DNA of 64,000 nucleotides. It comes from Parvicella tangerina. Its GTDB lineage: Bacteria; Bacteroidota; Bacteroidia; Flavobacteriales_D; Parvicellaceae. Under the pieces are notes generated by a model. That model saw only the letters and a list, made by a program, of their open reading frames with translations, was not told the DNA's origin and did no database searches. This document shows positions 1 to 64,000 of this stretch, piece after piece (within the stretch, counting starts at the first letter, position 1; each line of letters opens with the position of its first letter). The DNA is taken from positions 3,544,978 to 3,608,977 of the forward strand of contig NZ_OU015584.1 of the NCBI RefSeq assembly GCF_907165195.1. Direction: 5' to 3'. A program made the position numbers and the translations under genes.

Positions 1-3000
1 CAAGGTTATCATAAACCATGATGCTTCCAGTTGAGTTCATTTCATCATCAATGAAGATGTTTACGATGCCAGAAGATGGATTAGGGTAAATAGATATCAA
101 GCTTGTTGACACATAATCCGATTCATCCTGAGTAGCGAGAATGCCATTTGATGATTTGGGCAGACCATAGTATGGTAGCTTTTCATTGAATGAAAGTTTA
201 TAGACCTCTTGGAGTATCCTGTAAGCTCTGAGGCATGTTTTGTCTTGTTCTGGTTTATAAGCTATGGCTTCTACTTCGGCTTTCAAGGCAGTATCATTTT
301 TTATTGCATAACAGCCTTCGGCTGCTGTGTTTAGTTCAATGAGTAGCTCGTTGAATTTGCAAAAATCTTGATGAAGAGCTGAAGCAATTTTCAATTCATC
401 AATAATGTCTTGTGCTTCTGAGTATTTACCCCTTCCGATAAGGAAAGAAGTTTCGTCACACTTTTTGTAGAATCTACCGTACTGTTTCATTAAAGCATAT
501 GCTGAATCTTCTCCACCAACAATAGTTGTGTCTGTTAGATACTCCTTGATTAGCTCGGTTACCAGCAATTTGGACTCAATCACATAGCCAATAGACTTGT
601 ACTTTTCTCTCACGTTCAATGGTAGTTCATTATTTGCCGCCTCAAGAGAAAAAATTTGATTCTTAATCCCTTTCGGCAAAGACGCTTGATCCACCTCATC
701 GATTACTTTTTTTGAAAGAGGAGCCGAACTTTCCATGATGTTCTTAACAATACCATGAGGTAAATTCAATGTGTTATCCAATTGATCAATCAACCTTTCG
801 TCATTCAAATAAGGAGCTAGAACCATCATTTGATTCTTATAGTTACCAGACGAAATTTGACCATTTTTATATTGATCAATTAAATCTTTAGCCTCCAAAT
901 CAGTATAAGCATAAGTCGACTCGATAGCTTCTCCATCAAATAGACGACTTTCCGCAAGGGATTTCTTGCCTCCTAAAAGAGATTTCTTAGATAAATCAAA
1001 GCGGTTAACAGGACAGCTTGTTGCTGGGTTAAAGGTTGATGATGTTTGAGTTGTCTTTGTATTGTAATTATTTGGGGCTGAATTAATAGTAGGCTGTATC
1101 ACACTTCCTGCTGGGCCATTATTGATTGCATCATAAAAATATTGCGTAAAAAACAAATGTCCTTGTATATTTGGATCTGCTTGCCAAACATTGTAATTCA
1201 TAAACTGACTTCCAGCCGGAGAGGGTGAGGTTGAAAAAGTATTCCCCGCACCGTTCTGAAAACCATTGGTTGCTTGAATACTACTAATACCTCCCAAATC
1301 CCAAGCAACATCGTTTTTATTTGAACCTTCAAAATCGTTGCAGATAATGCGTAGACCACTTGCCTGATCTACAGAGCCATCCGTACCTATATCTACGTTG
1401 TTTAACAGCCCAGCTATTCCGTAATCTAAATTTACGTATCTATTGTTGTAAATTCTGTCTGTAACCGTTGTTACATCAGGGTTATGACCAGCATTACTAT
1501 TTACTACAATAGTGCCAAAAGTATGGTTAGACAACTGTGTATTAAACTCATTATTCTCCACAGAATAACCCGTTGTGTGGTCAAGATACAAACCGTAAGC
1601 ACCATTTGCTAAAGTCAAGTTAATTAGTGGCATTGGTACGAGTGGACCGATGTCATTGAAATTGTTGTTTACACAATAAGATAAATCAGTGTTTTGCAAA
1701 TAAACCCCCATTGAAACATCAGAAAAATCACAATACTTTATGGTTGCTGGAGTACTGCTACTCGATGCAGTGGCATAAACACCTCGATGAAGACCGTTAA
1801 AAGCGCCTCGATCTTTGTTATTGCATGGCCCACCAATTATGACAGGACCATTACACCTGTAAGTCACTTCAAATTGTGTATCTATGCTATTAATTCCACC
1901 CCCCCTTTCGGTATCTCCGTAAACTCCTGTTGTTGTATTGGCAAAATCGCAACCTTTAAAGTAGGTGTTTGAGCTATTTACAATTTCAGCATGCCATGTT
2001 GGATTAGAACCATCTAAGATTTGTGCGGTAGTTAAAAAATCACAATTGGTGAAGTAGTACTTTCTATTGGGGTGGTTGTAAGTGTTAAGGTCAACATCTT
2101 TTATGTTGTTTAAGAAGGTTGAATTACTGACAGAAATCAAACCTCCAGTTGCTCCATAGTTTGGTATTTGTAAAGCAGGGTCATTTTGATCTCCTTCAGC
2201 ATAATGGTTGGTAACCCCGATGTAAGCATTTGAAATTTCACTACTTTGGTACATGGTGAAATAACCATGATTAGCAATAGGTATTGGTGCGACACCATTC
2301 CCACTACCGATAACTCTCACTCCTTGCCACATTAGTCCTTCACAAGATCTAGAGGTTAGTGTTGTTCCATATATTCTTAACCTACCTCCAGGTTCAACAT
2401 TAACTTGTGCAAGTTCTTCAAACCGAAAAGTCATATTTTTAATGACAATATTTGCTCCACTAGGGATGGTTAAATTTCCGTTCATATAAACATCACCTAC
2501 TGCGTTGTTAAAAGGATTGTCTCCAGGCTCCCAAGTATGTGTACCTGTTAGAGCAGTAAAACCTCCTGAATATCCTCCTGATACTCTATCGCAACAAGGG
2601 TAAATATCATCCTTGATTGCTAGCCAATCCTCACCATCAATTTGGTCAGGTAGGACGTAAGCAATTTTAAAATCCGAGGTGTTGTTAGGCTCATAACCAT
2701 TGGCGTAAACATATCCAGGAAGGATTACTGCATTTGGAACGAAAGGTGAACTCGGATTATTTGGATCGTCTAATGACCCTAATTTTCCGTCTGCAGCAAA
2801 GTATAGCTTGCCATTTGCTGCAAGTTCAATAAAGCCAGATCTAAAGTCTTGCTCATTGGGCACAGTTAAATGATTAACAGTTACGTTAGCTACATCAATG
2901 TATCTGATAGCAGGTTCGTTGGGGTAGTCTGAATTGATGGTAGTAGTAACGTAAATGTAATTGCCATCCTCACTAAATTCGAGTCCAGTTAAATAAAGAT

Positions 3001-4120
3001 CGTCATTTGGATCATAGGTGGTTGGAGCGTTAGAGTTTCTTATTTCGTAGTAGTTTTCAGATCCAGGAATTAATATTCCGTTGTTGTCAAAGTCAACGGT
3101 AACAGTATAGGTAAGTTTTAAGCTATTATTCACACTTACTGTTAAGTTCCTTCCTACTCTGTAATTTCCATTGACTAGTTGAATTACCTCCAGTTCTTGT
3201 CGGTGTAAACGATCTACATTTTCAACTCCAATAGTTCCTGTCTGTGGAAGAACATCTCTAAAATCAAGTAAAGACAAACCTGCTCCAGTTCCTGTATTTG
3301 GTGAACTAACGTAGTAATCAGGTTGGTTATTATCCCAGGTTATTCCATTAGCATCGATTAAAAATCGATGCAACTGACCACTTCTGGATACAAAAAGGAA
3401 ACGCTCATTATTGTCATTAATAGGAGTTACAGCAAAACTAAAAGCACCAGCCCTGCCTGATACATTGTCTATGGCTACGGGGTAATCAGGCCATTGTGGA
3501 GAAATTCTTCTCGGAAAAAGATCAAATATTTTTCTGCCATTCTGAGCTTCTTCTAATCCGCCAATTCTTGTTTCGTTATACAGATAATCTGACCGATCTT
3601 TAGTTAAGTCTAGCACCGAGTAATAGATATAAGCAGATTCATAGCCTAAAGAACTCATATCATAAGATCTTTCGTTGTATTGAATCCCTACGATGTAAAA
3701 GCGATTACAATTGCTTGGGTCAGGAATTATAGAAAACTCGTTTTCTTGCAGCCCTACATTGCCGCCCTGATCCTCAAACACATCTAACAAATACCCTTCT
3801 CTGTCAAAAATGTACTCATCAATGATAAATGCTACCAATTCTCCATTTTCACCATAAATAGCGTTATGACAAGCTTTTGCTGGTCGACCATCATAGCCAA
3901 ACACAGTAGCACCTGTTGCATCTACCAAGTTGCCTGTTTCTATAAAGTCATCAAATAATGCTGGGTTGGATAGGGCGGGTTGAGGGAGGGGGAATTGAGC
4001 TTCAACGACAGCATCATAGTAGAATGGTGGTAATGATACTATCGGAGACTGACCATTTAATTTTGTCGAGTTCCATATTAATGCAATTAGTGTTGCGGTA
4101 AGTAATGTTAGATTTTTCAT
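1..4120 (-). CDS. Very large secreted T9SS-type protein with beta-helix region (3' end beyond window)
   Basis: Reading leftward from the ATG at 4118-4120 the frame stays open for 1373 codons to the window edge, so the C-terminus is missing. Residues 1-24 form a Sec signal peptide (start MKNLTLLTATLIALIW, end NGQ). Residues about 30-520 are beta-rich with Asp/Asn turns and read like a propeller-type region. About 540-1000 shows regularly spaced N, G, V and I with recurring short strands, as in right-handed parallel beta-helix surface proteins. About 1030-1330 is charged and helical. The last visible stretch, IYPNPSSGIVNIFI, is the opening of a type A T9SS sorting domain, so export through the T9SS to the cell surface is expected. 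Only a vague Asn/Gly-rich family resemblance is visible; no catalytic motif was recognised. It is transcribed away from the XRE gene at 4240. Confidence 0.85.
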   Translation of the reverse strand, partial: MKNLTLLTATLIALIWNSTKLNGQSPIVSLPPFYYDAVVEAQFPLPQPALSNPALFDDFIETGNLVDATGATVFGYDGRPAKACHNAIYGENGELVAFIIDEYIFDREGYLLDVFEDQGGNVGLQENEFSIIPDPSNCNRFYIVGIQYNERSYDMSSLGYESAYIYYSVLDLTKDRSDYLYNETRIGGLEEAQNGRKIFDLFPRRISPQWPDYPVAIDNVSGRAGAFSFAVTPINDNNERFLFVSRSGQLHRFLIDANGITWDNNQPDYYVSSPNTGTGAGLSLLDFRDVLPQTGTIGVENVDRLHRQELEVIQLVNGNYRVGRNLTVSVNNSLKLTYTVTVDFDNNGILIPGSENYYEIRNSNAPTTYDPNDDLYLTGLEFSEDGNYIYVTTTINSDYPNEPAIRYIDVANVTVNHLTVPNEQDFRSGFIELAANGKLYFAADGKLGSLDDPNNPSSPFVPNAVILPGYVYANGYEPNNTSDFKIAYVLPDQIDGEDWLAIKDDIYPCCDRVSGGYSGGFTALTGTHTWEPGDNPFNNAVGDVYMNGNLTIPSGANIVIKNMTFRFEELAQVNVEPGGRLRIYGTTLTSRSCEGLMWQGVRVIGSGNGVAPIPIANHGYFTMYQSSEISNAYIGVTNHYAEGDQNDPALQIPNYGATGGLISVSNSTFLNNIKDVDLNTYNHPNRKYYFTNCDFLTTAQILDGSNPTWHAEIVNSSNTYFKGCDFANTTTGVYGDTERGGGINSIDTQFEVTYRCNGPVIIGGPCNNKDRGAFNGLHRGVYATASSSSTPATIKYCDFSDVSMGVYLQNTDLSYCVNNNFNDIGPLVPMPLINLTLANGAYGLYLDHTTGYSVENNEFNTQLSNHTFGTIVVNSNAGHNPDVTTVTDRIYNNRYVNLDYGIAGLLNNVDIGTDGSVDQASGLRIICNDFEGSNKNDVAWDLGGISSIQATNGFQNGAGNTFSTSPSPAGSQFMNYNVWQADPNIQGHLFFTQYFYDAINNGPAGSVIQPTINSAPNNYNTKTTQTSSTFNPATSCPVNRFDLSKKSLLGGKKSLAESRLFDGEAIESTYAYTDLEAKDLIDQYKNGQISSGNYKNQMMVLAPYLNDERLIDQLDNTLNLPHGIVKNIMESSAPLSKKVIDEVDQASLPKGIKNQIFSLEAANNELPLNVREKYKSIGYVIESKLLVTELIKEYLTDTTIVGGEDSAYALMKQYGRFYKKCDETSFLIGRGKYSEAQDIIDELKIASALHQDFCKFNELLIELNTAAEGCYAIKNDTALKAEVEAIAYKPEQDKTCLRAYRILQEVYKLSFNEKLPYYGLPKSSNGILATQDESDYVSTSLISIYPNPSSGIVNIFIDDEMNSTGSIMVYDNL

Positions 4121-4181
4121 GACTATTAGTTAGTTTGATATGCTTTCAAAGTTTGAAAAATATTTTGATGAAAAAAAGTCA

Positions 4182-4215
4182 TTTTGTTCTAATTAGAACT
4201 TTTAGTGTATCTTTG
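4182..4215 (+). promoter_or_regulatory. Promoter of the XRE gene with embedded 14-bp palindrome
   Basis: TTTTG at 4182-4186 and TATCTTTG at 4208-4215 fit the Bacteroidota -33/-7 promoter with a 21-bp gap. Between them lies a perfect palindrome, GTTCTAATTAGAAC (4186-4199). A dyad in the spacer, directly upstream of a gene for a helix-turn-helix protein, is the usual arrangement of an autorepressor operator. Binding itself is inference. The -7 box ends 24 nt before the chosen ATG at 4240, which supports that start over upstream in-frame alternatives lying in the promoter. Confidence 0.6.
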
Positions 4216-4239
4216 ATGTGTATAAATTATTTATCGGTC

Positions 4240-4596
4240 ATGCAGGTTGGAGAAAGAATAAAAAAGTATCGTAATATGCGAAATATTACTCAAGAAGAAA
4301 TTGCCAGTAACTTAGATATTAGTCAAAGAGCCTATAGTAAGATAGAGAATAACGAGGTTCAAATTAAACTCGATCGCCTTCAAAAAATTGCAGATCTATT
4401 GGATGTTGATGCAAGACTGTTGTTGCCCGAAGGCAATAATCAGCACTTTGAGAAGGTAACTTATAGCCAGATAAGTTGCGACAAAGTAGTGAATCAGATT
4501 TCCAAGAAGGAACAAGAGTTGTATGGTGCAATTATCGAAAGGCAGCAGACAGAAATAGAATACCTAAAAGGTATAATTAGTGTGTTAAAGTCATAG
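4240..4596 (+). CDS. XRE-family transcriptional regulator
   Basis: A 118-residue DNA-binding protein. Residues 2-58 form a Cro/C1-type HTH (VGERIKKYRNMRNITQEEIA, then SQRAYSKIENN and the LQKIADLLDVD helix), and residues about 90-118 form a Glu/Lys-rich probable coiled coil, likely for dimerisation. The ATG at 4240 is preferred over an in-frame TTG at 4135 because the HTH starts immediately after it and a promoter occupies the intervening DNA. The gene sits between the divergent large surface protein (ending at 4120) and two T9SS cargo genes starting 10 nt downstream. A role in controlling these surface proteins is inferred from position only. No peptidase or ligand-binding domain is present, so it is a minimal repressor-type regulator. 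Confidence 0.88.
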   Translation: MQVGERIKKYRNMRNITQEEIASNLDISQRAYSKIENNEVQIKLDRLQKIADLLDVDARLLLPEGNNQHFEKVTYSQISCDKVVNQISKKEQELYGAIIERQQTEIEYLKGIISVLKS

Positions 4597-4606
4597 CTCT
4601 TTCTTT

Positions 4607-6487
4607 ATGCTTGTTAAAGTAGGGTTTTACATATCCTTTAGTTTTTTGTTTTTTGTTGGTTTCGGGCAGCTCACTTATATTCAAGATGTATTTTACGGGG
4701 GTGTAACTGGAGGTTCTTTTTCATCGGGACTTGGGCCGGGGATTGGTACGATAGATGTTTTCATTGAGCCAAACAGTGAAATAAGAGACGCATTCCTGAT
4801 TTACAATAAATTACACAATCCTGAGCCTTGCTACATATTATTTGAAGGTCATCCAATTGAATTAAGTGATTCAACCTTAGTAACAGCTTATCTAATAGAT
4901 AATTACCCAAATATAGAATTAAGTGGGGTAGGAGTGGTTGATGTTAAGAATTTTATAGACTCTTCACAGCACTCTTATTCTGTAGAAATACCAAATGAAT
5001 GTTTTCAAGGTCCAGAAATACAATACAACTCAGTTTATCTAATCATTACCTACGATAACCCTTCTCTTAATCGTGTATCTTATAATGTTTTTCTGAATAA
5101 CGAAACTCTTGAAACAACACCGACTGCGTATTATGAAAATGAAGATTTGAATCCAATAAACGTATCCATGGATGTTGCGTTTGGGATAAATACTGATAGA
5201 TTGAACCTTTTAAGTCTTAATGATGGTTCAGAGATATTTTTCAATGCAAACTCTCTTGGTATTGTGGGAGGAGCGGATAATGGTTCAGCCAGTGGTGTAA
5301 AAGGTGATTTTCACTATAGTAATGGTTCTCTAACAGGCCTGAATGACGATAACCCTGATTTTGAAATGGATTCGACAGATGGTATTTCGAATGTAGCCCC
5401 AGTATTGAGTAACAACGCTTCTAGCATTAATTTTTCTCTTGTTTGGCAAGATCAAACCGCCTCAAGTAGATATAATATCTATATTTCCTTTTTCCTCACC
5501 CACTCCACCCCCTGCGACACCTTCTCCGTCAACCTACAAGATAAATACCAAGTCTGCAAAGGAGACAGTATCCAACTTCAACTCACAGGCGGCAATGATT
5601 GGGAATGGGAGGCAACAGGAGATAATCCACAAGTAGGGCTGAGTTGCTATAACTGTCCACAACCTTATTACACAGATACCGTAAGCCGTTGGTACACCGT
5701 AAGAATATGGAACAACGATAGCTGTAGTAAAGTACTGCCCGTAAGAATAGAAGTGGTAGATAATCCAGCGCCACCAATAGTTGCTATTAGCCCTACAAAA
5801 TGCAGTGATAGTAGCGGTGTGGCAACGGTGCAAGTGGTAGAGGCAAGTCATCAATACAGCATAAATGGCGGTGCATTGCAAAGCAACAATGCGTTTACGG
5901 GTTTGCATGCAGGTAACTATAATATCACCGTAACAGATACCAATAACTGTAGCACAAGTACTGCCGTAACCGTGGATATGACCTATCCCACGGCACAGTT
6001 TGCTGCCAACCCACCTCAAGGTGATGTACCACTAGCCGTTGAGTTCATCAACCAAAGCAGTGGTGCCACCAACTATGAGTGGTATGTAAACGGAGATACG
6101 TTGTATGATACCAGTCCGCAAGTTACGTTTAATGAGGGAGGAGTATTTACCACTACGTTAATCGCTTATGACACCTATCCTCAATGTGCAGATACCATGA
6201 GTTCAGTTATTCTTACAGAATATCCTTTTGTGGTGTTTGCGCCCAGTTTACATACAGACAGATCCACTCCTTACCAAGTCTATACCACTGGTGTCTCAGA
6301 AATGACGTATGAGCTGTACAATGAATTAGGACAACTAATCATCAACAAAAAAATAACTCCTGCTAACGGTAATAATGAGTTGTGGTATCCAAATCAATTG
6401 GCAAAAGGCGTTTATCTTTATCGAATAATAGCCAAAAATGCTAAGGGTAATGAAAAGGAGTTTAGTGGGAAGGTGGTGTGGCAGTAG
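4607..6487 (+). CDS. T9SS cargo protein with SprB-like and PKD domains (paralog 1)
   Basis: A 626-residue secreted protein. Residues 1-21 are a signal peptide ending FGQ. Residues about 25-300 are a Gly/Asn-rich beta domain that I cannot name; it is shared, diverged, with the next gene. Residues about 310-380 hold a Cys-containing segment (VCKGDS, LSCYNCPQPY). About 390-455 is a SprB-type repeat (TKCSDSSGVATVQV, then YSINGG, AGNYNITVTDTNNC). About 460-535 is a PKD domain (PTAQFAANPPQGDVPLAVEF). The last about 80 residues form a type A T9SS sorting domain (TYELYNELGQLI, GVYLYRIIAK). The ATG is 10 nt after the XRE stop, so co-transcription is likely. The role is unknown; cell-surface adhesion is plausible. 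Codon use and base composition differ between the A+T-rich front half and the G+C-richer back half. Confidence 0.85.
   Translation: MLVKVGFYISFSFLFFVGFGQLTYIQDVFYGGVTGGSFSSGLGPGIGTIDVFIEPNSEIRDAFLIYNKLHNPEPCYILFEGHPIELSDSTLVTAYLIDNYPNIELSGVGVVDVKNFIDSSQHSYSVEIPNECFQGPEIQYNSVYLIITYDNPSLNRVSYNVFLNNETLETTPTAYYENEDLNPINVSMDVAFGINTDRLNLLSLNDGSEIFFNANSLGIVGGADNGSASGVKGDFHYSNGSLTGLNDDNPDFEMDSTDGISNVAPVLSNNASSINFSLVWQDQTASSRYNIYISFFLTHSTPCDTFSVNLQDKYQVCKGDSIQLQLTGGNDWEWEATGDNPQVGLSCYNCPQPYYTDTVSRWYTVRIWNNDSCSKVLPVRIEVVDNPAPPIVAISPTKCSDSSGVATVQVVEASHQYSINGGALQSNNAFTGLHAGNYNITVTDTNNCSTSTAVTVDMTYPTAQFAANPPQGDVPLAVEFINQSSGATNYEWYVNGDTLYDTSPQVTFNEGGVFTTTLIAYDTYPQCADTMSSVILTEYPFVVFAPSLHTDRSTPYQVYTTGVSEMTYELYNELGQLIINKKITPANGNNELWYPNQLAKGVYLYRIIAKNAKGNEKEFSGKVVWQ
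5552..6487 (+). repeat. 936-bp duplicated 3' cassette, copy 1
   Basis: The segment from GTCTGCAAAGGAGACAG to the stop codon recurs at 7564-8499 with a constant offset of 2012 bases and no net insertion or deletion. Long runs are identical (for example the stretch coding TDTVSRWYTVRIWNNDSCSK). It encodes the SprB-like, PKD and sorting domains. The upstream halves of the two genes are only distantly similar, so this is a duplicated or converted cassette rather than a recent whole-gene copy. Confidence 0.9.
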
Positions 6488-6530
6488 TGGTGCAAAATTG
6501 AGTGTTATGAGTGTTAATTTGATTAATGGA

Positions 6531-6563
6531 ACGCGATACGCTGTCGCTAATCGCGCACCAGCG
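6531..6563. repeat. G+C-rich element with two interleaved inverted repeats
   Basis: In an A+T-rich spacer between the paralogs, CGCGAT (6532-6537) is complementary to ATCGCG (6550-6555), and CGCTG (6539-6543) to CAGCG (6559-6563). The arms interleave, so they could form alternative stems or a pseudoknot in RNA. Its base composition contrasts with its surroundings. It resembles a small dispersed intergenic repeat, but only one copy was noticed here. Confidence 0.4.
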
Positions 6564-6598
6564 AGGGGAATTTAAGTGGTCAAACCATACAAAATCAA

Positions 6599-6606
6599 TA
6601 ATTTTG
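6599..6606 (+). promoter_or_regulatory. Candidate -7 box for paralog 2
   Basis: TAATTTTG matches TAnnTTTG and ends 15 nt before the ATG at 6622. No good -33 TTG was found at the expected distance, so this is a weak call. It supports a start near 6613-6622 rather than the in-frame ATG at 6526. Confidence 0.4.
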
Positions 6607-6621
6607 ATTCAAATGTTAAAA

Positions 6622-8499
6622 ATGAAGATTACTTTCATATGTTTCTTTATGATTATCCTGAATCTTAAGGTTGTGGCTCAGTTATTAATGTTTCAAGAAA
6701 CATGTAATTGTGGGGTAACTAGTGCAGGATTTTCAACTGCTTTGGGAAGTGGAAGTGGTTCATTTAATATATACATTGAGCCAGGTGCAACAATAAAGAA
6801 AGCATGGTTATTTGCTCAAAGAATTGGAGAATGTGAACCAGTAACAATTTTGCTAAATGGAGATGAGTATTACTTTGATTTGCAAAGTCAAATTACTACT
6901 AACTACAATGCTGTTGGCGGCAGTAGTGGAATACATGCAATTGATGTGACAAATAAATTATCACCTATCACAACTGTCTATAATATTACAATACCAGCAC
7001 AATTAAATACGCACCCTAATGCAAAATTTAGAAATTTTGTGCTTTGGATTTTATATGAATCTCCTTCATTATCCAAGTCAAATTCCTCTATAATATTGAA
7101 TGACTATGATTTAGATCAATCCAGCATTCAATACCTTGCCTCCAGTCTGAATCCAATAGATACTAATTTTCCAGTTGGTTTATCAGTCTATACTGATAAT
7201 ATTGGTGATACAACTCTTCCTGATGGTTCATATATTTATTTCAATTCACAGTTAATAGGTTTGCTTGGAGGCGCTGATAACGTCAATAGTTCATGGAGTT
7301 GGGGTGGTGTCAAGGGTCATTTCTATTATCAAAACAATACTCTATTTGGACTAGATGATGATACTCCAAATAATCTAATGGGAGGCAGTGATGGTTTAGC
7401 TGATGTTTCATCTTATTTAACAAATAATTCAACTAATTTTGACATTAGGTTAACATGGCAAAATCAACAAACAATTGATGCCGCAAACTATTATGGAGGG
7501 TTTTTTCTAACAAATTCGACCTCTTGTGACACTTTCAATGTTATCCTTGAAGACGAATATAGGGTCTGCAAAGGAGACAGTCTGCAACTTCAACTATTAG
7601 GAGGAAATGATTGGCAGTGGGAAACCGCCAACTCAGCTCCAAACTCAGGCTTGAGTTGCTACAATTGCCCCCAACCCTATTTTACAGACACCGTAAGCCG
7701 TTGGTACACCGTAAGAATTTGGAACAATGATAGCTGTAGTAAAGTACTGCCCGTAAGAATGGAGGTGGTAGATAATCCAGCGCCACCTATTGTAACCGTT
7801 AACCCTACAAAATGCAGTGATAGTAGTGGTGTAGCAACGGTGCAAATAGCAGAAGTAAGTCATCAATACAGCATAAATGGTGGTGCATTGCAAAGCAATA
7901 ATGTGTTTACTGGCCTGCATGCAGGTAACTATACTATTACCGTAACAGATACCAATAACTGTAGCGCAAGTACTGCCATAACCGTAGATATGACCTATCC
8001 CACCGCACAGTTTACCGCCAACCCACCACAAGGAGATGTGCCGCTGGAGGTGGAGTTCGTCAATCAAAGCAGTGGTGCCACCAACTATGTATGGTATGTA
8101 AACGGAGATACGTTGTATGATGCCAGTCCCCAAGTTACGTTTAATGAGGGTGGGGTGTTTACCACTACGTTAATCGCTTATGATACTTACTCACAATGTG
8201 CAGATACAGTAAGTTCAGTTATTCTTACTGAGTATCCTTTTGTAGTGTTTGCACCGTCCATTCATACAGACAGATCCACTCCTTATCAGGTGTTCACCAC
8301 GGGCGTCTCAGAAATGACGTATGAGCTGTACAATGAAATCGGTCAGCTAGTCATCGCCAAGCAAATCACACCTGTAAATGGCAATAACGAGATATGGCAA
8401 CTTTACAGCTTAGCAAAAGGTGTTTATCTTTATAGAATAATCGCCAAAGATGCTGAAGGCAATGAGAAGGAGTTTAGTGGGAAGGTGGTGTGGCAGTAA
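6622..8499 (+). CDS. T9SS cargo protein with SprB-like and PKD domains (paralog 2)
   Basis: A 625-residue paralog of the preceding gene. The signal peptide MKITFICFFMIILNLKVVAQ directly follows the ATG at 6622. An in-frame ATG at 6526 would add a charged, non-signal extension read through a G+C-rich repeat, so it was not used; 6613 is a possible alternative. The N-terminal beta domain keeps scattered identities with paralog 1 (GGVKGHF/GVKGDF, GGADN, DGLADVSSYL/DGISNVAPVL). From about residue 315 on, the Cys segment, SprB-like repeat, PKD domain and T9SS sorting domain are nearly identical to paralog 1. The shared C-terminus implies the same export route and surface anchoring, with a diversified exposed head. 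Function unknown. Confidence 0.85.
   Translation: MKITFICFFMIILNLKVVAQLLMFQETCNCGVTSAGFSTALGSGSGSFNIYIEPGATIKKAWLFAQRIGECEPVTILLNGDEYYFDLQSQITTNYNAVGGSSGIHAIDVTNKLSPITTVYNITIPAQLNTHPNAKFRNFVLWILYESPSLSKSNSSIILNDYDLDQSSIQYLASSLNPIDTNFPVGLSVYTDNIGDTTLPDGSYIYFNSQLIGLLGGADNVNSSWSWGGVKGHFYYQNNTLFGLDDDTPNNLMGGSDGLADVSSYLTNNSTNFDIRLTWQNQQTIDAANYYGGFFLTNSTSCDTFNVILEDEYRVCKGDSLQLQLLGGNDWQWETANSAPNSGLSCYNCPQPYFTDTVSRWYTVRIWNNDSCSKVLPVRMEVVDNPAPPIVTVNPTKCSDSSGVATVQIAEVSHQYSINGGALQSNNVFTGLHAGNYTITVTDTNNCSASTAITVDMTYPTAQFTANPPQGDVPLEVEFVNQSSGATNYVWYVNGDTLYDASPQVTFNEGGVFTTTLIAYDTYSQCADTVSSVILTEYPFVVFAPSIHTDRSTPYQVFTTGVSEMTYELYNEIGQLVIAKQITPVNGNNEIWQLYSLAKGVYLYRIIAKDAEGNEKEFSGKVVWQ
7564..8499 (+). repeat. 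936-bp duplicated 3' cassette, copy 2
   Basis: Partner of 5552-6487 (offset 2012, equal length, both ending at the stop codon). Amino-acid differences are scattered and mostly conservative; many synonymous positions are unchanged, which points to recent duplication or ongoing gene conversion. Confidence 0.9.
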
Positions 8500-8511
8500 T
8501 CAGCTACTTAA

Positions 8512-8982
8512 TTAATAGTCAACACGAAGATTGACCAACCCACCTTCTTCATGAGAAGATATTTTGTGAAGTGGATTTTTAGCGATATTATTCCAGAAGT
8601 ATTTTGCCAATTCATTTTTCTGGTGAAACTTACAAACTAGTGGCTTACCATGGCTTAGCAGCGATTCTACCACAGTTGACCCAACACCTTTGCCTCTCCA
8701 CATATTCAGCACAAATAAATCCCTAACCTTGGTCACATCCCCTTGTGGTTCCACTAAGACAAAACCTATGATATGATATTCAGCATGGATAATGTAAGCA
8801 CTTCGATCAAAACTTGAAACGTACTTACTTGAAATATTCTGTTCATACTTCCCGTTCGGACCTACCTCAATGTGCATAAACTCACTCAGATCATGGAGGT
8901 AAAGTTGAAGCAAATTATCCAGCAGCGCCTTATCGTTGATTCCTGCTTTATATAATGCGATATTTGTTGTTTCAACTTCCAT
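8512..8982 (-). CDS. GNAT-family N-acetyltransferase
   Basis: A 156-residue acetyl-CoA-dependent acyltransferase. Acetyl-CoA binding motif A is visible at about residues 87-104 (VRDLFVLNMWRGKGVGS, fitting R-x-G-x-G), with the preceding beta strand IIGFVLVEP. The C-terminal half (KFHQKNELAKYFWNNIA) fits the motif B region. The substrate cannot be told from sequence. It is convergent with the T9SS paralog (12-nt gap) and has its own promoter; the -7 box lies only 4 nt before the ATG, so the mRNA may be leaderless. Confidence 0.85.
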   Translation of the reverse strand: MEVETTNIALYKAGINDKALLDNLLQLYLHDLSEFMHIEVGPNGKYEQNISSKYVSSFDRSAYIIHAEYHIIGFVLVEPQGDVTKVRDLFVLNMWRGKGVGSTVVESLLSHGKPLVCKFHQKNELAKYFWNNIAKNPLHKISSHEEGGLVNLRVDY

Positions 8983-8986
8983 GACA

Positions 8987-8994
8987 CAAATATA
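8987..8994 (-). promoter_or_regulatory. -7 promoter box of the GNAT gene, almost abutting its ATG
   Basis: On the minus strand TATATTTG matches TAnnTTTG and ends 4 nt before the ATG at 8982. With the usual start site a few bases downstream of the box, transcription would begin at or next to the start codon. Confidence 0.5.
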
Positions 8995-9116
8995 AGCGAA
9001 AACAATTAATTTTTTCAGCAGATTTACTAAATTCGTGCAAATTTAACATGTATTTCACATTGATTTTCAGTTGAGAACACAACCCTCCATTAAACACACT
9101 TTTCTGTTCATAAGTG

Positions 9117-9147
9117 TTTGTTAATTAAAAAATAAGTTCTATCTTCG
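9117..9147 (+). promoter_or_regulatory. Promoter of rplM-rpsI
   Basis: TTTG at 9117-9120 and TATCTTCG at 9140-9147, spaced 19 bp, fit the Bacteroidota housekeeping promoter. The box ends 45 nt before the GTG start of rplM. Confidence 0.65.
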
Positions 9148-9192
9148 CAGCCCCATTTAGGGAAAGTACGCAATTTTAAAAGACTAAAAATC

Positions 9193-9648
9193 GTGAATAC
9201 ACTAAGTTACAAGACTGTTTCAGCTACAAAAGAGACCGCTGATAAAAAGTGGCATTTAGTTGATGCTGAAGGACAGACATTAGGAAGAATGGCAAGTAAG
9301 GTTGCCAAAATTATTCGTGGTAAGCATAAAACTAATTTTACTCCTCATGCTGACTGTGGAGATTACGTGGTTGTGATCAATGCAGACAAAATTAACTTGA
9401 GTGGAAACAAGTGGGATGAGAAAGTTTATACTCGTCACACAGGATATCCAGGAGGACAAAGAACAGCTACGGCTTCTGAGCTTTTAGCTAAACGTCCTGA
9501 AAGGCTAGTTGAGATGGCTGTAAAAGGAATGTTACCTAAAAACAGATTAGGAAACCAATTATATAAAAATCTATACGTGTATGCTGGTGCAGAGCACAAC
9601 CAAGAAGCTCAAAAGCCTGCACTTTTAGATTTAGACACAATTAAGTAA
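9193..9648 (+). CDS. rplM: 50S ribosomal protein L13
   Basis: A 151-residue large-subunit protein. Family landmarks are KKWHLVDAEGQTLGRMASKVA near the N-terminus, FTPHADCGDYVVVINADKI in the centre, YTRHTGYPGGQR, and VKGMLPKNRLG. The start is GTG at 9193: the reading NTLSYKTVSA that follows matches the usual N-terminus of L13 in this phylum, and no ATG lies upstream in a suitable place. It is followed after 9 nt by rpsI, the classical L13-S9 pair. Length is normal. Confidence 0.97.
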   Translation: MNTLSYKTVSATKETADKKWHLVDAEGQTLGRMASKVAKIIRGKHKTNFTPHADCGDYVVVINADKINLSGNKWDEKVYTRHTGYPGGQRTATASELLAKRPERLVEMAVKGMLPKNRLGNQLYKNLYVYAGAEHNQEAQKPALLDLDTIK

Positions 9649-9657
9649 TAAAGAATC

Positions 9658-10044
9658 ATGGGTGTAATTAATACTATTGGAAGAAGAAAATCATCTGTAG
9701 CCAGAATTTATCTGTCTGAAGGAAAAGGGAATATCGTAGTAAACAAAAAAGACTACAAAGAGTATTTTCCAATTGGAACGCTTCAGTATAAGATCAACCA
9801 ACCGTTCATGTTAACAGAAACTGAAGGGAAGTTTGATGTTAAGGTAAATGTTTCTGGTGGAGGTGTTAATGGACAGGTTGAAGCAGTAAGACTTGCGATC
9901 TCAAGAGCGCTGGTTGAAATTGATGCTGAAAACAAACCTGCTCTAAAGGCAGAAGGATTGATGACGCGTGACCCAAGAATGGTTGAGCGTAAGAAGCCTG
10001 GACAGCCTAAAGCAAGAAAGAAATTCCAGTTTAGCAAGCGTTAA
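9658..10044 (+). CDS. rpsI: 30S ribosomal protein S9
   Basis: A 128-residue small-subunit protein. It opens GVINTIGRRKSSVARIYL and carries VNVSGGGVNGQVEAVRLAI in the middle. It ends with the basic tail RDPRMVERKKPGQPKARKKF...SKR, whose last residues contact tRNA in the P site. Second gene of the rplM operon. The next gene, rpsB, follows after 164 nt containing a stem-loop. Confidence 0.97.
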   Translation: MGVINTIGRRKSSVARIYLSEGKGNIVVNKKDYKEYFPIGTLQYKINQPFMLTETEGKFDVKVNVSGGGVNGQVEAVRLAISRALVEIDAENKPALKAEGLMTRDPRMVERKKPGQPKARKKFQFSKR

Positions 10045-10060
10045 TATATTGTATTTAAGC

Positions 10061-10100
10061 AGCACTTCCCCGGTCTTTCGGGATTCGGGGAGCCAGTGCT
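10061..10100 (+). promoter_or_regulatory. Stem-loop between rpsI and rpsB (terminator, attenuator or rpsB leader)
   Basis: AGCACT (10061-10066) pairs with AGTGCT (10095-10100), and CCCCG (10068-10072) with CGGGG (10086-10090), with an asymmetric bulge AGCC on the 3' side. The sequence after it (TATTTAG) is not a clean U-tract, so a simple intrinsic terminator is doubtful. An r-protein autoregulatory leader for rpsB-tsf or a processing site is equally possible. No clear -7 box was found between it and rpsB. Confidence 0.5.
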
Positions 10101-10208
10101 TATTTAGAATCTAAGCTTCATGTTAACCAAATTCGTTTGCTTGCATGTTGCTGCTGAGAAAGCTAAAAGGAACATTTAATAACTCAGTCAAAAGAAAGTA
10201 AATTAAAA

Positions 10209-11021
10209 ATGGCAAAGACTAACTTTGAAGACCTGCTTAAAGCAGGCGTGCACTTCGGGCACTTGAAAAGCAAATGGAATCCGGCAATGGCTCCTTACGT
10301 ATTTGGAGAAAGAAAAGGGATTCACATCATCGACCTTAACAAAACGGTTAAGAAAATTGACGAAGCTGCAAACGCGCTTCAATCTATCGCAAAATCAGGT
10401 AGAAAAGTACTTTTCGTTGCAACTAAAAAGCAAGCACAAGAAATTCTTGAAGAAAGAATGAAAGGCACAACTATGCCTTACATCACTGAAAGATGGCCAG
10501 GTGGTTTGTTGACCAACTTCAAAACTACAAGAAGAACCATCAAGAAGATGAGTGCTATTGAGAAGTTGATCACAGACAAAGACAACGTAAACATTTCTAA
10601 AAGAGAGCGTCTTCAGAAATCAAGACAAAAAGCGAAACTGGATAAAGTGTTTGGAAACATTGTAGACATGAGCAGACTTCCTGCTGCGATCTTCATTGTA
10701 GACATCAAGAAAGAAGCAATTGCTCTTGCAGAAGCGAAAAAACTTGGCATTCCGGTTTTTGCTATGGTTGATACTAACTCTGATCCTAGTGATGTTGAAT
10801 TTGTTATTCCTTCAAACGATGATGCAACTAAATCTATCGACTTGGTTGTTTCAGTGATGGCAGATGCTATTAAAGAAGGTCTAGAGGAAAGAAAAGCAGG
10901 AAAGGCAAAAGCTGCTAAAGAGAAAGAAGAAGCTAAAGCACAAGAAGAAACGGCTAAGGCAGAATCAGCTAAGGAAGAAGAAGTTGAAGAAGCTACTGAA
11001 GAGAAAACTACTGCAAAGTAA
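10209..11021 (+). CDS. rpsB: 30S ribosomal protein S2
   Basis: A 270-residue small-subunit protein. It opens TNFEDLLKAGVHFGHLKSKW and carries the family landmarks NPAMAPYVFGERKGIHIIDL, ERWPGGLLTNFKT and FAMVDTNSDPSDVEFVIPSNDD. The residues after about 225 form a low-complexity Ala/Lys/Glu tail typical of S2 in this phylum and expected to be disordered. Followed by tsf after 39 nt in the conserved rpsB-tsf order. Confidence 0.97.
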   Translation: MAKTNFEDLLKAGVHFGHLKSKWNPAMAPYVFGERKGIHIIDLNKTVKKIDEAANALQSIAKSGRKVLFVATKKQAQEILEERMKGTTMPYITERWPGGLLTNFKTTRRTIKKMSAIEKLITDKDNVNISKRERLQKSRQKAKLDKVFGNIVDMSRLPAAIFIVDIKKEAIALAEAKKLGIPVFAMVDTNSDPSDVEFVIPSNDDATKSIDLVVSVMADAIKEGLEERKAGKAKAAKEKEEAKAQEETAKAESAKEEEVEEATEEKTTAK

Positions 11022-11060
11022 TTACGTAATCTTAAGTTATAACCTGTAATATTTAAAATC

Positions 11061-11885
11061 ATGGCTGCAATTACTGCAAAAGACGTAAATGAATTAAGAA
11101 AAAAGACCGGAGCTGGAATGATGGACTGTAAGAAAGCGCTTACAGAAGCAAACGGTGATATGCAAGAAGCGATGGACCTTCTTAGAAAGAAAGGTCAGAA
11201 GATCGCTGCTAAAAGAGGAGATAGAGAAGCATCAGAAGGGTTGGTTCTAGCCGAAGCTAATGCTGACGGAAGCAAAGGATATATCCTTAGCCTAAACTGT
11301 GAAACTGACTTCGTTGCAAAAAATGAAGATTTCGGAAAGTTAGCTAAGAGCTTTTTAGATACGGCAATGTCAAACAATGTTGAAGACAAAGATGCTTTAC
11401 TTGCGTTGACTGTTGACGGTATGACTATCGCTGATAAAATCACTGAGCAATCAGGTGTTATTGGTGAAAAGTTAGAAATTGGTGACTACGGTGTTGTTGA
11501 GGCTGCTAAAGTTGTTGCTTACAACCACCCAGGAAACCAAATCGCATCTATCGTTGGTTTGACTGCTGATGATGTTGACGCTGGAAGACAAGTTGCGATG
11601 CAAGTTGCTGCAATGGCTCCAGTTGCTGTAGATGAGAACTCCGTTCCTCAAGATATTATTGAGAAAGAATTGGAAATTGGTAAAGAGCTGGCTATTCAGG
11701 AAGGTAAACCAGCTGAAATGGCGGAAAAAATTGCTCAAGGAAGATTAAAGAAATTCTTCAAAGAGACAACGCTTCTTAACCAACAGTTCATTAAGGATAA
11801 TAAGCAAACTGTGAAAGATTTCTTAAAGTCTCAAAATGCAGACCTAACTGTAACGAGCTTTAAACGCATCTCACTCTCAGTTTAA
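11061..11885 (+). CDS. tsf: Elongation factor Ts
   Basis: A 274-residue guanine-nucleotide exchange factor for EF-Tu. The N-terminal UBA-like module (VNELRKKTGAGMMDCKKAL) is followed by the core with the TDFVAKN motif that contacts EF-Tu, and the C-terminal region containing GKPAEMAEKIAQGRLKKFF. Length is typical for Bacteroidota. A strong intrinsic terminator follows the stop codon directly, ending the r-protein transcript before pyrH. Confidence 0.97.
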   Translation: MAAITAKDVNELRKKTGAGMMDCKKALTEANGDMQEAMDLLRKKGQKIAAKRGDREASEGLVLAEANADGSKGYILSLNCETDFVAKNEDFGKLAKSFLDTAMSNNVEDKDALLALTVDGMTIADKITEQSGVIGEKLEIGDYGVVEAAKVVAYNHPGNQIASIVGLTADDVDAGRQVAMQVAAMAPVAVDENSVPQDIIEKELEIGKELAIQEGKPAEMAEKIAQGRLKKFFKETTLLNQQFIKDNKQTVKDFLKSQNADLTVTSFKRISLSV

Positions 11886-11898
11886 ATTAATCTCACTC

Positions 11899-11937
11899 AA
11901 AAAACCCTGACAGTTTTCACTAGTCAGGGTTTTTTTT
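11899..11937 (+). terminator. Intrinsic terminator of rpsB-tsf
   Basis: AAAACCCTGAC (11901-11911) pairs perfectly with GTCAGGGTTTT (11923-11933) across an 11-nt loop, followed by a run of T to 11937. It lies between tsf and pyrH. Confidence 0.9.
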
Positions 11938-11971
11938 GCATATTTGTTTCAACCAATCTCAAAAGCAATCA

Positions 11972-12679
11972 ATGAAATATAAAAGAATACTTCTTAAGCT
12001 AAGTGGTGAAGCGCTTATGGGAGATAAGCAATTCGGAATTGACAATAACCGACTGATGCAGTACGCTCAAGAGATCAAAAGCGTTGCAGAAGCTGGTGTT
12101 CAAGTGGCCATCGTGATTGGTGGTGGAAACATCTTTAGGGGTGTTCAAGCAGAAGAAGGTGGGATGGATCGCACCCAAGGAGACTACATGGGTATGTTAG
12201 CCACAATGATCAACAGCATGGCCTTGCAGGCAGCAATTGAATCTCTCGGTATTCAGACCCGTTTACAGTCGGCCATTTCTATGAAAGAAATTGCTGAACC
12301 CTTCATTAAACGAAGAGCAGTTAGGCATTTAGAAAAAGGAAGAATTGTCATTTTTGGAGCTGGTACAGGGAATCCTTTTTTCACAACGGATTCTGCTGGA
12401 GCACTTAGAGCAATTGAGATTGAAGCTGACGTGATCCTGAAAGGAACGAGGGTAGATGGAATCTATGACATGGATCCTGAAAAAAACCCTAATGCTGTGA
12501 AATTCCAACAAATCACCTTTGATGAAGCTTATGCGAAAGGACTGAACGTGATGGACATGACCGCATTCACCCTTTGCAAAGAAAATAAAATGGATTTAGT
12601 CGTTTTTGATATGAATCAACCCGGAAACTTAATGAAAGTTGTTGAGGGGGAAAGCATCGGAACAACCGTAGAAGTATAA
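11972..12679 (+). CDS. pyrH: Uridylate kinase
   Basis: A 235-residue UMP kinase (UMP + ATP to UDP + ADP), pyrimidine biosynthesis, cytoplasmic hexamer of the amino-acid kinase fold. Visible are [15 protein letters not shown] at the N-terminus, the [11 protein letters not shown] loop, and the [19 protein letters not shown] substrate region. The ATG at 11972 begins [12 protein letters not shown]; an in-frame ATG at 11936 would start inside the upstream terminator's T-run and is rejected. CATATTTG at 11939-11946 is a one-mismatch -7 box. Frr follows after 18 nt, a common pairing. Confidence 0.96.
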
Positions 12680-12697
12680 CAATTAAAGAATTAAATT

Positions 12698-13261
12698 ATG
12701 AGTGAAGAAGTTTCAATGGCATTAAGCGAAGCTGAGGATGGAATGAAAAGTTCTATCGATCACCTTACAACAGAATTAACTAAGATTCGTGCAGGGAGAG
12801 CAACTCCCTCTATGCTTGATACGGTAAGAGTAGACTATTATGGAAGTCCTACACCTCTTAGTCAGGTAGGAAACGTAAATACGTTGGATGGACGAACATT
12901 GACCGTTCAACCCTGGGAAAAATCGTTACTTGATGAGATCGCTAAAGGGATCATGAATGCCAACCTCGGGCTCAACCCACAAAACAATGGTGAAATGATC
13001 ATTATTTCAGTTCCACCTCTTACAGAGGAAAGGAGAAAAGATTTAGTGAAACATGCCAAAGCGGAAGGTGAAAATGCAAAGGTTAGTATTCGTTCGAAGC
13101 GTAAAGATGCGAATGACTTCATAAAAGGATTAAAAAACGAAGGCCTAAGTGAAGATCAGGTTAAGGACGCTGAAGATTCGGTTCAAAAGCTTACCGACAA
13201 ATACATTGCCCGTGTAGACGAACTGGTAGATGCCAAGGAGGCTGACATCATGAAAGTTTAG
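12698..13261 (+). CDS. frr: Ribosome recycling factor
   Basis: A 187-residue factor that, with EF-G, splits the post-termination ribosome. Landmarks are LTTELTKIRAGRATPSMLD in helix 1, VDYYGSPTPLSQVGNV in domain II, LTVQPWEK, and PPLTEERRKDLVKHAK in helix 2. The long three-helix bundle continues to the end. Standard length. Six nt separate it from the next lipoprotein gene. Confidence 0.97.
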   Translation: MSEEVSMALSEAEDGMKSSIDHLTTELTKIRAGRATPSMLDTVRVDYYGSPTPLSQVGNVNTLDGRTLTVQPWEKSLLDEIAKGIMNANLGLNPQNNGEMIIISVPPLTEERRKDLVKHAKAEGENAKVSIRSKRKDANDFIKGLKNEGLSEDQVKDAEDSVQKLTDKYIARVDELVDAKEADIMKV

Positions 13262-13267
13262 TACGTC

Positions 13268-13876
13268 ATGAAAAACAAATTACTCCTTTTACTTAGTACT
13301 ACAACTTTACTTCTGGCTTGTGAGAACAAACCGAACGAAGAAGTTGAGCACAGTGAGGATGTAGCTGACACTAACACTCAAGAGAATTCTTCTAAAATAG
13401 AGGATGACATTGTGCTCTTCAACAACAGCGTAGTTGCTCACACAGATATGGCGGAAGTACAGATTGCTCAACTCATGGAGCTCGATGAGCAAGACGTGAA
13501 TGCTGAAGAAATGATAGCTGCCGCAGAAAAAGTAAAGCTGGATATTCAAGATAGGGTTAATGACCTCACCCACCTTAAAGCAGTAGGAAATGGATCTGAA
13601 GACTTCTTAAAAGCAGCAATTGATCACTTATCAACAGTAGAGCGACTGACTGATATTTACATTGATTTTGCCGACAACCTCTCCGTACCTGATAGCTTAT
13701 GGAACGAGGAGATGGGTAAGCTTTGGTTAAATTTGGCAGAGCCAGTTTTTTTGGAATACGAAGACTCTTATGAACTGCTCGAAATTGCTCAAGGGAACTT
13801 CAGTTCACTAAACGACAAGGATCTCGTTCCTTCCTTTGATAAAACTCTTGAGGAGCTGCAAGAAGAAACCCAATAG
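13268..13876 (+). CDS. Putative lipoprotein, mostly helical
   Basis: A 202-residue protein with a lipoprotein signal peptide (MKNKLLLLLSTTTLLLAC, Cys at residue 18), then an acidic Glu/Asp/Thr-rich linker to about residue 48 and a helical domain. The helical part has heptad-like stretches (AEEMIAAAEKVKLDIQDRVN). It resembles small periplasmic helical lipoproteins (the LIC11966/YbiS-like type seen near housekeeping genes in Bacteroidota), but I do not recognise a named family. It lies 6 nt after frr, so it is probably co-transcribed. Confidence 0.75.
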   Translation: MKNKLLLLLSTTTLLLACENKPNEEVEHSEDVADTNTQENSSKIEDDIVLFNNSVVAHTDMAEVQIAQLMELDEQDVNAEEMIAAAEKVKLDIQDRVNDLTHLKAVGNGSEDFLKAAIDHLSTVERLTDIYIDFADNLSVPDSLWNEEMGKLWLNLAEPVFLEYEDSYELLEIAQGNFSSLNDKDLVPSFDKTLEELQEETQ

Positions 13877-13970
13877 CATTTCTTACCCCAACATTAGACT
13901 TCCTCATTGGCTTACTTCAATTCTTAGATATTTTTAAGGATGTTTCTTCCCTTTGTCCTAGAATAAGGGT

Positions 13971-13978
13971 TAAATTCG
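13971..13978 (+). promoter_or_regulatory. Candidate -7 box of ccsBA
   Basis: TAAATTCG fits the TAnnTTCG variant and ends 17 nt before the ATG at 13996. TTTG at 13952-13955 is upstream, but the gap is 15 bp, shorter than usual. Confidence 0.4.
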
Positions 13979-13995
13979 CAACCAGAAAGTGAACC

Positions 13996-16900
13996 ATGGC
14001 AAAATCAAGTCTTCTCAATACGTTTATTTCTACCCGAATGATGGCAACATTACTGTTGATTTTTGCAGTAAGTATAGGGTCAGCAACGTTTATTGAGGAC
14101 TATTGGGATCTTGAGGCCGCACAGCGAATTGTGTATCATGCGTGGTGGTTTAAAACCGTTATTTTACTCTTAGTCGTAAATTTTATCGGGAACATTAAAA
14201 GGTATCAGTTGCTTCAACGAAAAAAATGGTCTATCCTCCTCATTCATCTCGGTTTGATTATCACGATTATTGGTGCTGCGATCACCCATTATTTTAGTTT
14301 TGACGGTATTGTGCGTGTAAAGGAAGGAGAAGTTGTTTCCAAAATGTGGACCATGGATCCATACTTTGAGTTACAGGTGATCAATGAAGAATCAGGGAAA
14401 ATGTACAAGCACCCGATGAAGTTGAAGCCCAGTAGTTGTCCTCTTTTAAGCAACTATTTTGAGTTTGAGATAGATCCTTTCCAACAAGGGATTACAAAGG
14501 TTGAATATGTAGAATTTTTGCAAGGAAGAACTCTAGGCGCTCCAATCGACAGCTCAGAAAATGGAATCAATACGCTTGAGTTAGTCTTTGAAGGTATGAA
14601 GTCAGAGTATATTCCTGAAGGCACCTACTTAGAAAAGGATGGATACGTGCTAACGTATAATAATCCACAACCAGATGCCATTAATATTACGGGTAAAGAT
14701 GAGTCTCTCGAAATTGACTTTCCTGAAGATGTCAATAGACTAAGTATGGAGACCCAGTTGATGGACACACTATTTGCTGGCAAACATCCCTTCAAAAAGC
14801 GTCATCTTCATAGCTTACCTGGGTTGAACATCGTCTTAAAAGCTTTCCATTATAAATTTGATCGACCAGTAGTTGAATCAGATGATGGTCAGGATATTCT
14901 TAAAGTAAAAATAACGCATAACGGAGATAGCAGAACTGTAAGTCTTTGGGGAGGAAAAGATGTTCCTGTTCAGCCAGAGCCTTACGTTATCGGTGGTGAA
15001 ACCTTCTTCCTTCGTTTTGGTAAAATCGAAATGGAACTTCCCTTTTCGATTCGATTAGATGATTTTATTCTGGGGACTTATCCTGGTTCAAATAGACATA
15101 GTTCTTATCGAAGCGAAGTGAGTGTTTATCCTAAAGGGGCGAACCCTCTTGAATCAGGGGAACAATATTCTATCTATATGAACAACGTTCTTGATTACGA
15201 AGGATATCGGGTTTTTCAAGAATCTTTTGATGAAGTAGATGGCGTTCAAATGTCTCAGTTCAGAGTGAACTATGATTACTGGGGGACGAAAGTCACTTAC
15301 CTTGGCTATATCGTATTATCCATCGGGTTTATTTTCAGCCTGTTTAATAAAAACTCAAGATTCCTGGAATTGGGAAAAAAGCTCGGCAAAAACAAATCGA
15401 AGACTGCACTATTCACAGGACTTTTTGCTCTAACAAGTTTCTCAGTGTTTGGCCAGCAGGACTACAAACCAGTATCTCAGGAACACTGTGATAAATTCAA
15501 TGAGCTGCTGGTAATGTCATATACGGAGCGTATTGAACCGTGCAATAGTCTAGCTTATGACCTGATCAGAAAACTAGCAAGAAAAGATGCTTGGAATGTA
15601 GAAGGAACTAACTTCAAGCTTTCCCCTGAGCAAATTTTGTTGGATATGTTCATTGAACCCGGTTTCTGGGCTGATCAAAAAGTCATTAAGTTCAAAGCAC
15701 AAACCGGACTGGGAAAAGACCTAAACGTTGAGGGTAATTTTATGTCCTTTACGGATCTATACGACATTTTAGATGATTCTACTTCTCAATATGTTCAGCC
15801 CAAGACATTTCAAATTGAACATAATGGTCAACAGGTTTCCTGCACTTTTGACTCATTAGTAAGCTGGGCAGAGTCAAAACCCATGAGCAAGCGGAACACC
15901 TATGATAAAGAGGTGCTAAAGCTCAATGATAAAATTGGCATTTTCTGGCAGGCAACTCAGGGGCACTTACTTAAAATCATTCCCGTAAAAACCAGTGACA
16001 AAATCAAGTGGGTAAGTTGGTTTGATGAAGAAGCCAATATCGATTTTTCTCAAGGGAACCTTGCGGGTGGGAAAAAACTTACAGGAGCCATGCTGATTAG
16101 GACTTACTTGAACACCTTGATTGAAGGGAAGTCCACAGGAGATTATAGTGGTGCTGATCAGGTACTTGATATCATTAAGATCTACCAACGTAAAGTTTAT
16201 GAATCAAAACCAGGTGACCTTCCATCTGAAGAACTGGTTGCCTTAGAAATTGCCTACAACAAATTCAATCTTTTTAATCGCCTTCGGAACATCTATAGTT
16301 TATTAGGCCTTCTTTTGATCCCGTTAACCTTAATTCAGCGTCTTGGCAAGAATGATCGTAGATGGCTCAAGATCTTGATCAATATCTTAATTGGTGTTTT
16401 TGCTTTGTGCTTTTTAGCTCATACAGCAAACCTTGCTTTGAGGTGGTACATTATCGGTCATGCTCCCTGGAGTGACGGTTACGAAGCATTAACAATGATC
16501 GCATGGGGGGTAACACTCGCAGGGTTGGTATTTACCAGATACTCCAAAATTGTTACGGGTGCAACAGCGCTAATGGCATTCTTAATTTTGATGACTGCTG
16601 GCCACTCTCAGTACGACCCTCAAATGAGTGACTTAGAACCTGTGTTAAAATCCTACTGGCTCAATATTCACGTTGCGGCAATTACCTTGAGCTACAGTTT
16701 CTTCGGTCTTGGTTTTATCTTAAGTTTGATTAACTTAGGAATGATGGCATTTAGATCCAAGAAAGACTTAAAAAATAGCAATACGATTATTGCTGAATTA
16801 AGCAATGTCAATGAAATGACGTTAACGATAGGACTCGTTTTAGCCACCATAGGAACATTCCTAGGAGGTGTATGGGCGAATGAAAGCTGGGGAAGATATT

Positions 16901-17208
16901 GGGCTTGGGATGCCAAAGAAGTTTGGGCCCTCGTGATTGTTCTTGTTTACGCAGTAGTTCTTCACATGAGGTTTGTACCTGGCCTCAGAGGCAAGTATGC
17001 GTTAAACCTAGCCACTCTTTGGTCATTCAGTACAGTGATTATGACTTTTGTGGGAGTAAATTACTACTTGACTAAAGGGCTTCATAGCTATGCGCGCGGT
17101 GATGCACCCGCTTTTGCCTGGTGGGTTTGGCTAATTATATTTGGTCTTATTGGACTTAGTATATTTGCCTGGGTCAAAGAAAAAAGAATCAAAAAAACGA
17201 AAACTTAA
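13996..17208 (+). CDS. ccsBA: Cytochrome c biogenesis protein CcsBA (ResB-CcsA fusion)
   Basis: A 1070-residue integral membrane protein of system II cytochrome c maturation, which exports haem and attaches it to CXXCH motifs. The N-terminal part (about 1-480) is ResB-like, with membrane segments near residues 20-35, 48-64, 75-95 and 435-452 around a large periplasmic domain. A central periplasmic stretch (about 490-760) leads to the CcsA-like half with multiple membrane spans. The haem-handling tryptophan-rich motif reads WGRYWAWDAKEVWA near residue 965. Candidate haem-ligand histidines are in GHAPWSDGYEA (near 820), LNIHVAAITLSY (near 891) and GLHSYARGD (near 1029). One continuous frame makes this a natural fusion, common in Bacteroidota. 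The crotonase gene follows 2 nt later. Confidence 0.93.
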   Translation: MAKSSLLNTFISTRMMATLLLIFAVSIGSATFIEDYWDLEAAQRIVYHAWWFKTVILLLVVNFIGNIKRYQLLQRKKWSILLIHLGLIITIIGAAITHYFSFDGIVRVKEGEVVSKMWTMDPYFELQVINEESGKMYKHPMKLKPSSCPLLSNYFEFEIDPFQQGITKVEYVEFLQGRTLGAPIDSSENGINTLELVFEGMKSEYIPEGTYLEKDGYVLTYNNPQPDAINITGKDESLEIDFPEDVNRLSMETQLMDTLFAGKHPFKKRHLHSLPGLNIVLKAFHYKFDRPVVESDDGQDILKVKITHNGDSRTVSLWGGKDVPVQPEPYVIGGETFFLRFGKIEMELPFSIRLDDFILGTYPGSNRHSSYRSEVSVYPKGANPLESGEQYSIYMNNVLDYEGYRVFQESFDEVDGVQMSQFRVNYDYWGTKVTYLGYIVLSIGFIFSLFNKNSRFLELGKKLGKNKSKTALFTGLFALTSFSVFGQQDYKPVSQEHCDKFNELLVMSYTERIEPCNSLAYDLIRKLARKDAWNVEGTNFKLSPEQILLDMFIEPGFWADQKVIKFKAQTGLGKDLNVEGNFMSFTDLYDILDDSTSQYVQPKTFQIEHNGQQVSCTFDSLVSWAESKPMSKRNTYDKEVLKLNDKIGIFWQATQGHLLKIIPVKTSDKIKWVSWFDEEANIDFSQGNLAGGKKLTGAMLIRTYLNTLIEGKSTGDYSGADQVLDIIKIYQRKVYESKPGDLPSEELVALEIAYNKFNLFNRLRNIYSLLGLLLIPLTLIQRLGKNDRRWLKILINILIGVFALCFLAHTANLALRWYIIGHAPWSDGYEALTMIAWGVTLAGLVFTRYSKIVTGATALMAFLILMTAGHSQYDPQMSDLEPVLKSYWLNIHVAAITLSYSFFGLGFILSLINLGMMAFRSKKDLKNSNTIIAELSNVNEMTLTIGLVLATIGTFLGGVWANESWGRYWAWDAKEVWALVIVLVYAVVLHMRFVPGLRGKYALNLATLWSFSTVIMTFVGVNYYLTKGLHSYARGDAPAFAWWVWLIIFGLIGLSIFAWVKEKRIKKTKT

Positions 17209-17210
17209 CT

Positions 17211-17987
17211 ATGAGTACAGACGCTATCAATCAGGGAGATGTAACCTTCTCCACAGACGAAAAAGGAATTACAACCATTGAATTCTTTCACCCATTGAGT
17301 AATTCATTACCTGGAAGAGTGCTTGGCAAACTAGCCGATACAATTACTCAACTTGGTCAGGATGATAACACAAAAGTGATCATTTTAAAATCCGCGGGTG
17401 ATCGGGCTTTTTGTGCTGGAGCTAGCTTTGATGAATTGATCTCAATTGACAATCTGGAAACGGGTAAAATCTTTTTCTCTGGATTTGCGAATGTTATTAA
17501 TGCTGCTCGTAAATGTCCGAAGTTGATCATTGGTCGAGTACAAGGCAAGGCTGTTGGTGGTGGAGTTGGCATGGCTAGTGCGGTTGACTATTGTTTCGCT
17601 ACTAAATTTGCTTCGGTTAAGTTAAGTGAACTCGCTATTGGAATTGGTCCTTTTGTTGTTGGACCAGCCGTTGAACGAAAAGTTGGGACATCAACAATGA
17701 GCATGATGGCAATCAATGCCACTGAATGGTATTCTGCTGAATGGGCAAGAGAAAAAGGCCTTTATGCGAATATTTATGAATCAGCCGATGAAATGGACAC
17801 GGCAATTGCTGAACTTGCTGATAAATTAGCCAATTCAAACCCAGAGGCAATGAGACTACTCAAAAAAGTCTTTTGGGAAGGAACAGAAAACTGGGATGAC
17901 CTTTTGAGTGAAAGAGCAGCAATGAGCGGTAGGCTGGTGCTTTCTGAATTCACGAAAAATGCGATCAATAAATTCAAAAAGAAATAA
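17211..17987 (+). CDS. Enoyl-CoA hydratase/isomerase (crotonase) family protein
   Basis: A 258-residue crotonase-fold enzyme. The oxyanion-hole segments are visible: RAFCAGASFDEL (about 65-76) and GKAVGGGVGMASAVDY (about 112-127). At the first catalytic Glu position of hydratases (GGGxE) this protein has Gly120, while the second Glu is kept (LSELAIGIGP, Glu140). Loss of one Glu fits isomerases or other crotonase activities rather than a classical two-Glu hydratase, so the reaction is left open. It starts 2 nt after the ccsBA stop and is probably co-transcribed, though no functional link is evident. Confidence 0.85.
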   Translation: MSTDAINQGDVTFSTDEKGITTIEFFHPLSNSLPGRVLGKLADTITQLGQDDNTKVIILKSAGDRAFCAGASFDELISIDNLETGKIFFSGFANVINAARKCPKLIIGRVQGKAVGGGVGMASAVDYCFATKFASVKLSELAIGIGPFVVGPAVERKVGTSTMSMMAINATEWYSAEWAREKGLYANIYESADEMDTAIAELADKLANSNPEAMRLLKKVFWEGTENWDDLLSERAAMSGRLVLSEFTKNAINKFKKK

Positions 17988-18016
17988 TTAACTTAGGACA
18001 AACAAAAACACTAATT

Positions 18017-18661
18017 ATGAAAAACACTAATTTTTTTGCGGTATTATTATCCGCTATTATTCTCGCTTCATGTGGCACATCTCATGACGTTGTTGACGGA
18101 GGTATATTCCAAAAAAGAAAGTATAATAAGGGCTTTCATATTTCAAAGAAGTCTAAAGTATCAACTCCATCTGGGGAGGCCGAAATAGATATCGCCTCTA
18201 CCTCTGTAGAGAAAGTTGAAATCAAATCTGGTAAAATAATTACTACCCCAATCACAAATGCAGATGTTGCTGTAGAGGATCTTCAAGAAACCACTAATGA
18301 ACAGACAACAAAAGAGCAGCAAGCAGCTGAAAAAAGTGATCTTAATGATATAAAGTCGTCCAATACGTTTTCTTCGAAAAATGAAGTTTCTAGTAAAGTG
18401 AAACCAAGATTTTTGAGAAAAGGTTTTAGAAGTTCTCCTTCTAAGGGTTCAAAACTATCTATCAATCAAGGAAGTAATATTAGTGCAGAAAAAGAAACTG
18501 CAGACAATACACTTTTGCTTGTTATAATTGCCTTTTTCATTCCATTCTTAGCGGTTGCTTTATATGATGGAATTACGATTAGGTTTTGGATATCCCTGCT
18601 GCTTTCCCTACTATTTTGGTTACCAGGATTTGTCTACGCACTGATCGTCATTCTGGAGTAA
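18017..18661 (+). CDS. Lipoprotein with C-terminal YqaE/Pmp3-type membrane hairpin
   Basis: A 214-residue protein. The signal peptide ends LASC with the lipidated Cys at about residue 19. A low-complexity Ser/Lys/Thr/Glu linker (about 30-160) follows. The last about 50 residues form two membrane segments matching the YqaE/Pmp3 (UPF0057) pattern: IAFFIPFLAVALYDG, then RFWISLLLSLLFWLPGFVYA. Pmp3-type proteolipids are linked to membrane stress. The Bacteroidota version with an N-terminal lipoprotein arm would be anchored by a lipid at one end and by its helical hairpin at the other. A strong terminator follows. Confidence 0.8.
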   Translation: MKNTNFFAVLLSAIILASCGTSHDVVDGGIFQKRKYNKGFHISKKSKVSTPSGEAEIDIASTSVEKVEIKSGKIITTPITNADVAVEDLQETTNEQTTKEQQAAEKSDLNDIKSSNTFSSKNEVSSKVKPRFLRKGFRSSPSKGSKLSINQGSNISAEKETADNTLLLVIIAFFIPFLAVALYDGITIRFWISLLLSLLFWLPGFVYALIVILE

Positions 18662-18684
18662 TTAAATCATTGGAATACGAACTT

Positions 18685-18712
18685 AAAGGGAAGCTATCGC
18701 TTCCCTTTTTTT
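18685..18712 (+). terminator. Intrinsic terminator
   Basis: AAAGGGAAGC (18685-18694) pairs with GCTTCCCTTT (18699-18708) around a 4-nt loop, followed by T to 18712. It ends the ccsBA-crotonase-YqaE transcript. Confidence 0.9.
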
Positions 18713-18761
18713 GTAACGATTTCTATCCAATAGCGTTAGAGAGGTATATCCAATCATACTT

Positions 18762-19103
18762 ATGCCGTATCACATCTATGTCATAGAACTCTCAAAGAAA
18801 GTATTCAACGAAAATTACCGCTTTCGCAACGCAAACCCACAGTTTAACGGAGTTCTTCAGTGTCTTTATGTTGGGATGACCTCTAAATCACCCAAAGAAA
18901 GATTTGAGCAGCACAAGAATGGATATAGAAACAAAAAAGGATATAAACTTTCATCTTATTTCGTTGAGAAATATGGGTTGTACTTGCGACCTAGTTTGTA
19001 TAATCATATTACCCCTATATCAACAAGAGAAGAAGCTCTTAAGGTGGAGAAAGAATTAACTTTAAAATTGCGCAGACAGAAATATGCGGTTTGGTCTAAT
19101 TAA
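18762..19103 (+). CDS. GIY-YIG nuclease-like protein
   Basis: A 113-residue protein. The two halves of the motif are YHIYVIEL near residue 3 and LYVGMTSKSPKERFEQHKNG at about 35-54, including the conserved Arg and His. A Glu-rich helix (EALKVEKELTLKLRR) near the C-terminus supplies a candidate metal-binding Glu. Stand-alone small GIY-YIG proteins are usually of unknown role. It overlaps the convergent miaE by 4 nt at the stop codons. Confidence 0.75.
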   Translation: MPYHIYVIELSKKVFNENYRFRNANPQFNGVLQCLYVGMTSKSPKERFEQHKNGYRNKKGYKLSSYFVEKYGLYLRPSLYNHITPISTREEALKVEKELTLKLRRQKYAVWSN

Positions 19104-19678
19104 TGCAAAGCTGGACGCCAAGGCAATCCTTCGGTAACCTCAGCTTCTTTTGCTAATATTTCCTGAACACGGTTATTCACTTCTTCATCCAGAAAATAAA
19201 CTTTTGCCATGTTAATAAAAGCATCAATATGCTCCATTTCCTGAAGATGAAGGTTTCTGTAAAATCTTGCTATCTCAGGATCCTTTGCCACTTCACCCAA
19301 CAATCCAAAACGTTCACTCCCGCGCATTTCAGCAACAGAGGCCAAGATTAATCGATCCATGAACCTACCATTGGTATCTTCTCGAACTATGGTCATGAGT
19401 TGTTTTATATAAGCATCTTGCTTAAAATTTGATCTCAACGTAAGATCACGTTTCTTCATGATCTCATATACTTGCTTAAAATGTAAGAGTTCTTCAACAG
19501 CTATTTGTGTTAACTCCTCAATGATCTCTTTTCTATCAGGATATTTTGTGATGATGGATAAGCACAGGTTACTAACTTTACGTTCTGAATCGGCATGATC
19601 TTGCAAGAATTCATCAATTCCAACATAGGCTTGTTCAGCCCATTCAATTGGCGTTTTGTAGTGGAGTTCTAATATCAT
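19100..19678 (-). CDS. miaE: tRNA 2-methylthio-N6-isopentenyladenosine-37 hydroxylase (MiaE)
   Basis: A 192-residue ferritin-like diiron monooxygenase that hydroxylates the isopentenyl group of ms2i6A at tRNA position 37. Iron-ligand motifs are spread over four helices: VEELLHFKQV (61-70), AEMRGSERFGLL and LQEMEHIDAF. Length fits the family. It is the last gene of the eleven-gene minus-strand run. Its ATG overlaps the SDR stop by 4 nt, and its stop overlaps the convergent GIY-YIG gene, leaving no room for a separate terminator. Confidence 0.9.
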   Translation of the reverse strand: MILELHYKTPIEWAEQAYVGIDEFLQDHADSERKVSNLCLSIITKYPDRKEIIEELTQIAVEELLHFKQVYEIMKKRDLTLRSNFKQDAYIKQLMTIVREDTNGRFMDRLILASVAEMRGSERFGLLGEVAKDPEIARFYRNLHLQEMEHIDAFINMAKVYFLDEEVNNRVQEILAKEAEVTEGLPWRPALH

Positions 19679-20493
19679 CTTTTTTGTTTCATATTATAGT
19701 GACTCATCATCATACGTTCAAACCATCTACCAGGAATTACCCTTTTAACGACCAATGCCAATTTTGATGTGAAGTCTCCTGTATTATATCTAACTCTTGG
19801 GTTACGAGCATTGACGATTTTCCAAACCAATTTCCCAATCTTAGCAGGATCGTTCCCTTCACTTACCTCTTTATTGATAATAGTATGAATGGCCTCAAAC
19901 TCCTCACTATAAACACCGCTCATGGCCTTATCAGAAACTCTCCGGTTTTCATTAATAGAGGTCTTAAAATCACCGGGTTCAACTAACACGACTTTGATTC
20001 CAAATTTCATCACCTCCATGCTTAACGCCTCACTGATCAGCTCTACGCTGGATTTTGACCCACTGTAAATGCCTCTGTAAGGCAATCCCATTAAACCACC
20101 TACTGATGAAATATTGATGATGTACCCAGAGCCTTTATCTCTCATAACAGGAAGAACTGCTTTACACATACGGATAACGCCCGCAACATTTGTGTTAAAT
20201 ACATTTAGAATTTCCCTGATCTCTGAATCTTCAATGGCCCCAGCAATACCTATTCCTGCATTGTTGACCAATATGTCAATCTTACCTTCCTGCTCTAACA
20301 CATAATCTACCGCATCTTTTACGGAAGCATCTTTCGTAACATCGCATTTGACTAATCTATACCCATCCAGTACTTCCCCATTGTTTGCTCTTCGTCCAGT
20401 TCCATAGACCTTAACTCCTTTGCTGTGTAAAACATTGCAAATAGCTCTTCCTATTCCAGAAGTGCCGCCTGTTATTAGTGCAACTCTAGACAT
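19675..20493 (-). CDS. Short-chain dehydrogenase/reductase
   Basis: A 272-residue NAD(P)-dependent oxidoreductase with a Rossmann fold. Motifs are TGGTSGIG (cofactor loop, residues 8-15), DILVNNAG, the catalytic Ser in INISSVGG, and YSGSKSS (YxxxK). An Arg pair after the first strand (TGRRANN) suggests NADP(H) preference. The substrate is unknown. It starts 13 nt after gldJ, overlaps miaE by 4 nt and so belongs to the same run. Confidence 0.88.
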   Translation of the reverse strand: MSRVALITGGTSGIGRAICNVLHSKGVKVYGTGRRANNGEVLDGYRLVKCDVTKDASVKDAVDYVLEQEGKIDILVNNAGIGIAGAIEDSEIREILNVFNTNVAGVIRMCKAVLPVMRDKGSGYIINISSVGGLMGLPYRGIYSGSKSSVELISEALSMEVMKFGIKVVLVEPGDFKTSINENRRVSDKAMSGVYSEEFEAIHTIINKEVSEGNDPAKIGKLVWKIVNARNPRVRYNTGDFTSKLALVVKRVIPGRWFERMMMSHYNMKQKR

Positions 20494-20506
20494 CTGTCAA
20501 AAGTAC

Positions 20507-22141
20507 TTATTCCTTCTTTTTCTTTCCTAAACCTACTGGAGAACCTACTCGATCCATGGCACAACGGAAACCAATGAAGGCTGTTCCTTCATACTTGTTG
20601 TGATGCCTTCTGAACGAAGGGGTGATCCACTTTTCTGAATCATGCCAATTCGCTCCTTTGAATACCCGCTCATGATTTGACGCCATGATGCTATCGTAAT
20701 AGGGGTAATCATCCAGTCGATTATTCCGATATTTAATTCGATCCATCGGGCTAACATCTTCGTACTTAATGTGGCCAGGAATGTCTATTATTGATTTTGC
20801 AAGGTAATGCCTAATATTTGTCATTACAGGCAACTCTTCTGTATAACCATAATCATTGAAACCTTCATGACTATACTTCATTTGCTCTAGTTCTCCATAT
20901 ATAAAATCTACCATTAACATAGACGCATTAACATACTTCCCTTCGGACTCCCAGTGGGAAGCCTCTTTGATCTTTTCTTCAACAACGTTGAATATGCGCA
21001 TTGCAACTGTATCTTGGCTATGAATGCTCAAGTGCCTCTCGCGAAGTTCTTGCATGAATGATGAAAGCTGATCTAGATCAAAATAAGGTGCGTTTAGTTT
21101 CTCGTCAAACTTATAATTCCATGATTCGTTGGGAACTCTTGATTTCCTTCCGATAAATGGAGCATAAACATCAACGGACTCTGCTGTTCTTTCTAGGTAA
21201 GTGTCGGCAACCCATTCGCTCACATTCCCAGACAGATTATATATTCCAAAGTCATTCGGAATATAGGCATCTACTGGCAATACTGAATAGGCGTTAAATG
21301 AATCCTCTTTGTTATACAGCGGGTTGACAAATTGACCAAAATGAGTGAGGGTTTGATTTATTTTCTTCTCCGTTTTTTTGTCTAGCGTTACACCAGCAGA
21401 AGCGGCATATTCCCATTCAACTTCCGTGGGAAGTCTGTAGCTTGGTAGTAGTATTCCATCTTCCCACCTTACTAGTCTTTTTTCACGATAGGGGTTCAAA
21501 TCTGATAACATATTCTCATCTCTAATTCCAGAGACATACTGCCCTGTAAGAAAAGCCTCAGTATTAAAGTTATCCTCATTAATCTGGTTGGGATTATTCT
21601 GCAAAATTCCCTCTCTGATCAAAATCATTTCATTCACCCGATCCGTTCTCCAGTCGCAATAGTTATTTGCTTGCATCCAACTCACTCCAACTACCGGATA
21701 GTTTGCATAAGCAGGATGTCTTAAATAGTTTTTTACATAATTATTACCCCGACCGACTTCTTTTTCCCAAGCTAGTGTATCTGGCAAAGCATTTAGATAT
21801 ACTAATGGATAGTCCATTCCAAAAGTTCGCTTCGTCCAATAGAGATATTCACAGTAAGCTTGATTAGAGACTTCCTTTTCATCAAGATAATATGAAGGAA
21901 CGATTACCTCTAATGTTTTGCTAGAAGTTACCGAATCCTGCTCCAATGCCATTTCGAAAGTTCCTCCTTGTATAAGCACTAGGCCCGGACCAGTTTCTTG
22001 CTCTTCGAAAGTAACCTTTTGAAAGCCACCGTTTTCAGGATTGTTATAGTCCCACCCCGTTGTTGAGGAAGATTGATGGGTACAGGAAATCGATAATGTT
22101 AACGATAATACAGCAAAAGAAATATATTTTAAATAGCTCAT
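20507..22141 (-). CDS. gldJ: Gliding-motility/T9SS lipoprotein GldJ
   Basis: A 544-residue lipoprotein of the formylglycine-generating-enzyme (SUMF) fold. The signal peptide ends LSISC (Cys near residue 20). Hallmarks shared with Flavobacterium GldJ are TGWDYNNPENGGF, EQETGPGLVLIQGGTFEM, YLDEKEVSN, NYLRHPAYANYPVVGVSW and the C-terminal FRRHHNKYEGTAFIGFRCAM. GldJ is an outer-membrane-associated component that stabilises GldK and is needed for gliding and type IX secretion. A GldK-like paralog is the main alternative, but the N-terminal motif favours GldJ. It lies 33 nt after the CpsB-like gene, at the end of the sugar-nucleotide genes, which is an unusual context. Confidence 0.88.
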   Translation of the reverse strand: MSYLKYISFAVLSLTLSISCTHQSSSTTGWDYNNPENGGFQKVTFEEQETGPGLVLIQGGTFEMALEQDSVTSSKTLEVIVPSYYLDEKEVSNQAYCEYLYWTKRTFGMDYPLVYLNALPDTLAWEKEVGRGNNYVKNYLRHPAYANYPVVGVSWMQANNYCDWRTDRVNEMILIREGILQNNPNQINEDNFNTEAFLTGQYVSGIRDENMLSDLNPYREKRLVRWEDGILLPSYRLPTEVEWEYAASAGVTLDKKTEKKINQTLTHFGQFVNPLYNKEDSFNAYSVLPVDAYIPNDFGIYNLSGNVSEWVADTYLERTAESVDVYAPFIGRKSRVPNESWNYKFDEKLNAPYFDLDQLSSFMQELRERHLSIHSQDTVAMRIFNVVEEKIKEASHWESEGKYVNASMLMVDFIYGELEQMKYSHEGFNDYGYTEELPVMTNIRHYLAKSIIDIPGHIKYEDVSPMDRIKYRNNRLDDYPYYDSIMASNHERVFKGANWHDSEKWITPSFRRHHNKYEGTAFIGFRCAMDRVGSPVGLGKKKKE

Positions 22142-22174
22142 CTAGTTGTTTAGGTATTCATCTGAGATAAAAAC

Positions 22175-22927
22175 TTATAATTTTTTATTAATTAGCTTTT
22201 CAGACTGGATTACCTTGTGCAAGGCTGGTTTTCTTCTCGCCCTCTGCATCAAGCCAATATGATTTAAGTTGTGACAGTCAGAACCAAGTAGATCAACCAT
22301 GTCATTTTCAATAAGCTTATCAGCAATTGCCTTTACTTCTGGTCCATAATGACCGGTCAACGAATTAATATTAACTTGAATTGCTACCCCTCGATCTTTT
22401 AGGGATTCAATTTTATCCCATTGATTATGCCAAAATCCATATCGTTCAACGTGGGCCAACATGGGTTTATAACCTTTCATCTGAAGCTTCCAGACGATAT
22501 CGTTAAACATTGGTGGCTCTGACATAAATGGCAATTCAAATAACACATAATTATCTCCAAAGGTAAGCAGATCACCCGCTTCGATCTTTGGTTCAAAATC
22601 TGCGTCTAGATTATACTCTGCAGCAGCATCTATTTCTATAGACAAACCTCGTTTTTCCTTTGCTCTGCGAACATCATCTAGTCCATTAAGAATAATGTCG
22701 GTTGTATTTCTGTAATAATCACTCATCACGTGCGGTGTAGTGATTACTTTTTTATACCCCATGGCTTCAAACTCGGCCAATAGATTCAAAGAGTCTTCCA
22801 TTTGAGCAGCGCCATCATCAATACCTGGGATCAAATGGGAATGGACATCTACCTTTAGCACAGAAAGATCTGCTGGATCTAGATCCTTCTCTTTCTTTTT
22901 ACCAAATAATTTTCCAAAAAGCCCCAT
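22175..22927 (-). CDS. CpsB/CapC-type tyrosine-protein phosphatase (PHP domain)
   Basis: A 250-residue metal-dependent phosphatase. Metal-ligand motifs are KVDVHSHLIPGIDDGA (about 25-40), KVITTPHVM, LAHVERYGFW and LLGSDCHNL. The N-terminus is very basic. Such phosphatases reverse BY-kinase tyrosine phosphorylation and set polysaccharide chain length or export. No BY-kinase/Wzc gene is in the window. Located between rfbB and gldJ in the operon-like run. Confidence 0.88.
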   Translation of the reverse strand: MGLFGKLFGKKKEKDLDPADLSVLKVDVHSHLIPGIDDGAAQMEDSLNLLAEFEAMGYKKVITTPHVMSDYYRNTTDIILNGLDDVRRAKEKRGLSIEIDAAAEYNLDADFEPKIEAGDLLTFGDNYVLFELPFMSEPPMFNDIVWKLQMKGYKPMLAHVERYGFWHNQWDKIESLKDRGVAIQVNINSLTGHYGPEVKAIADKLIENDMVDLLGSDCHNLNHIGLMQRARRKPALHKVIQSEKLINKKL

Positions 22928-22946
22928 AGCATAAAGTTATGGAATA

Positions 22947-23999
22947 TTATCTATTCTGATATTGATCCTGATAATAATTTCGGTAACTTCCAGACGTCAC
23001 ATTCTCCAACCACTCTTCATTTTCAAGGTACCAATCAACAGTTTTTGATAGCCCTTCCTCGAACGTTACAGATGGAACCCATCCCAGTTCATTTTTAATC
23101 TTTGTAGCATCAATTGCATACCTTAAATCGTGTCCAGCTCTATCCTTTACGAATGTTATGAGTTTACGAGCTGTTCCAGGTTCTCTCCCGAGTTTCTCAT
23201 CCATCGTATCACACAATAAATGAACGAGGTCAATATTTTTCCATTCGTTGTGACCTCCGATATTATAAGTTTCGCCAACTTTTCCTCTGTGAAAAATCTC
23301 ATCAATAGCTCTAGCGTGATCAACCACCCAAAGCCAATCCCGAACATTAAGACCTTCTCCATAAACTGGAAGAGGTTTGTTTTTCTTGATATTGTTGATC
23401 ATGAGAGGGATTAACTTCTCAGGAAATTGATGAGAGCCATAATTGTTACTGCAGTTAGAAATCTTAACAGGCATTCCAAAAGTATGGTAATAGGCTCTCA
23501 CAATATGATCTGAACTTGCTTTTGAAGCACTATAAGGGCTTCGTGGGTCATAGGCCGTATCTTCATAAAAGAAACCTTCATCTCCCAATGAACCATACAC
23601 CTCATCAGTAGACACGTGGTAGAATACTTTATCAGAAAAGTTACTTCCCCAACTTGTCCTTGCCGCATTCAGCAGGTTAAGCGTTCCGACTACATTCGTC
23701 ATGATAAACTCATTCGGATTGCTAATGGATCGATCAACATGCGACTCGGCAGCTAGATGAATTACCCCTGAGAAGTCATACTTTTCAAATACCTTGAAAA
23801 CCGCATCAGCATCCACTATGTCCACTCGCTCAAAGACATAATTACCTTTGTCTTCAATATCTTTGAGGTTTTCAGGATTTCCCGCGTAAGTTAATTTATC
23901 AAGGTTTACGATGTTATAATCGGGGTACTTAGTAACCATAAGTCTCACCAAATGAGAACCGATAAATCCACTGCCTCCTGTAATTAGTATATTTTTCAT
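22947..23999 (-). CDS. rfbB: dTDP-glucose 4,6-dehydratase
   Basis: A 350-residue extended SDR producing dTDP-4-keto-6-deoxyglucose. Motifs are ITGGSGFIGSHLVR (NAD loop), VIHLAAESHVDRS, FYHVSTDEVYGSL, and YSASKASSDHIVRAY (YxxxK). The ATG at 23999 places the Rossmann motif at residue 6; a longer in-frame start lies inside the upstream gene and is rejected. RfbA, RfbC and RfbD are not in the window, so the rhamnose-type branch is incomplete here. The upstream dehydrogenase ends 10 nt before it. Confidence 0.93.
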   Translation of the reverse strand: MKNILITGGSGFIGSHLVRLMVTKYPDYNIVNLDKLTYAGNPENLKDIEDKGNYVFERVDIVDADAVFKVFEKYDFSGVIHLAAESHVDRSISNPNEFIMTNVVGTLNLLNAARTSWGSNFSDKVFYHVSTDEVYGSLGDEGFFYEDTAYDPRSPYSASKASSDHIVRAYYHTFGMPVKISNCSNNYGSHQFPEKLIPLMINNIKKNKPLPVYGEGLNVRDWLWVVDHARAIDEIFHRGKVGETYNIGGHNEWKNIDLVHLLCDTMDEKLGREPGTARKLITFVKDRAGHDLRYAIDATKIKNELGWVPSVTFEEGLSKTVDWYLENEEWLENVTSGSYRNYYQDQYQNR

Positions 24000-24009
24000 A
24001 GTTAAGTCG

Positions 24010-25299
24010 TTATAAACTCCAGTAATCAAGGTTTTTGATTTGTCCTCTATAAATCCCTTTGATATCAACGAGTATTCCCTTATCGGTTAAAAGTTCAGCG
24101 AAATCTGCCTCCTTCATATTTACGTACTCCCTATGGTTCACTGCCACAATGATCGCATCGTATTTTCCAGTAGGCTCATTAGACAATTCAAAGCCGTACT
24201 CTTCTTTATACTCTTCTGGGTCAGCATGTGGATCAACAATTTCTACGCCACAAGAAAAGGACTCAATTTCCTTCAGCACATCAATTACTTTGGAGTTTCT
24301 TATGTCACTTACATCTTCCTTAAAAGTAGCCCCCATAACCAGTATCCTCGACTCAATGATACTCTTTCCTTTAGCTAAAATCTTCTTTACTGTCTGCTTA
24401 CCAACATAAAACCCCATACTGTCATTCACATATCTACCAGAATTGATAATCTTTGCATGATACCCGAGCTCTTTTGCTTTATGAGTAAGATAATAAGGGT
24501 CAACCCCAATACAATGACCTCCAACCAAACCTGGGAAGAACTTTAGAAAGTTCCACTTGGTTCCAGCAGCTTCAAGTACATCATACGTATTGATTCCCAT
24601 TCTACTAAAAATGATTGAAAGTTCATTGATTAGTGCAATGTTTACATCCCGCTGGGTGTTTTCAATAATCTTTGCAGCTTCTGCTACCTTAATGGATGGG
24701 GCTCTGTGCACCCCAGCCTCAACAACTAACTCATACGTTTTAGCAATTTCCTCTGCAGACTCAGGGGTATCACCTGATGACACCTTAACAATATTAGCAA
24801 GCGTATGAACTTTATCCCCTGGGTTAATTCGTTCTGGTGAATAACCCACATGAAAATCTGCTTTCCATTTCAACCCGCTATGTTCTTCCAAAACAGGAAT
24901 ACAATCTTCTTCAGTACATCCTGGATATACAGTGGATTCATAAACCACGTAATCCCCTTTTTTCAGCACTTTACCAACCGTTGTACTTGCACCAACAAGT
25001 GGACGAATATCAGGCTCTTTGCTTGCATCAATAGGAGTAGGTACTGCAACGATGAAAAAATTGACATCTCTTAAATCTTCTAGATTCGCAGTGAACTCAA
25101 TATCACAGCCTTCAAACTCCGATGCGTCTAACTCGTTGCTGGGGTCAATATTGTTTTTCATCATATCAACTCGTTTTTGGTTGATATCAAATCCTACTAC
25201 TTTAATCTTTCTAGCAAACTCTAATGCAATCGGAAGTCCTACATAACCAAGTCCGATAACGGCTAACTTTGCTTCTTTCTTTACTAATTTATCGTACAT
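24010..25299 (-). CDS. UDP-N-acetylhexosamine 6-dehydrogenase (WbpA/VipA type)
   Basis: A 429-residue nucleotide-sugar dehydrogenase. The N-terminal NAD domain begins AKLAVIGLGYVGLPIA. The centre carries TVYPGCTEE and the catalytic-Cys motif GGHCIGVDPYYLTHKA, whose DPYYL form is typical of UDP-GlcNAc/UDP-GalNAc-oxidising enzymes rather than UDP-glucose dehydrogenases. The C-terminal UDP-binding domain includes GATFKEDVSDIRNSKV. It converts UDP-GlcNAc (or the galacto epimer) to the uronic acid and is assigned as step 1 of the Wbp pathway completed by its neighbours. The ATG at 25299 is chosen; an in-frame TTG at 25326 is less likely. Confidence 0.88.
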   Translation of the reverse strand: MYDKLVKKEAKLAVIGLGYVGLPIALEFARKIKVVGFDINQKRVDMMKNNIDPSNELDASEFEGCDIEFTANLEDLRDVNFFIVAVPTPIDASKEPDIRPLVGASTTVGKVLKKGDYVVYESTVYPGCTEEDCIPVLEEHSGLKWKADFHVGYSPERINPGDKVHTLANIVKVSSGDTPESAEEIAKTYELVVEAGVHRAPSIKVAEAAKIIENTQRDVNIALINELSIIFSRMGINTYDVLEAAGTKWNFLKFFPGLVGGHCIGVDPYYLTHKAKELGYHAKIINSGRYVNDSMGFYVGKQTVKKILAKGKSIIESRILVMGATFKEDVSDIRNSKVIDVLKEIESFSCGVEIVDPHADPEEYKEEYGFELSNEPTGKYDAIIVAVNHREYVNMKEADFAELLTDKGILVDIKGIYRGQIKNLDYWSL

Positions 25300-25332
25300 A
25301 CATATTTCTTTATGGGTAATTTCCAAAGACGA

Positions 25333-26361
25333 CTAATACCCTTGTTTATCTCTTACTTCGTAAATTCTTTCAATAATATCAACCACTTTTAAACCTTCTA
25401 GAGCATTAGTAGTTGCGGTAGTTCTGCCCTTCAAGGTATCCACAACATTCTCAATGATATAATGATGATTTGCTGCAGAACCCTTGTAGGGTCCATAATC
25501 ATTCGGGGGATTCGAGGCTTCAAGCTCAGGCATGTCATAACCTTCAACATTGCAGCACTCTACTTCATTCATATACTGCCCACCTATCTTAACGCTTCCT
25601 TTTGAACCAACAATGGTCATACTGCTCTCAAGATTTTTGTTCCAAACAGCAGTACTATAATTTAGACATCCCATTCCACCATCAACAAAATCAAAACTCA
25701 CCAATCCACTATCTTCAAAATCAGTAGAACCCTTGTGCATGAAATCTTTGAACTTTCCCTGAATATTTGAGATATCTCCAAACAACCAATACATGATATC
25801 AATGAAGTGTGAAAATTGTGTAAACAGTGTTCCTCCATCTAAATCGGAGGTTCCTTTCCATCCACCCTTTTTGTAATACCTCTCATCTCGGTTCCAGTAA
25901 CAATTAAGCTGAACCATTAAAATATCGCCTAATCTCTTATTTCTCATCATATCTTTAATCCAGACTGATGGCGGAGAATATCTGTTTTGCATGACGCAAA
26001 AAACATGCTTATTCGCTTTAAGCGCCTTATAGATCACACGTTCACACTTTGCCTTTGAAAGCCCCATAGGTTTTTCAACTACAACGTGATAATTCTCTTC
26101 AAGCGCTTTTATCGACTGATCAGAGTGCAATCCGTTAGGCGTACAAATATTTATGACATCAATATCTAGATTTGCCGCAATCAGTTCATCAATCGACTGG
26201 AAAAAAACTGCATTAAAATCTTCAATACCGAGCTCTTCTTTTGGTTTGACATCGCATAACGCTACTAACTCAGACTCCTCATTTCTTCTGATCATCTCTG
26301 CGTGTCGCTTTCCAATATGACCGCAACCTATTACTGCGAACTTTACCTTTCCTTCTATCAT
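25333..26361 (-). CDS. Gfo/Idh/MocA oxidoreductase, WbpB/WlbA-like (UDP-GlcNAcA 3-dehydrogenase)
   Basis: A 342-residue NAD-dependent oxidoreductase. It shows the Rossmann motif FAVIGCGHIGKRHAEM, the family EKP motif (VVVEKPMGLS), and a C-terminal catalytic region with GGTLFTQFSHFIDIMYWLFG. WbpB/WlbA oxidises C3 of UDP-GlcNAcA ahead of amination by WbpE. The assignment rests on the flanking WbpA-, WbpD- and WbpE-type genes. The ATG at 26361 overlaps the wbpD stop (TGATG); a GTG one codon upstream is an alternative. Confidence 0.87.
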   Translation of the reverse strand: MIEGKVKFAVIGCGHIGKRHAEMIRRNEESELVALCDVKPKEELGIEDFNAVFFQSIDELIAANLDIDVINICTPNGLHSDQSIKALEENYHVVVEKPMGLSKAKCERVIYKALKANKHVFCVMQNRYSPPSVWIKDMMRNKRLGDILMVQLNCYWNRDERYYKKGGWKGTSDLDGGTLFTQFSHFIDIMYWLFGDISNIQGKFKDFMHKGSTDFEDSGLVSFDFVDGGMGCLNYSTAVWNKNLESSMTIVGSKGSVKIGGQYMNEVECCNVEGYDMPELEASNPPNDYGPYKGSAANHHYIIENVVDTLKGRTTATTNALEGLKVVDIIERIYEVRDKQGY

Positions 26362-26936
26362 CACTTTATTCTAGTTACACTTTCATTATTCAAGCTATAC
26401 ACTTGCTTACTCTCCGGACAAACCGCCTGACCACGCTCGTCAAAATTAAGACGGTGACCAAATTCGCTCACCCACCCAATTTGCTTACTAGGGTTACCCA
26501 CTACTAAGGCAAATGGCTTAACATCCTTCGTTACCACACTACCTGCACCTATTAGCGCATAAGCACCAATATTATTTCCACACACGATAGTAGCATTAGC
26601 ACCTATAGAAGCTCCCTTTCCAACTAGCGTCTTTGCATATTGTCCTCTTCGATTCACGGCACTTCTGGGGTTAATGACATTTGTAAAAACCATAGAAGGG
26701 CCCAGAAAAACATCATCCTCACACACAACTCCAGTATATATCGACACATTGTTTTGAACTTTGACATTAGTTCCTAAGACAACCTCTGGTGAAACCACTA
26801 CATTCTGACCCAAATTGCATCGTTCGCCAATTTTACAATTACTCATAACATGCGAAAAATGCCATATTTTGGTTCCATCACCAATGTCGCATCCTTCATC
26901 GATTACTGCGGTTTCATGTGCAAAATATCCAGTCAT
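26361..26936 (-). CDS. Hexapeptide-repeat N-acetyltransferase, WbpD/WlbB-like
   Basis: A 191-residue left-handed beta-helix acyltransferase. The hexapeptide pattern [IV]-G-x-x-x-x runs through most of it (EGCDIGDGTKIWHFSHV, IGERCNLGQNVVV, VGKGASIGANATIV, IGAYALIGAGSVV). A loop with FTNVINPRSAVNRRGQY is characteristic of the WbpD group, which transfers acetyl to the 3-amino group of UDP-GlcNAc3NA, giving UDP-2,3-diacetamido-2,3-dideoxyglucuronate. It overlaps both neighbours by 1 nt (stop/start TGATG junctions), indicating translational coupling. Confidence 0.9.
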   Translation of the reverse strand: MTGYFAHETAVIDEGCDIGDGTKIWHFSHVMSNCKIGERCNLGQNVVVSPEVVLGTNVKVQNNVSIYTGVVCEDDVFLGPSMVFTNVINPRSAVNRRGQYAKTLVGKGASIGANATIVCGNNIGAYALIGAGSVVTKDVKPFALVVGNPSKQIGWVSEFGHRLNFDERGQAVCPESKQVYSLNNESVTRIK

Positions 26937-27922
26937 TACTTTACTATAAACTTATCAAAGTTATTGTGTTCTTTCTTATATAGTTCTTCCTCGGGCAATG
27001 ACTTAAAATAGTCATAGGTTATTTTTAAGCCTTCTTGTCTAGAGACCTGAGGTTCCCAACTCAGTATCTTTTTTGCACGATCAATATTCGGCTGACGTTG
27101 CATTGGGTCATCTTGAGGAAGTGGTTGGTAGATTACTTTCTGATCCGTACCCGTTAACTTAATGATCTCCTCTGCAAAGTCGGCAATGCTAATTTCATCA
27201 GGATTTCCAATGTTCATCGGTTCAACATAGTCAGACTTCAGTAGTCTGTAAATACCTTCTATCAAATCATCCACGTAACAAAACGATCGTGTCTGGGAGC
27301 CATCACCAAAAACTGTGAGATCCTCTCCTCTTAATGCTTGCCCAATAAATGCCGGCAAAACCCTTCCATCGTTAAGCCTCATTCTCGGGCCGTAAGTATT
27401 AAAAATGCGCACAATCCTTGTTTCAACACCGTGGAAACGATGGTAGGCCATGGTGATTGCTTCTTGAAACCTTTTTGCCTCATCGTAAACACCTCTTGGA
27501 CCAATTGGGTTTACATTTCCCCAGTAATCTTCTGTTTGTGGATGAACCAGAGGGTCTCCGTATACTTCAGACGTACTAGCGATTAACATTCTTGCCCCTT
27601 TTGCTTTGGCTAAGCCCAACAAATTATGCGTACCCAGGGATCCAACCTTCAAGGTTTGAATAGGTATCTTCAAATAATCAATTGGACTTGCAGGAGAAGC
27701 AAAATGAAGGATATAGTCGAGTTCCCCTGGAACATGAACATAATTCGAGACATCATGATTTACAAAGTGAAAATTCTCTTCCTTAAATAAATGCTCAATG
27801 TTCTCAATCCTTCCAGTGATCAGGTTATCCATTCCAATAACGTAGCAATCCTCCTTGATAAAACGATCACACAAATGAGACCCAAGAAAACCTGCTGCAC
27901 CTGTTATTAAAACTCTTTTCAT
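26936..27922 (-). CDS. UDP-glucuronate decarboxylase (UDP-xylose synthase)
   Basis: A 328-residue extended SDR. Motifs are [31 protein letters not shown], the catalytic [15 protein letters not shown], and [12 protein letters not shown] (YxxxK). These, with [14 protein letters not shown], are diagnostic of UXS enzymes making UDP-xylose from UDP-GlcA. It lies 3 nt downstream of the UDP-glucose dehydrogenase that makes its substrate. Confidence 0.92.
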
Positions 27923-27925
27923 GAA

Positions 27926-29242
27926 TTAGTCATTTGTAATTGTTCGTCTTCCGATGCTATTATAATAATAACCTTTATTTCTCATATCTACCAAATCGTA
28001 CAAATTTCTTCCATCAAAGATCACCTTCGCTTTAAGCTTATCGCTGATCCGGTCAAAATCAGGTGTTCTAAACACCTGCCACTCCGTAGCTATAAGAAGA
28101 GCATCTGCATCTTCTAACGCTTCATATTGGTTACTTGCATATTTAATCTTATCTCCCAAAAGAGCTTTTACGTTATCCATTGCTTCTGGATCAAATGCTG
28201 TGATCTCTGCTCCTGCTTTGGTCAACTCATCAATCATGTAAAGTGCAGGTGCTTCTCTAATATCATCTGTATCTGGTTTAAAAGCAAGGCCCCAAAGTGC
28301 CAGTTTCTTTCCTTTTAAATCCGAACCAAAATACGCCTTCACCTTTTCTGCCAACACATACTTTTGTTTGTGGTTAACATCCATGACAGAGTTAATTATA
28401 GAAAAATCGTATGCTGTTTCTTTGCCCGACTTTGCCAATGCCTGAACATCTTTAGGAAAACACGAGCCACCATATCCAATACCTGGAAATAAGAATCTAT
28501 TACCAATTCGGGTATCCGTTCCCATTCCTCTTCTCACGTCATCAACATTCGCACCAATCAGCTCACAATAATTGGCTATTTCATTCATAAAGGTAATCTT
28601 AGTCGCTAAGAATGAATTCGCAGCATACTTAGTCAGTTCAGCCGACTTCTCATCCATAAAAATGATGGGGTTCCCTTGTCTAACAAAAGGCTTATACAAC
28701 TCTTCCATCACTTTTCTTGCCTTGGCAGATTCAGTACCTACTACCACTCTGTCTGGCTTCAAAAAGTCATCGACTGCAAAGCCTTCTCGCAAAAACTCAG
28801 GATTTGAAACTACGTCAAAATCCACATTCGCATGCTTCGCAATCGTTTCTTTCACTTTATCTGCAGTTCCAACTGGAACAGTACTTTTATCTACAATGAC
28901 CTTATACTCCTTGATCATTTTACCCAATTCCTCAGCAACACCAAGAATGTAGGACAAATCAGCGGAACCATCTTCTCCGGGAGGTGTTGGAAGCGCTAAA
29001 AAAATGATCTGTGCCTGCTCAACTGCTTCCTCTAAATTTGTAGTAAAGCTTAGTCTGTTTTGTTTAATATTTCTCTCAAAAATAACATCCAGATGAGGTT
29101 CATAAATTGGCACCACACCGGCTCTCATTTTTTCTACCTTTTCTATGTCAATGTCCACACAAATTACGTCATTTCCTGTTTCCGCAAAACATGTACCCGT
29201 AACCAATCCAACATAACCTGTACCAACTACTGCAATTTTCAT
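27926..29242 (-). CDS. ugd: UDP-glucose 6-dehydrogenase
   Basis: A 438-residue enzyme oxidising UDP-glucose to UDP-glucuronate with two NAD+. It opens MKIAVVGTGYVGLVTGTCFA and carries YEPHLDVIFERN, STVPVGTADKV, and the catalytic-Cys motif GYGGSCFPKDVQAL. The FPKD form is typical of UDP-glucose rather than UDP-HexNAc dehydrogenases. The C-terminal GLAFKPDTDDIREAPA is the UDP-binding domain. It sits 3 nt after the WbpE-like gene and 3 nt before UXS. Confidence 0.93.
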   Translation of the reverse strand: MKIAVVGTGYVGLVTGTCFAETGNDVICVDIDIEKVEKMRAGVVPIYEPHLDVIFERNIKQNRLSFTTNLEEAVEQAQIIFLALPTPPGEDGSADLSYILGVAEELGKMIKEYKVIVDKSTVPVGTADKVKETIAKHANVDFDVVSNPEFLREGFAVDDFLKPDRVVVGTESAKARKVMEELYKPFVRQGNPIIFMDEKSAELTKYAANSFLATKITFMNEIANYCELIGANVDDVRRGMGTDTRIGNRFLFPGIGYGGSCFPKDVQALAKSGKETAYDFSIINSVMDVNHKQKYVLAEKVKAYFGSDLKGKKLALWGLAFKPDTDDIREAPALYMIDELTKAGAEITAFDPEAMDNVKALLGDKIKYASNQYEALEDADALLIATEWQVFRTPDFDRISDKLKAKVIFDGRNLYDLVDMRNKGYYYNSIGRRTITND

Positions 29243-29245
29243 CTT

Positions 29246-30373
29246 TTATCTCTTTAAAAATTCTTTGATACCATTAATAACTACATCCTGACCTTCTTTA
29301 GTCATCTCCGTATGAATTGGAAGTGAGATAACTGTATTACACAACTCCATAGTGACAGGATAATCTTCATCTGTAAACCTCTCCTGCTTGTATGCCTTTT
29401 GATGGTGCAAAGGAATGGGATAATAGATCATACACGGAATTTCTCGTTCATTCAAATACGCTTTCAATTCATCTCTATTTACACCCTTGCATCTGAGCGT
29501 ATATTGGTGAAACACATGTGTGGAGTTCGATGATGTTTCAGGCACAATAATTTCCTCACAATCCAGTTGCTCATTGTAATACATAGCTGCTTGATTTCTT
29601 GCCGCATTGTATTCATCTAAATGTCTCAGTTTAATTCTCAATATGGCCGCCTGAATACTATCCAATCTGGAGTTTACACCTACCTCATCATGAACATATT
29701 GTTTACTCTGTCCATGGTTAGCCACTTGACGAATCTTAGTTGCTAGTTCATCATCGTTGCAGAATATAGCCCCTCCATCTCCAAAGCAACCTAAGTTCTT
29801 CGAAGGAAAAAAGGAAGTACAACCAATCGTTCCAATTGTTCCCGCCTTCTTAGTCGTTCCATCCGAAAAAGTATAGTCTGCACCAATTGCCTGAGCCGTA
29901 TCTTCAATGACGTATAAATCATGTTTTTGCGCAACCTCCATAATCTTTTCCATATTGGCGCACTGGCCAAACAAATGAACTGGCACGATAGCCTTAGTTC
30001 TAGGAGTAATCGCAGCTTCTAATGCATCCACATCAATATTGAACGTAACCGGGTCTACATCTACCAAAACTGGTGTCAACTTCAGCAGTGCGATAACTTC
30101 TGCTGTAGCCACATAAGTGAAAGAAGCCGTAATCACTTCATCTCCCGGCTGCAAGCCAAGAGCCATCATTGAAACCTGCAAAGCATCTGTCCCGTTTGCA
30201 CAGGGAATGACATGTTTAACACCCAAATACTCCTCTAACTCTCTTTGAAATGCCTTAACTTCCGGTCCATTGATATAAGCAGATGAACGTATAACGTTGA
30301 TCACAGCCTCATCAATTTCCCTTTGAATTTTATTGTACTGACCAATAAGGTCAACCATGTGTAATTTGCTCAT
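29246..30373 (-). CDS. DegT/DnrJ/EryC1/StrS aminotransferase, WbpE/WlbC (PorR)-like
   Basis: A 375-residue PLP-dependent sugar aminotransferase. It has the DLIGQYNKIQREID start, PCANGTDALQVSMMALGL, the PLP-contacting Asp (VIEDTAQAIGADY) and the Schiff-base Lys in TSFFPSKNLGCFGDGGA. Together with RLDSIQAAILRIKL these fit the WbpE/WlbC group that uses glutamate to aminate the 3-keto sugar. P. gingivalis PorR, needed for A-LPS anchoring of T9SS cargo, belongs to this family. First gene of the eleven-gene run, with a promoter 20 nt upstream. Confidence 0.9.
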   Translation of the reverse strand: MSKLHMVDLIGQYNKIQREIDEAVINVIRSSAYINGPEVKAFQRELEEYLGVKHVIPCANGTDALQVSMMALGLQPGDEVITASFTYVATAEVIALLKLTPVLVDVDPVTFNIDVDALEAAITPRTKAIVPVHLFGQCANMEKIMEVAQKHDLYVIEDTAQAIGADYTFSDGTTKKAGTIGTIGCTSFFPSKNLGCFGDGGAIFCNDDELATKIRQVANHGQSKQYVHDEVGVNSRLDSIQAAILRIKLRHLDEYNAARNQAAMYYNEQLDCEEIIVPETSSNSTHVFHQYTLRCKGVNRDELKAYLNEREIPCMIYYPIPLHHQKAYKQERFTDEDYPVTMELCNTVISLPIHTEMTKEGQDVVINGIKEFLKR

Positions 30374-30392
30374 TCTTTATACGATAAGATTG

Positions 30393-30400
30393 CGAATATA
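30393..30400 (-). promoter_or_regulatory. -7 box of the wbpE-to-miaE operon
   Basis: Minus-strand TATATTCG fits TAnnTTCG and ends 19 nt before the ATG at 30373. A TTC trinucleotide about 20 bp upstream is a one-mismatch -33 element. No comparably good promoter was found at the short junctions inside the run. Confidence 0.5.
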
Positions 30401-30526
30401 CTACTTATCTCTAAAAATCTGAATGATTTACATCACAGGTAATGTTTTCTTGACATTCGTTGAATATCGACTAACGAAAGAAAATTTTTTCGAACCTTTA
30501 TCAATTGAGTTCCGTATGCTCCATTT

Positions 30527-31888
30527 ATGAGAAGTTTGATTCTATTATTTATTCTCTTTTGTGCTGCCCCACAATTTTTAGGGCAGATAAAGTTTGACAG
30601 TAACCCTTTTGATCTAGGTATCATCACTGCAGCTGGATCCGATTATGTGGATATCCCTGTAAAAAACGAAGGAAACGAGAAGATCTTTATCTTTAGAATT
30701 GATGCCGACAAGCGATTTCAAATTCGCTACAGTTCTAAAACGCTCCTACCAGACAGCACTGTTTATATTCGCATTCTTTTCACTCCGGAGAAAAAAGGAA
30801 TCATCAATGAGAAATTACCCGTCCATTTTAGTCATTTATCAGATCCTGTAGATTTAAAACTTAATGGTTTTTGCGAAGAAGTTCCAAAATCTAATGCTAT
30901 TACCTGTCCTAGCTTCCAACAACAAAACATTAACACCTCTCTGGAACACGAGTTCACAGTTAAAGTAATTGAAGAATCCACAGGCAAGCCTATTGAAGAT
31001 GCACATGTGGAATTCATTCAAAATGGTGTTAAAACGGAATCCGTTACCACTAATAAAAAAGGAACTCATACTCAGAAGCAAAAACTCGGCTACTACTATT
31101 TTATCGCAAGTCATGAAGATTACAACTCTAATGAACTCGGCACTTATATTAACCGTAAAAATAATTTGGTGATCATTCCGCTCAGCAGAAAAGAAGTTAC
31201 AACAATTATTCCTCCTCAAGAAGAAGTTGATGAAGTGGAAACTGAAGAAATTATCGTTCACACCATATCGGAAGAAGACACTGCGAATAATTCTCCAAAT
31301 TACGTTGAACAGTACCCAGACTTCCCCTTAGCGGATTATAAGCCGAACAATATTGTATTTTTGGTTGATGTCTCTTCTTCGATGAATTTTGCTGGTAAAA
31401 TAGACTTGTTAAAAGCGAGCATGATTGAACTCACAAAGATCTTAAGGCCCATTGATAAGATTACACTGGTTGCTTACGCCAGCAGTGCTGAAGTCATCAT
31501 GGAAACAACTTCTGTAGAGAATACGGACACCTTGATCGACATCATTCAAAACTTGAAACCCAAGGGAATGACGGCTGGAGGAGAAGGCATGAAACTAGCC
31601 TACTCTAAAGCTTGTAATGCGATGATTCCAGATGGAAACAATCAAATCATTATGGCCACGGATGGCGTTTTCAATATGGGTGAAGAAAATGTCAATAAAC
31701 TTGCCAGAAAATACCATAAGAAGGGGGTTACCGTTTCGGTTATTGGCATTAAAAACAGAGAGTTTCATGAAGAGAGCATGCGCCAACTATCAGAAGATGG
31801 TGGAGGAAATTACACGAATATTCAAAACTATTCTCAAGCTCAAGAAACTTTAATAGAGGAGATCAAAACTCAATCAAGAAGAAATTAA
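30527..31888 (+). CDS. Secreted von Willebrand factor A domain protein
   Basis: A 453-residue exported protein. The signal peptide is residues 1-20 (ending FLGQ). About 22-110 is an immunoglobulin-like/DUF1573-type domain (FDLGIITAAG, IPVKNEGNEKIFI). About 140-220 is a carboxypeptidase-regulatory-like domain (VIEESTGKPIEDAHVEF). About 275-445 is a vWA domain with a complete MIDAS: VFLVDVSSSMNFAGK, the Thr of GMTAGG, and IMATDGVFNMG. It probably binds a partner via a metal ion in the periplasm or at the cell surface. It opens a same-strand cluster with LemA-like and TPM genes. Confidence 0.85.
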   Translation: MRSLILLFILFCAAPQFLGQIKFDSNPFDLGIITAAGSDYVDIPVKNEGNEKIFIFRIDADKRFQIRYSSKTLLPDSTVYIRILFTPEKKGIINEKLPVHFSHLSDPVDLKLNGFCEEVPKSNAITCPSFQQQNINTSLEHEFTVKVIEESTGKPIEDAHVEFIQNGVKTESVTTNKKGTHTQKQKLGYYYFIASHEDYNSNELGTYINRKNNLVIIPLSRKEVTTIIPPQEEVDEVETEEIIVHTISEEDTANNSPNYVEQYPDFPLADYKPNNIVFLVDVSSSMNFAGKIDLLKASMIELTKILRPIDKITLVAYASSAEVIMETTSVENTDTLIDIIQNLKPKGMTAGGEGMKLAYSKACNAMIPDGNNQIIMATDGVFNMGEENVNKLARKYHKKGVTVSVIGIKNREFHEESMRQLSEDGGGNYTNIQNYSQAQETLIEEIKTQSRRN

Positions 31889-31932
31889 GTCTCACCTATT
31901 TTTCTTAGTATTGTAATGTCTAAACAACAACT

Positions 31933-32850
31933 ATGGATACGTTTGATGAAATTATCCAGAAGCACATGCTCAGTGTTAAGCAAATGGGCATTCTGGAAGG
32001 TGAGATAGACATTTCAAAAGAAGAACTCAAAGAGATCAGTCAAGATCTTGGAATGACAGCAGACGACTGGGAGCAGGTGATGAAAGAAGCCGATGAAAGG
32101 CTTGCTCTTGCACAATCTCATATGCAGCATAAGAGTTATCGAGAATGTTTAAAAACTGCGCAAGATGCCCTATTACTTAACCCTTATATTCTTGGAGCGA
32201 GAGGTCTTCAGGCCAAGTCTTACTTGTTATTAGCCATCAACGAAGAGGATGATTCGTACCTCGATCAAGCTAAATCACAGGCTCAAATTACGCTGGACAA
32301 AGAACCGAAGGACAAAAATGCATTAGAGGTCATGGCTACAGTAAGTAGTAAAACGCGTTTGTCCAATATGGATAAAAAGAAAAACCCAAACAAAAAGCTA
32401 GCACTGATATTGGGGGTTCTTATTGTAGCATTGATCGGCTTTGTAGGCATATATTTTATCGCTGGCAGCTCCGCTGAAGAACAAAGCAATAGCAAGTTGG
32501 AAAACGTAGAAAAACAACTAGAAAGTGCTTTTGAAAAGCAAGAAGCTCTGGTCCCAAAAGTAAAAGCCCTGCTATCTGAATCAGATGAAGATCAGAAAAA
32601 ACGTGATGAACTGGACTACGTTCTCTCAGAGTTGGATGATGACCTTTCTCTGAAAGACCGCTACGATCTCCAGGTTCAACTAGGTGGAATTTTATCCGAA
32701 ATCATTTACAGCAAGAGCATGAATACGGATTCAAAAACGTTGGATGATCTTCGGGTTCTCCTTGAAGGTGCGGAGAATAGGATAAAAACGGAACGCAAGC
32801 ACTATAACGATGCCATTACCACCAACGGACTTAAAACTGAAAAACTATAG
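31933..32850 (+). CDS. TPR-like / LemA-like membrane protein
   Basis: A 305-residue protein with no signal peptide. The N-terminal cytoplasmic part (about 1-145) is helical and TPR-like (AQSHMQHKSYRECLKTAQDA, YILGARGLQAKSYLLLA). One membrane segment lies at about 152-176 (LALILGVLIVALIGFVGIYF). The C-terminal part (about 185-300) carries the LemA signature, with LVPKVKALL and the diagnostic ending LEGAENRIKTERKHYNDAI. LemA genes are repeatedly found beside TPM-domain genes, and two TPM genes follow immediately, which supports the reading. Joining a TPR sensor to a LemA-like domain through one membrane helix is not the standard LemA layout. Confidence 0.72.
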   Translation: MDTFDEIIQKHMLSVKQMGILEGEIDISKEELKEISQDLGMTADDWEQVMKEADERLALAQSHMQHKSYRECLKTAQDALLLNPYILGARGLQAKSYLLLAINEEDDSYLDQAKSQAQITLDKEPKDKNALEVMATVSSKTRLSNMDKKKNPNKKLALILGVLIVALIGFVGIYFIAGSSAEEQSNSKLENVEKQLESAFEKQEALVPKVKALLSESDEDQKKRDELDYVLSELDDDLSLKDRYDLQVQLGGILSEIIYSKSMNTDSKTLDDLRVLLEGAENRIKTERKHYNDAITTNGLKTEKL

Positions 32851-32856
32851 CCCGTG

Positions 32857-33360
32857 ATGATAAGAGCCTTTATCGGAATAATACTCTTAATATTTAATCT
32901 AAGTTTCTTTGGACAAATCTATCTTACTGTAAATGAAGTTCCGAAACCACACGAGTGTAATACCGTATTTGTCTCTGACCCGGAAGGCTTTATTGATGCT
33001 AACTCTGAAGCAAGGATAAATAATATGCTTAACTATATAAGTGATGAATACGATTTCGAAGTGGCCGTTGTTGTTTTAAATTCAATTGACAAAAAAGACG
33101 CTTTGGATTTTGCAACGGACCTCGGAAACCATTGGAATATAGGAAATGGCGAGAAAGGCATCGTCTTACTAGTCGTAATCTCAGACAAAAATATGGCGAT
33201 TGCAACAGGTTATGTCTCTGAAAAATACATTTCAGATGAAAAAACCAAACAAATACAAGAAGAGATCATCATACCTTATTTCAAAAATGGACAATACTCC
33301 AGAGGTATTTACCATGGTGTTGTTGAACTTCAAGAGATAATTAGTCACATTAATTACTAA
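32857..33360 (+). CDS. Secreted TPM-domain protein (short)
   Basis: A 167-residue protein with signal peptide MIRAFIGIILLIFNLSFFGQ. The remainder is one TPM (TLP18.3/Psb32/MOLO-1) domain: VSDPEGFIDANSEARINNML, FEVAVVVLNSI, ALDFATDLGNHWNIGNGEKGI and IATGYVSEKYISDE. No C-terminal membrane segment, so it should be periplasmic. The ATG at 32857 is used; a GTG one codon earlier is possible. It is a close paralog of the next gene's N-terminal domain. Confidence 0.87.
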   Translation: MIRAFIGIILLIFNLSFFGQIYLTVNEVPKPHECNTVFVSDPEGFIDANSEARINNMLNYISDEYDFEVAVVVLNSIDKKDALDFATDLGNHWNIGNGEKGIVLLVVISDKNMAIATGYVSEKYISDEKTKQIQEEIIIPYFKNGQYSRGIYHGVVELQEIISHINY

Positions 33361-33365
33361 TCACT

Positions 33366-34901
33366 ATGAAAAAATTCAAGCTATTAACACTTTTTCTTCT
33401 TATCTACCTAACTAATGCAGCACAAACCTATTACTCACCCGAAGAAATACCAGACCCAAAAGAATATGGTGACGGTTTTGTTAGCGACCCAGACGGATTT
33501 ATCTCATCCACCGATGAAGATTACCTAAACGATATCATCAAAAACATTCAAGAAGAAAAAGGTTTTGAAGTGGCTGTAGTGGTGGTCAACTCTATCGACA
33601 ATAAGGCTGTTCTACCTTTTGCTACGGATCTTGGTAATCTATGGGGAGTAGGAAAGGGAGATCGAGGTATTGTTATTTTGGCGGCAATTTCAGATCGGAA
33701 TCTAGCTATTGCAACGGGATATGAAACGGAACAATTTATTCCAGATTTGGTTACACAAGAAATTCAGCAAGAAGAAATCATTCCTTATTTTAAGCTTGAG
33801 GATTACGGACAAGGATTAATTACTGGCCTGGAGGTGATAGAAGCTATCGTGCTGGGTGAAGATGTCCCCGATTATGTAGAAGAAGCTCAGCAGAAACAAA
33901 AAAACGTAAAAATCTGGGAGTATATAGCTATGGGGGTTGGTGGACTATTAATCCTTCTGACCATACTGGTAAGTCCAAAACTCAAAACAGTAATTACCAA
34001 TGCTATTATTCTTGTTGCGGCAGTGGTTGTGAGCCTTATTGCCTATTTCGTTTTCCTAAAAGAAAGTTACACCGCATCCGTTATTTTTGACGGGTCTGTC
34101 ATTTTAGGCTTTATTGCCATAGCCGTCAACGCGTTCATTGTAGTTAAAAATGAAACGAGTGCAATCTGGCCTTATGCTGTCTTGATCTCTTGTGTCGTAG
34201 GCGTTCCACTGACTGGACTTTATCTTTATGGTTATACCGCTATTGTTTTCTTCTACTTATCTGGCGCAGGAATAATTTTTGGTATGTTCTTGCTCACTTA
34301 TCTTATCACCTTGTTCCAGAAAGATCCTTACCATAAGTTTCACACGATCAAGGTTTTTAAATTAGATGTTTTTGCCTACGTCTTCCCATTTCCAATGTAC
34401 GTGGTTGATTTGTTTGTAGAAAACCAATTGGAATCTTGGAGAAACCGAGTAAGATATAGCAAAAAAACAGGTTTAGAAATGCATAAACTTGACGAAGAAA
34501 AGGATAACAAATATCTCGAAAAAGGACAGGTTGCAGAAGAAAAAGTAAAATCCGTTGACTATGACGTTTGGGTTTCAGGAGAACCAGAAGACATTCTCAT
34601 TCTAAAGTACACCACTTGGTTTAGTAAATACAGCACTTGCAGTAAGTGTAAATATAAAACCTGGTATTTAGTGTATGACAAAACAATTTCAGCTGCAACC
34701 TACTCTTCTTCAGGAACGGGAGAAAAGAAAAGGGCTTGTTCTCACTGCGGACATCAACGAATCACCCGATATACCATACCAAGAAAAACTCCACCGAGTA
34801 GCAGTTCTTCAAGCAGTGGTGGATACAGTTCCAGCTCTTCAAGCGGAGGCTCGTGGGGAGGAGGAAGCTTTGGAGGAGGAGGATCTTCAAGTAGTTGGTA
34901 A
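33366..34901 (+). CDS. TPM-domain membrane protein with zinc ribbon and Ser/Gly tail (YgcG type)
   Basis: A 511-residue protein. The signal peptide ends about residue 19 (TNAAQ). A TPM domain covers about 25-170 (VSDPDGFISSTDEDYL, FATDLGNLWGVGKGDRGI, IATGYETEQFI). About 180-330 holds several membrane spans (IAMGVGGLLILLTILV, LISCVVGVPLTGLYLYGYTA). A four-Cys zinc-ribbon-like module follows at about 422-460 (CSKCKYK, CSHCGHQ). The C-terminus is a Ser-then-Gly/Ser-rich tail ending GGGGSSSSW. TPM plus Gly/Ser tail is the YgcG arrangement that travels with LemA. An envelope quality-control or stress role is inferred. Confidence 0.85.
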   Translation: MKKFKLLTLFLLIYLTNAAQTYYSPEEIPDPKEYGDGFVSDPDGFISSTDEDYLNDIIKNIQEEKGFEVAVVVVNSIDNKAVLPFATDLGNLWGVGKGDRGIVILAAISDRNLAIATGYETEQFIPDLVTQEIQQEEIIPYFKLEDYGQGLITGLEVIEAIVLGEDVPDYVEEAQQKQKNVKIWEYIAMGVGGLLILLTILVSPKLKTVITNAIILVAAVVVSLIAYFVFLKESYTASVIFDGSVILGFIAIAVNAFIVVKNETSAIWPYAVLISCVVGVPLTGLYLYGYTAIVFFYLSGAGIIFGMFLLTYLITLFQKDPYHKFHTIKVFKLDVFAYVFPFPMYVVDLFVENQLESWRNRVRYSKKTGLEMHKLDEEKDNKYLEKGQVAEEKVKSVDYDVWVSGEPEDILILKYTTWFSKYSTCSKCKYKTWYLVYDKTISAATYSSSGTGEKKRACSHCGHQRITRYTIPRKTPPSSSSSSSGGYSSSSSSGGSWGGGSFGGGGSSSSW

Positions 34902-34913
34902 TAAAATTAATTA

Positions 34914-35270
34914 TTGAAAAAACTAATATTCATATTATTAGTAGCTAGTTTTTGTGGCTATGGTCAGAACGACTCTTTACAAAAGTTAGTTTTGGAGGGA
35001 CATTACCAAGGTGTGAACATTTATATCCAAAACCCTTTCTCTTCAAGTGGGAACTCATTTTGCGTAAAAAAAGTAACGATGAATGATAGCACTATAAATG
35101 TTACACTCAATGCATCTGCCTTTGAAATAAAGCTGTCAGAGTTGAATCTAGAAACAGGTGATTCGGTTCGAATAGAAATTTTACATCAAACAGATTGTTT
35201 ACCCAAAGCTATTTATAATCCTCCTCCAAAACAGCATGTAGAATTTCTAAACATTGAAGTTGTTGACTAA
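34914..35270 (+). CDS. Small secreted protein of unknown function
   Basis: A 118-residue protein using TTG as start (no ATG is placed to include the signal peptide MKKLIFILLVASFCGYGQ). The mature part is beta-rich (GVNIYIQNPFSSSGNSFCVK, VRIEILHQTDC) with two Cys. Small single-domain exported proteins of this make are common in Bacteroidota; no family recognised. It sits 12 nt after the TPM gene and overlaps the next gene by up to 17 nt, so it belongs to the same transcript. Confidence 0.65.
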   Translation: MKKLIFILLVASFCGYGQNDSLQKLVLEGHYQGVNIYIQNPFSSSGNSFCVKKVTMNDSTINVTLNASAFEIKLSELNLETGDSVRIEILHQTDCLPKAIYNPPPKQHVEFLNIEVVD

Positions 35271-36468
35271 AATTGCCATCATAGGAGGAGGAGCTGGAGG
35301 ATTTTTCACAGCTATTAATACAGCTGAAAAGCATTCAGATTACGACATTACGATCTTCGAAAAGGGAAAAAATGTTCTAGGCAAAGTAAAAGTAAGTGGA
35401 GGTGGAAGGTGTAATGTTACTCACGCTTGCTTCGAACCTAAAGAGCTGGTAAAATTCTATCCCCGAGGAACCAAAGAGCTACTAGGACCGTTTCACTCGT
35501 TCATGACAGGCGATACCATGGAATGGTTTGAAAAACGAGGAGTTGCACTGAAGATCGAAGAAGACAACCGAGTCTTTCCCGTTTCTGATGACTCACAAAG
35601 TATTATTGATTGCCTCCAAGAGGAAATTAGAAGATTGGGAATCAAGGTGAAGACACAAAGCACTGTTACTGATATCACTCCACTTGAAAAAGGATGGTCA
35701 ATATCAGTAAATGGCACTGAAGAAAAGTTTGATAAAGTAGTTATTGCGACAGGGGGAAATAGTCAGTCGGTATGGAGTGAGTTAGAGAAATTGGGCTACA
35801 AAATTATTGAACCCATACCTTCTTTATTCACTTTCAACACCAAAGACACACGATTTAGAAACTTGAGTGGATTAGTCGTTAAAGATGCTTCTGTTAAGAT
35901 CTCGGGAACAAAGTTTTTAGAGCAAGGGCCCGTTTTAATTACACACTGGGGATTGAGTGGTCCGGGTATACTTAAACTTTCCTCTGTTGGCGCTAGACAT
36001 TTACATGAAAAGAATTACCAATTCCAAATTCAGGTAGACTGGGCATTTTCTTTCGACAAAGAAACAGTAGAGGGCACTTTTAAATCTCAAAGAAGTTCTA
36101 ATCCCAAAAAGACCATTCACAATTCCCCGCTCTTCGACATCCCAAAACGATTCTGGCATTCGCTACTTCAGTTCTGCCAGATCTCAGATCAAAAAATATG
36201 GGCGGAACTAGGTAAGAAAGAGAAAAACAAGCTAACTGAAGCCATCAAAAATTCGACAATTAGCATCCACGGAAAGAGCACGAATAAAGAAGAATTTGTG
36301 ACATGTGGTGGTGTTGATCTTAAACAAATCAACTTCACTAAATTTGAAAGTAAGCTTCATCCAAACTTATTCTTTGTAGGTGAAGTATTGGACATCGATG
36401 CGTTAACGGGTGGATTTAATTTTCAGGCGGCCTGGACAGGTGGATGGGTGGTCGCTCAAAATATCTAG
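35254..36468 (+). CDS. BaiN/HI0933-family flavoprotein (FAD-dependent oxidoreductase)
   Basis: A protein of about 404 residues with an N-terminal FAD-binding Rossmann motif (KIAIIGGGAGGFFTAI), the family motif KVSGGGRCNVTHA, a second FAD contact (VVIATGG), and the C-terminal FFVGEVLDIDALTGGFNFQAAWTGG signature of the HI0933/BaiN group. Substrates of most members are unknown. The start is uncertain: in-frame TTG codons lie at 35254, 35260 and 35263 and no ATG precedes the Rossmann motif, so initiation from TTG within the upstream gene's end is likely. Confidence 0.87.
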   Translation: MKLLTKIAIIGGGAGGFFTAINTAEKHSDYDITIFEKGKNVLGKVKVSGGGRCNVTHACFEPKELVKFYPRGTKELLGPFHSFMTGDTMEWFEKRGVALKIEEDNRVFPVSDDSQSIIDCLQEEIRRLGIKVKTQSTVTDITPLEKGWSISVNGTEEKFDKVVIATGGNSQSVWSELEKLGYKIIEPIPSLFTFNTKDTRFRNLSGLVVKDASVKISGTKFLEQGPVLITHWGLSGPGILKLSSVGARHLHEKNYQFQIQVDWAFSFDKETVEGTFKSQRSSNPKKTIHNSPLFDIPKRFWHSLLQFCQISDQKIWAELGKKEKNKLTEAIKNSTISIHGKSTNKEEFVTCGGVDLKQINFTKFESKLHPNLFFVGEVLDIDALTGGFNFQAAWTGGWVVAQNI

Positions 36469-36492
36469 CACAAGATTTGTGGATATCAAGGC

Positions 36493-37101
36493 ATGAGCGT
36501 ACCTTTATCTTTAATGAGAACACTTCTTTTAGCTTTAATACTCCTGGCTTCTGTTGTTTCAACTGCTCAAGTTGAGGTTGATTTGGACACTTGTAAAACC
36601 TATAAGTCAATTGAAGAAGCAATGAAACATCCAGAGGACGTTTTCATTCTCGATCTTAGTAAACATAAACTTAAGGTTGTTCCGGAGGTTATTTCAAAAA
36701 TGACTAACCTGAGGGTTTTAGACCTTTCTAAAAACAAACTTTCTCAGTTGCCCTCATCTCTAAACAGCCTGACTCAATTGGAGGAGATTAACCTGAATCG
36801 CAATTACTTTAAAACATTCCCAGTTGTTTTAGTTGAACTAACTCATCTAAAAAAAATCGTTATCAGTCAAAACGATGTATACGGAATTCCTTACGACATC
36901 AAAAACTTACAGCAACTTGAAGTTCTGGATATGTGGAGTACAAACCTATATGAAATTCCAGACAGCATGTCTGAACTTAAAAACCTCAAGGTATTCGACC
37001 TTCGAGTAATTCAATTCAGTGATGAAGAAAAAGAGAGGATCTCAAAGTTGTTGCCCAACACAAAAATCCACTTTTCCAATAGTTGTAATTGCAGTAATTA
37101 A
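36493..37101 (+). CDS. Secreted leucine-rich repeat protein
   Basis: A 202-residue protein with a signal peptide (cleavage after about residue 25, VVSTAQ; the ATG at 36514 is an alternative start). It has about five leucine-rich repeats at 23-residue spacing (LRVLDLSKNKLSQLPSSLNS, LEEINLNRNYFKTFPVVLVE, LEVLDMWSTNLYEIPDSMSE). It ends with a Cys-containing tail (SCNCSN). Such short exported LRR proteins probably mediate protein-protein contacts. 24 nt after the flavoprotein gene; likely the end of the cluster begun at 30527. Confidence 0.85.
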   Translation: MSVPLSLMRTLLLALILLASVVSTAQVEVDLDTCKTYKSIEEAMKHPEDVFILDLSKHKLKVVPEVISKMTNLRVLDLSKNKLSQLPSSLNSLTQLEEINLNRNYFKTFPVVLVELTHLKKIVISQNDVYGIPYDIKNLQQLEVLDMWSTNLYEIPDSMSELKNLKVFDLRVIQFSDEEKERISKLLPNTKIHFSNSCNCSN

Positions 37102-37207
37102 TAAATCTTCCTTCCAAAACTTTGCCCGCTGAAATTCTGATCATTGCTTTTGATTACAAGATTCGGCAAAACTTGTTATATGCCATGCATAATTCATTGC
37201 CGCTCTT

Positions 37208-37215
37208 TATCTTTG
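37208..37215 (+). promoter_or_regulatory. -7 box of the YceI-like lipoprotein gene
   Basis: TATCTTTG, an exact TAnnTTTG match, ends 18 nt before the ATG at 37234. It supports that start over an in-frame upstream start at 37144. Confidence 0.55.
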
Positions 37216-37233
37216 TTGAAAATTAAAGACACC

Positions 37234-37926
37234 ATGAAAAAAATCACTTATATCCTACCATTGTTTGTTGCTGCGCTATTGATTAGCTGCGGAGGTGAAG
37301 AAACTACGACAGAAGATACTTCTCCTGAAACTTCTCAAGAGAAGGAAGGAACAACTTCAGACGAAACCACTACAACTAACCTGTATAGTATTGACCCTTC
37401 TACCGCTGCTGTGAAGTGGACAGGTTTTAAGACACCAGAAAAAATTGGTGTAGATGGTGAGTTCAAAACATTCAGCTTATCGGGCTACAACAACAATGCT
37501 CCTTCAATTTGGGAATTAATGACAGGGACAGAAATTACGCTAGATATCAGCTCAACTAAAACGGGTGATGAAGCAAGAGACGGAAAAATCATCAACTCTT
37601 TCTTTGGATCGATGACCAATACAGAACAAATTGTTGCTTCAATCACTACAATGGAGGCCAATGCTGACGACCAATCTAAGGGTATTGCTCAAGTAGAAAT
37701 AAGCATGAATGATGTTACCTTTACGCAGGGAATGTCTTGGACCTATAGAGAAGACTTGGGCATGTTCATTCTTAGTGGAGTAGTCAATGTATCAGATTGG
37801 AATGCCATCACCGCTTTGGATAAGTTGACTGAAGTTTGTTTTGAAAAACATCAAGGAAAAACATGGCCTGATGTAGAGGTGCGAGCAAATGTTAAGGTAA
37901 CAGTAGCTCCTGCCGAAGGTGTTTAG
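37234..37926 (+). CDS. YceI-like domain lipoprotein
   Basis: A 230-residue lipoprotein: signal peptide MKKITYILPLFVAALLISC with lipidated Cys19, then an acidic Thr/Glu linker (about 22-50). A YceI-type beta-barrel domain follows (YSIDPSTAAVKWTGFKTPEK, VDGEFKTF, DGKIINSFFG). YceI domains bind lipid- or isoprenoid-like ligands in the periplasm; the ligand here is unknown. A tiny membrane-protein gene starts 3 nt after its stop. Confidence 0.83.
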   Translation: MKKITYILPLFVAALLISCGGEETTTEDTSPETSQEKEGTTSDETTTTNLYSIDPSTAAVKWTGFKTPEKIGVDGEFKTFSLSGYNNNAPSIWELMTGTEITLDISSTKTGDEARDGKIINSFFGSMTNTEQIVASITTMEANADDQSKGIAQVEISMNDVTFTQGMSWTYREDLGMFILSGVVNVSDWNAITALDKLTEVCFEKHQGKTWPDVEVRANVKVTVAPAEGV

Positions 37927-37929
37927 TCC

Positions 37930-38091
37930 ATGAAAAATCGTTTTCTACTTAACTTTCTCCTGATCTTTTTTGGGTTACTTCTGTTATGGAGTATCTATCG
38001 AATTGTGATTTGGATGATGTACTTCGCTGCGATTGCTTTAATTGGGGCACTGATTATTACGGTTGTAACCACCAGAAAATCAAGATATTAA
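37930..38091 (+). CDS. Small membrane protein (53 residues)
   Basis: ATG at 37930 opens a 53-residue protein made almost entirely of hydrophobic residues, with a probable hairpin of two membrane helices (FLLNFLLIFFGLLLLWSIY and MYFAAIALIGALIITVV) ending in a basic tail (TTRKSRY). It lies 3 nt after the lipoprotein stop. That tight spacing and the clean topology argue that it is real. Confidence 0.55.
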   Translation: MKNRFLLNFLLIFFGLLLLWSIYRIVIWMMYFAAIALIGALIITVVTTRKSRY

Positions 38092-38106
38092 TGTTTTTGT
38101 AATTTT

Positions 38107-38123
38107 TTGGCACGCCATTTGTT
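38107..38123 (+). promoter_or_regulatory. Candidate sigma-54 (RpoN) promoter
   Basis: TTGGCACGCCATTTGTT matches the -24/-12 pattern TGGCACG-N4-TTGCW, with the invariant GG at 38109-38110 and the conserved 10-nt gap; the only deviation is GT for GC at -12. Transcription would start about 12 nt on, leaving a short leader before the ATG at 38154. No TAnnTTTG box was found for this gene. Confidence 0.5.
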
Positions 38124-38153
38124 TTGTACTCATCAAACAAAAACAAAATTAAA

Positions 38154-38306
38154 ATGGAAGCTTTAGAATTACAATATAACTCACTTAAGGACTTAGCTAA
38201 AAGTTTAATGCAGAAAGGGAATCTTGCAGAGTACTTCAGAATTATCTCAAGAGCTAATCAGTTGCAGTTAAGAATTCTTGAGCATGGTTTACGAACCAAC
38301 AAATAA
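38154..38306 (+). CDS. Small helical protein of unknown function (50 residues)
   Basis: MEALELQYNSLKDLAKSLMQ opens a 50-residue, charged, fully helical protein without signal peptide. ATG at 38154 is preferred to an in-frame codon at 38124, which would lie inside the putative promoter. The gene has its own terminator, so it forms a monocistronic unit with a dedicated, possibly sigma-54-dependent, promoter. No family recognised; a small regulatory or protein-binding peptide is a guess. Confidence 0.6.
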   Translation: MEALELQYNSLKDLAKSLMQKGNLAEYFRIISRANQLQLRILEHGLRTNK

Positions 38307-38351
38307 AAAGAACATTCATCTTTCATAGTTAGTAGGTTAAATAAAGGTTAC

Positions 38352-38391
38352 AAAGCGGTCATGGATCAGATTCATGGCCGTTTTGTTTTTT
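38352..38391 (+). terminator. Intrinsic terminator of the 50-residue protein gene
   Basis: AAGCGGTCATG (38353-38363) pairs with CATGGCCGTTTT (38373-38384), allowing one G-U wobble, and is followed by a T-rich tract to 38391. Confidence 0.8.
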
Positions 38392-38409
38392 AGTGGTTTA
38401 AGATCTTTT

Positions 38410-38417
38410 TACCTTTG
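38410..38417 (+). promoter_or_regulatory. -7 box of the GyrI-like lipoprotein gene
   Basis: TACCTTTG matches TAnnTTTG and ends 18 nt before the ATG at 38436. Confidence 0.5.
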
Positions 38418-38435
38418 AAACAAACTTCTAACAAC

Positions 38436-39065
38436 ATGAAAAAAACAATCTATTCCTTGCTTGCATGCTCACTTCTTTTGTCAAGCTGCGTTGAGACAGA
38501 AACAGCAGAAACTAGTCAGGAAAGCTCGTCAGTGCAATCTACCACAGCTGCAAACGACCCAAGTTCAACCGAACAAAACGAATCTCCTCTTCCTGATGGT
38601 TGGGAAAAAACCACCAATGAAACCATTACTTATCTAGCTATAAAAGACACGGTAGTTGGTGCTGACTGGTCTAACTTTAGTAATGACTTGGGTGAGAACT
38701 ATGGGAAAATCGTCACTTATATGACCGAAAACAATATTGAACAAGGAGGTATGCCACTTACACAATGGCTAACTTTTGAAGAATCTGGCAACTCTATTTA
38801 TACGGCTGGGATTCCCGTAGCACCTGACACCAAACCAGGGCCTGCAATGGAAATCGTGACAATACCAGCTGGAAACGCTTTTAAGTACATTCATAAAGGG
38901 GCTTATGACGCCACAGAAGCTGCTCATGAGTCAATCAATAAATATATGTATAGCACTGGAAATACGCCAATAGGTGCACCCTGGGAAATCTACGTTACTG
39001 ATCCAGGTATGGAGCCAGATACCAGTAAATGGGTAACTGAAATCTGGTATCCAATTGGAGAATAA
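38436..39065 (+). CDS. Lipoprotein with GyrI-like (effector-binding) domain
   Basis: A 209-residue lipoprotein: MKKTIYSLLACSLLLSSC leads to the lipidated Cys, followed by a Ser/Thr-rich linker to about residue 60. The remaining domain fits the GyrI-like/AraC-effector fold: VTIPAGNAFKYIHKGAYDAT (the conserved PAG and H-G-Y elements) and the terminal WVTEIWYPI strand. A periplasmic lipid-anchored version would be a small-molecule sensor or carrier rather than a gyrase inhibitor. The ATG at 38436 follows the promoter; an earlier in-frame codon at 38415 overlaps it. A terminator follows. Confidence 0.78.
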   Translation: MKKTIYSLLACSLLLSSCVETETAETSQESSSVQSTTAANDPSSTEQNESPLPDGWEKTTNETITYLAIKDTVVGADWSNFSNDLGENYGKIVTYMTENNIEQGGMPLTQWLTFEESGNSIYTAGIPVAPDTKPGPAMEIVTIPAGNAFKYIHKGAYDATEAAHESINKYMYSTGNTPIGAPWEIYVTDPGMEPDTSKWVTEIWYPIGE

Positions 39066-39088
39066 TTCATACTGATTATAATCATTCT

Positions 39089-39120
39089 AAAAAGACCGGC
39101 CAATCGGTCTTTTTTCTTTT
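39089..39120 (+). terminator. Intrinsic terminator
   Basis: AAAAAGACCG (39089-39098) pairs with CGGTCTTTTT (39105-39114) around a 6-nt loop and runs into a T-rich tract. Confidence 0.88.
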
Positions 39121-39149
39121 TAATTCTGTCGTCAGTATTTCTCATTCAT

Positions 39150-39157
39150 TAACTTTG
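39150..39157 (+). promoter_or_regulatory. -7 box of the LysE-family gene
   Basis: TAACTTTG matches TAnnTTTG and ends 20 nt before the GTG start at 39178. Confidence 0.5.
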
Positions 39158-39177
39158 TAGCAAAGCACACCGAGTCT

Positions 39178-39855
39178 GTGGGGACCTTGTTATTAAACGG
39201 CATATTATCTGGAGTTATACTGAGTTTTCTTATTGGTCCAGTCTTTTTTGTCCTTCTTGAAGCAAGCATCAAAAAAGGTCCAATCAATGCGATATTTATC
39301 GATATTGGTGTTCTCATAAGTGATATTCTTTACCTTCTTCTAGCCTACTTTTTTGCGCAAGAAGTGCTTGAAAAATTGCATGATAACGAGTATGTCAAAT
39401 ACATTGCTGGTGCCATATTCATCGGAATGGGTGTTGTGGCAATTCTGAAACGTGACAAACCACAGAAGAAAAAAGAAATTAACGTAGATGAAGTTCTTGA
39501 TGAAGTAGACGGAGTAAAAGACGGTGTAGCTAATCTACCAAAGAAGTTCAACGGAAAAATTGCCATCGGTTTGATCCTTAAGGGAATCGGACTTAACGCC
39601 ATTAATCCTGGTGTTCTTTTATACTGGATTGCAGCTTGTACAGCGGCTACAGAACAACTTCAAATTACTGAGGGACAGATGTTCTACTATTTTACCACTA
39701 CGCTCTCTACTATGTTTGGAATGGATATGCTTAAAATTTATTTTGCTGGTAAATTGAAGAGCAAGCTTAATGAAAAAACGATTAGCTACATTTCCCTTGT
39801 GATTGGTGGCATTTTTATCTTTTTTGGAATTCTTTTCTTCTTCAGAGATATCTGA
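39178..39855 (+). CDS. LysE/RhtB-family transporter
   Basis: A 225-residue inner-membrane exporter with about six hydrophobic segments. It opens with the family pattern NGILSGVILSFLIGPVFFVLLEASIKKG and carries INPGVLLYWIAA in the second half. A charged cytoplasmic loop (about 95-120) separates the halves. Members export amino acids or related compounds. The start is GTG at 39178, since no ATG precedes the first membrane segment. Its stop overlaps the start of the FAD oxidoreductase (TGATG). Confidence 0.85.
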   Translation: MGTLLLNGILSGVILSFLIGPVFFVLLEASIKKGPINAIFIDIGVLISDILYLLLAYFFAQEVLEKLHDNEYVKYIAGAIFIGMGVVAILKRDKPQKKKEINVDEVLDEVDGVKDGVANLPKKFNGKIAIGLILKGIGLNAINPGVLLYWIAACTAATEQLQITEGQMFYYFTTTLSTMFGMDMLKIYFAGKLKSKLNEKTISYISLVIGGIFIFFGILFFFRDI

Positions 39856-40946
39856 TGTCTGAAACACCAAAATACTTAGTGGTTGGTCAGGGACTTGCTG
39901 GATCAGTACTTCTCTATCAGTTAGAGAAGAACGATATCAGCTTCGATGTGGTTGACGAAAACCACAAAAAAAGTGGCTCGATGGCTGCGGGAGGCATTAT
40001 GCATCCCATGTCATTTAGAAGATTAAAATTGGCCTGGCGATCATTAGAGTTGATCAATGAAGCAATTCCCTTCTACGAAAAAGTTTCAACATCTTTGGCA
40101 ACCCCAGTTTTTAAAACCTCTACTTTTTATCGTCCGTTTATCTCAATTGAAGAACAAAATAACTGGATGGCTCGGATGAATGAATCTCCGTACGATGAGA
40201 TACTAGGAGTGTCCGATGAGAAAATTGCGGGGATAAGTTCTCCTTATGGTATGGGCATAATCAATTACAGTGGTCGATTAGAAGTTCAAGACTTCCTAAT
40301 TCAAACAAGAAAAAAATTCGAAAAGAACATCTCAAGTGAAAAGTTTGATTTCACTAAACTTAAAAAAAGTAACACCTCTTGGAACTATAATGGGGTTGAT
40401 TATGAGGGAGTAATTTTCTGTGAAGGATTTCAATTTATCTACAACCCTTATTTCAACTACCTCCCAGAAAACTTAACGAAAGGAGAAATCATTGAGATTA
40501 ACACTGAAGCTATCCAAGGAAAAACACTATCTCGCGGATGCTTTATTGTTCCCCAAAAAGGGGAAGACAACTATTTGGTAGGGAGTACCTATGCCTGGCA
40601 TACAGTCTCTACTGAACCTACGGAAAAAGCAAGGCAAGAGCTGAAAGAAAAAGTTGAGAAGGTAATTCAGGCTCCCTACACAGTTTATGATCAGGCAGCT
40701 GGTATTCGGCCTACCATATCAGATCGAAAGCCTTTAATCGGTGAACACCCAAAACACAAAGGGTTATACATGTTCAACGGCATGGGGAGCAAAACGGTTA
40801 TGATGGCGCCAAAACTTGCTGATCAGTTCATTAACTTTCTTAACAAGAAGGAAGATATTTTTTCAGAAGCAAATTTAGCTCGCTTTACGAAAAAACATTT
40901 TCATAAATTTGAGTCGTATGAAGCAGATCAAATGTCCGAAATGTAA
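39855..40946 (+). CDS. FAD-dependent oxidoreductase (DAO superfamily)
   Basis: A 363-residue flavoenzyme. It has the N-terminal Rossmann motif YLVVGQGLAGSVLLYQLEK, the FAD-contacting MAAGGIMHPMSFRR, and the C-terminal RPTISDRKPLIGEHPKHKG followed by GMGSKTVMMAPKLA, typical of D-amino-acid-oxidase-like proteins. The pairing with a LysE exporter by a 1-nt overlap suggests handling of an amine or amino acid, but the substrate is unknown. Confidence 0.82.
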   Translation: MSETPKYLVVGQGLAGSVLLYQLEKNDISFDVVDENHKKSGSMAAGGIMHPMSFRRLKLAWRSLELINEAIPFYEKVSTSLATPVFKTSTFYRPFISIEEQNNWMARMNESPYDEILGVSDEKIAGISSPYGMGIINYSGRLEVQDFLIQTRKKFEKNISSEKFDFTKLKKSNTSWNYNGVDYEGVIFCEGFQFIYNPYFNYLPENLTKGEIIEINTEAIQGKTLSRGCFIVPQKGEDNYLVGSTYAWHTVSTEPTEKARQELKEKVEKVIQAPYTVYDQAAGIRPTISDRKPLIGEHPKHKGLYMFNGMGSKTVMMAPKLADQFINFLNKKEDIFSEANLARFTKKHFHKFESYEADQMSEM

Positions 40947-41208
40947 GTTCTGGAATGAGAATGTTACCCGTTGTTCTCAATGCAATACCGCACTAGCAGC
41001 CGAAGAGCTCAACAGGGAATATCGAAAACAAATTGAGGCTGAGGATGCGGCTAAGGAAGACGGGAAGGCTTTTAAGTATTTCCAGTCCTTGAAGGTATCA
41101 AAGTATCTTTTCGTTCGAATAATCTATCAGGTGCTTTTTGGAATTTGGTCGGTGTACATGTTCTTTGTTGCTGTATTCACCTGGATCATTGCAACTACAG
41201 TTGGTTAA
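40918..41208 (+). CDS. Small zinc-ribbon membrane protein
   Basis: A 96-residue protein. Four Cys form a zinc ribbon at the N-terminus (MKQIKCPKCKFWNENVTRCSQCN), then a charged helix (about 30-60), then a C-terminal membrane segment (LLFGIWSVYMFFVAV-like, about 68-92). It overlaps the 3' end of the oxidoreductase by 29 nt and abuts the next gene. Function unknown. Confidence 0.7.
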   Translation: MKQIKCPKCKFWNENVTRCSQCNTALAAEELNREYRKQIEAEDAAKEDGKAFKYFQSLKVSKYLFVRIIYQVLFGIWSVYMFFVAVFTWIIATTVG

Positions 41209-41595
41209 ATGAAGAAATTCATCAACATACTATTTGTTTTCAGTTGGCTAATCTATTTGGTTTTATTCATCGCAAAAAAGCAAGAAATTTCACTTCCTTA
41301 TTTCATCAGCTGCTACGCAGCAGACCTATTAGCTATTCCTCTCGTACTAGGTCTTATATCTGTTATTTTGAAGAAGTATACGGCTAACCCCTATTTTGAA
41401 CTTTCTGCCATCAAAGTACTTTTTGCTTGCACATATTTTAGTCTATTATTCGAATGGATTCTACCTTCATACTCTAGCAATTACATTAGTGATCCAATTG
41501 ACGTATTGTGTTATTTTGTAGGGGGAGGATGCTATTATCACATTACTCGATTCATCAAAGAAAAATCTTTGCGCGATGCTACAACCTTACGATGA
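41209..41595 (+). CDS. Small polytopic membrane protein
   Basis: A 128-residue hydrophobic protein with about four membrane helices (INILFVFSWLIYLVLFIA, CYAADLLAIPLVLGLISVIL, VLFACTYFSLLFEWIL and DVLCYFVGGGCYYHIT) and a basic C-terminus. It starts directly after the preceding stop codon and overlaps tadA by 20 nt. No family recognised. Confidence 0.68.
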   Translation: MKKFINILFVFSWLIYLVLFIAKKQEISLPYFISCYAADLLAIPLVLGLISVILKKYTANPYFELSAIKVLFACTYFSLLFEWILPSYSSNYISDPIDVLCYFVGGGCYYHITRFIKEKSLRDATTLR

Positions 41596-42019
41596 TAATT
41601 ATTTCATGAAACAGGCCCTCCTGGAGGCTCAAAAAGCGTTTGAAAAAGACGAGGTTCCTGTTGGTGCTGTATTAGTATCAAAAAACAAAATCATTGCACG
41701 AACTCACAATCTTACCGAGCAGTTAACCGATTTCACTGCACATGCTGAAATGCAAGCTTTTACTGCTGGGTCGAGTTTTTTAGACAATAAATACCTCAAT
41801 GAGTGTACATTATATGTAACGCTTGAACCTTGCGTTATGTGCGCTGGTGCTGCTTTCTGGACTCGTCTTGGCAGGTTGGTTTACGGAGCCCGTGATGAGC
41901 GAAGAGGTTATGATCGAATTACTGAAAAGATCCTTCATCCAGTTACTCAAGTCAAGGGAAGTGTTATGGCAGACGAATGCGGATCAATTATGAAGCAGTA
42001 TTTTGCCCTGAAAAGATAA
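41576..42019 (+). CDS. tadA: tRNA-specific adenosine deaminase
   Basis: A 147-residue zinc deaminase converting wobble A34 of tRNA-Arg(ACG) to inosine. Zinc site: HAEMQA (about 61-66) and LEPCVMCAGA (about 84-93). The start LQPYDDNYFMKQALLEAQKA after the ATG at 41576 matches the usual N-terminus in this phylum. A catalytic Glu is present in the HAE motif. It overlaps the upstream membrane-protein gene, implying translational coupling or read-through. Confidence 0.93.
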   Translation: MLQPYDDNYFMKQALLEAQKAFEKDEVPVGAVLVSKNKIIARTHNLTEQLTDFTAHAEMQAFTAGSSFLDNKYLNECTLYVTLEPCVMCAGAAFWTRLGRLVYGARDERRGYDRITEKILHPVTQVKGSVMADECGSIMKQYFALKR

Positions 42020-42072
42020 TGCTTTCCAACAGGCAATTACTTAGCCAAACATAATTCTAATAGCAAGAGATT

Positions 42073-42107
42073 AAAAAAAAGGCCGAACCTATTTGCTCGA
42101 CCTTTTC
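42073..42107. terminator. Imperfect bidirectional terminator
   Basis: AAAAGGCCGA pairs with TCGACCTTTT with one internal mismatch, flanked by an A-run on the left and a T-rich tract on the right. It sits between the convergent tadA and the subtilase gene and could serve both. Confidence 0.5.
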
Positions 42108-42130
42108 TATTCAATCAACAATATTTATCC

Positions 42131-45100
42131 TTAATGAAGAACCGTAAACTTATGTGTTCCTAGTAATTCTCCATTCTCGTTTCTCGCATTCAAGAAATAA
42201 GTTCCTCCACTCATTCTGCTTACATTCATCTCAAACGAGGAGCGATTTACTCGATACGACTCCAAAAGCCTACCTGTTGCATCAACAACGTCAATGGTAA
42301 CAACTTCATTTGACACATTTGAGATATTCATTACGTCTTTAGCAGGATTTGGGTAATAGCTGAAATATGCATTTTCGTTATTTCCAATCGAAGCTGTACT
42401 GGCAGACACCACTGATGTGCAAGTAGAGTCTGTTCCACATGAAGTAGACACCGTCAAGCAAACGGTAAACGTACCCTCACTAGTATACGTATAGCTAGGA
42501 TTTGTAGCCGTTGAGGTATTTCCATCTCCAAAATCCCACAAATAAGAACCAGTAGATGAATTATTGGTGAATTGAGCTGTCATTCCATTCTCAGCAACTG
42601 TGAAATCAGCATTTACCGCTGCAGGTTCGTTCACTGTTCCAGATGCTGTACCCGTACATCCTGAACCATCTGTTACAGTAACATCATACGTTCCAGCAGC
42701 TACATTTGCATTGTTCGCAGAATTCACACTGTTGTTCCAAGCATACGAATACCCTGAGCTTCCCGTTGCACTAGCCGTTAATGACCCATCCGAGAGTCCA
42801 TTACAACTTACATCCGTGGTTGTCACGCTCACTCCAATAGTAGTTGTGTAAGACAGGTTGTAGTTGATAGTTGTGTCACAACCCGTTCCATCTGTTATGA
42901 TTAATTCGTAGGTTCCATCACCTAAACCATTCACACTAGAAGAAGTATTTCCTAAAGTTCCCCAATCGTAAGAATAAGGCGTACTACCTCCTGAAACTGA
43001 AACAGCGATCGAACCATCATCAAGATCGGCACATGTTGGATCTACAACCGTATTTGTAACATCCATTCCACATATCACTGTTTGCACAAGATCTACACAA
43101 TAATCTTCAACCTCTCCCCACTGGAACGTTCCACATTCACTAGGAAGTGTATTCTGACCTGAGCCCAGATACGCCATTTGAACCCGCATTCTTGTGCTTC
43201 CGGGGGTAGCATTAGAAGGAATTGAGATCGTACCTGTTGCCGCTGTTTGAGCAGCCGCTCCTTGGTCGTAAACCAACTCACTTGCATCAAAGACACCACT
43301 TTGATCTAAATCAATCCATACTCTGAAGTATTCATCGTAGGATGTACCCCCCCAATCAGGCGTCAGCGTTACAGCGTAGGATTGTCCTAAGTCCATAGAC
43401 AGCGCTGAAGTTCCACCGTTGGTGAAGTCTCCGTATCCGTTGTCATTTCCAGAAACATTGCTCCAGGCATCAATTTCTACAGACTCGATCCACTCATCAA
43501 CATCATCAGTTGCAGCATTCGTACAATAAGTAAGATCAACGCAATTTCCGCAACCTGTAGTAGTAAACGTTTGCACACTTGTCGTAGAGCTAGAATCTTG
43601 ATCACAAATAGACTGCATGTAGAATTCATACGTTGTACATGGCATTAATCCTGTCATGCTGTATGACGTTCCTGTAACGTCTACATTCGTCCAACTTCCT
43701 GATCCTTCCTCTTGATAATAAAACACATACTGCGTAGCTGAGTCATAGGGATTCCAGTTAATATCAGCACTTGTTCCTCCAATATTCGAAGCTGTAATAC
43801 TCGATGGTGAAAGACAAATGCTTCCACTACAAGTCAACGTCATCAGGTCATCCAGCGTATTTTTTGCATTCAGTCTACCCCCAGTGACAAATTTATTAGC
43901 AAGCGCTGTTTTTGGGTCTGTACCACTCAACAATGCCTGTAGTACCAGATCAGCTCCCTGTTGCGGATTTGCCTTTACAATCGCCATAAAAGATGGACAG
44001 GGAATCGAATATGCAAGCCCAATTACTCCTGCTGTTAACGGACAAGAAAACGAAGTTCCAGTAGTTGTTGTAGTTGTGTTGCTATTATGAGTCGTAACAA
44101 CATTAATTCCAGGAGCACCCAATTCAATAGTTGTAGCTCCATACCCCCCAGCGGTATTGTCGTTGTGATCCGTCCTACCCACACCTATCATGTAGTCACT
44201 TCCACAAGCCGTTGGCATATCACCTTGTGTATCGACATTTAGATTTTGGTTAGTGGTTGCTCCAACATTCAACACCCCATATTTTCCAAGCGTATCGTAG
44301 AAATTACACCACAACGGATAATTAGTTGGATCAGCTCCATCGATTCCCCATGATGAGCTCGTAGCCACAACGAAAGCACCTTCAGCCCCGTTGGAGTTAT
44401 TCCATAGCTGACGCATTTCAAGGGGATAAGTGTAGGCTTCAATCGCATTTGCTTGCGTGTTAATACTGTAATCACCAACTACCATCAGTTTTACGTCCCA
44501 GTTGGCTCCGGCTACTAAAGTTCCATTGTTACCTTTCGCTCCAATCATTCCGAGACAATTTGTACCATGCAAATTATTCGTTCCATTTGGGATATAATCA
44601 TCATTTTGGCTTACTGGGTTCCAACCATTATAGTCATCGATATAGCCATTCCCGTCATCATCAATACTATTGTTAGGAATTTCGTTAGCGTTGAACCAGC
44701 GGTTACCATCCAAATCCACGTGATCTAAGTTTCCACTTTCAATCAAACACACCACAATATCATCATTCGTAGCTGTTTGACCTCCTGTAGTAATGTCCCA
44801 AGCCAGATCAGAATCAATATCAGCATCTGCTGTACCTCCAGTCTGACCAGTATTTACGTGATGCCACTGATCGGCAAAATCTGCATCGTTTGGCAAAGTA
44901 GCTCGCATTTCAATTTTGTAGTTATAATCTACAATGGAAACTTCTTTTTGCGTGTACATGAAGGCCTGAAACGACTGATGCGAGATGGCATGATGATCAA
45001 AAGTAACCAAATAGATTCTCATTGGTTTGGAAAGCAATCGATCTAACTTGACGTTGTATTGCTCTGGCATGTTATTGAGTACATCCTTGATACTTTTTCC

Positions 45101-45235
45101 AGCTTTTAGTTGAACTAAAAACTCTCCCTCTACGTAAGGCTTGTTATCAAAATGAGTGATGGATTCTTGTGCGGTAATTCCCATGAACAATGGCGAAGCA
45201 ACCGCTAGCATTAAGGTTAGTAAGGTTCTTTTCAT
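42131..45235 (-). CDS. Secreted multidomain subtilase-like T9SS protein, catalytic Asp replaced by Glu
   Basis: A 1034-residue exported protein. Signal peptide to about residue 22; a propeptide-like region to about 110; an S8 peptidase domain at about 140-460. Its triad positions read IESG (Glu166 where Asp is normal), LHGT (His223) and GTSFSCP (Ser395). The oxyanion Asn is probably Asn329 (ATTNQ). Downstream come an Fn3-like domain (about 475-560), a GEVED domain ending FQWGEVEDYCVDL, two SprB-type repeats (DGTYELIITDGTGCD, AGTYDVTVTDGSGCT) and a PKD domain (DFTVAENGMTAQFTN, YLWDFGDGNTS). It ends with a type A T9SS sorting domain (FSYYPNPAKDVMNIS). If active it degrades extracellular protein; otherwise it may serve as a surface scaffold. 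Confidence 0.9.
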   Translation of the reverse strand: MKRTLLTLMLAVASPLFMGITAQESITHFDNKPYVEGEFLVQLKAGKSIKDVLNNMPEQYNVKLDRLLSKPMRIYLVTFDHHAISHQSFQAFMYTQKEVSIVDYNYKIEMRATLPNDADFADQWHHVNTGQTGGTADADIDSDLAWDITTGGQTATNDDIVVCLIESGNLDHVDLDGNRWFNANEIPNNSIDDDGNGYIDDYNGWNPVSQNDDYIPNGTNNLHGTNCLGMIGAKGNNGTLVAGANWDVKLMVVGDYSINTQANAIEAYTYPLEMRQLWNNSNGAEGAFVVATSSSWGIDGADPTNYPLWCNFYDTLGKYGVLNVGATTNQNLNVDTQGDMPTACGSDYMIGVGRTDHNDNTAGGYGATTIELGAPGINVVTTHNSNTTTTTTGTSFSCPLTAGVIGLAYSIPCPSFMAIVKANPQQGADLVLQALLSGTDPKTALANKFVTGGRLNAKNTLDDLMTLTCSGSICLSPSSITASNIGGTSADINWNPYDSATQYVFYYQEEGSGSWTNVDVTGTSYSMTGLMPCTTYEFYMQSICDQDSSSTTSVQTFTTTGCGNCVDLTYCTNAATDDVDEWIESVEIDAWSNVSGNDNGYGDFTNGGTSALSMDLGQSYAVTLTPDWGGTSYDEYFRVWIDLDQSGVFDASELVYDQGAAAQTAATGTISIPSNATPGSTRMRVQMAYLGSGQNTLPSECGTFQWGEVEDYCVDLVQTVICGMDVTNTVVDPTCADLDDGSIAVSVSGGSTPYSYDWGTLGNTSSSVNGLGDGTYELIITDGTGCDTTINYNLSYTTTIGVSVTTTDVSCNGLSDGSLTASATGSSGYSYAWNNSVNSANNANVAAGTYDVTVTDGSGCTGTASGTVNEPAAVNADFTVAENGMTAQFTNNSSTGSYLWDFGDGNTSTATNPSYTYTSEGTFTVCLTVSTSCGTDSTCTSVVSASTASIGNNENAYFSYYPNPAKDVMNISNVSNEVVTIDVVDATGRLLESYRVNRSSFEMNVSRMSGGTYFLNARNENGELLGTHKFTVLH

Positions 45236-45257
45236 GTTAAATTGGTTATTGGTTTGG

Positions 45258-45275
45258 TAGGGTTAGTTAACCCTA
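45258..45275 (-). promoter_or_regulatory. 18-bp inverted repeat upstream of the subtilase gene
   Basis: TAGGGTTA-GT-TAACCCTA is a perfect dyad with 8-bp arms, 22 bp before the ATG at 45235 and next to a weak -7-like sequence (CATCTTTA on the minus strand). The two-base centre is too short for a stable RNA hairpin, so a protein-binding site is the more natural reading. Confidence 0.45.
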
Positions 45276-45320
45276 AAGATGCAAAAAAACCTTAATGGTT
45301 GCCTGAATCAAAAAACCTAT

Positions 45321-45584
45321 TTAACCTTTTGATTCCTTCTCTTTCCTTGGCACAGGATCATACCCATGTGAACCCCATGGATGACATTTGCTTAACCGTT
45401 TTAACCCTAACCACAACCCCTTAAGCGGCCCCCACTCATCGATTGCCTGAATGGCATACGTGCTGCAAGTAGGAGAATGCCTGCAACTCCCTGGCGTTAA
45501 CGGTGATATCACATATTGATACACCCATATCGGGAGCTTAAAAATCCACTTAATCAATGAGTAAACTACTTTCACTGGCAACAA
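45321..45584 (-). CDS. yidD: Membrane protein insertion efficiency factor YidD
   Basis: An 87-residue protein with the family core [31 protein letters not shown] and the ending [14 protein letters not shown]. The conserved Cys triad and an amphipathic N-terminal helix are present. YidD assists YidC-mediated insertion at the inner membrane. The start is non-ATG: TTG at 45584 (or the adjacent TTG at 45581). It lies 3 nt after the M13 peptidase gene. Confidence 0.93.
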
Positions 45585-45587
45585 AGG

Positions 45588-47654
45588 TTACCAAATTCTG
45601 GCAATTTTGTCAGCTGGCTGTCGCATTGGGTCTCCTTCCTGAACATCAAAAGCCTCAAAGAATTCAGGCATGTTAGAAACCACACCATTCACCCTGTACT
45701 TCCCTGGAGAATGTGGATCATTATTCACTCGTTGCACCAAAGCATTTTCACGAATATTATTTTGCCACACTTGTCCGAAAGCGATGAAAAAACGCTGTTC
45801 ACCAGTATAACCATTGATCACTTCATCTTCTTTGCCCTCCAACGATTTTTGGTAAGCATGATAAGCGATGGTCAAACCTCCCAAATCAGCAATGTTCTCA
45901 CCAAGTGTCAACTCACCATTTACAAAAACACCTTCTAACACCTCATAATCGTTGTACTGATCGATTAAAAGTTGTGTTTTAGCATCAAACTTCTCTTTAT
46001 CTTCTTTGGTCCACCAATTCACCATGGCTCCTGTTGCATCAAATTGAGATCCCATATCGTCAAAGCCATGCGTTAGCTCATGTCCAATAACAGCTCCCAT
46101 TCTCGCGTAGTTTACAGCATCCTCAAAATGCTCACTGAAGAATGGTTTTTGCATGATCCCTGCTGGGAAAACGATCTCATTGAGTAAGGGGTTATAGTAC
46201 GCATTAACGATTTGAGGAGCCATGTGCCACTCATCCTTATTAATCTCTTTACCCAACCTGTTGAGATTATCTTCCACTTCAAACCTTGCTAATGCAAAGG
46301 TGTTCTGAACATAATTATCTGGCACAATCTTTAACCCTTCATAGGACTTCCATACATCTGGAAAACCAAGCTTTCTGGCAAAGGAAGAAAGTTTTTCTTT
46401 TGCCTTTACTTTTGTTTCATCACTCATCCAATCCAGTTGTTCAATTCGTTCATCAAAGACCAAAATGATATTGTCTACCATTTCATTCACTTTCTTCTTA
46501 GCATCTGGAGTGAAATTTTCTTCCACGAAAACTTGCCCCAAAGCTTCCCCAACTGGAGATTGAGTCACCATCATCACTCCTCGTTTCCAAAGTGGCTTCA
46601 TTTTCTTTGTACCTCTTAACACTGTGGAGTAGAAAGCAAAGTCCGCTCTTTCCAAATCCATTGTAAGGTTTGATGCAGTATGGTTGATCACGGTCCATTT
46701 AAGGTAGGTTTTCCAATCATCAATGCTCTTATCTTGCACTAAGGATGCAAATTTTGTCATGAACTCTTTCTGTCCGACAATGATAGAATCTACATTTGCA
46801 CCTCTTTTATCCAAATAAGTCTTCCAAGCAAATCCTGGAGCCAGCTCTTCCAATTCGCTCACAGTCATTTTGTTATATTGCGCTTCAATATTTCGAAGCT
46901 TCACAGGAGGCCAGCTATCCGCAGCAAGGTCTTCTTCCATCTGATATGCTGCTTCCTTTTCTGTGTTACCAAGTACCAAATCAAACATTTTGTTAAGGTG
47001 CTTATCGTACTCTTCACGGATCATTATACTTCTATCATCTGTATTAAAATAATAATCCCTGTTCGGTAACCCGAAACCGCCCTGACCTAAATAAGCTGCA
47101 TAGCGATCATTTAGTTTTGCATCTTGTTCTACAAATAGACCAAACCCAGCGTCTACACCAATCGAGTGCAAACTCACCAACACGTCTAGCAAATCCTCTT
47201 TCGAAGCCATCGCATCAATCTGAGTCAAAACTGGTTGAATGGGCTCTAGTCCCATTTCGTTTCTATGCGCAGTATCACTAAAAGAATGATAAAGGTCACC
47301 GATCAATTGCTTTGCCGCTCCTTCTTCACCAGGATTGGCTTGCGCATCTTCCAGCAAGTTTTTAAGAATATCATTGTTATTATCATTCAACACGTTAAAA
47401 TTGCTCCATCTACTTTCTTCTTCCGGAATTGGGTTTTCCGCAAGCCATGTTCCACACGCATACTCATAGAAATCTACCGTTGGATCTACTGTGGTATCCA
47501 TAGCTGCAAAGTCTAACGACTCTAACTCTCCACCAGAGGCAGCTACCTCATCTTGAGACGCTTCACTATCTTTATGTTCTTCTTCTTGAGCACAGTTTAA
47601 CATTAGGGCAGCCATTGCTATGGAAGCAATAGTAATTTGAATAAATGACTTCAT
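45588..47654 (-). CDS. M13-family zinc metallopeptidase (neprilysin/PepO-like) lipoprotein
   Basis: A 688-residue endopeptidase. The signal peptide ends LMLNC, with probable lipidation on Cys21 (Asn at -1 is unusual). A Glu/Asp/Ser linker follows. The PTVDFYEYACGTWLAENPIP start of the M13 domain is clear. Zinc motifs are GHELTHGFDD (HExxH, near residue 524) and ENIADLGG (ExxxD, near 585), with the substrate-binding NAYYNP upstream and the terminal IARIW. It probably degrades peptides in the periplasm or outside. A perfect -7 box lies 19 nt upstream. Confidence 0.93.
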   Translation of the reverse strand: MKSFIQITIASIAMAALMLNCAQEEEHKDSEASQDEVAASGGELESLDFAAMDTTVDPTVDFYEYACGTWLAENPIPEEESRWSNFNVLNDNNNDILKNLLEDAQANPGEEGAAKQLIGDLYHSFSDTAHRNEMGLEPIQPVLTQIDAMASKEDLLDVLVSLHSIGVDAGFGLFVEQDAKLNDRYAAYLGQGGFGLPNRDYYFNTDDRSIMIREEYDKHLNKMFDLVLGNTEKEAAYQMEEDLAADSWPPVKLRNIEAQYNKMTVSELEELAPGFAWKTYLDKRGANVDSIIVGQKEFMTKFASLVQDKSIDDWKTYLKWTVINHTASNLTMDLERADFAFYSTVLRGTKKMKPLWKRGVMMVTQSPVGEALGQVFVEENFTPDAKKKVNEMVDNIILVFDERIEQLDWMSDETKVKAKEKLSSFARKLGFPDVWKSYEGLKIVPDNYVQNTFALARFEVEDNLNRLGKEINKDEWHMAPQIVNAYYNPLLNEIVFPAGIMQKPFFSEHFEDAVNYARMGAVIGHELTHGFDDMGSQFDATGAMVNWWTKEDKEKFDAKTQLLIDQYNDYEVLEGVFVNGELTLGENIADLGGLTIAYHAYQKSLEGKEDEVINGYTGEQRFFIAFGQVWQNNIRENALVQRVNNDPHSPGKYRVNGVVSNMPEFFEAFDVQEGDPMRQPADKIARIW

Positions 47655-47673
47655 CTTATTAGTTTTAGGTGCA

Positions 47674-47681
47674 CAAAGATA
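47674..47681 (-). promoter_or_regulatory. -7 box of the M13 peptidase gene
   Basis: Minus-strand TATCTTTG, an exact match, ends 19 nt before the ATG at 47654. The -33 region shows TTC rather than TTG. Confidence 0.55.
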
Positions 47682-47740
47682 GCGGAAATGAACCGATTAT
47701 TCACGCCAGTGAAATGGTTAGTAAACCGTCCATCAATTGT

Positions 47741-48187
47741 TTAGCGTATGATCATTCCAATATGCGGAATTCCATCTTCAAGATATTCTTCTCCTTCTAT
47801 TTCAAACCCAAATGAGTTATAGAATCGGATCAAATAGCATTGAGCAGAGATTTTTATTGGAGCAGATGGCCATTGTCTTTGGCAGTAATCCAAGGCGTGC
47901 TGAACCAGTGCTTTTCCCATGCCGCTGCCTCTTGTGGACTCATCATTACAAATTCTTCCGATGATAACTGTACCTGCTTCATGGGGTGCAAATATTCTTG
48001 CTGTTGCCACCACCCTTTTGTTGATGGACCCGATTACGTGATAGGTATGAACATCCTGTCCGTCAACATCGAGATAAGGACAGTCCTGCTCAACCACAAA
48101 CACCTTCTCACGCAATTGAATGATATCGTGAAACTCTAACTTAGTCAAGTCATTAAAGTGTTTTATGTCCCAATGAATCGTATTCAT
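47741..48187 (-). CDS. ElaA-like GNAT acetyltransferase
   Basis: A 148-residue acetyltransferase of the ElaA group. It shows the family signature LREKVFVVEQDCPYLDVDGQDV and the acetyl-CoA motif RICNDESTRGSGMGKALVQHA (cut here at the R-x-G-x-G core), then a C-terminal FYNSFGFEIEGEEYLEDGIPH. The ATG at 48187 is chosen because a longer in-frame start would run through the divergent meaB promoter. The -7-like box is only 6 nt upstream, so the mRNA may be leaderless. Substrate unknown. Confidence 0.87.
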   Translation of the reverse strand: MNTIHWDIKHFNDLTKLEFHDIIQLREKVFVVEQDCPYLDVDGQDVHTYHVIGSINKRVVATARIFAPHEAGTVIIGRICNDESTRGSGMGKALVQHALDYCQRQWPSAPIKISAQCYLIRFYNSFGFEIEGEEYLEDGIPHIGMIIR

Positions 48188-48193
48188 GAATCT

Positions 48194-48201
48194 CGAAAGT
48201 A
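48194..48201 (-). promoter_or_regulatory. Candidate -7 box of the ElaA-like gene
   Basis: Minus-strand TACTTTCG fits TAnnTTCG and ends 6 nt before the ATG at 48187. Confidence 0.4.
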
Positions 48202-48221
48202 ATGAAATAAGATAAAGCACG

Positions 48222-48229
48222 TATCTTTG
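48222..48229 (+). promoter_or_regulatory. -7 box of meaB
   Basis: TATCTTTG ends 13 nt before the meaB ATG at 48243 and lies back-to-back with the minus-strand box at 48194-48201. Confidence 0.55.
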
Positions 48230-48242
48230 AAGGACCAAAACT

Positions 48243-49265
48243 ATGACAAAGTCATTAAATAGCAATTTTAAACGTCAAAGACGAAACCAAAAGTCTGCTC
48301 AAGAGCTGGTTGACGGTATTCTTTCAGGAAACAAAGCTGATCTTGCTCAAGGAATTACAATGTTAGAAAGTTCCAAACCTGAGCATCATCGAATGGCTGA
48401 TGAGATTATTAATGGGTGTTTACCCCATTCTGGCAAATCAATTAGGGTTGGGATTACTGGAGTTCCTGGTGTAGGTAAAAGCACGTTTATTGAAGCTTTC
48501 GGAAATCACTTAATCGAACAGGGACACAAAATAGCCGTTTTGGCCATTGATCCTTCTTCGCAAAAAAGTGGAGGCTCTATATTGGGCGATAAAACCAGAA
48601 TGGAAACATTGGTTCGTAAAGAAGAAGCTTTTGTACGACCAAGTCCTTCTAAAGGTTCTCTAGGAGGTGTGGCAAAGGCCACTCGAGAATCCATCATTTT
48701 GTGTGAAGCTGCTGGGTTTGACTTTATTATTGTAGAAACTGTTGGCGTGGGTCAGAGCGAAATTGCCGTGAGAGGAATGGTTGACTTTTTCTTATTGCTG
48801 ATGCTTGCTGGAGCTGGAGATGAACTTCAAGGAATCAAAAGAGGAATAATGGAAATGGCTGATGCTTTAGTGATCACCAAAGCAGATATAGAAGAAAAAA
48901 CGAAAGTAAAAGCAGCCATGACGGAGTATAAGAATGCCATGCATTTGTTCCCTCCTCATGAAAGTGATTGGATTCCAGTAGTAAGTTCATGCAGTGCTAT
49001 TTCGGGTGAGGGAATTGAGAAGATCAACGAAATCATTGGGAGTTATGCAAATACCACCAAGTTGAATGGCTTCTTTGATAAAAACCGAACGCGTCAGGAT
49101 CTTAAATGGATGGAGGAGCGGGTGAACGAACTAATTCTTGAATCGTTGAAAAACAAAAATGGGTTTCAGGAGAAAAGCAACGAGTTAGCCACCAAGATTA
49201 CTCAAGGAAAAATCAGTCCATTCAGGGCAGCAGAGCAATTACTGAAAGATCTAAATATTACTTAG
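48243..49265 (+). CDS. meaB: Methylmalonyl-CoA mutase-associated GTPase MeaB
   Basis: A 340-residue G3E/SIMIBI GTPase that protects and reloads B12-dependent methylmalonyl-CoA mutase. Motifs are GITGVPGVGKSTF (Walker A), AIDPSSQKSGGSILGDKTRM, FIIVETVGVGQSE (switch/Walker B) and ALVITKAD (nucleotide specificity). Helical extensions at both ends are typical of the group. The mutase itself is not in this window. It overlaps the convergent pseudouridine synthase gene by 8 nt. Confidence 0.92.
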   Translation: MTKSLNSNFKRQRRNQKSAQELVDGILSGNKADLAQGITMLESSKPEHHRMADEIINGCLPHSGKSIRVGITGVPGVGKSTFIEAFGNHLIEQGHKIAVLAIDPSSQKSGGSILGDKTRMETLVRKEEAFVRPSPSKGSLGGVAKATRESIILCEAAGFDFIIVETVGVGQSEIAVRGMVDFFLLLMLAGAGDELQGIKRGIMEMADALVITKADIEEKTKVKAAMTEYKNAMHLFPPHESDWIPVVSSCSAISGEGIEKINEIIGSYANTTKLNGFFDKNRTRQDLKWMEERVNELILESLKNKNGFQEKSNELATKITQGKISPFRAAEQLLKDLNIT

Positions 49266-50073
49266 TCATCTTCAAGTAGCCAACTTCTTTTCTATTTAGA
49301 AAACGCCATTTGCCTCGAGTCAACGCTCCTTTTTTGAGCGTAGCAAACTGAATTCTATCCAATTTTTTGACATCATAACCCAGGTGCTCAAATGATCGCC
49401 TTACAATACGGTTTTTTCCAGAATGAATCTTCACCAAGATGGTGTTCTTCGATCTGGTTTTGGGGTCGTATTCTGCACTATCGAATTTACTGAAACCATC
49501 CTCTAGCTCAAACCCTTTCATCAGCTCTTCCAAATGCTCAGGTGCAACTTGTTTGTCCAATTCAGCTACGTAGATCTTCGTTACGTTATGACTTGGATGA
49601 GTCAGTCTTTTTGTCAGTTCACCATCATTAGTCATTAGCAAAAGGCCTGTTGTATTTCTATCCAAACGACCTACAGGGTACACTCGCTCTTTGCAAGCCC
49701 CATCGATTAGATCCAATACTGTCTTTCTATCCCGGTCATCGTTCATGGTCGTGATATAATCCTTCGGCTTGTTAATCAGAATATATACGAATTTCTCACG
49801 CTTTAGTGCTTCCCCCTTGTATTTGACCAAATCCTCTCGCGTAACACGAGTTCCCATGTTCGTTTCCACCTTCCCATTCACGGTAATCTCTCCAGCAGCG
49901 ATCAACTTATCAGCCTCTCTTCGTGAACATACCCCTGCATCAGCAATGAACTTGTTCAAACGAATATCTGCTCGTTCTGCGTTTTGCTTTTTGCCTTGCT
50001 GATGAAACTTATTCCCTTTTCTCAAAGGTTTTTGTTCGTTTCTACCGATTTTACGTCTTTTGGGATGTTTCAT
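49258..50073 (-). CDS. rRNA pseudouridine synthase (RluB/RsuA family)
   Basis: A 271-residue enzyme with a basic N-terminal extension, an S4 RNA-binding domain (about 36-85: IRLNKFIADAGVCSRREADK, ITVNGKV) and the catalytic domain. The active-site Asp is in YPVGRLDRNTTGLLLMTNDG (about residue 135), followed by TKIYVAEL and SGKNRIVRRSFEHLGY. RluB (23S U2605) is the closest fit; RluE/F-like specificity cannot be excluded. It has its own -7 box 19 nt upstream. Confidence 0.9.
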   Translation of the reverse strand: MKHPKRRKIGRNEQKPLRKGNKFHQQGKKQNAERADIRLNKFIADAGVCSRREADKLIAAGEITVNGKVETNMGTRVTREDLVKYKGEALKREKFVYILINKPKDYITTMNDDRDRKTVLDLIDGACKERVYPVGRLDRNTTGLLLMTNDGELTKRLTHPSHNVTKIYVAELDKQVAPEHLEELMKGFELEDGFSKFDSAEYDPKTRSKNTILVKIHSGKNRIVRRSFEHLGYDVKKLDRIQFATLKKGALTRGKWRFLNRKEVGYLKMTK

Positions 50074-50092
50074 GGGTCTGATCTATAAAGTG

Positions 50093-50100
50093 CAAAGGTA
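50093..50100 (-). promoter_or_regulatory. -7 box of the pseudouridine synthase gene
   Basis: Minus-strand TACCTTTG matches TAnnTTTG and ends 19 nt before the ATG at 50073. Confidence 0.55.
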
Positions 50101-50124
50101 GAAGAATAACACTCCGAACCTCAA

Positions 50125-51000
50125 TTATAAATACTTATCTAACAAAGATTTCACCGTTTCAGAATCCGATTGCTTTTTGATCTCATTATAAGCTTTCTCA
50201 TCCAGTTCCTCCTTAACTTTCTCCTCAACAGCTAACAAGGGTTTTTCATCCGGTGGCTCTGGAAAGATGTTTTGTTCTTTGAATAGTCTTCTGGTCACCA
50301 CAGCCACTTCGTGGGCCCCTTCATAATTTTGTTTTTGCTCCAATAAGTAAGACAAAGCAATCAAACCATAAGCATCTTCATATACAGAATCTCTTTCGTA
50401 CAAGAGATCATAGTATTTTGAGATCAACACTTCTGCCTCATCGAAATTACCTTTGGCTGTTGAAACGAAAGACTTGTTAAAATGATCTATGGTATACATC
50501 CCCATGGAACCAATTGCATAGCTGATCTCCATACTTTCCTCATAAAAAGCTTCGGCTTTGTCCAAATCACCAATTAAGCGCCACATCTCTGCATTCATGT
50601 GTGCACGTTTCATCATCCATTGTTGATCACCTGATTGTTCAGCCAATTCAGCCAATTGAATACTTAATTCGGCTAATCGTGCTGTATCGAGAGTTCTCTG
50701 CGCATTTCTACACAAACTAGCCAAAGCACCTCCAATAAGTGTATCGTTATTGGTTTTCTTTCCGATCGCCAACACTTCATTTGCGATCTGAATGGATTCT
50801 TCATCCTTTCCTTCTTTAAATAATTGATAGGCTTCATGTAGCATCTCTTTAGGATCTTTTTCGATTTCTGGAGTAACTTCTTCTGTACTTTCGTTTTGAC
50901 TTTCCGAAGAATTGGAAGTTTCTTCATTCGTTCCACATGACGCTAAAACGAGAAGCGCTACAACTAAGTAGCCTATTTTGTTGTTTAGATTGTATTTCAT
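50125..51000 (-). CDS. TPR-like lipoprotein
   Basis: A 291-residue lipoprotein: MKYNLNNKIGYLVVALLVLASC leads to the lipidated Cys, followed by a Ser/Glu-rich linker to about residue 50. The rest is helical with TPR-like pairs (EAYQLFKEGKDEESIQIANE, LDKAEAFYEESMEISYA, FDEAEVLISKYYDLLYE). The ATG at 51000 is preferred to an in-frame start at 51051, which overlaps the GIY-YIG gene. A periplasmic scaffold is likely; no specific family. Confidence 0.75.
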   Translation of the reverse strand: MKYNLNNKIGYLVVALLVLASCGTNEETSNSSESQNESTEEVTPEIEKDPKEMLHEAYQLFKEGKDEESIQIANEVLAIGKKTNNDTLIGGALASLCRNAQRTLDTARLAELSIQLAELAEQSGDQQWMMKRAHMNAEMWRLIGDLDKAEAFYEESMEISYAIGSMGMYTIDHFNKSFVSTAKGNFDEAEVLISKYYDLLYERDSVYEDAYGLIALSYLLEQKQNYEGAHEVAVVTRRLFKEQNIFPEPPDEKPLLAVEEKVKEELDEKAYNEIKKQSDSETVKSLLDKYL

Positions 51001-51047
51001 AAGAGCTAAGGTAAAGGTTTTGAATGAAGGCTTGTAAAAAAGGGGAA

Positions 51048-51284
51048 TCAAAGAAACCTCTTATTCGCAAAAGCTTTACCTGAACCAGATTTTAGATATT
51101 TTTCAAAATTATACGCTTTGTATTTATCTGTAAACGCAATATAAGTTATTAACTCAACAGGCAATCTGGTTGAAGTATAGCTGACATGGCCTTTACTATG
51201 TCTGGACATTCGCTCTTCCAGGTTTGAAGTACAACCTGTATAGGTTTTACCATCAGAACATTTCAGAAGATATACATACCACAT
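51048..51284 (-). CDS. Small GIY-YIG nuclease-domain protein
   Basis: A 78-residue protein: MWYVYLLKCSDGKTYTGCTS carries both halves of the motif, followed by NLEERMSRHSKGHVSYT (conserved Arg and His) and the Glu-containing NFEKYLKSGSGKAFANK. This is the compact stand-alone (UPF0213-like) form found widely in Bacteroidota; its role is unknown. The ATG at 51284 matches the family's usual start; a longer in-frame TTG at 51317 does not. Confidence 0.85.
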   Translation of the reverse strand: MWYVYLLKCSDGKTYTGCTSNLEERMSRHSKGHVSYTSTRLPVELITYIAFTDKYKAYNFEKYLKSGSGKAFANKRFL

Positions 51285-51327
51285 AATCAAATAATTTGTG
51301 AGTACAAGATAGGACATTTGACCTCAA

Positions 51328-51344
51328 GGTGGACGGTGTCCACC
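51328..51344. repeat. Short inverted repeat downstream of ssrA
   Basis: GGTGGAC-GGT-GTCCACC is a perfect dyad with 7-bp arms. It lies in the otherwise featureless stretch between the GIY-YIG gene and the ssrA terminator. Confidence 0.4.
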
Positions 51345-51382
51345 GAAGCCCTTGTAGAAATACGCTTCGAACCTTCAGGCTG

Positions 51383-51427
51383 AAACAAAAAGCCCTACTT
51401 CGCTCTTTTACAAGAGCTTCGTAGGGC
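51383..51427 (-). terminator. Intrinsic terminator of ssrA
   Basis: On the minus strand GCCCTAC (51427-51421) pairs with GTAGGGC (51398-51392). An inner stem GCTCTT/AAGAGC is closed by a GTAA (GNRA) tetraloop, the two stems are separated by a symmetric GAA/GAA internal loop, and TTTTT follows. It begins 4 nt after the end of tmRNA. Confidence 0.85.
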
Positions 51428-51430
51428 GAA

Positions 51431-51829
51431 GGTGGAGCCGGAGGGGTTCGAACCCTCGTCCAAACAAGGAACGATTAAGCTTTCTACATACTTAGTTTGC
51501 AATTGGTTTTCGATCATAGCCTGACCACAAACAGCCTAACTATGACTTAGCTTCTTAAATTTCGTATCAGCCCCGAAGCAAGACCTCAACTAGTTCAGAC
51601 CAACGATACCCATTGCTAAAGACCGCTGAACGAGTAGTCAGAAGCTGGGCAACTTGTCGGGCTATCTTATAGCCTCGATTAAGCGTAATTACATCTAGTA
51701 ATTAGGCAGCAAGTGCGTAGTTGTTTTCTCCGTTTATAGAGATGAGAATAGGGATTTACGAGTCACACTCTCAACACTCGGTATGCTTACATAACCATTT
51801 CTCTTGCCGTCAAATCCAAAGTCGGCCCC
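51431..51829 (-). ncRNA. ssrA: Transfer-messenger RNA (tmRNA)
   Basis: This RNA rescues stalled ribosomes. The 5' end (minus strand from 51829) begins GGGGCCGACTTTGGATTTGA and continues with the tRNA-like D-arm element. The 3' end contains the T-arm GAGGGTTCGAACCCC and an acceptor strand CGGCTCC that pairs with the 5' GGGGCCG. The discriminator A is at 51433; after ACC the genome has T, so CCA is completed enzymatically. The reading frame at 51731-51702 encodes GENNYALAA and a TAA stop, the tag expected in Bacteroidota. Length of about 399 nt is normal. Confidence 0.97.
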
Positions 51830-51840
51830 ATGATTATCTG

Positions 51841-51848
51841 CAAAGATA
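51841..51848 (-). promoter_or_regulatory. -7 box of ssrA
   Basis: Minus-strand TATCTTTG lies 11 nt upstream of the tmRNA 5' end, with a TTG 22 bp further upstream. The mature 5' end would then be made by RNase P. Confidence 0.65.
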
Positions 51849-51860
51849 ACTTAAATGTCG

Positions 51861-51868
51861 TAATTTTG
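51861..51868 (+). promoter_or_regulatory. -7 box of the first histidine kinase gene
   Basis: TAATTTTG matches TAnnTTTG and ends 22 nt before the TTG start at 51891. It is 12 bp from the divergent ssrA box, so RNA polymerases at the two promoters would compete for the same DNA. Confidence 0.5.
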
Positions 51869-51890
51869 ACCAACAACAACCCTTGTCCAT

Positions 51891-53717
51891 TTGAGATTTC
51901 TCTTGCAAATATGTTACTCTTTACTTCTGTTTGGCCTGTCATTATCAGCCAGTGCACAGGGATCGACCGAAAAATTACGCAAACAGTTTGCTAAAGCTCA
52001 AGGAAGTGAAAAATTCGAGCTAAGCATTTCACTGGTCAAGAACTACATGTATAGTAATAATGATAGTTGTGACTACTTCCTGCAGGTTGCCAAGGACATT
52101 GCCAGCAACCTCAATAATGATCGTTATAAAGGCACCTATCACTTAACCCACGCAAAGATCTCCAAGGTTAGAAGTAATTACAACGATGCGATCAACCATT
52201 CTCTCAAGGCGATCTCTTATTTCGAAGCAGTGGGTTTTTCAGAAGGGATTATAGAAAGCAATACGATTATAGGTCACATCTATGCCCTTCGTGGTGAATT
52301 TGACAAGAGCTATCCGTATTACGATATTTCCATCCAGAAAGCAGAACAAGCCAATCTACCTTTGTTTAAGATCAACGCGTTAATAGGCAAAGGTAATGTG
52401 CTCTACTATCAAGACAGTATTGAACTGGCAGAGCAAACCATGAAGGAAGCGATCAACCTGACGGAAAAATTCAATCCTCTCGATAAAAAGGCAACAGCAG
52501 GACTATATACAAACACAGGGAACCTTTATCTACACAAGAAAGATTATCTGGAGGCGGTTTCCCATTATCAAAAAGGGTTTAACATTTACTACCAGCTAAA
52601 TGATAAATACGGCATGTCTCTAACCGCTTACAATATTGGTGATGCGTTTCTGGGGCTGAATGAGTACGATTCTGCGAAAAAGTTCTACAATATTAATCTT
52701 TTTTTGGGGCAAGAGCTCAATAGTCTTGAGGAGATCAAATATGCTTATAAAGGGTTTACCAACTTGTATGAACAGCAAGGTGATTTTCAAAGTGCGCTGG
52801 AAAGCTACTATAAATACGTGGCCTATGCTGATAGTGTGCGAGATGATCAATACAATGCTGAACTGGAGGCATTGACTCAAAACTTCCAAAAAAACCAGCA
52901 ACTAAAACTTTCAGAAGAAAAACTTGCTCATTCCGAAGAAGTTAGAGCAAAGCAGAAAGTGATCAATATTATTCTGACGAGTGGTTTAGTCATCGTGTTT
53001 ATTGCGATTATTGTTGTGTTCATTTTATATCGAAGATCAGTAAGAAACCGGGAATTGCTTTTGGCAACCTCCAAAGAGATCGAAGAAAAAAACATCAAGA
53101 TTGATAAAGCCCTCCAGCAAAAGGAAACACTACTCAAGGAAGTCCACCACAGGGTGAAGAACAACCTTCAATTAATCGCAAGTTTATTGAATCTTCAATC
53201 GGCTACTATCACCGATGAGACTGCTCAATCAGCTATCAATGAAAGCAAGTCCAGAGTTCAGGCGATTGCCTTGATGCACAAAGGCTTGTATCAAGATGAT
53301 AACTACAACTCTGTGGAACTCGACACCTACATTAATGAGCTCGTTGAAAACCTTAGAACGCTCTCTCAACACGCCTCGAAAACGATCAATTTTGAGCTAG
53401 ACATAGAACCTGTCCATCTAAACATCGATAAATCGGTGCCCATAGGGTTGATTATAAGCGAACTGATAAGCAACAGTCTTAAACATGCCTTTGCCGAAAA
53501 AATGTCGGGGGAGATAAGTATTTCCATTAAAAAGATTCAAGATAAGGTAACACTCACGTACGCTGATGACGGTCAAGGACTACCTGAAGACTTCGACATG
53601 GAATCACAAGAATCTATGGGCTTTACAGTGATTAACGCACTAACGGATCAAATTGAAGGCTCCCTCATCGTTCAATCATTTTCTCCATTTAATTTGGAAT
53701 TGATCTTTTTTGCCTAG
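51891..53717 (+). CDS. TPR sensor histidine kinase (HisKA_2/HWE-like), copy 1
   Basis: A 608-residue kinase. Signal peptide to about residue 23 (SLSASAQ). About 30-335 are tetratricopeptide repeats (YLEAVSHYQKGFNIYYQLND, YDSAKKFYNINLFLG), placed outside the cytoplasm. One membrane helix lies at about 357-382. A coiled coil follows, then the phospho-acceptor His in KEVHHRVKNNLQLIASLLNL (near 418) and an ATPase domain with the N-box ELISNSLKHAF and G-box DDGQGLP. The start is TTG at 51891. The next gene is a paralog with the same layout. No response regulator is in the window. Typical of Bacteroidota 'TPR-HK' orphan kinases. Confidence 0.9.
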   Translation: MRFLLQICYSLLLFGLSLSASAQGSTEKLRKQFAKAQGSEKFELSISLVKNYMYSNNDSCDYFLQVAKDIASNLNNDRYKGTYHLTHAKISKVRSNYNDAINHSLKAISYFEAVGFSEGIIESNTIIGHIYALRGEFDKSYPYYDISIQKAEQANLPLFKINALIGKGNVLYYQDSIELAEQTMKEAINLTEKFNPLDKKATAGLYTNTGNLYLHKKDYLEAVSHYQKGFNIYYQLNDKYGMSLTAYNIGDAFLGLNEYDSAKKFYNINLFLGQELNSLEEIKYAYKGFTNLYEQQGDFQSALESYYKYVAYADSVRDDQYNAELEALTQNFQKNQQLKLSEEKLAHSEEVRAKQKVINIILTSGLVIVFIAIIVVFILYRRSVRNRELLLATSKEIEEKNIKIDKALQQKETLLKEVHHRVKNNLQLIASLLNLQSATITDETAQSAINESKSRVQAIALMHKGLYQDDNYNSVELDTYINELVENLRTLSQHASKTINFELDIEPVHLNIDKSVPIGLIISELISNSLKHAFAEKMSGEISISIKKIQDKVTLTYADDGQGLPEDFDMESQESMGFTVINALTDQIEGSLIVQSFSPFNLELIFFA

Positions 53718-53729
53718 TAATTTGCCTAT

Positions 53730-55553
53730 ATGATTCCCTGGATCAAATACATCTCAAAACTGTTTTTTATCAACGTTGTGTTTGGGTGTTCCTACTTTTT
53801 TGGACAAACCAGTATTGATAGCTTGAAACATGTTTTAGCCGCTGATCATTCTCCAAGGACAAACTTGGATGCACTGGGAGAGCTCATTATGGCCTACATG
53901 GATAGTGATTTGGACAGTGCGCTTTTTTATTGTGATCAATACAATTCTCTGGCGATTAAATTGGATGACTCTGATCAAATTGCCAAAAGTTACTTCTATT
54001 ACACAAGCATATATGGTACTGGCGGAAATTATCAGCAGCTATCCACTTATGCCTACCCCGCTCTTGAACATTTCAGGTCTAATGAAGATGCCCAGGGACA
54101 GATTGATATTTTAGTGATCCTTGCACGAATGAACGGTGCAAAAAGCGAATTTGAAAAAGCGTACAGCAATTATGAAGAAGCGCTACAGCTGGCTGAAAAC
54201 AACGATTACTACGATGCTTTGGTAATGATCAATGTTGGCATCTCAAACACCAAGTTCTTAGAGCAGAAACTAGAGGAAGCTGAAACTTATCTTCAAAAAG
54301 CAGTTGACATTGCCACAACATTTCCATTAAAGGATAGTTCAGAGTATTTAGCAAAAATCTACACTAACCTTGGTAATGTGAATAGCGCTCGAACAAATGA
54401 CCTTGAAGCAATTAAGTATTACAAGAAAAGTCACAACTATTACAGGAAGACCAATGACAAATTTGGAATTTCACTCACAGCCTTTAACATTGGAGATGTC
54501 TACAACTATAACGACATGTATGACTCTGCGTATAAGTACTTCAACATTACCCTAGACATGGGACATGAACTACACAATTTTGAAGAGTTGTATTATGCTT
54601 ATCTGGGGTTTACGGAACTTTATGAACGACAAAACAATTATGAAAAAGCCCTTGAATATCAGAAACTAAAGTTTGCTTATAAAGACTCTATTCAAATTCA
54701 AAAATACGATAAGGCAGTTGTTGAACTAGAGCAGCAGTATAATGCAGAAAAAAAGGCTGCTGAACTCGCTTCAAAAGAAAAGGAGGTAGCATTGGCCAAC
54801 CAGCAAAAAGAAAAAGACCAATCAACGATTAAACTTCTTGCCATTGGTGGTGGGGTGTTGGCTATTCTTTCAATCGCTTTACTATTTTTATACAGACGGG
54901 TAAGCAACGCCAATCAGGTGATCAAAGAACAACGAAACTCGATCGATCAAACCCTGAAACAAAAAGAAATTCTCCTTCAGGAAGTTCATCACAGGGTAAA
55001 AAATAACCTTCAGCTTATTGCCAGTCTTTTAAACCTGCAACTAATGAACTTAGAAAGCTCTCCAGCTAAGAGGGCTATTGAAGAAAGTAAATCTCGAGTT
55101 CAGGCGATTGCTTTGATGCATAAAGGTTTGTATCAAGACGAGAACTATGATGCCGTTAATCTTCCTTCTTATATCAACGAACTCGTTGATAATCTTAAAA
55201 CTTTATCAAGCTCCTCGTTAAAGAGCATTGATTTCAAGGTAAACATTGAATCGATCAGTCTCGATATTGACAAGTCTGTGCCCATAGGGTTGATTATTAG
55301 CGAGTTAATCAGCAACAGCTTAAAACATGCGTTTGTGGGTCTTGAATCAGGGGAAATCAATATTTCCATTACTAGAGATAAAGACAATCTCCTATTGACG
55401 TATAGTGATAATGGTGTTGGCTTACCGGATAATTTCAACATTGAAGAACAAGAATCACTCGGTTACACCATCATTAGTGCACTGAGTGATCAGCTTAACG
55501 GACAGTTAATCTTTGAATCATTATCTCCTTTGAAACTGCTCTTGAGATTTTAG
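53730..55553 (+). CDS. TPR sensor histidine kinase (HisKA_2/HWE-like), copy 2
   Basis: A 607-residue kinase with the same plan as the preceding gene. N-terminal signal segment to about residue 26; TPR region at about 30-340 (FEKAYSNYEEALQLAENND, LEAIKYYKKSHNYYRKTND). A coiled coil and a membrane helix at about 366-389 follow. The acceptor His is in QEVHHRVKNNLQLIASLLNL (near 419), with N-box ELISNSLKHAF and G-box DNGVGLP. The transmitter half is nearly the same as copy 1, while the sensor half has diverged. The 12-nt gap indicates co-transcription, possibly heterodimer formation. Confidence 0.9.
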   Translation: MIPWIKYISKLFFINVVFGCSYFFGQTSIDSLKHVLAADHSPRTNLDALGELIMAYMDSDLDSALFYCDQYNSLAIKLDDSDQIAKSYFYYTSIYGTGGNYQQLSTYAYPALEHFRSNEDAQGQIDILVILARMNGAKSEFEKAYSNYEEALQLAENNDYYDALVMINVGISNTKFLEQKLEEAETYLQKAVDIATTFPLKDSSEYLAKIYTNLGNVNSARTNDLEAIKYYKKSHNYYRKTNDKFGISLTAFNIGDVYNYNDMYDSAYKYFNITLDMGHELHNFEELYYAYLGFTELYERQNNYEKALEYQKLKFAYKDSIQIQKYDKAVVELEQQYNAEKKAAELASKEKEVALANQQKEKDQSTIKLLAIGGGVLAILSIALLFLYRRVSNANQVIKEQRNSIDQTLKQKEILLQEVHHRVKNNLQLIASLLNLQLMNLESSPAKRAIEESKSRVQAIALMHKGLYQDENYDAVNLPSYINELVDNLKTLSSSSLKSIDFKVNIESISLDIDKSVPIGLIISELISNSLKHAFVGLESGEINISITRDKDNLLLTYSDNGVGLPDNFNIEEQESLGYTIISALSDQLNGQLIFESLSPLKLLLRF

Positions 55554-55561
55554 TATATTCG
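55529..55561 (+). promoter_or_regulatory. Promoter of the saccharopine dehydrogenase-like gene
   Basis: TTTG at 55529-55532 and TATATTCG at 55554-55561 (21-bp gap) fit the -33/-7 pattern. The box ends 19 nt before the ATG at 55581, overlapping the kinase stop region. Confidence 0.55.
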
Positions 55562-55580
55562 TCCCCAAACTTACTACAGA

Positions 55581-56795
55581 ATGAAAATAGGTGTTATCAG
55601 AGAAGGGAAAACTCCGCCAGATAAAAGAGTTCCGTTATCTCCCGCTCAATGCGAAAGAATTTTAAACGACTATTCAGAAGTTGAGATTTATGTTGAAAAA
55701 AGTGAGATTCGAAAATTCAAGGATAGCGAATACGAACGTCTAGGTATAGCGGTAGTTGATGATGTTTCACATTGCGATGTGTTAATCGGAGTTAAAGAAG
55801 TGCCCATTGATGAGCTCATACCAAACAAAAAGTATCTGTTCTTTTCTCACACATTCAAAAAACAGCCATACAATAGAGATTTATTGAAAGCCGTTCTGGA
55901 TAAGAATATTCAACTCATCGATTGGGAGGTAATTACGAACACAAAAGGTCAACGACTAATTGCTTTTGGAAGGTATGCAGGTATTGTAGGTGCCTACAAT
56001 GGATTTCTTGCTTACGGTAAGAAATCTGGCAAGTACGAGTTGAAACCTGCAAATGAATGTGAAGATCGTGCTGCCATGGAAGCTCAATTGGATCAGGTTT
56101 CACTGCCTCAGAATTTCAAAGTAGTTCTTACTGGTACTGGACGTGTTGGCGGTGGCGCACTTGAGACCATTTCTTGTATGCCTCAGATTAAAGAAGTAAG
56201 TCCAGAAGCCTTTTTGAACAATGAATTTGATCACCCAGTTTACACGGTGTTGGGTGTCAGCGAATACAATAAATCCAAAGATGGTTCAGCCTTTGACAAA
56301 AAACAGTTCTATGAAGATCCTACCGACAAGTTTGAATCAGACTTCTTGAAATATGCAAAGGTTGCTGACATGTATATTGCTTGTCATTACTGGGATAATC
56401 GTTCGCCATATATCTTCAGCAGAGAAGATGCAAAGCACCCTGACTGGAACATTCAGGTAGTGGCAGATGTTAGTTGTGATATTGATTGTGCGGTGGCCTG
56501 CACGATTAGACCTTCTACTATAGCGGACCCAATTTATGGCTATAATCCAGCAACCGAAAGCGAAGATGATTTTATGAAAGATGGTGTCATTGCTGTAATG
56601 GCAGTGGATAATTTACCTTGTGAATTACCCAAGGATGCATCTGTTGACTTTGGTGAGATGTTTATCGAACATGTCTTGGAGCCTCTTTTAGGAAATGATC
56701 CTGATAACATCATAGAAAGAGCCTCAGAGACAAAAAATGGTAAGTTAACGCCACATTTTGAGTATCTCCAAGATTATGTGGATGGGAAAGAATGA
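55581..56795 (+). CDS. Saccharopine dehydrogenase/alanine dehydrogenase-like NAD(P) oxidoreductase
   Basis: A 404-residue enzyme of the AlaDH/PNT/LYS1 fold. The N-terminal substrate domain opens MKIGVIREGKTPPDKRVPLSP (Arg and Lys as in AlaDH). The NAD domain has VVLTGTGRVGGGALETI, and the second half shows ADVSCDIDCAVACTIRPSTI, typical of lysine-forming saccharopine dehydrogenase relatives. Lysine catabolism or a related oxidative deamination is the likely context; the substrate is not proven. It ends exactly where the convergent rarA ends. Confidence 0.82.
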   Translation: MKIGVIREGKTPPDKRVPLSPAQCERILNDYSEVEIYVEKSEIRKFKDSEYERLGIAVVDDVSHCDVLIGVKEVPIDELIPNKKYLFFSHTFKKQPYNRDLLKAVLDKNIQLIDWEVITNTKGQRLIAFGRYAGIVGAYNGFLAYGKKSGKYELKPANECEDRAAMEAQLDQVSLPQNFKVVLTGTGRVGGGALETISCMPQIKEVSPEAFLNNEFDHPVYTVLGVSEYNKSKDGSAFDKKQFYEDPTDKFESDFLKYAKVADMYIACHYWDNRSPYIFSREDAKHPDWNIQVVADVSCDIDCAVACTIRPSTIADPIYGYNPATESEDDFMKDGVIAVMAVDNLPCELPKDASVDFGEMFIEHVLEPLLGNDPDNIIERASETKNGKLTPHFEYLQDYVDGKE

Positions 56796-58079
56796 TCAAT
56801 AACCATACTTCCCTTTCCAAACTGAGTTGAGGTATTTTCTTAACTCTAGCTCACGCTTATTATTTAAAGGACGATAAAAACAGTTCTCTTTGATTTCTTC
56901 AGGAAGAAACTCTTGCTCGTGCAGTTTATCTGGATTGTTATGTGAGTAGGCATAGTCATCACCATACCCTAATTCCTTCATCAACTTAGTAGGTGCATTC
57001 CTCAAGTGAAGCGGAACATTCAAGTTCCCAGTTTGACGAACCAAAGCCTGCGCCTCACCTATTGCCACATAACTTGCATTACTCTTTGGTGAAGACGCCA
57101 AATACACCGCTGTTTGAGATAAAATAATTCGGCTTTCCGGCCAACCAATCTTAGCAACTGCATCAAAACAGGTGTTAGCCATAATAAGGGCAGTTGGGTT
57201 GGCGTTTCCAATATCCTCTGATGCGAGAATCAACAACCTTCTGGCTATAAACTTCGGGTCTTCACCTCCCTCAATCATTCTCGCCATCCAGTATACCGCT
57301 GCATTCGGATCACTTCCTCTGATTGACTTAATGAATGCACTTACAATATCGTAATGCTGTTCACCATCTTTATCATAATTTGCTGGGCTTTTGGCAATCA
57401 CCTCATCTACAAAGGCATTTGTAATCACCGTTTCGCCTTTCGGCAAGGCTTGAACAATGATCTCCAGATTATTTAGCATCTTACGCGCATCACCTCCTGA
57501 CAATTTCAACAAAGACTCGTATTCTTTCAGTGAAATATTCTTAGTTTTTAGGACGGGATCTTCTTTCAGCGCACGTTCAAGCAAACCGACCAAGTCATCT
57601 TTACTATGACTCTCCAAAACATAAACCTGACTTCTGGAAAGTAAAGCCGAAATCACCTCGAAGGAAGGGTTCTCCGTAGTAGCTCCGATCAGTGTTATCA
57701 AGCCTTTCTCTACTGCCCCTAACAAGGAATCCTGCTGAGATTTACTAAAGCGATGAATCTCATCGATAAACAACACCGCATTTCCTGGTCCGAACATACC
57801 TCCTGACTTTACCTTTTCAATTACCTCACGAATGTCTTTTACCCCCGAATTGATCGCAGACAATGTATAAAAAGGTCGATCTAGTGTATTCGCAATTATC
57901 TGAGCTAGCGTAGTTTTTCCAACTCCAGGTGGTCCCCATAAGATCATCGAAGGAATACTGCCCGACAATATGGCGTTACGTAAAGGTTTACCCTCCCCTA
58001 TCAGGTGCTTTTGACCAATGTAGTCATCAAGCGTTTTAGGCCTTAGTCGTTCTGCGAGTGGTGTGTGATTGGCATTCAT
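56796..58079 (-). CDS. rarA: Replication-associated recombination protein A (RarA/MgsA) AAA+ ATPase
   Basis: A 427-residue clamp-loader-like AAA+ protein acting at stalled replication forks. Motifs are LAERLRPKTLDDYIGQKHLI, GPPGVGKTTLA (Walker A), AVLFIDEIHRF (Walker B), GATTENPSFEV (sensor 1), the SGGDARKMLNNLE sensor 2 region, and the C-terminal tetramerisation domain (VYWMARMIEGGEDP). The ATG at 58079 overlaps the MORN lipoprotein stop (TGATG). Confidence 0.94.
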   Translation of the reverse strand: MNANHTPLAERLRPKTLDDYIGQKHLIGEGKPLRNAILSGSIPSMILWGPPGVGKTTLAQIIANTLDRPFYTLSAINSGVKDIREVIEKVKSGGMFGPGNAVLFIDEIHRFSKSQQDSLLGAVEKGLITLIGATTENPSFEVISALLSRSQVYVLESHSKDDLVGLLERALKEDPVLKTKNISLKEYESLLKLSGGDARKMLNNLEIIVQALPKGETVITNAFVDEVIAKSPANYDKDGEQHYDIVSAFIKSIRGSDPNAAVYWMARMIEGGEDPKFIARRLLILASEDIGNANPTALIMANTCFDAVAKIGWPESRIILSQTAVYLASSPKSNASYVAIGEAQALVRQTGNLNVPLHLRNAPTKLMKELGYGDDYAYSHNNPDKLHEQEFLPEEIKENCFYRPLNNKRELELRKYLNSVWKGKYGY

Positions 58080-58603
58080 CAAGAAGGTTTTTCATTTTTT
58101 TCAACTACCGAAACAACCTCTCCATTCTGATACACAACCTCCTGAGTGAGTGTTCCTTCTTTGTCAAAATAGAGCCACTGTCCATCACTAGACCCGTTGG
58201 TATAATAACCGATATACATGATCTGACCACTTGGGTAGTAAACTACTGTTTTACCGTCCAGCTCACCATTTATGTAGTTGTTCTCACTTTGTTTGTTACC
58301 ATTCGGATGATAATATACCCATAACCCAGATCGCTTTCCATTCACTACGAATCCTTCCACCTGAACGTTGCCGTTGGGATAATTCTTCTTAAATGAACCA
58401 TCTGGCAAACCTTCTTTTGGTAATGTGTTTGAGATCGTAATATCACCTTTAGGTTGAATTCCTGGCTCATCTGTTTCAACGATCAAGGGCTCTTGTTTTT
58501 TATCTTGTACTGTATCTTCTACCTCATCAGCACCACAGCTCACCATTAATGCAGCAACCATTAGCCCAATCATGATCTGTTTCCTACTCAAATTAGCTTT
58601 CAT
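58079..58603 (-). CDS. MORN-repeat lipoprotein
   Basis: A 174-residue lipoprotein: MKANLSRKQIMIGLMVAALM leads to VSC with the lipidated Cys near 23. An acidic linker follows, then about four MORN-variant repeats of roughly 22 residues (GSFKKNYPNGNVQVEGFVV, GLWVYYHPNGNKQSENNYI, GKTVVYYPSGQIMYIGYYT, GQWLYFDKEGTLTQEVVYQ). These antitoxin-like 'YwqK/MORN_2' repeats are common outside the cytoplasm in Bacteroidota. Its -7 box is only 5 nt before the ATG. Confidence 0.88.
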   Translation of the reverse strand: MKANLSRKQIMIGLMVAALMVSCGADEVEDTVQDKKQEPLIVETDEPGIQPKGDITISNTLPKEGLPDGSFKKNYPNGNVQVEGFVVNGKRSGLWVYYHPNGNKQSENNYINGELDGKTVVYYPSGQIMYIGYYTNGSSDGQWLYFDKEGTLTQEVVYQNGEVVSVVEKNEKPS

Positions 58604-58608
58604 AACAA

Positions 58609-58616
58609 CAAAGTTA
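58609..58616 (-). promoter_or_regulatory. -7 box of the MORN lipoprotein gene, near-abutting the ATG
   Basis: Minus-strand TAACTTTG matches TAnnTTTG and ends 5 nt before the start codon at 58603, so the transcript may have almost no leader. Confidence 0.5.
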
Positions 58617-58746
58617 ACGGTTTCTCTTGTATTCCGATTTCCTTTAACTCAAAACAAACTTCCGATCAATAAGTGGTTCTTGGAATAATTTTTGTCATAC
58701 CATCTGAAATGTATACTTTTAACCCTTATAATTGTTGACACTACCT

Positions 58747-60186
58747 ATGTTTAAACACCTATTTTTAACATTTGTTTTCACGTTGCTTAACCTGCTCTTA
58801 CTAGGACAAAAAACTTCCTGGTCATCACCCGAGGCGCTCAACGGGTTTAGTGTATCAGAAATTTTTAGCACATCTGATTCCATGGTATACGTGATTAAAC
58901 AAAAAGAAGAAGACAAAAAAGCCATCGCATTTGACGTCTTTGATCACAGCTTAACAAAACAAGTTTCCGCTGAAGTCGCAACAGAGATGGATGAGGTCAA
59001 TCACATCGCTTTGTTCCATGATGAGCTCTATGTTTTTGGTGTACTTCATCATAAAGGTGAGGATGAACTCGTAGTTAAAAAGATAAATAGCAATGGTGAA
59101 TTGAATGCAGCCAAAAGCCTGCTCACTGCCAAATCCTATGGTGGTTACCATGCTCATTTTGATGTTAGCATTTCTCCGAACCAAGACTATTGTGCAATCA
59201 TTGGATCAGACGGTTATTCTCCCGATCAAAAAGAAATTATCCATGCCGTTTTATTTGACACGAATTGGGTAGAACATCACCACCAGGAGATCATCACGAC
59301 TATACTTTCGCAGAAAAGGTGCTACAATGCGATCACCGTTAATAACGATGGAGTAACCTATATCATGAAACGAGAGCGAAAGAAAGGAGCTGACAAATAC
59401 TATGTTTTTTGCCTATCTGAGTCAGGATCAGAAAACCACCATGAGTTGCACCTAAAGTCAAGGAATATTATGGATATGAGGTTTGACCTTGACACGTTAG
59501 GAGACTTATACCTAGCCGGATTTTACGCTCCACCCTATAAAAGCTTGTTCGAGGGGATTTACATTAAAAAAATCAACCCAGAAGGGATCGAACAATTTTC
59601 TAAAGAATACCTGTTTAACGAGAATGTGATCGATGCATTTCATAGTAAAAAAGATATTAAAGAGTATGGTTATGGCTTGACGCGATTCAATATGAGTCAC
59701 TTTGGCTTTGTCAATGAAAAAAACCTTACCCTTGAAGCCACTCACAGTACAAGAGAAAAGAATAAGAATGACGGCTATGACTATATCCAAAACGGTTTTG
59801 TCCTGATCAGTTTATCTGCGAAAGGAGGTTTTCAATATGCAACTCCTATTGTAACTGAACAGACAGATGAAGAACACAAAGGCTATTGGAATGCTCATAC
59901 TCACGTAAGTTATAAAGGCAAAGATCTGATCTATCTGAATCTATTGGGTGATGGTGCAAAGAAGATTAAAGAAGATCTACCTGAAAATGCCTTCTTATAT
60001 CCATACCAAATTGAGGTTTCACCTAATGGAACCACTAAAAGAACTTTACAAAACTTTGATGTTACTGTTAAGGATTATGCGATCTTCAACGACTACAAAA
60101 ATAACTCATCACTACCACTACTTATCGTTAAATCAAAAAACAAAGATCAATACGCCATTGGTCTATTAGAAGACATCCATGAGTAG
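58747..60186 (+). CDS. Secreted protein of unknown function, probably beta-propeller
   Basis: A 479-residue exported protein; signal peptide MFKHLFLTFVFTLLNLLLLGQ after the ATG at 58747 (an in-frame TTG at 58732 is less likely). The mature part repeats beta-strand units ending in short D/N-G turns (HDELYVFGVL, DLDTLGDLYLAGFY, PNQDYCAIIGSDGYS), suggestive of a propeller. No sorting domain or catalytic motif is seen. Its last 8 nt overlap rsmA, so the two are coupled. Confidence 0.7.
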   Translation: MFKHLFLTFVFTLLNLLLLGQKTSWSSPEALNGFSVSEIFSTSDSMVYVIKQKEEDKKAIAFDVFDHSLTKQVSAEVATEMDEVNHIALFHDELYVFGVLHHKGEDELVVKKINSNGELNAAKSLLTAKSYGGYHAHFDVSISPNQDYCAIIGSDGYSPDQKEIIHAVLFDTNWVEHHHQEIITTILSQKRCYNAITVNNDGVTYIMKRERKKGADKYYVFCLSESGSENHHELHLKSRNIMDMRFDLDTLGDLYLAGFYAPPYKSLFEGIYIKKINPEGIEQFSKEYLFNENVIDAFHSKKDIKEYGYGLTRFNMSHFGFVNEKNLTLEATHSTREKNKNDGYDYIQNGFVLISLSAKGGFQYATPIVTEQTDEEHKGYWNAHTHVSYKGKDLIYLNLLGDGAKKIKEDLPENAFLYPYQIEVSPNGTTKRTLQNFDVTVKDYAIFNDYKNNSSLPLLIVKSKNKDQYAIGLLEDIHE

Positions 60187-60958
60187 TCAATACGTCAGAC
60201 CGAAAAAACACCTCGGACAACATTTTTTAACAGACTTATCCATTGCAAAGGACATTGCAAATGCCTTACAAGTTAATGGGAGGTACAAAAAGATCCTAGA
60301 GATCGGTCCAGGAACTGGGGCTTTGACTCAGTTTTTACTTGAACGTGATGAGTTCGAAACTGAAGTTGTAGAAGTGGATCAGGAGTCCGTGGTGTATTTG
60401 CACCAACACTATCCATCATTAGTTGTCCATGAGGAAAACTTCCTGAAAATGGACTTCTCTAAATTTAAGGACGAACCTATTGCTGTTGCTGGTAACTTTC
60501 CTTATAACATTTCTTCTCAAATACTCTTTAAAGTCCTTGATGAAAAGGAGCATGTGCCTGAAGTAGTAGGAATGTTTCAAAACGAAGTAGCTGAACGAGT
60601 GGCGGAAGGTCCAGGGTCAAAAACATACGGGATCTTATCTGTTCTTCTTCAAGCGTATTATGACATCGAGTACCTATTCACCGTACCTGAAAATGTCTTC
60701 AATCCTCCTCCAAAGGTGAAGAGTGGTGTTATTCGTTTAACCAGGAATAACGTTACCGAGCTTCCCTGCAACGAACGACTCTTTAAGACGGTTGTAAAAG
60801 CAACATTCAATCAACGTAGGAAAACCATCCGTAATGGAGTTAAGGCTTTACTAAAGGGAGAAAAGATCGAGCACGAACTAATGCAACAACGACCCGAGCA
60901 ACTCTCCGTTGATCAGTTTGTAGAACTCACCAATTTAGTTGAATCGGCTACGTCATAA
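60179..60958 (+). CDS. rsmA: 16S rRNA (adenine1518/1519-N6)-dimethyltransferase
   Basis: A 259-residue SAM-dependent enzyme (KsgA) that dimethylates two adenines of the 3' hairpin of 16S rRNA, a late 30S assembly checkpoint. Motifs are RPKKHLGQHFLTD, ILEIGPGTGALTQFLL (SAM loop), VVEVDQESV, the catalytic AGNFPYNISSQILF (N-F-P-Y) and FNPPPKVKSGVIRL. Length is normal. Confidence 0.96.
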   Translation: MSSQYVRPKKHLGQHFLTDLSIAKDIANALQVNGRYKKILEIGPGTGALTQFLLERDEFETEVVEVDQESVVYLHQHYPSLVVHEENFLKMDFSKFKDEPIAVAGNFPYNISSQILFKVLDEKEHVPEVVGMFQNEVAERVAEGPGSKTYGILSVLLQAYYDIEYLFTVPENVFNPPPKVKSGVIRLTRNNVTELPCNERLFKTVVKATFNQRRKTIRNGVKALLKGEKIEHELMQQRPEQLSVDQFVELTNLVESATS

Positions 60959-61041
60959 TGCGTTTAGCTGTGAACTATTGAAAGGGTTCTGATCACATTG
61001 AAATGATTATTTCATTTTCAACTTATCAAATTTGAAATTCC

Positions 61042-61049
61042 TACCTTTG
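61042..61049 (+). promoter_or_regulatory. -7 box of mgtE
   Basis: TACCTTTG matches TAnnTTTG; it ends 46 nt before the mgtE ATG. No Mg2+-riboswitch (M-box-like) structure fits in this short leader. Confidence 0.5.
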
Positions 61050-61095
61050 CCTCCCGAATTGAGAATCTAGTAATAACCACTAAACCTGAAGCGCT

Positions 61096-62442
61096 ATGAA
61101 GTTTGAGTTGACCAAAGAACTGTTGACGAGGATTGAAGATGCTGTTGACGCTCAGGATACTCAGTTCTTTCAAGATGAAGTTTGTCCTTTGCACTCTGCC
61201 GATATAGCGGAAATTATTGATGAAGTCAACTTAGAACAAGCACAGTTCATCTATCGTCAATTAGACAAAGAACGAGCTGCTGAGGTACTTGTTGAGTTAG
61301 AAGAAGATGTACGTGATGAGTTCTTGAAATCCCTATCTGATGATGAGATCGCCTTTCAGGTAGAACGAATGGATTCAGATGATGCGGCAGACTTTATACA
61401 GGACCTTCCGGAAGATCGAAAAGATGAGATCCTTTCGAATCTGGAGGATGTAGAGCACTCTTCTGACATTGCATCGCTATTATCTTATGATGAAGATACT
61501 GCGGGTGGGTTAATGGCCAAGGAATTCATTTGTGCCAATATCAACTGGACCGTGGGCGAAGCTTTAGCCAATCTCAGAGAGCAAGCACAAGAGATTAACT
61601 ATGTATACACAATCTATACCGTTGATGATCATAATCGCTTGATGGGGACATTATCGCTAAAGACTTTTCTATATTCAGACAATGACACCAAGATCAAGGA
61701 CCTCTACGCTGATGATCCAATTTCTGTGAATGCAGCTACAGATGACAGGGAGGTGGCTCGAATTATGGAAAAGTATGACCTTGTTGCTATTCCTGTTGTC
61801 AATCACTCTAACGTGTTGATTGGTAGAATTACGATAGATGACGTTGTAGACGTGATCAAGGAAGACGCTGAAAGAGAACGTCAGCTGGCTACAGGGGTTT
61901 CCGAAAAAATTGAATCTAGAGATAGCATCTGGGTAATTACCAGAGCTAGATTACCTTGGTTACTCATTGGAATGATGGGAGGAGTCTTTGGCGCACTGGT
62001 TATTGGAAGGTTTGAAGGACAGCTAGACCGATTTCCTGAATTAGCATTTTTCATCCCGTTGATTGCTGCAATGGGAGGAAACATCGGGGTGCAATCCTCT
62101 TCCTTGATTGTGCAAGGATTAGCTAATAACACGCTAAAGTTTGATTCTACCTTACAGAAAATACTTAAAGAAGTTGGTGTTGCATTGGTGAATGGAGCCG
62201 TACTTTCTTCATTGATATTTATTTACAATTTTGCCTTTGGAGAGAACTATTCACTTTGTTTTACAGTTAGTGTGGCTCTTTTCGCAGTTATCATTCTGGC
62301 AGGAATTCTGGGATCCTTAGTTCCGCTGTTGCTTCATCGTTACAAGATAGACCCTGCATTAGCTACCGGGCCTTTTATCACTACGTTAAATGATATCTTA
62401 GGCCTACTCTTATATTTTATGATTGGATACGCTTTTTATTAA
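61096..62442 (+). CDS. mgtE: Magnesium transporter MgtE
   Basis: A 448-residue homodimeric Mg2+ channel. The N-terminal superhelical MgtE_N domain (about 10-130: HSADIAEIIDEV, MDSDDAADFIQDLPEDRK) is followed by two CBS domains (about 135-255) and five membrane helices. The pore signature is AAMGGNIGVQSSSLIVQGLA (about 333-352), followed by ATGPFITTLNDILGLLLYF. Length is standard; the acidic N-terminal Mg2+-sensing face is preserved. Confidence 0.95.
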   Translation: MKFELTKELLTRIEDAVDAQDTQFFQDEVCPLHSADIAEIIDEVNLEQAQFIYRQLDKERAAEVLVELEEDVRDEFLKSLSDDEIAFQVERMDSDDAADFIQDLPEDRKDEILSNLEDVEHSSDIASLLSYDEDTAGGLMAKEFICANINWTVGEALANLREQAQEINYVYTIYTVDDHNRLMGTLSLKTFLYSDNDTKIKDLYADDPISVNAATDDREVARIMEKYDLVAIPVVNHSNVLIGRITIDDVVDVIKEDAERERQLATGVSEKIESRDSIWVITRARLPWLLIGMMGGVFGALVIGRFEGQLDRFPELAFFIPLIAAMGGNIGVQSSSLIVQGLANNTLKFDSTLQKILKEVGVALVNGAVLSSLIFIYNFAFGENYSLCFTVSVALFAVIILAGILGSLVPLLLHRYKIDPALATGPFITTLNDILGLLLYFMIGYAFY

Positions 62443-62460
62443 ATCTACGTTCTTCCTGTA

Positions 62461-63576
62461 GTGAACATCGGAATAAATACGCGCTTGCTTTTACCTCATA
62501 AGTTGGAAGGGATTGGCTGGTTTACTTATGAAGTCGTAAAGCGAATCACGGAAAATCATCCAGAGCATCAATTCTACCTGTTTTTTGACAGAAGATTTGA
62601 CTCAAAATTTGTGTTTGGTAAGAACTGCCACCCTATTGTGCTTCACCCACAGGCGAGGCATCCTATTCTCTACAAAATTTGGTTCAATCATAGCATCCCA
62701 AAAGCAGTCAAGAAGCATAGCATTGACCTGTTCTTTTCCCCTGATGGTTTTTTGAGTTTAAGAACAAATATTCCTCAAATCCCTGTGATTCACGACTTAA
62801 ACTTCGAGCATATTCCTGAAGATTTACCATCAAAACACACGAACTATTACAAAGAGTTCATGCCTCACTACGCAAGAATTGCGAAGTCAATACTTACGGT
62901 CTCTGAATATAGTAAGCAGGACATTGCTGAAACCTACGGTATACCAAAAGATAAAATCCATGTAGCCTATAACGGTGCAAGTGAAAAGTTTCATCTCATC
63001 TCAGGTGGTGAAGTTCAGGCGATCCGTCAAAAATATACGGAAGGGTCCCCCTACTTTGTTTACGTAGGAGCGCTACACAAGCGTAAAAACATTGCACGAA
63101 TGCTAGAGGCTTTTGATCGCTTGAAAACGCAAAAGAATAAAGACTTAAAGCTGGTTGTTGTAGGCGAAAGACTGTTTAAGTCGCCTGATATAGATAAAGC
63201 CTTCCAAACTATGAAGCATCAGCGGGATGTGATTTTTACTGGACGGTTGGAGCAAAATGAATTGACCAAAGTGGTTGCTGCTGCGAAAGGAATGGTCTAC
63301 ATTTCCTATTTCGAAGGTTTTGGAATTCCTGTGCTAGAAGCCTTGCAAAGCGGTGTTCCTGTTCTGACTTCAAACAAAACCAGCTTACCTGAGGTTGGTG
63401 GGGATGTAGCCATTTACTGTGATCCATTTGATGTCACATCCATTGTGGAAGGAATGAACCAACTGGCAGAATCAACCATTGAACAATCCCAGCTTTTGGC
63501 TCAAGCTTCTCAATTCTCATGGGATAAAACGGCCGAAAAAGTTTGGGAAGTTATCGATGAAAATTTGCCCAAATAA
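62461..63576 (+). CDS. Glycosyltransferase family 4 (GT-B)
   Basis: A 371-residue retaining glycosyltransferase. The acceptor domain holds the GIGWFTYEVVKRI loop, VIHDLNFEH and LTVSEYSKQDIAETYGI. The donor domain has YFVYVGALHKRKNIARMLEA and the E-x7-E motif in SYFEGFGIPVLEALQSGVPVL. The start is GTG at 62461, placing NIGINTRLLLP at the N-terminus. It is far from the sugar-nucleotide operon. A role in LPS or exopolysaccharide assembly is likely; donor and acceptor are unknown. Its 3' end overlaps uvrC by 26 nt. Confidence 0.88.
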   Translation: MNIGINTRLLLPHKLEGIGWFTYEVVKRITENHPEHQFYLFFDRRFDSKFVFGKNCHPIVLHPQARHPILYKIWFNHSIPKAVKKHSIDLFFSPDGFLSLRTNIPQIPVIHDLNFEHIPEDLPSKHTNYYKEFMPHYARIAKSILTVSEYSKQDIAETYGIPKDKIHVAYNGASEKFHLISGGEVQAIRQKYTEGSPYFVYVGALHKRKNIARMLEAFDRLKTQKNKDLKLVVVGERLFKSPDIDKAFQTMKHQRDVIFTGRLEQNELTKVVAAAKGMVYISYFEGFGIPVLEALQSGVPVLTSNKTSLPEVGGDVAIYCDPFDVTSIVEGMNQLAESTIEQSQLLAQASQFSWDKTAEKVWEVIDENLPK

Positions 63577-64000
63577 CACTCGCTTTCGCCTGACCAATTG
63601 ATTCGGTAAGCTCTTCCAATGAGGCTTCTTTAATCTTTGAAACCGATTTAAAATCTTTGATCAATTGTAACTGTGTCTTGTCTCCGATTCCTTTGATGCC
63701 CAATAATTCAGATTGAATAAAGTCCTTGCTTCGTCTATTTCTATGGTGAGCAATTCCGAATCGATGCGCTTCGTTACGTGCGTGCTGGATGACCTTGAGC
63801 GTCTCACTTCTTTTATCTAGATAAATAGGAATAGAGTCTCCTGGAAAATAAATCTCTTCCAGTTTTTTAGCGATTCCGATGATGGCAACTTTTCCAAAGA
63901 TCTTAAGTTTTTTCAAACTTTTCACCGCACTACTCAATTGTCCTTTTCCTCCATCAATTACAATGAGTTGAGGTAATGGTTCCCTTTCGTCTAACAAACG
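63551..64000 (-). CDS. uvrC: Excinuclease ABC subunit C, C-terminal part (5' end beyond window)
   Basis: The last 149 residues of UvrC, the nuclease of nucleotide excision repair. Visible are the RNase H-like endonuclease core (LPQLIVIDGGKGQLSSAV, IGIAKKLEEIYFPGD, ARNEAHRFGIAHHRNRR) and the C-terminal helix-hairpin-helix pair (LLGIKGIGDKTQLQLIKDFK, LTESIGQAKASVI). The frame is open to the right edge; the GIY-YIG and UVR domains lie outside. The stop is inside the convergent glycosyltransferase gene. Confidence 0.95.
   Translation of the reverse strand, partial: RLLDEREPLPQLIVIDGGKGQLSSAVKSLKKLKIFGKVAIIGIAKKLEEIYFPGDSIPIYLDKRSETLKVIQHARNEAHRFGIAHHRNRRSKDFIQSELLGIKGIGDKTQLQLIKDFKSVSKIKEASLEELTESIGQAKASVIWANFHR

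Follow-up and report, generated by a model that had tools for sequence, protein, structure and literature searches.

What LemA and TPM proteins, both widespread, do together is poorly understood. A locus at which a LemA-like domain lies beside two TPM genes raises the question of which neighbouring genes belong together and what they might do. The window, a stretch of 64,000 nucleotides from Parvicella tangerina, carries four such open reading frames, which the initial annotation had read as a possible single module; their positions, strand and descriptions were confirmed (Table 1). The conserved unit is, however, two genes, TPR-LemA and TPM, and not four. A sigma-70-type scan of 30000-35600 is uninformative on transcription in the host phylum: it was at chance level, with 15 promoter-like sites against 14.0 expected and 1 terminator-like site against 3.6 expected.

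Table 1. Genes of the locus (window positions) and parts of the TPR-LemA protein (residues)
Feature	Position	Strand	Evidence	Predicted location
Ig-like / vWA protein, DxSxS MIDAS motif	30527-31888	+	PF00092 match, motif	secreted
TPR-TM-LemA fusion (TPR-LemA), 305 aa	31933-32850	+	orthologue profile, predicted fold, weak Pfam	
Small TPM-only protein, 168 aa	32854-33360	+	TPM 107.1 bits, hydrophobic N terminus	exported
TPM-ZnR protein, 511 aa, conserved partner of TPR-LemA	33366-34901	+	TPM 100.5 bits	
TPR-LemA, N-terminal helices	residues 4-38			cytoplasmic
TPR-LemA, TPR-like helices	residues 43-149			cytoplasmic
TPR-LemA, membrane helix	residues about 153-176			
TPR-LemA, LemA four-helix bundle	residues 182-297			external

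As judged from sequence and modelling, the second of these genes encodes a divergent LemA protein with a predicted cytoplasmic TPR domain, a single membrane helix and an external four-helix bundle. Its best Pfam match is LemA (PF04011), at 19.2 bits (21.1 in a second search), which is below the cut-off of 26.2. The same cut-off is passed at 13 of the 20 fusion loci, with six below it and one (G669) absent from the matches listed; the three congeners score 33.1, 27.9 and 26.4 bits. With relatives included, the likeness is well above chance: PF04011 matches all 19 aligned fusion proteins at E<=0.01. The window protein is therefore treated as carrying a divergent LemA domain by descent, and is not classed by its own Pfam score. 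A profile of the orthologues matched the sequence of Thermotoga LemA in the PDB (2etd) at 8.4e-19. The window protein alone gave nothing useful when compared with the PDB by phmmer, and as a query of the genome contigs it found no relative; an alignment, used as the query, found 19 loci.

The predicted structure (mean pLDDT 85.7, built with a 19-row alignment) has 2etd as its top match, with a Z of 13.4 and an rmsd of 2.4 over 126 of 141 residues (model residues 180-305), bearing in mind that a Z near 13 can be common among helical bundles. Searched as one piece, the two-domain model had no Foldseek match at E<=0.001, and the 50 rows listed were mostly TPR chains; the second structural comparison that followed ranked 2etd first. 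The initial annotation had staked its reading on a LemA-like fold for the C-terminal part, and that is the fold predicted. The window protein shares E278, G279, E281, N282, R283, I284 and N292 with two other fusions and one canonical LemA; these residues fit the pattern E-G-x-E-N-R-I ... N before and in the last long helix, which is taken here to be the LemA signature. The C-terminal signature reported earlier is present, but the homology is wider, beginning at the membrane helix and continuing as far as the last long helix. Past that helix, the LemA tail is absent in the window, partial in L045 and complete in L150, and the window match lacks the end of the PF04011 profile, stopping at position 110 to 119 of 149.

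In the N-terminal part, the model has a TPR fold over about residues 48-152, with matches to 1na3 (Z 11.6, rmsd 1.7 over 86 residues) and to many other TPR chains. The sequence scores are lower: TPR_14 reaches 16.0 bits in the window protein against a cut-off of 23.5, and TPR_2 matches at E<=0.01 in 10 of the 19 fusion members. The fusion of G779, another genome of the phylum, has TPR_14 at 30.5 bits, over the cut-off, together with a full-length LemA match of 134.7 bits. There is one hydrophobic helix, at residues 158-176, and its N-terminal flank is lysine-rich, which supports an N-in/C-out orientation. By predicted topology, then, the protein would link the cytoplasm with the outside, as had been proposed.

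The TPR-LemA fusion is rare and patchy. Of the 299 order genomes examined, 20 have it in full length, and these belong to two families and six genera; it is found in 2 of 395 genomes of the class, among the matches listed, and in 2 of 395 genomes of the phylum. With a four-sequence profile, 176 of the 395 class genomes have matches at E<=1e-5; among the matches listed, nearly all cover the LemA portion, extending as far as about model position 300. At all 20 loci of the order TPR-LemA is immediately followed, in the same orientation, by a TPM gene, and the same holds for five out of five further loci (L125, L127, L130, L134, L139). The 20 fusion genomes have 25 TPM matches at E<=1e-5, of which 24 belong to that locus. 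Both genes are also present in Crocinitomix catalasitica ATCC 23190 (L126), and in G779 the fusion is followed by three TPM genes. In a tree of LemA domains, the 17 TPR-LemA rows used, that of G779 included, all fall on one side of one branch, which has support of 100/95 and is present in 100% of 200 bootstrap trees.

The fusion of TPR, membrane helix and LemA described in the initial annotation is thus borne out as real, recurrent and TPM-linked, its architecture, fold, TPM adjacency and side of the LemA tree being drawn from sequence and prediction. Taken together, the downstream TPM gene, the fold and the grouping in the tree point to a TPR-fused variant of the known LemA-TPM operon, made up of 31933-32850 and 33366-34901; that this two-gene variant acts as a two-sided scaffold is given an even chance. 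Among the titles and abstracts of the matches listed in a literature search, which had most subscription papers beyond its reach, there was no published TPR-LemA protein.

Of the two TPM proteins, TPM-ZnR has its TPM domain at residues 39-160, an N terminus that is by eye a signal peptide, six hydrophobic segments, a zinc-ribbon-like domain with four cysteines (C425, C428, C458, C461) and a Gly/Ser-rich C-terminal tail ending in Trp. Its model has a mean pLDDT of 67.3 and is weak in the membrane part. Downstream of the signal peptide, TPM-ZnR proteins have an even number of hydrophobic segments, six in the genus and two in the second family. Of the 395 class genomes, 17 have the zinc-ribbon domain, and among the matches listed only G000 and G229 of these hold a full-length TPR-LemA; on these sequences, zinc-ribbon TPMs are not confined to genomes with the fusion. 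Against the NCBIfam model Psb32, each of the window TPM proteins scores about 41 bits (E about 2e-10), well short of the cut-off of 160.

The small TPM protein has a hydrophobic, signal-peptide-like N terminus and groups with the membrane TPMs of the genus. It is present only in the window genome among four genomes of the genus; the three congeners lack it at their loci and have a single TPM match per genome (two of these assemblies are 74% and 82% complete), and the window genome has no TPM match beyond the two at the locus. It probably arose within the genus by duplication of the TPM domain that the next gene encodes. The paired TPM proteins noted earlier, one soluble and exported and one in the membrane, do therefore exist, but the pairing looks like a duplication. 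It differs from the canonical pair, in which one TPM lacks a signal peptide and the other is in the membrane: here the small protein has a hydrophobic N terminus, and the window holds no signal-peptide-less small TPM.

Canonical LemA loci provide a comparison. There were 38, taken from the best-scoring matches of the class and order profile searches, and 32 of these have a TPM ORF within 1.5 kb. As in the window, the canonical LemA-TPM-TPM operon has a LemA with an N-terminal membrane helix, directly followed by TPM on the same strand, and a larger TPM that is exported and membrane-bound, in L009 with a Gly/Ser-rich tail with Trp. Only the fusion has a TPR domain before the membrane helix, and in the window the LemA tail is shortened and the membrane TPM carries a zinc ribbon and additional hydrophobic segments. 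Several of the fusion genomes also carry a separate LemA with an N-terminal membrane helix, which has no TPR domain and no TPM and has a peptidase as its partner instead; of 10 such loci read, 8 adjoin an M48-type-looking peptidase, one of which was checked by Pfam (8.3e-34), and none adjoins TPM.

The most likely mechanism would be that of a scaffold through which a client in the cytoplasm is connected with a LemA-TPM complex outside that serves assembly or repair. TPR-LemA would span the inner membrane once, with its four-helix bundle docking outside with the TPM domain of TPM-ZnR and its TPR domain binding a cytoplasmic client or partner inside, so that the two proteins may help, from both sides, to assemble, repair or turn over protein complexes of the inner membrane. 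The small TPM would then be an extra TPM domain, and the vWA gene a chance neighbour. A further suggestion, which is tentative and on balance doubtful, is that TPR-LemA is a two-sided clamp whose cytoplasmic adaptor hands clients, such as half-assembled membrane complexes, to the external LemA-TPM complex, the TPR being a portable adaptor that is also joined to other external domains.

The initial annotation had instead joined all four genes in an envelope surveillance module, with the vWA protein as a metal-dependent adhesion partner. That protein was correctly described: it has a vWA domain at residues 275-440 (PF00092, 9e-18) with DVSSS at residue 281, fitting DxSxS, the MIDAS motif, and an N-terminal Ig-like domain of the HYDIN type (33.3 bits against a cut-off of 25.5). 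In the window its gene is 44 bp upstream of TPR-LemA on the same strand, and a vWA gene is directly upstream in one congener (G027) as well, yet these are the only two of the 20 fusion loci at which it adjoins the fusion, although all 20 genomes hold a match spanning both halves of the protein (12 as one stretch, 8 as two adjoining stretches). In two other congeners the ORFs upstream read by eye as GroEL and an acyltransferase, and the exact four-gene set is seen only in the window, with the small TPM absent in the congeners. Nothing in this analysis ties the vWA protein to the module, it was rejected as a partner, and the four-gene reading is very unlikely; envelope surveillance is one among several possible functions. 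Still more improbable, and largely refuted, is that the LemA likeness is that of a generic helical bundle and the TPM adjacency coincidence. The sub-threshold Pfam score and the modest meaning of Z for such bundles would allow this, but the orthologue profile match to 2etd, the Pfam scores of most other loci, the G779 fusion and the unbroken TPM adjacency argue against it.

It is also conceivable that the TPR domain took over the job of a cytoplasmic small TPM lost by the lineage. A small TPM without a signal peptide is typical of canonical operons, with the TPM domain starting by residue 7 in 27 of 30, and none was found in the 20 fusion genomes (E<=1e-5; some are incomplete). Of 23 TPM proteins read in these, 21 have a hydrophobic segment before the domain at the threshold used, and the remaining two (window TPM-ZnR and L117) have N termini that look by eye like signal peptides; the one TPM match away from the locus is that of G494. 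G779, however, holds a TPR-LemA plus a signal-peptide-less TPM of 149 aa, which means that the two can coexist. Such a replacement, although attractive within the lineage, is contradicted as a general rule and quite unlikely overall. The main published alternative is that TPM has phosphatase or ATPase activity. On that view TPM-ZnR would be an enzyme, a phosphatase or nucleotidase, with TPR-LemA as a regulatory anchor whose TPR domain senses the cytoplasmic state and switches TPM activity outside. Titles of published papers describe TPM domains as acid phosphatase and ATPase/ADPase, and PMC11237479 treats an enzymatic role as a competing hypothesis and favours an assembly role; both window TPM domains are far above the family cut-off (PF04536, 22.1 bits). 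This reading is considered unlikely here, and the two-sided scaffold is preferred.

The hub and assembly roles in this scaffold are drawn by analogy from other family members. According to a 2016 paper, the LemA protein MamQ is the only member of its family tied to a known process, and it is proposed to be a hub (PMC4902198). Magnetosome MamQ and the TPR protein MamA, structures of which are among the TPR matches of the TPR-LemA model, likewise bring LemA and TPR together in one membrane-building process, but as two separate proteins rather than one fusion; the likeness may be taken as analogy only, a magnetosome relation being neither shown nor expected. TPM with PspA has been proposed, in PMC11237479, to be chaperone-like in assembling membrane-linked complexes. 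Both YdjH-PspA, which pairs TPM with a phage-shock protein, and Psb32/TLP18.3, of photosystem II repair, place a TPM domain at the membrane beside assembly or repair factors, although the neighbour of the window TPM is LemA and not PspA. In Flavobacterium columnare, lemA and a TPM gene both rise on deletion of sppA, according to PMC13236525.

Adjacent to TPM at every locus read, TPR-LemA provides a new handle on the job of the LemA-TPM pair in the membrane. The fusion settles the likely topology and brings in, next to a TPM gene, a cytoplasmic domain for protein binding, which turns the question into one for a binding experiment. If the clamp reading were true, the fusion would be a physical link revealing what LemA-TPM pairs do, and fishing with its TPR domain would name their cytoplasmic partner.

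The product of 31933-32850 is a LemA protein with a TPR domain in front of it. Three congeners carry the same protein at 51-56% identity, and their copies pass the Pfam LemA cut-off, at 33.1, 27.9, and 26.4 bits. An alignment with a canonical LemA of the same family but a different genus shows homology starting at the membrane helix and reaching as far as the last long helix. A profile of 20 sequences matches the crystal structure of Thermotoga LemA, 2etd, at 8.4e-19, while its front part matches TPR proteins such as Cns1 (2.5e-5). The initial annotation had suggested a LemA-like C-terminal fold, to be checked by structure prediction, and this is borne out: 2etd is the top structural match of the predicted structure (19-row alignment, mean pLDDT 85.7, pTM 0.48), with Z 13.4 and rmsd 2.4 over 126 of 141 residues at model 180-305, and TPR domains match over approximately 48-152. 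Helical bundles can often give a Z near 13; in this case the sequence profile points to LemA as well. Plain Foldseek with this model gave no match at E<=0.001, its results being filled by the TPR part. A stretch rich in lysine flanks the membrane helix at its N-terminal end and favours a topology in which the TPR domain would lie inside and the LemA domain outside.

Coordinates of the four-gene locus, the tmRNA gene, and front-domain proteins elsewhere in the phylum
Feature	Location	Strand	Remarks
vWA gene	window 30527-31888	same as next three ORFs	453 aa; Pfam vWA 9e-18
TPR-LemA gene	window 31933-32850	same	305 aa; Pfam LemA 19.2 bits, below cut-off 26.2
Small TPM gene	window 32854-33360	same	168 aa; Pfam TPM 8e-31
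TPM-ZnR gene (membrane TPM with zinc-ribbon-like domain)	window 33366-34901	same	511 aa; Pfam TPM 9e-29
tmRNA gene	window 51430-51829	-	tag GENNYALAA
TPR front domain and membrane helix without recognised LemA	L046 3310-4638; L047 5895-7280		other families of phylum
TPR front domain and membrane helix without recognised LemA	L151 4604-5998; L152 4260-5618		other families of phylum
TPR front domain and membrane helix without recognised LemA	L153 3910-5271; L154 3381-3977		other families of phylum

The window's genome, a single contig of 3.98 Mb, has no LemA match at E<=0.001 besides TPR-LemA and no TPM match outside the two genes next to it. Just upstream, divergent genes of sugar-nucleotide and surface polysaccharide type occupy 25333-30373 on the - strand (DegT aminotransferase, UDP-glucose dehydrogenase type, epimerase, and Gfo/Idh/MocA oxidoreductase).

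In all 20 loci of the fusion in the order there is a TPM gene directly downstream on the same strand, as there is in five further named loci (L125, L127, L130, L134, and L139), and in several the TPR-LemA and TPM ORFs, as called, overlap. Of 25 TPM matches (E<=1e-5) in the 20 fusion genomes, 24 are at the fusion locus, the remaining one being in G494. In one of the 20, the draft genome G026, the zinc-ribbon part of the TPM is in broken frames; its membrane TPM gene (L011, 6102-7628) is split over several frames in a draft contig, through either decay or assembly error. Canonical LemA loci have a TPM ORF within 1.5 kb in 32 of 38 cases, taken from the best-scoring profile matches in the class and order and therefore not a random sample, and 31 of those 32 have two. 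The window locus is thus a variant of the known LemA-TPM operon. In 27 of 30 small canonical TPMs the domain begins no later than residue 7, which indicates that they have no signal peptide; the larger canonical TPM is exported, with one membrane segment. The zinc-ribbon domain occurs in 17 of 395 class genomes, only two of which, the window's own and G229, show a full-length TPR-LemA among the class matches listed, so the zinc-ribbon TPM is older or wider than the fusion. Some class genomes (e.g. G052, G253, and G196) have three or four copies of this domain, several in frames of 250-310 aa. The Gly/Ser-rich tail of the membrane TPM (34824-34901 and orthologues) ends in a Trp invariant in 18 aligned proteins, its last residues being drawn as a strand by AlphaFold. 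In the congener G028 a Band_7/SPFH gene (PF01145, 3.6e-26; L012, 8769-9689) follows TPM-ZnR, resembling the band-7 and TPM company of PspA operons described in excerpts of PMC11237479.

The other two genes, which the initial annotation had placed in a possible four-gene envelope surveillance module, are not conserved parts. The vWA gene adjoins the fusion in only 2 of 20 loci, the window and the congener G027. All 20 fusion genomes have a match covering both halves of the vWA protein, 12 as one stretch and 8 as two adjoining stretches, and in 18 relatives are at other loci. The protein itself has an Ig-like HYDIN-type domain and a weak carboxypeptidase-regulatory-like region besides the vWA domain. 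Of four genomes of the genus, the window's alone has the small exported TPM. Its TPM domain shares 52% identity with that of the next gene, also its nearest row by path, and the TPM tree places it in a six-row group (96/97) made up of the five rows from its own genus and the first TPM domain of L116, which is very long-branched and of unsure placement; the order inside this set is not settled by the tree. On sequence grounds, the small TPM is best read as a probable within-genus duplicate. TPM has doubled elsewhere too: G629 has two full-length copies in tandem, G494 has two TPM genes at its locus, and G564 has a single protein with two TPM domains.

Full-length TPR-LemA, defined as a listed row aligning from model position 5 or lower, is present among the matches listed in 20 of 299 genomes of the order. 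Four of these belong to the window's own genus and the other sixteen to a second family, in which they span five genera. It is found at 19 named loci, five of them beyond these 20 genomes, from Crocinitomix (among them C. catalasitica ATCC 23190), Fluviicola, Crocinitomicaceae, and other Flavobacteriales, mostly metagenome-derived. A profile built from the four sequences of the genus also picks up 176 of 395 class genomes at E<=1e-5, but nearly all of the matches listed cover the LemA part, as far as roughly model position 300, and are thus ordinary LemA proteins. Elsewhere the fusion is rare, in 2 of 395 class genomes among the matches listed and in 2 of 395 genomes of the phylum, both counts including the window's own. 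The other phylum genome, G779, is not labelled as the same class; its fusion has a complete LemA domain (134.7 bits, profile 1-149, Pfam). A tree of 66 LemA domains puts the 17 TPR-LemA rows that it contains, G779 among them, together on one side of a single branch (support 100/95; recovered in 100% of 200 bootstrap trees), which is compatible with a single origin. Such an origin is not proven, because the tree has long branches and its root is not known.

The front domain and membrane helix are joined to a different C-terminal part in G123, G404, G688, G704, G777, and G853. None of these proteins has a recognised LemA domain (the G853 frames being short or broken), and for those of L046 and L047 Pfam gave no family over cut-off. 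That the same front domain sits on differing C-terminal parts suggests a portable adaptor on the cytoplasmic side that has been combined with various external domains.

Many fusion genomes have separate LemA genes. At ten such loci from nine fusion genomes none has a TPM beside LemA, and in eight (L156-L163) LemA adjoins an M48-like peptidase, one recognised by Pfam (8.3e-34) and the others read as such by eye, so the LemA copies appear to have separate partners.

Among the TPM proteins read at the fusion loci of this lineage, none lacks a signal peptide, which would suggest that the TPR domain might have replaced the cytoplasmic TPM. As a general rule this is ruled out by G779, where TPR-LemA is followed by a 149-aa TPM without signal peptide and two exported TPMs; there the TPR domain is an addition, not a replacement.

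The kinds of parts and the LemA-TPM operon are already known. What sets this locus apart is the fusion, its spread over two families and a more distant genome, and its zinc-ribbon TPM partner; no description of the fusion was found among the papers listed in the literature searches, which is a weak negative. The parts, fold, topology signal, and constant TPM pairing are supported by sequence and prediction. As to function, excerpts of PMC4902198 report that proper magnetosome membranes require MamQ, a LemA protein, and propose it as a hub organising other proteins in the membrane, and in part of PMC13236525 lemA rises together with a TPM gene on sppA deletion in Flavobacterium columnare. The main rival to a role in assembly is that TPM acts as an enzyme; against a phosphatase view, the portion of PMC11237479 concerned proposes that TPM with PspA is chaperone-like in the assembly of membrane-linked complexes. 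On the assembly reading, which is about as likely as not, the LemA bundle would bind the TPM domain outside and the TPR domain a client inside, and the TPR-LemA/TPM pair would help membrane complexes to be assembled, repaired, or turned over.
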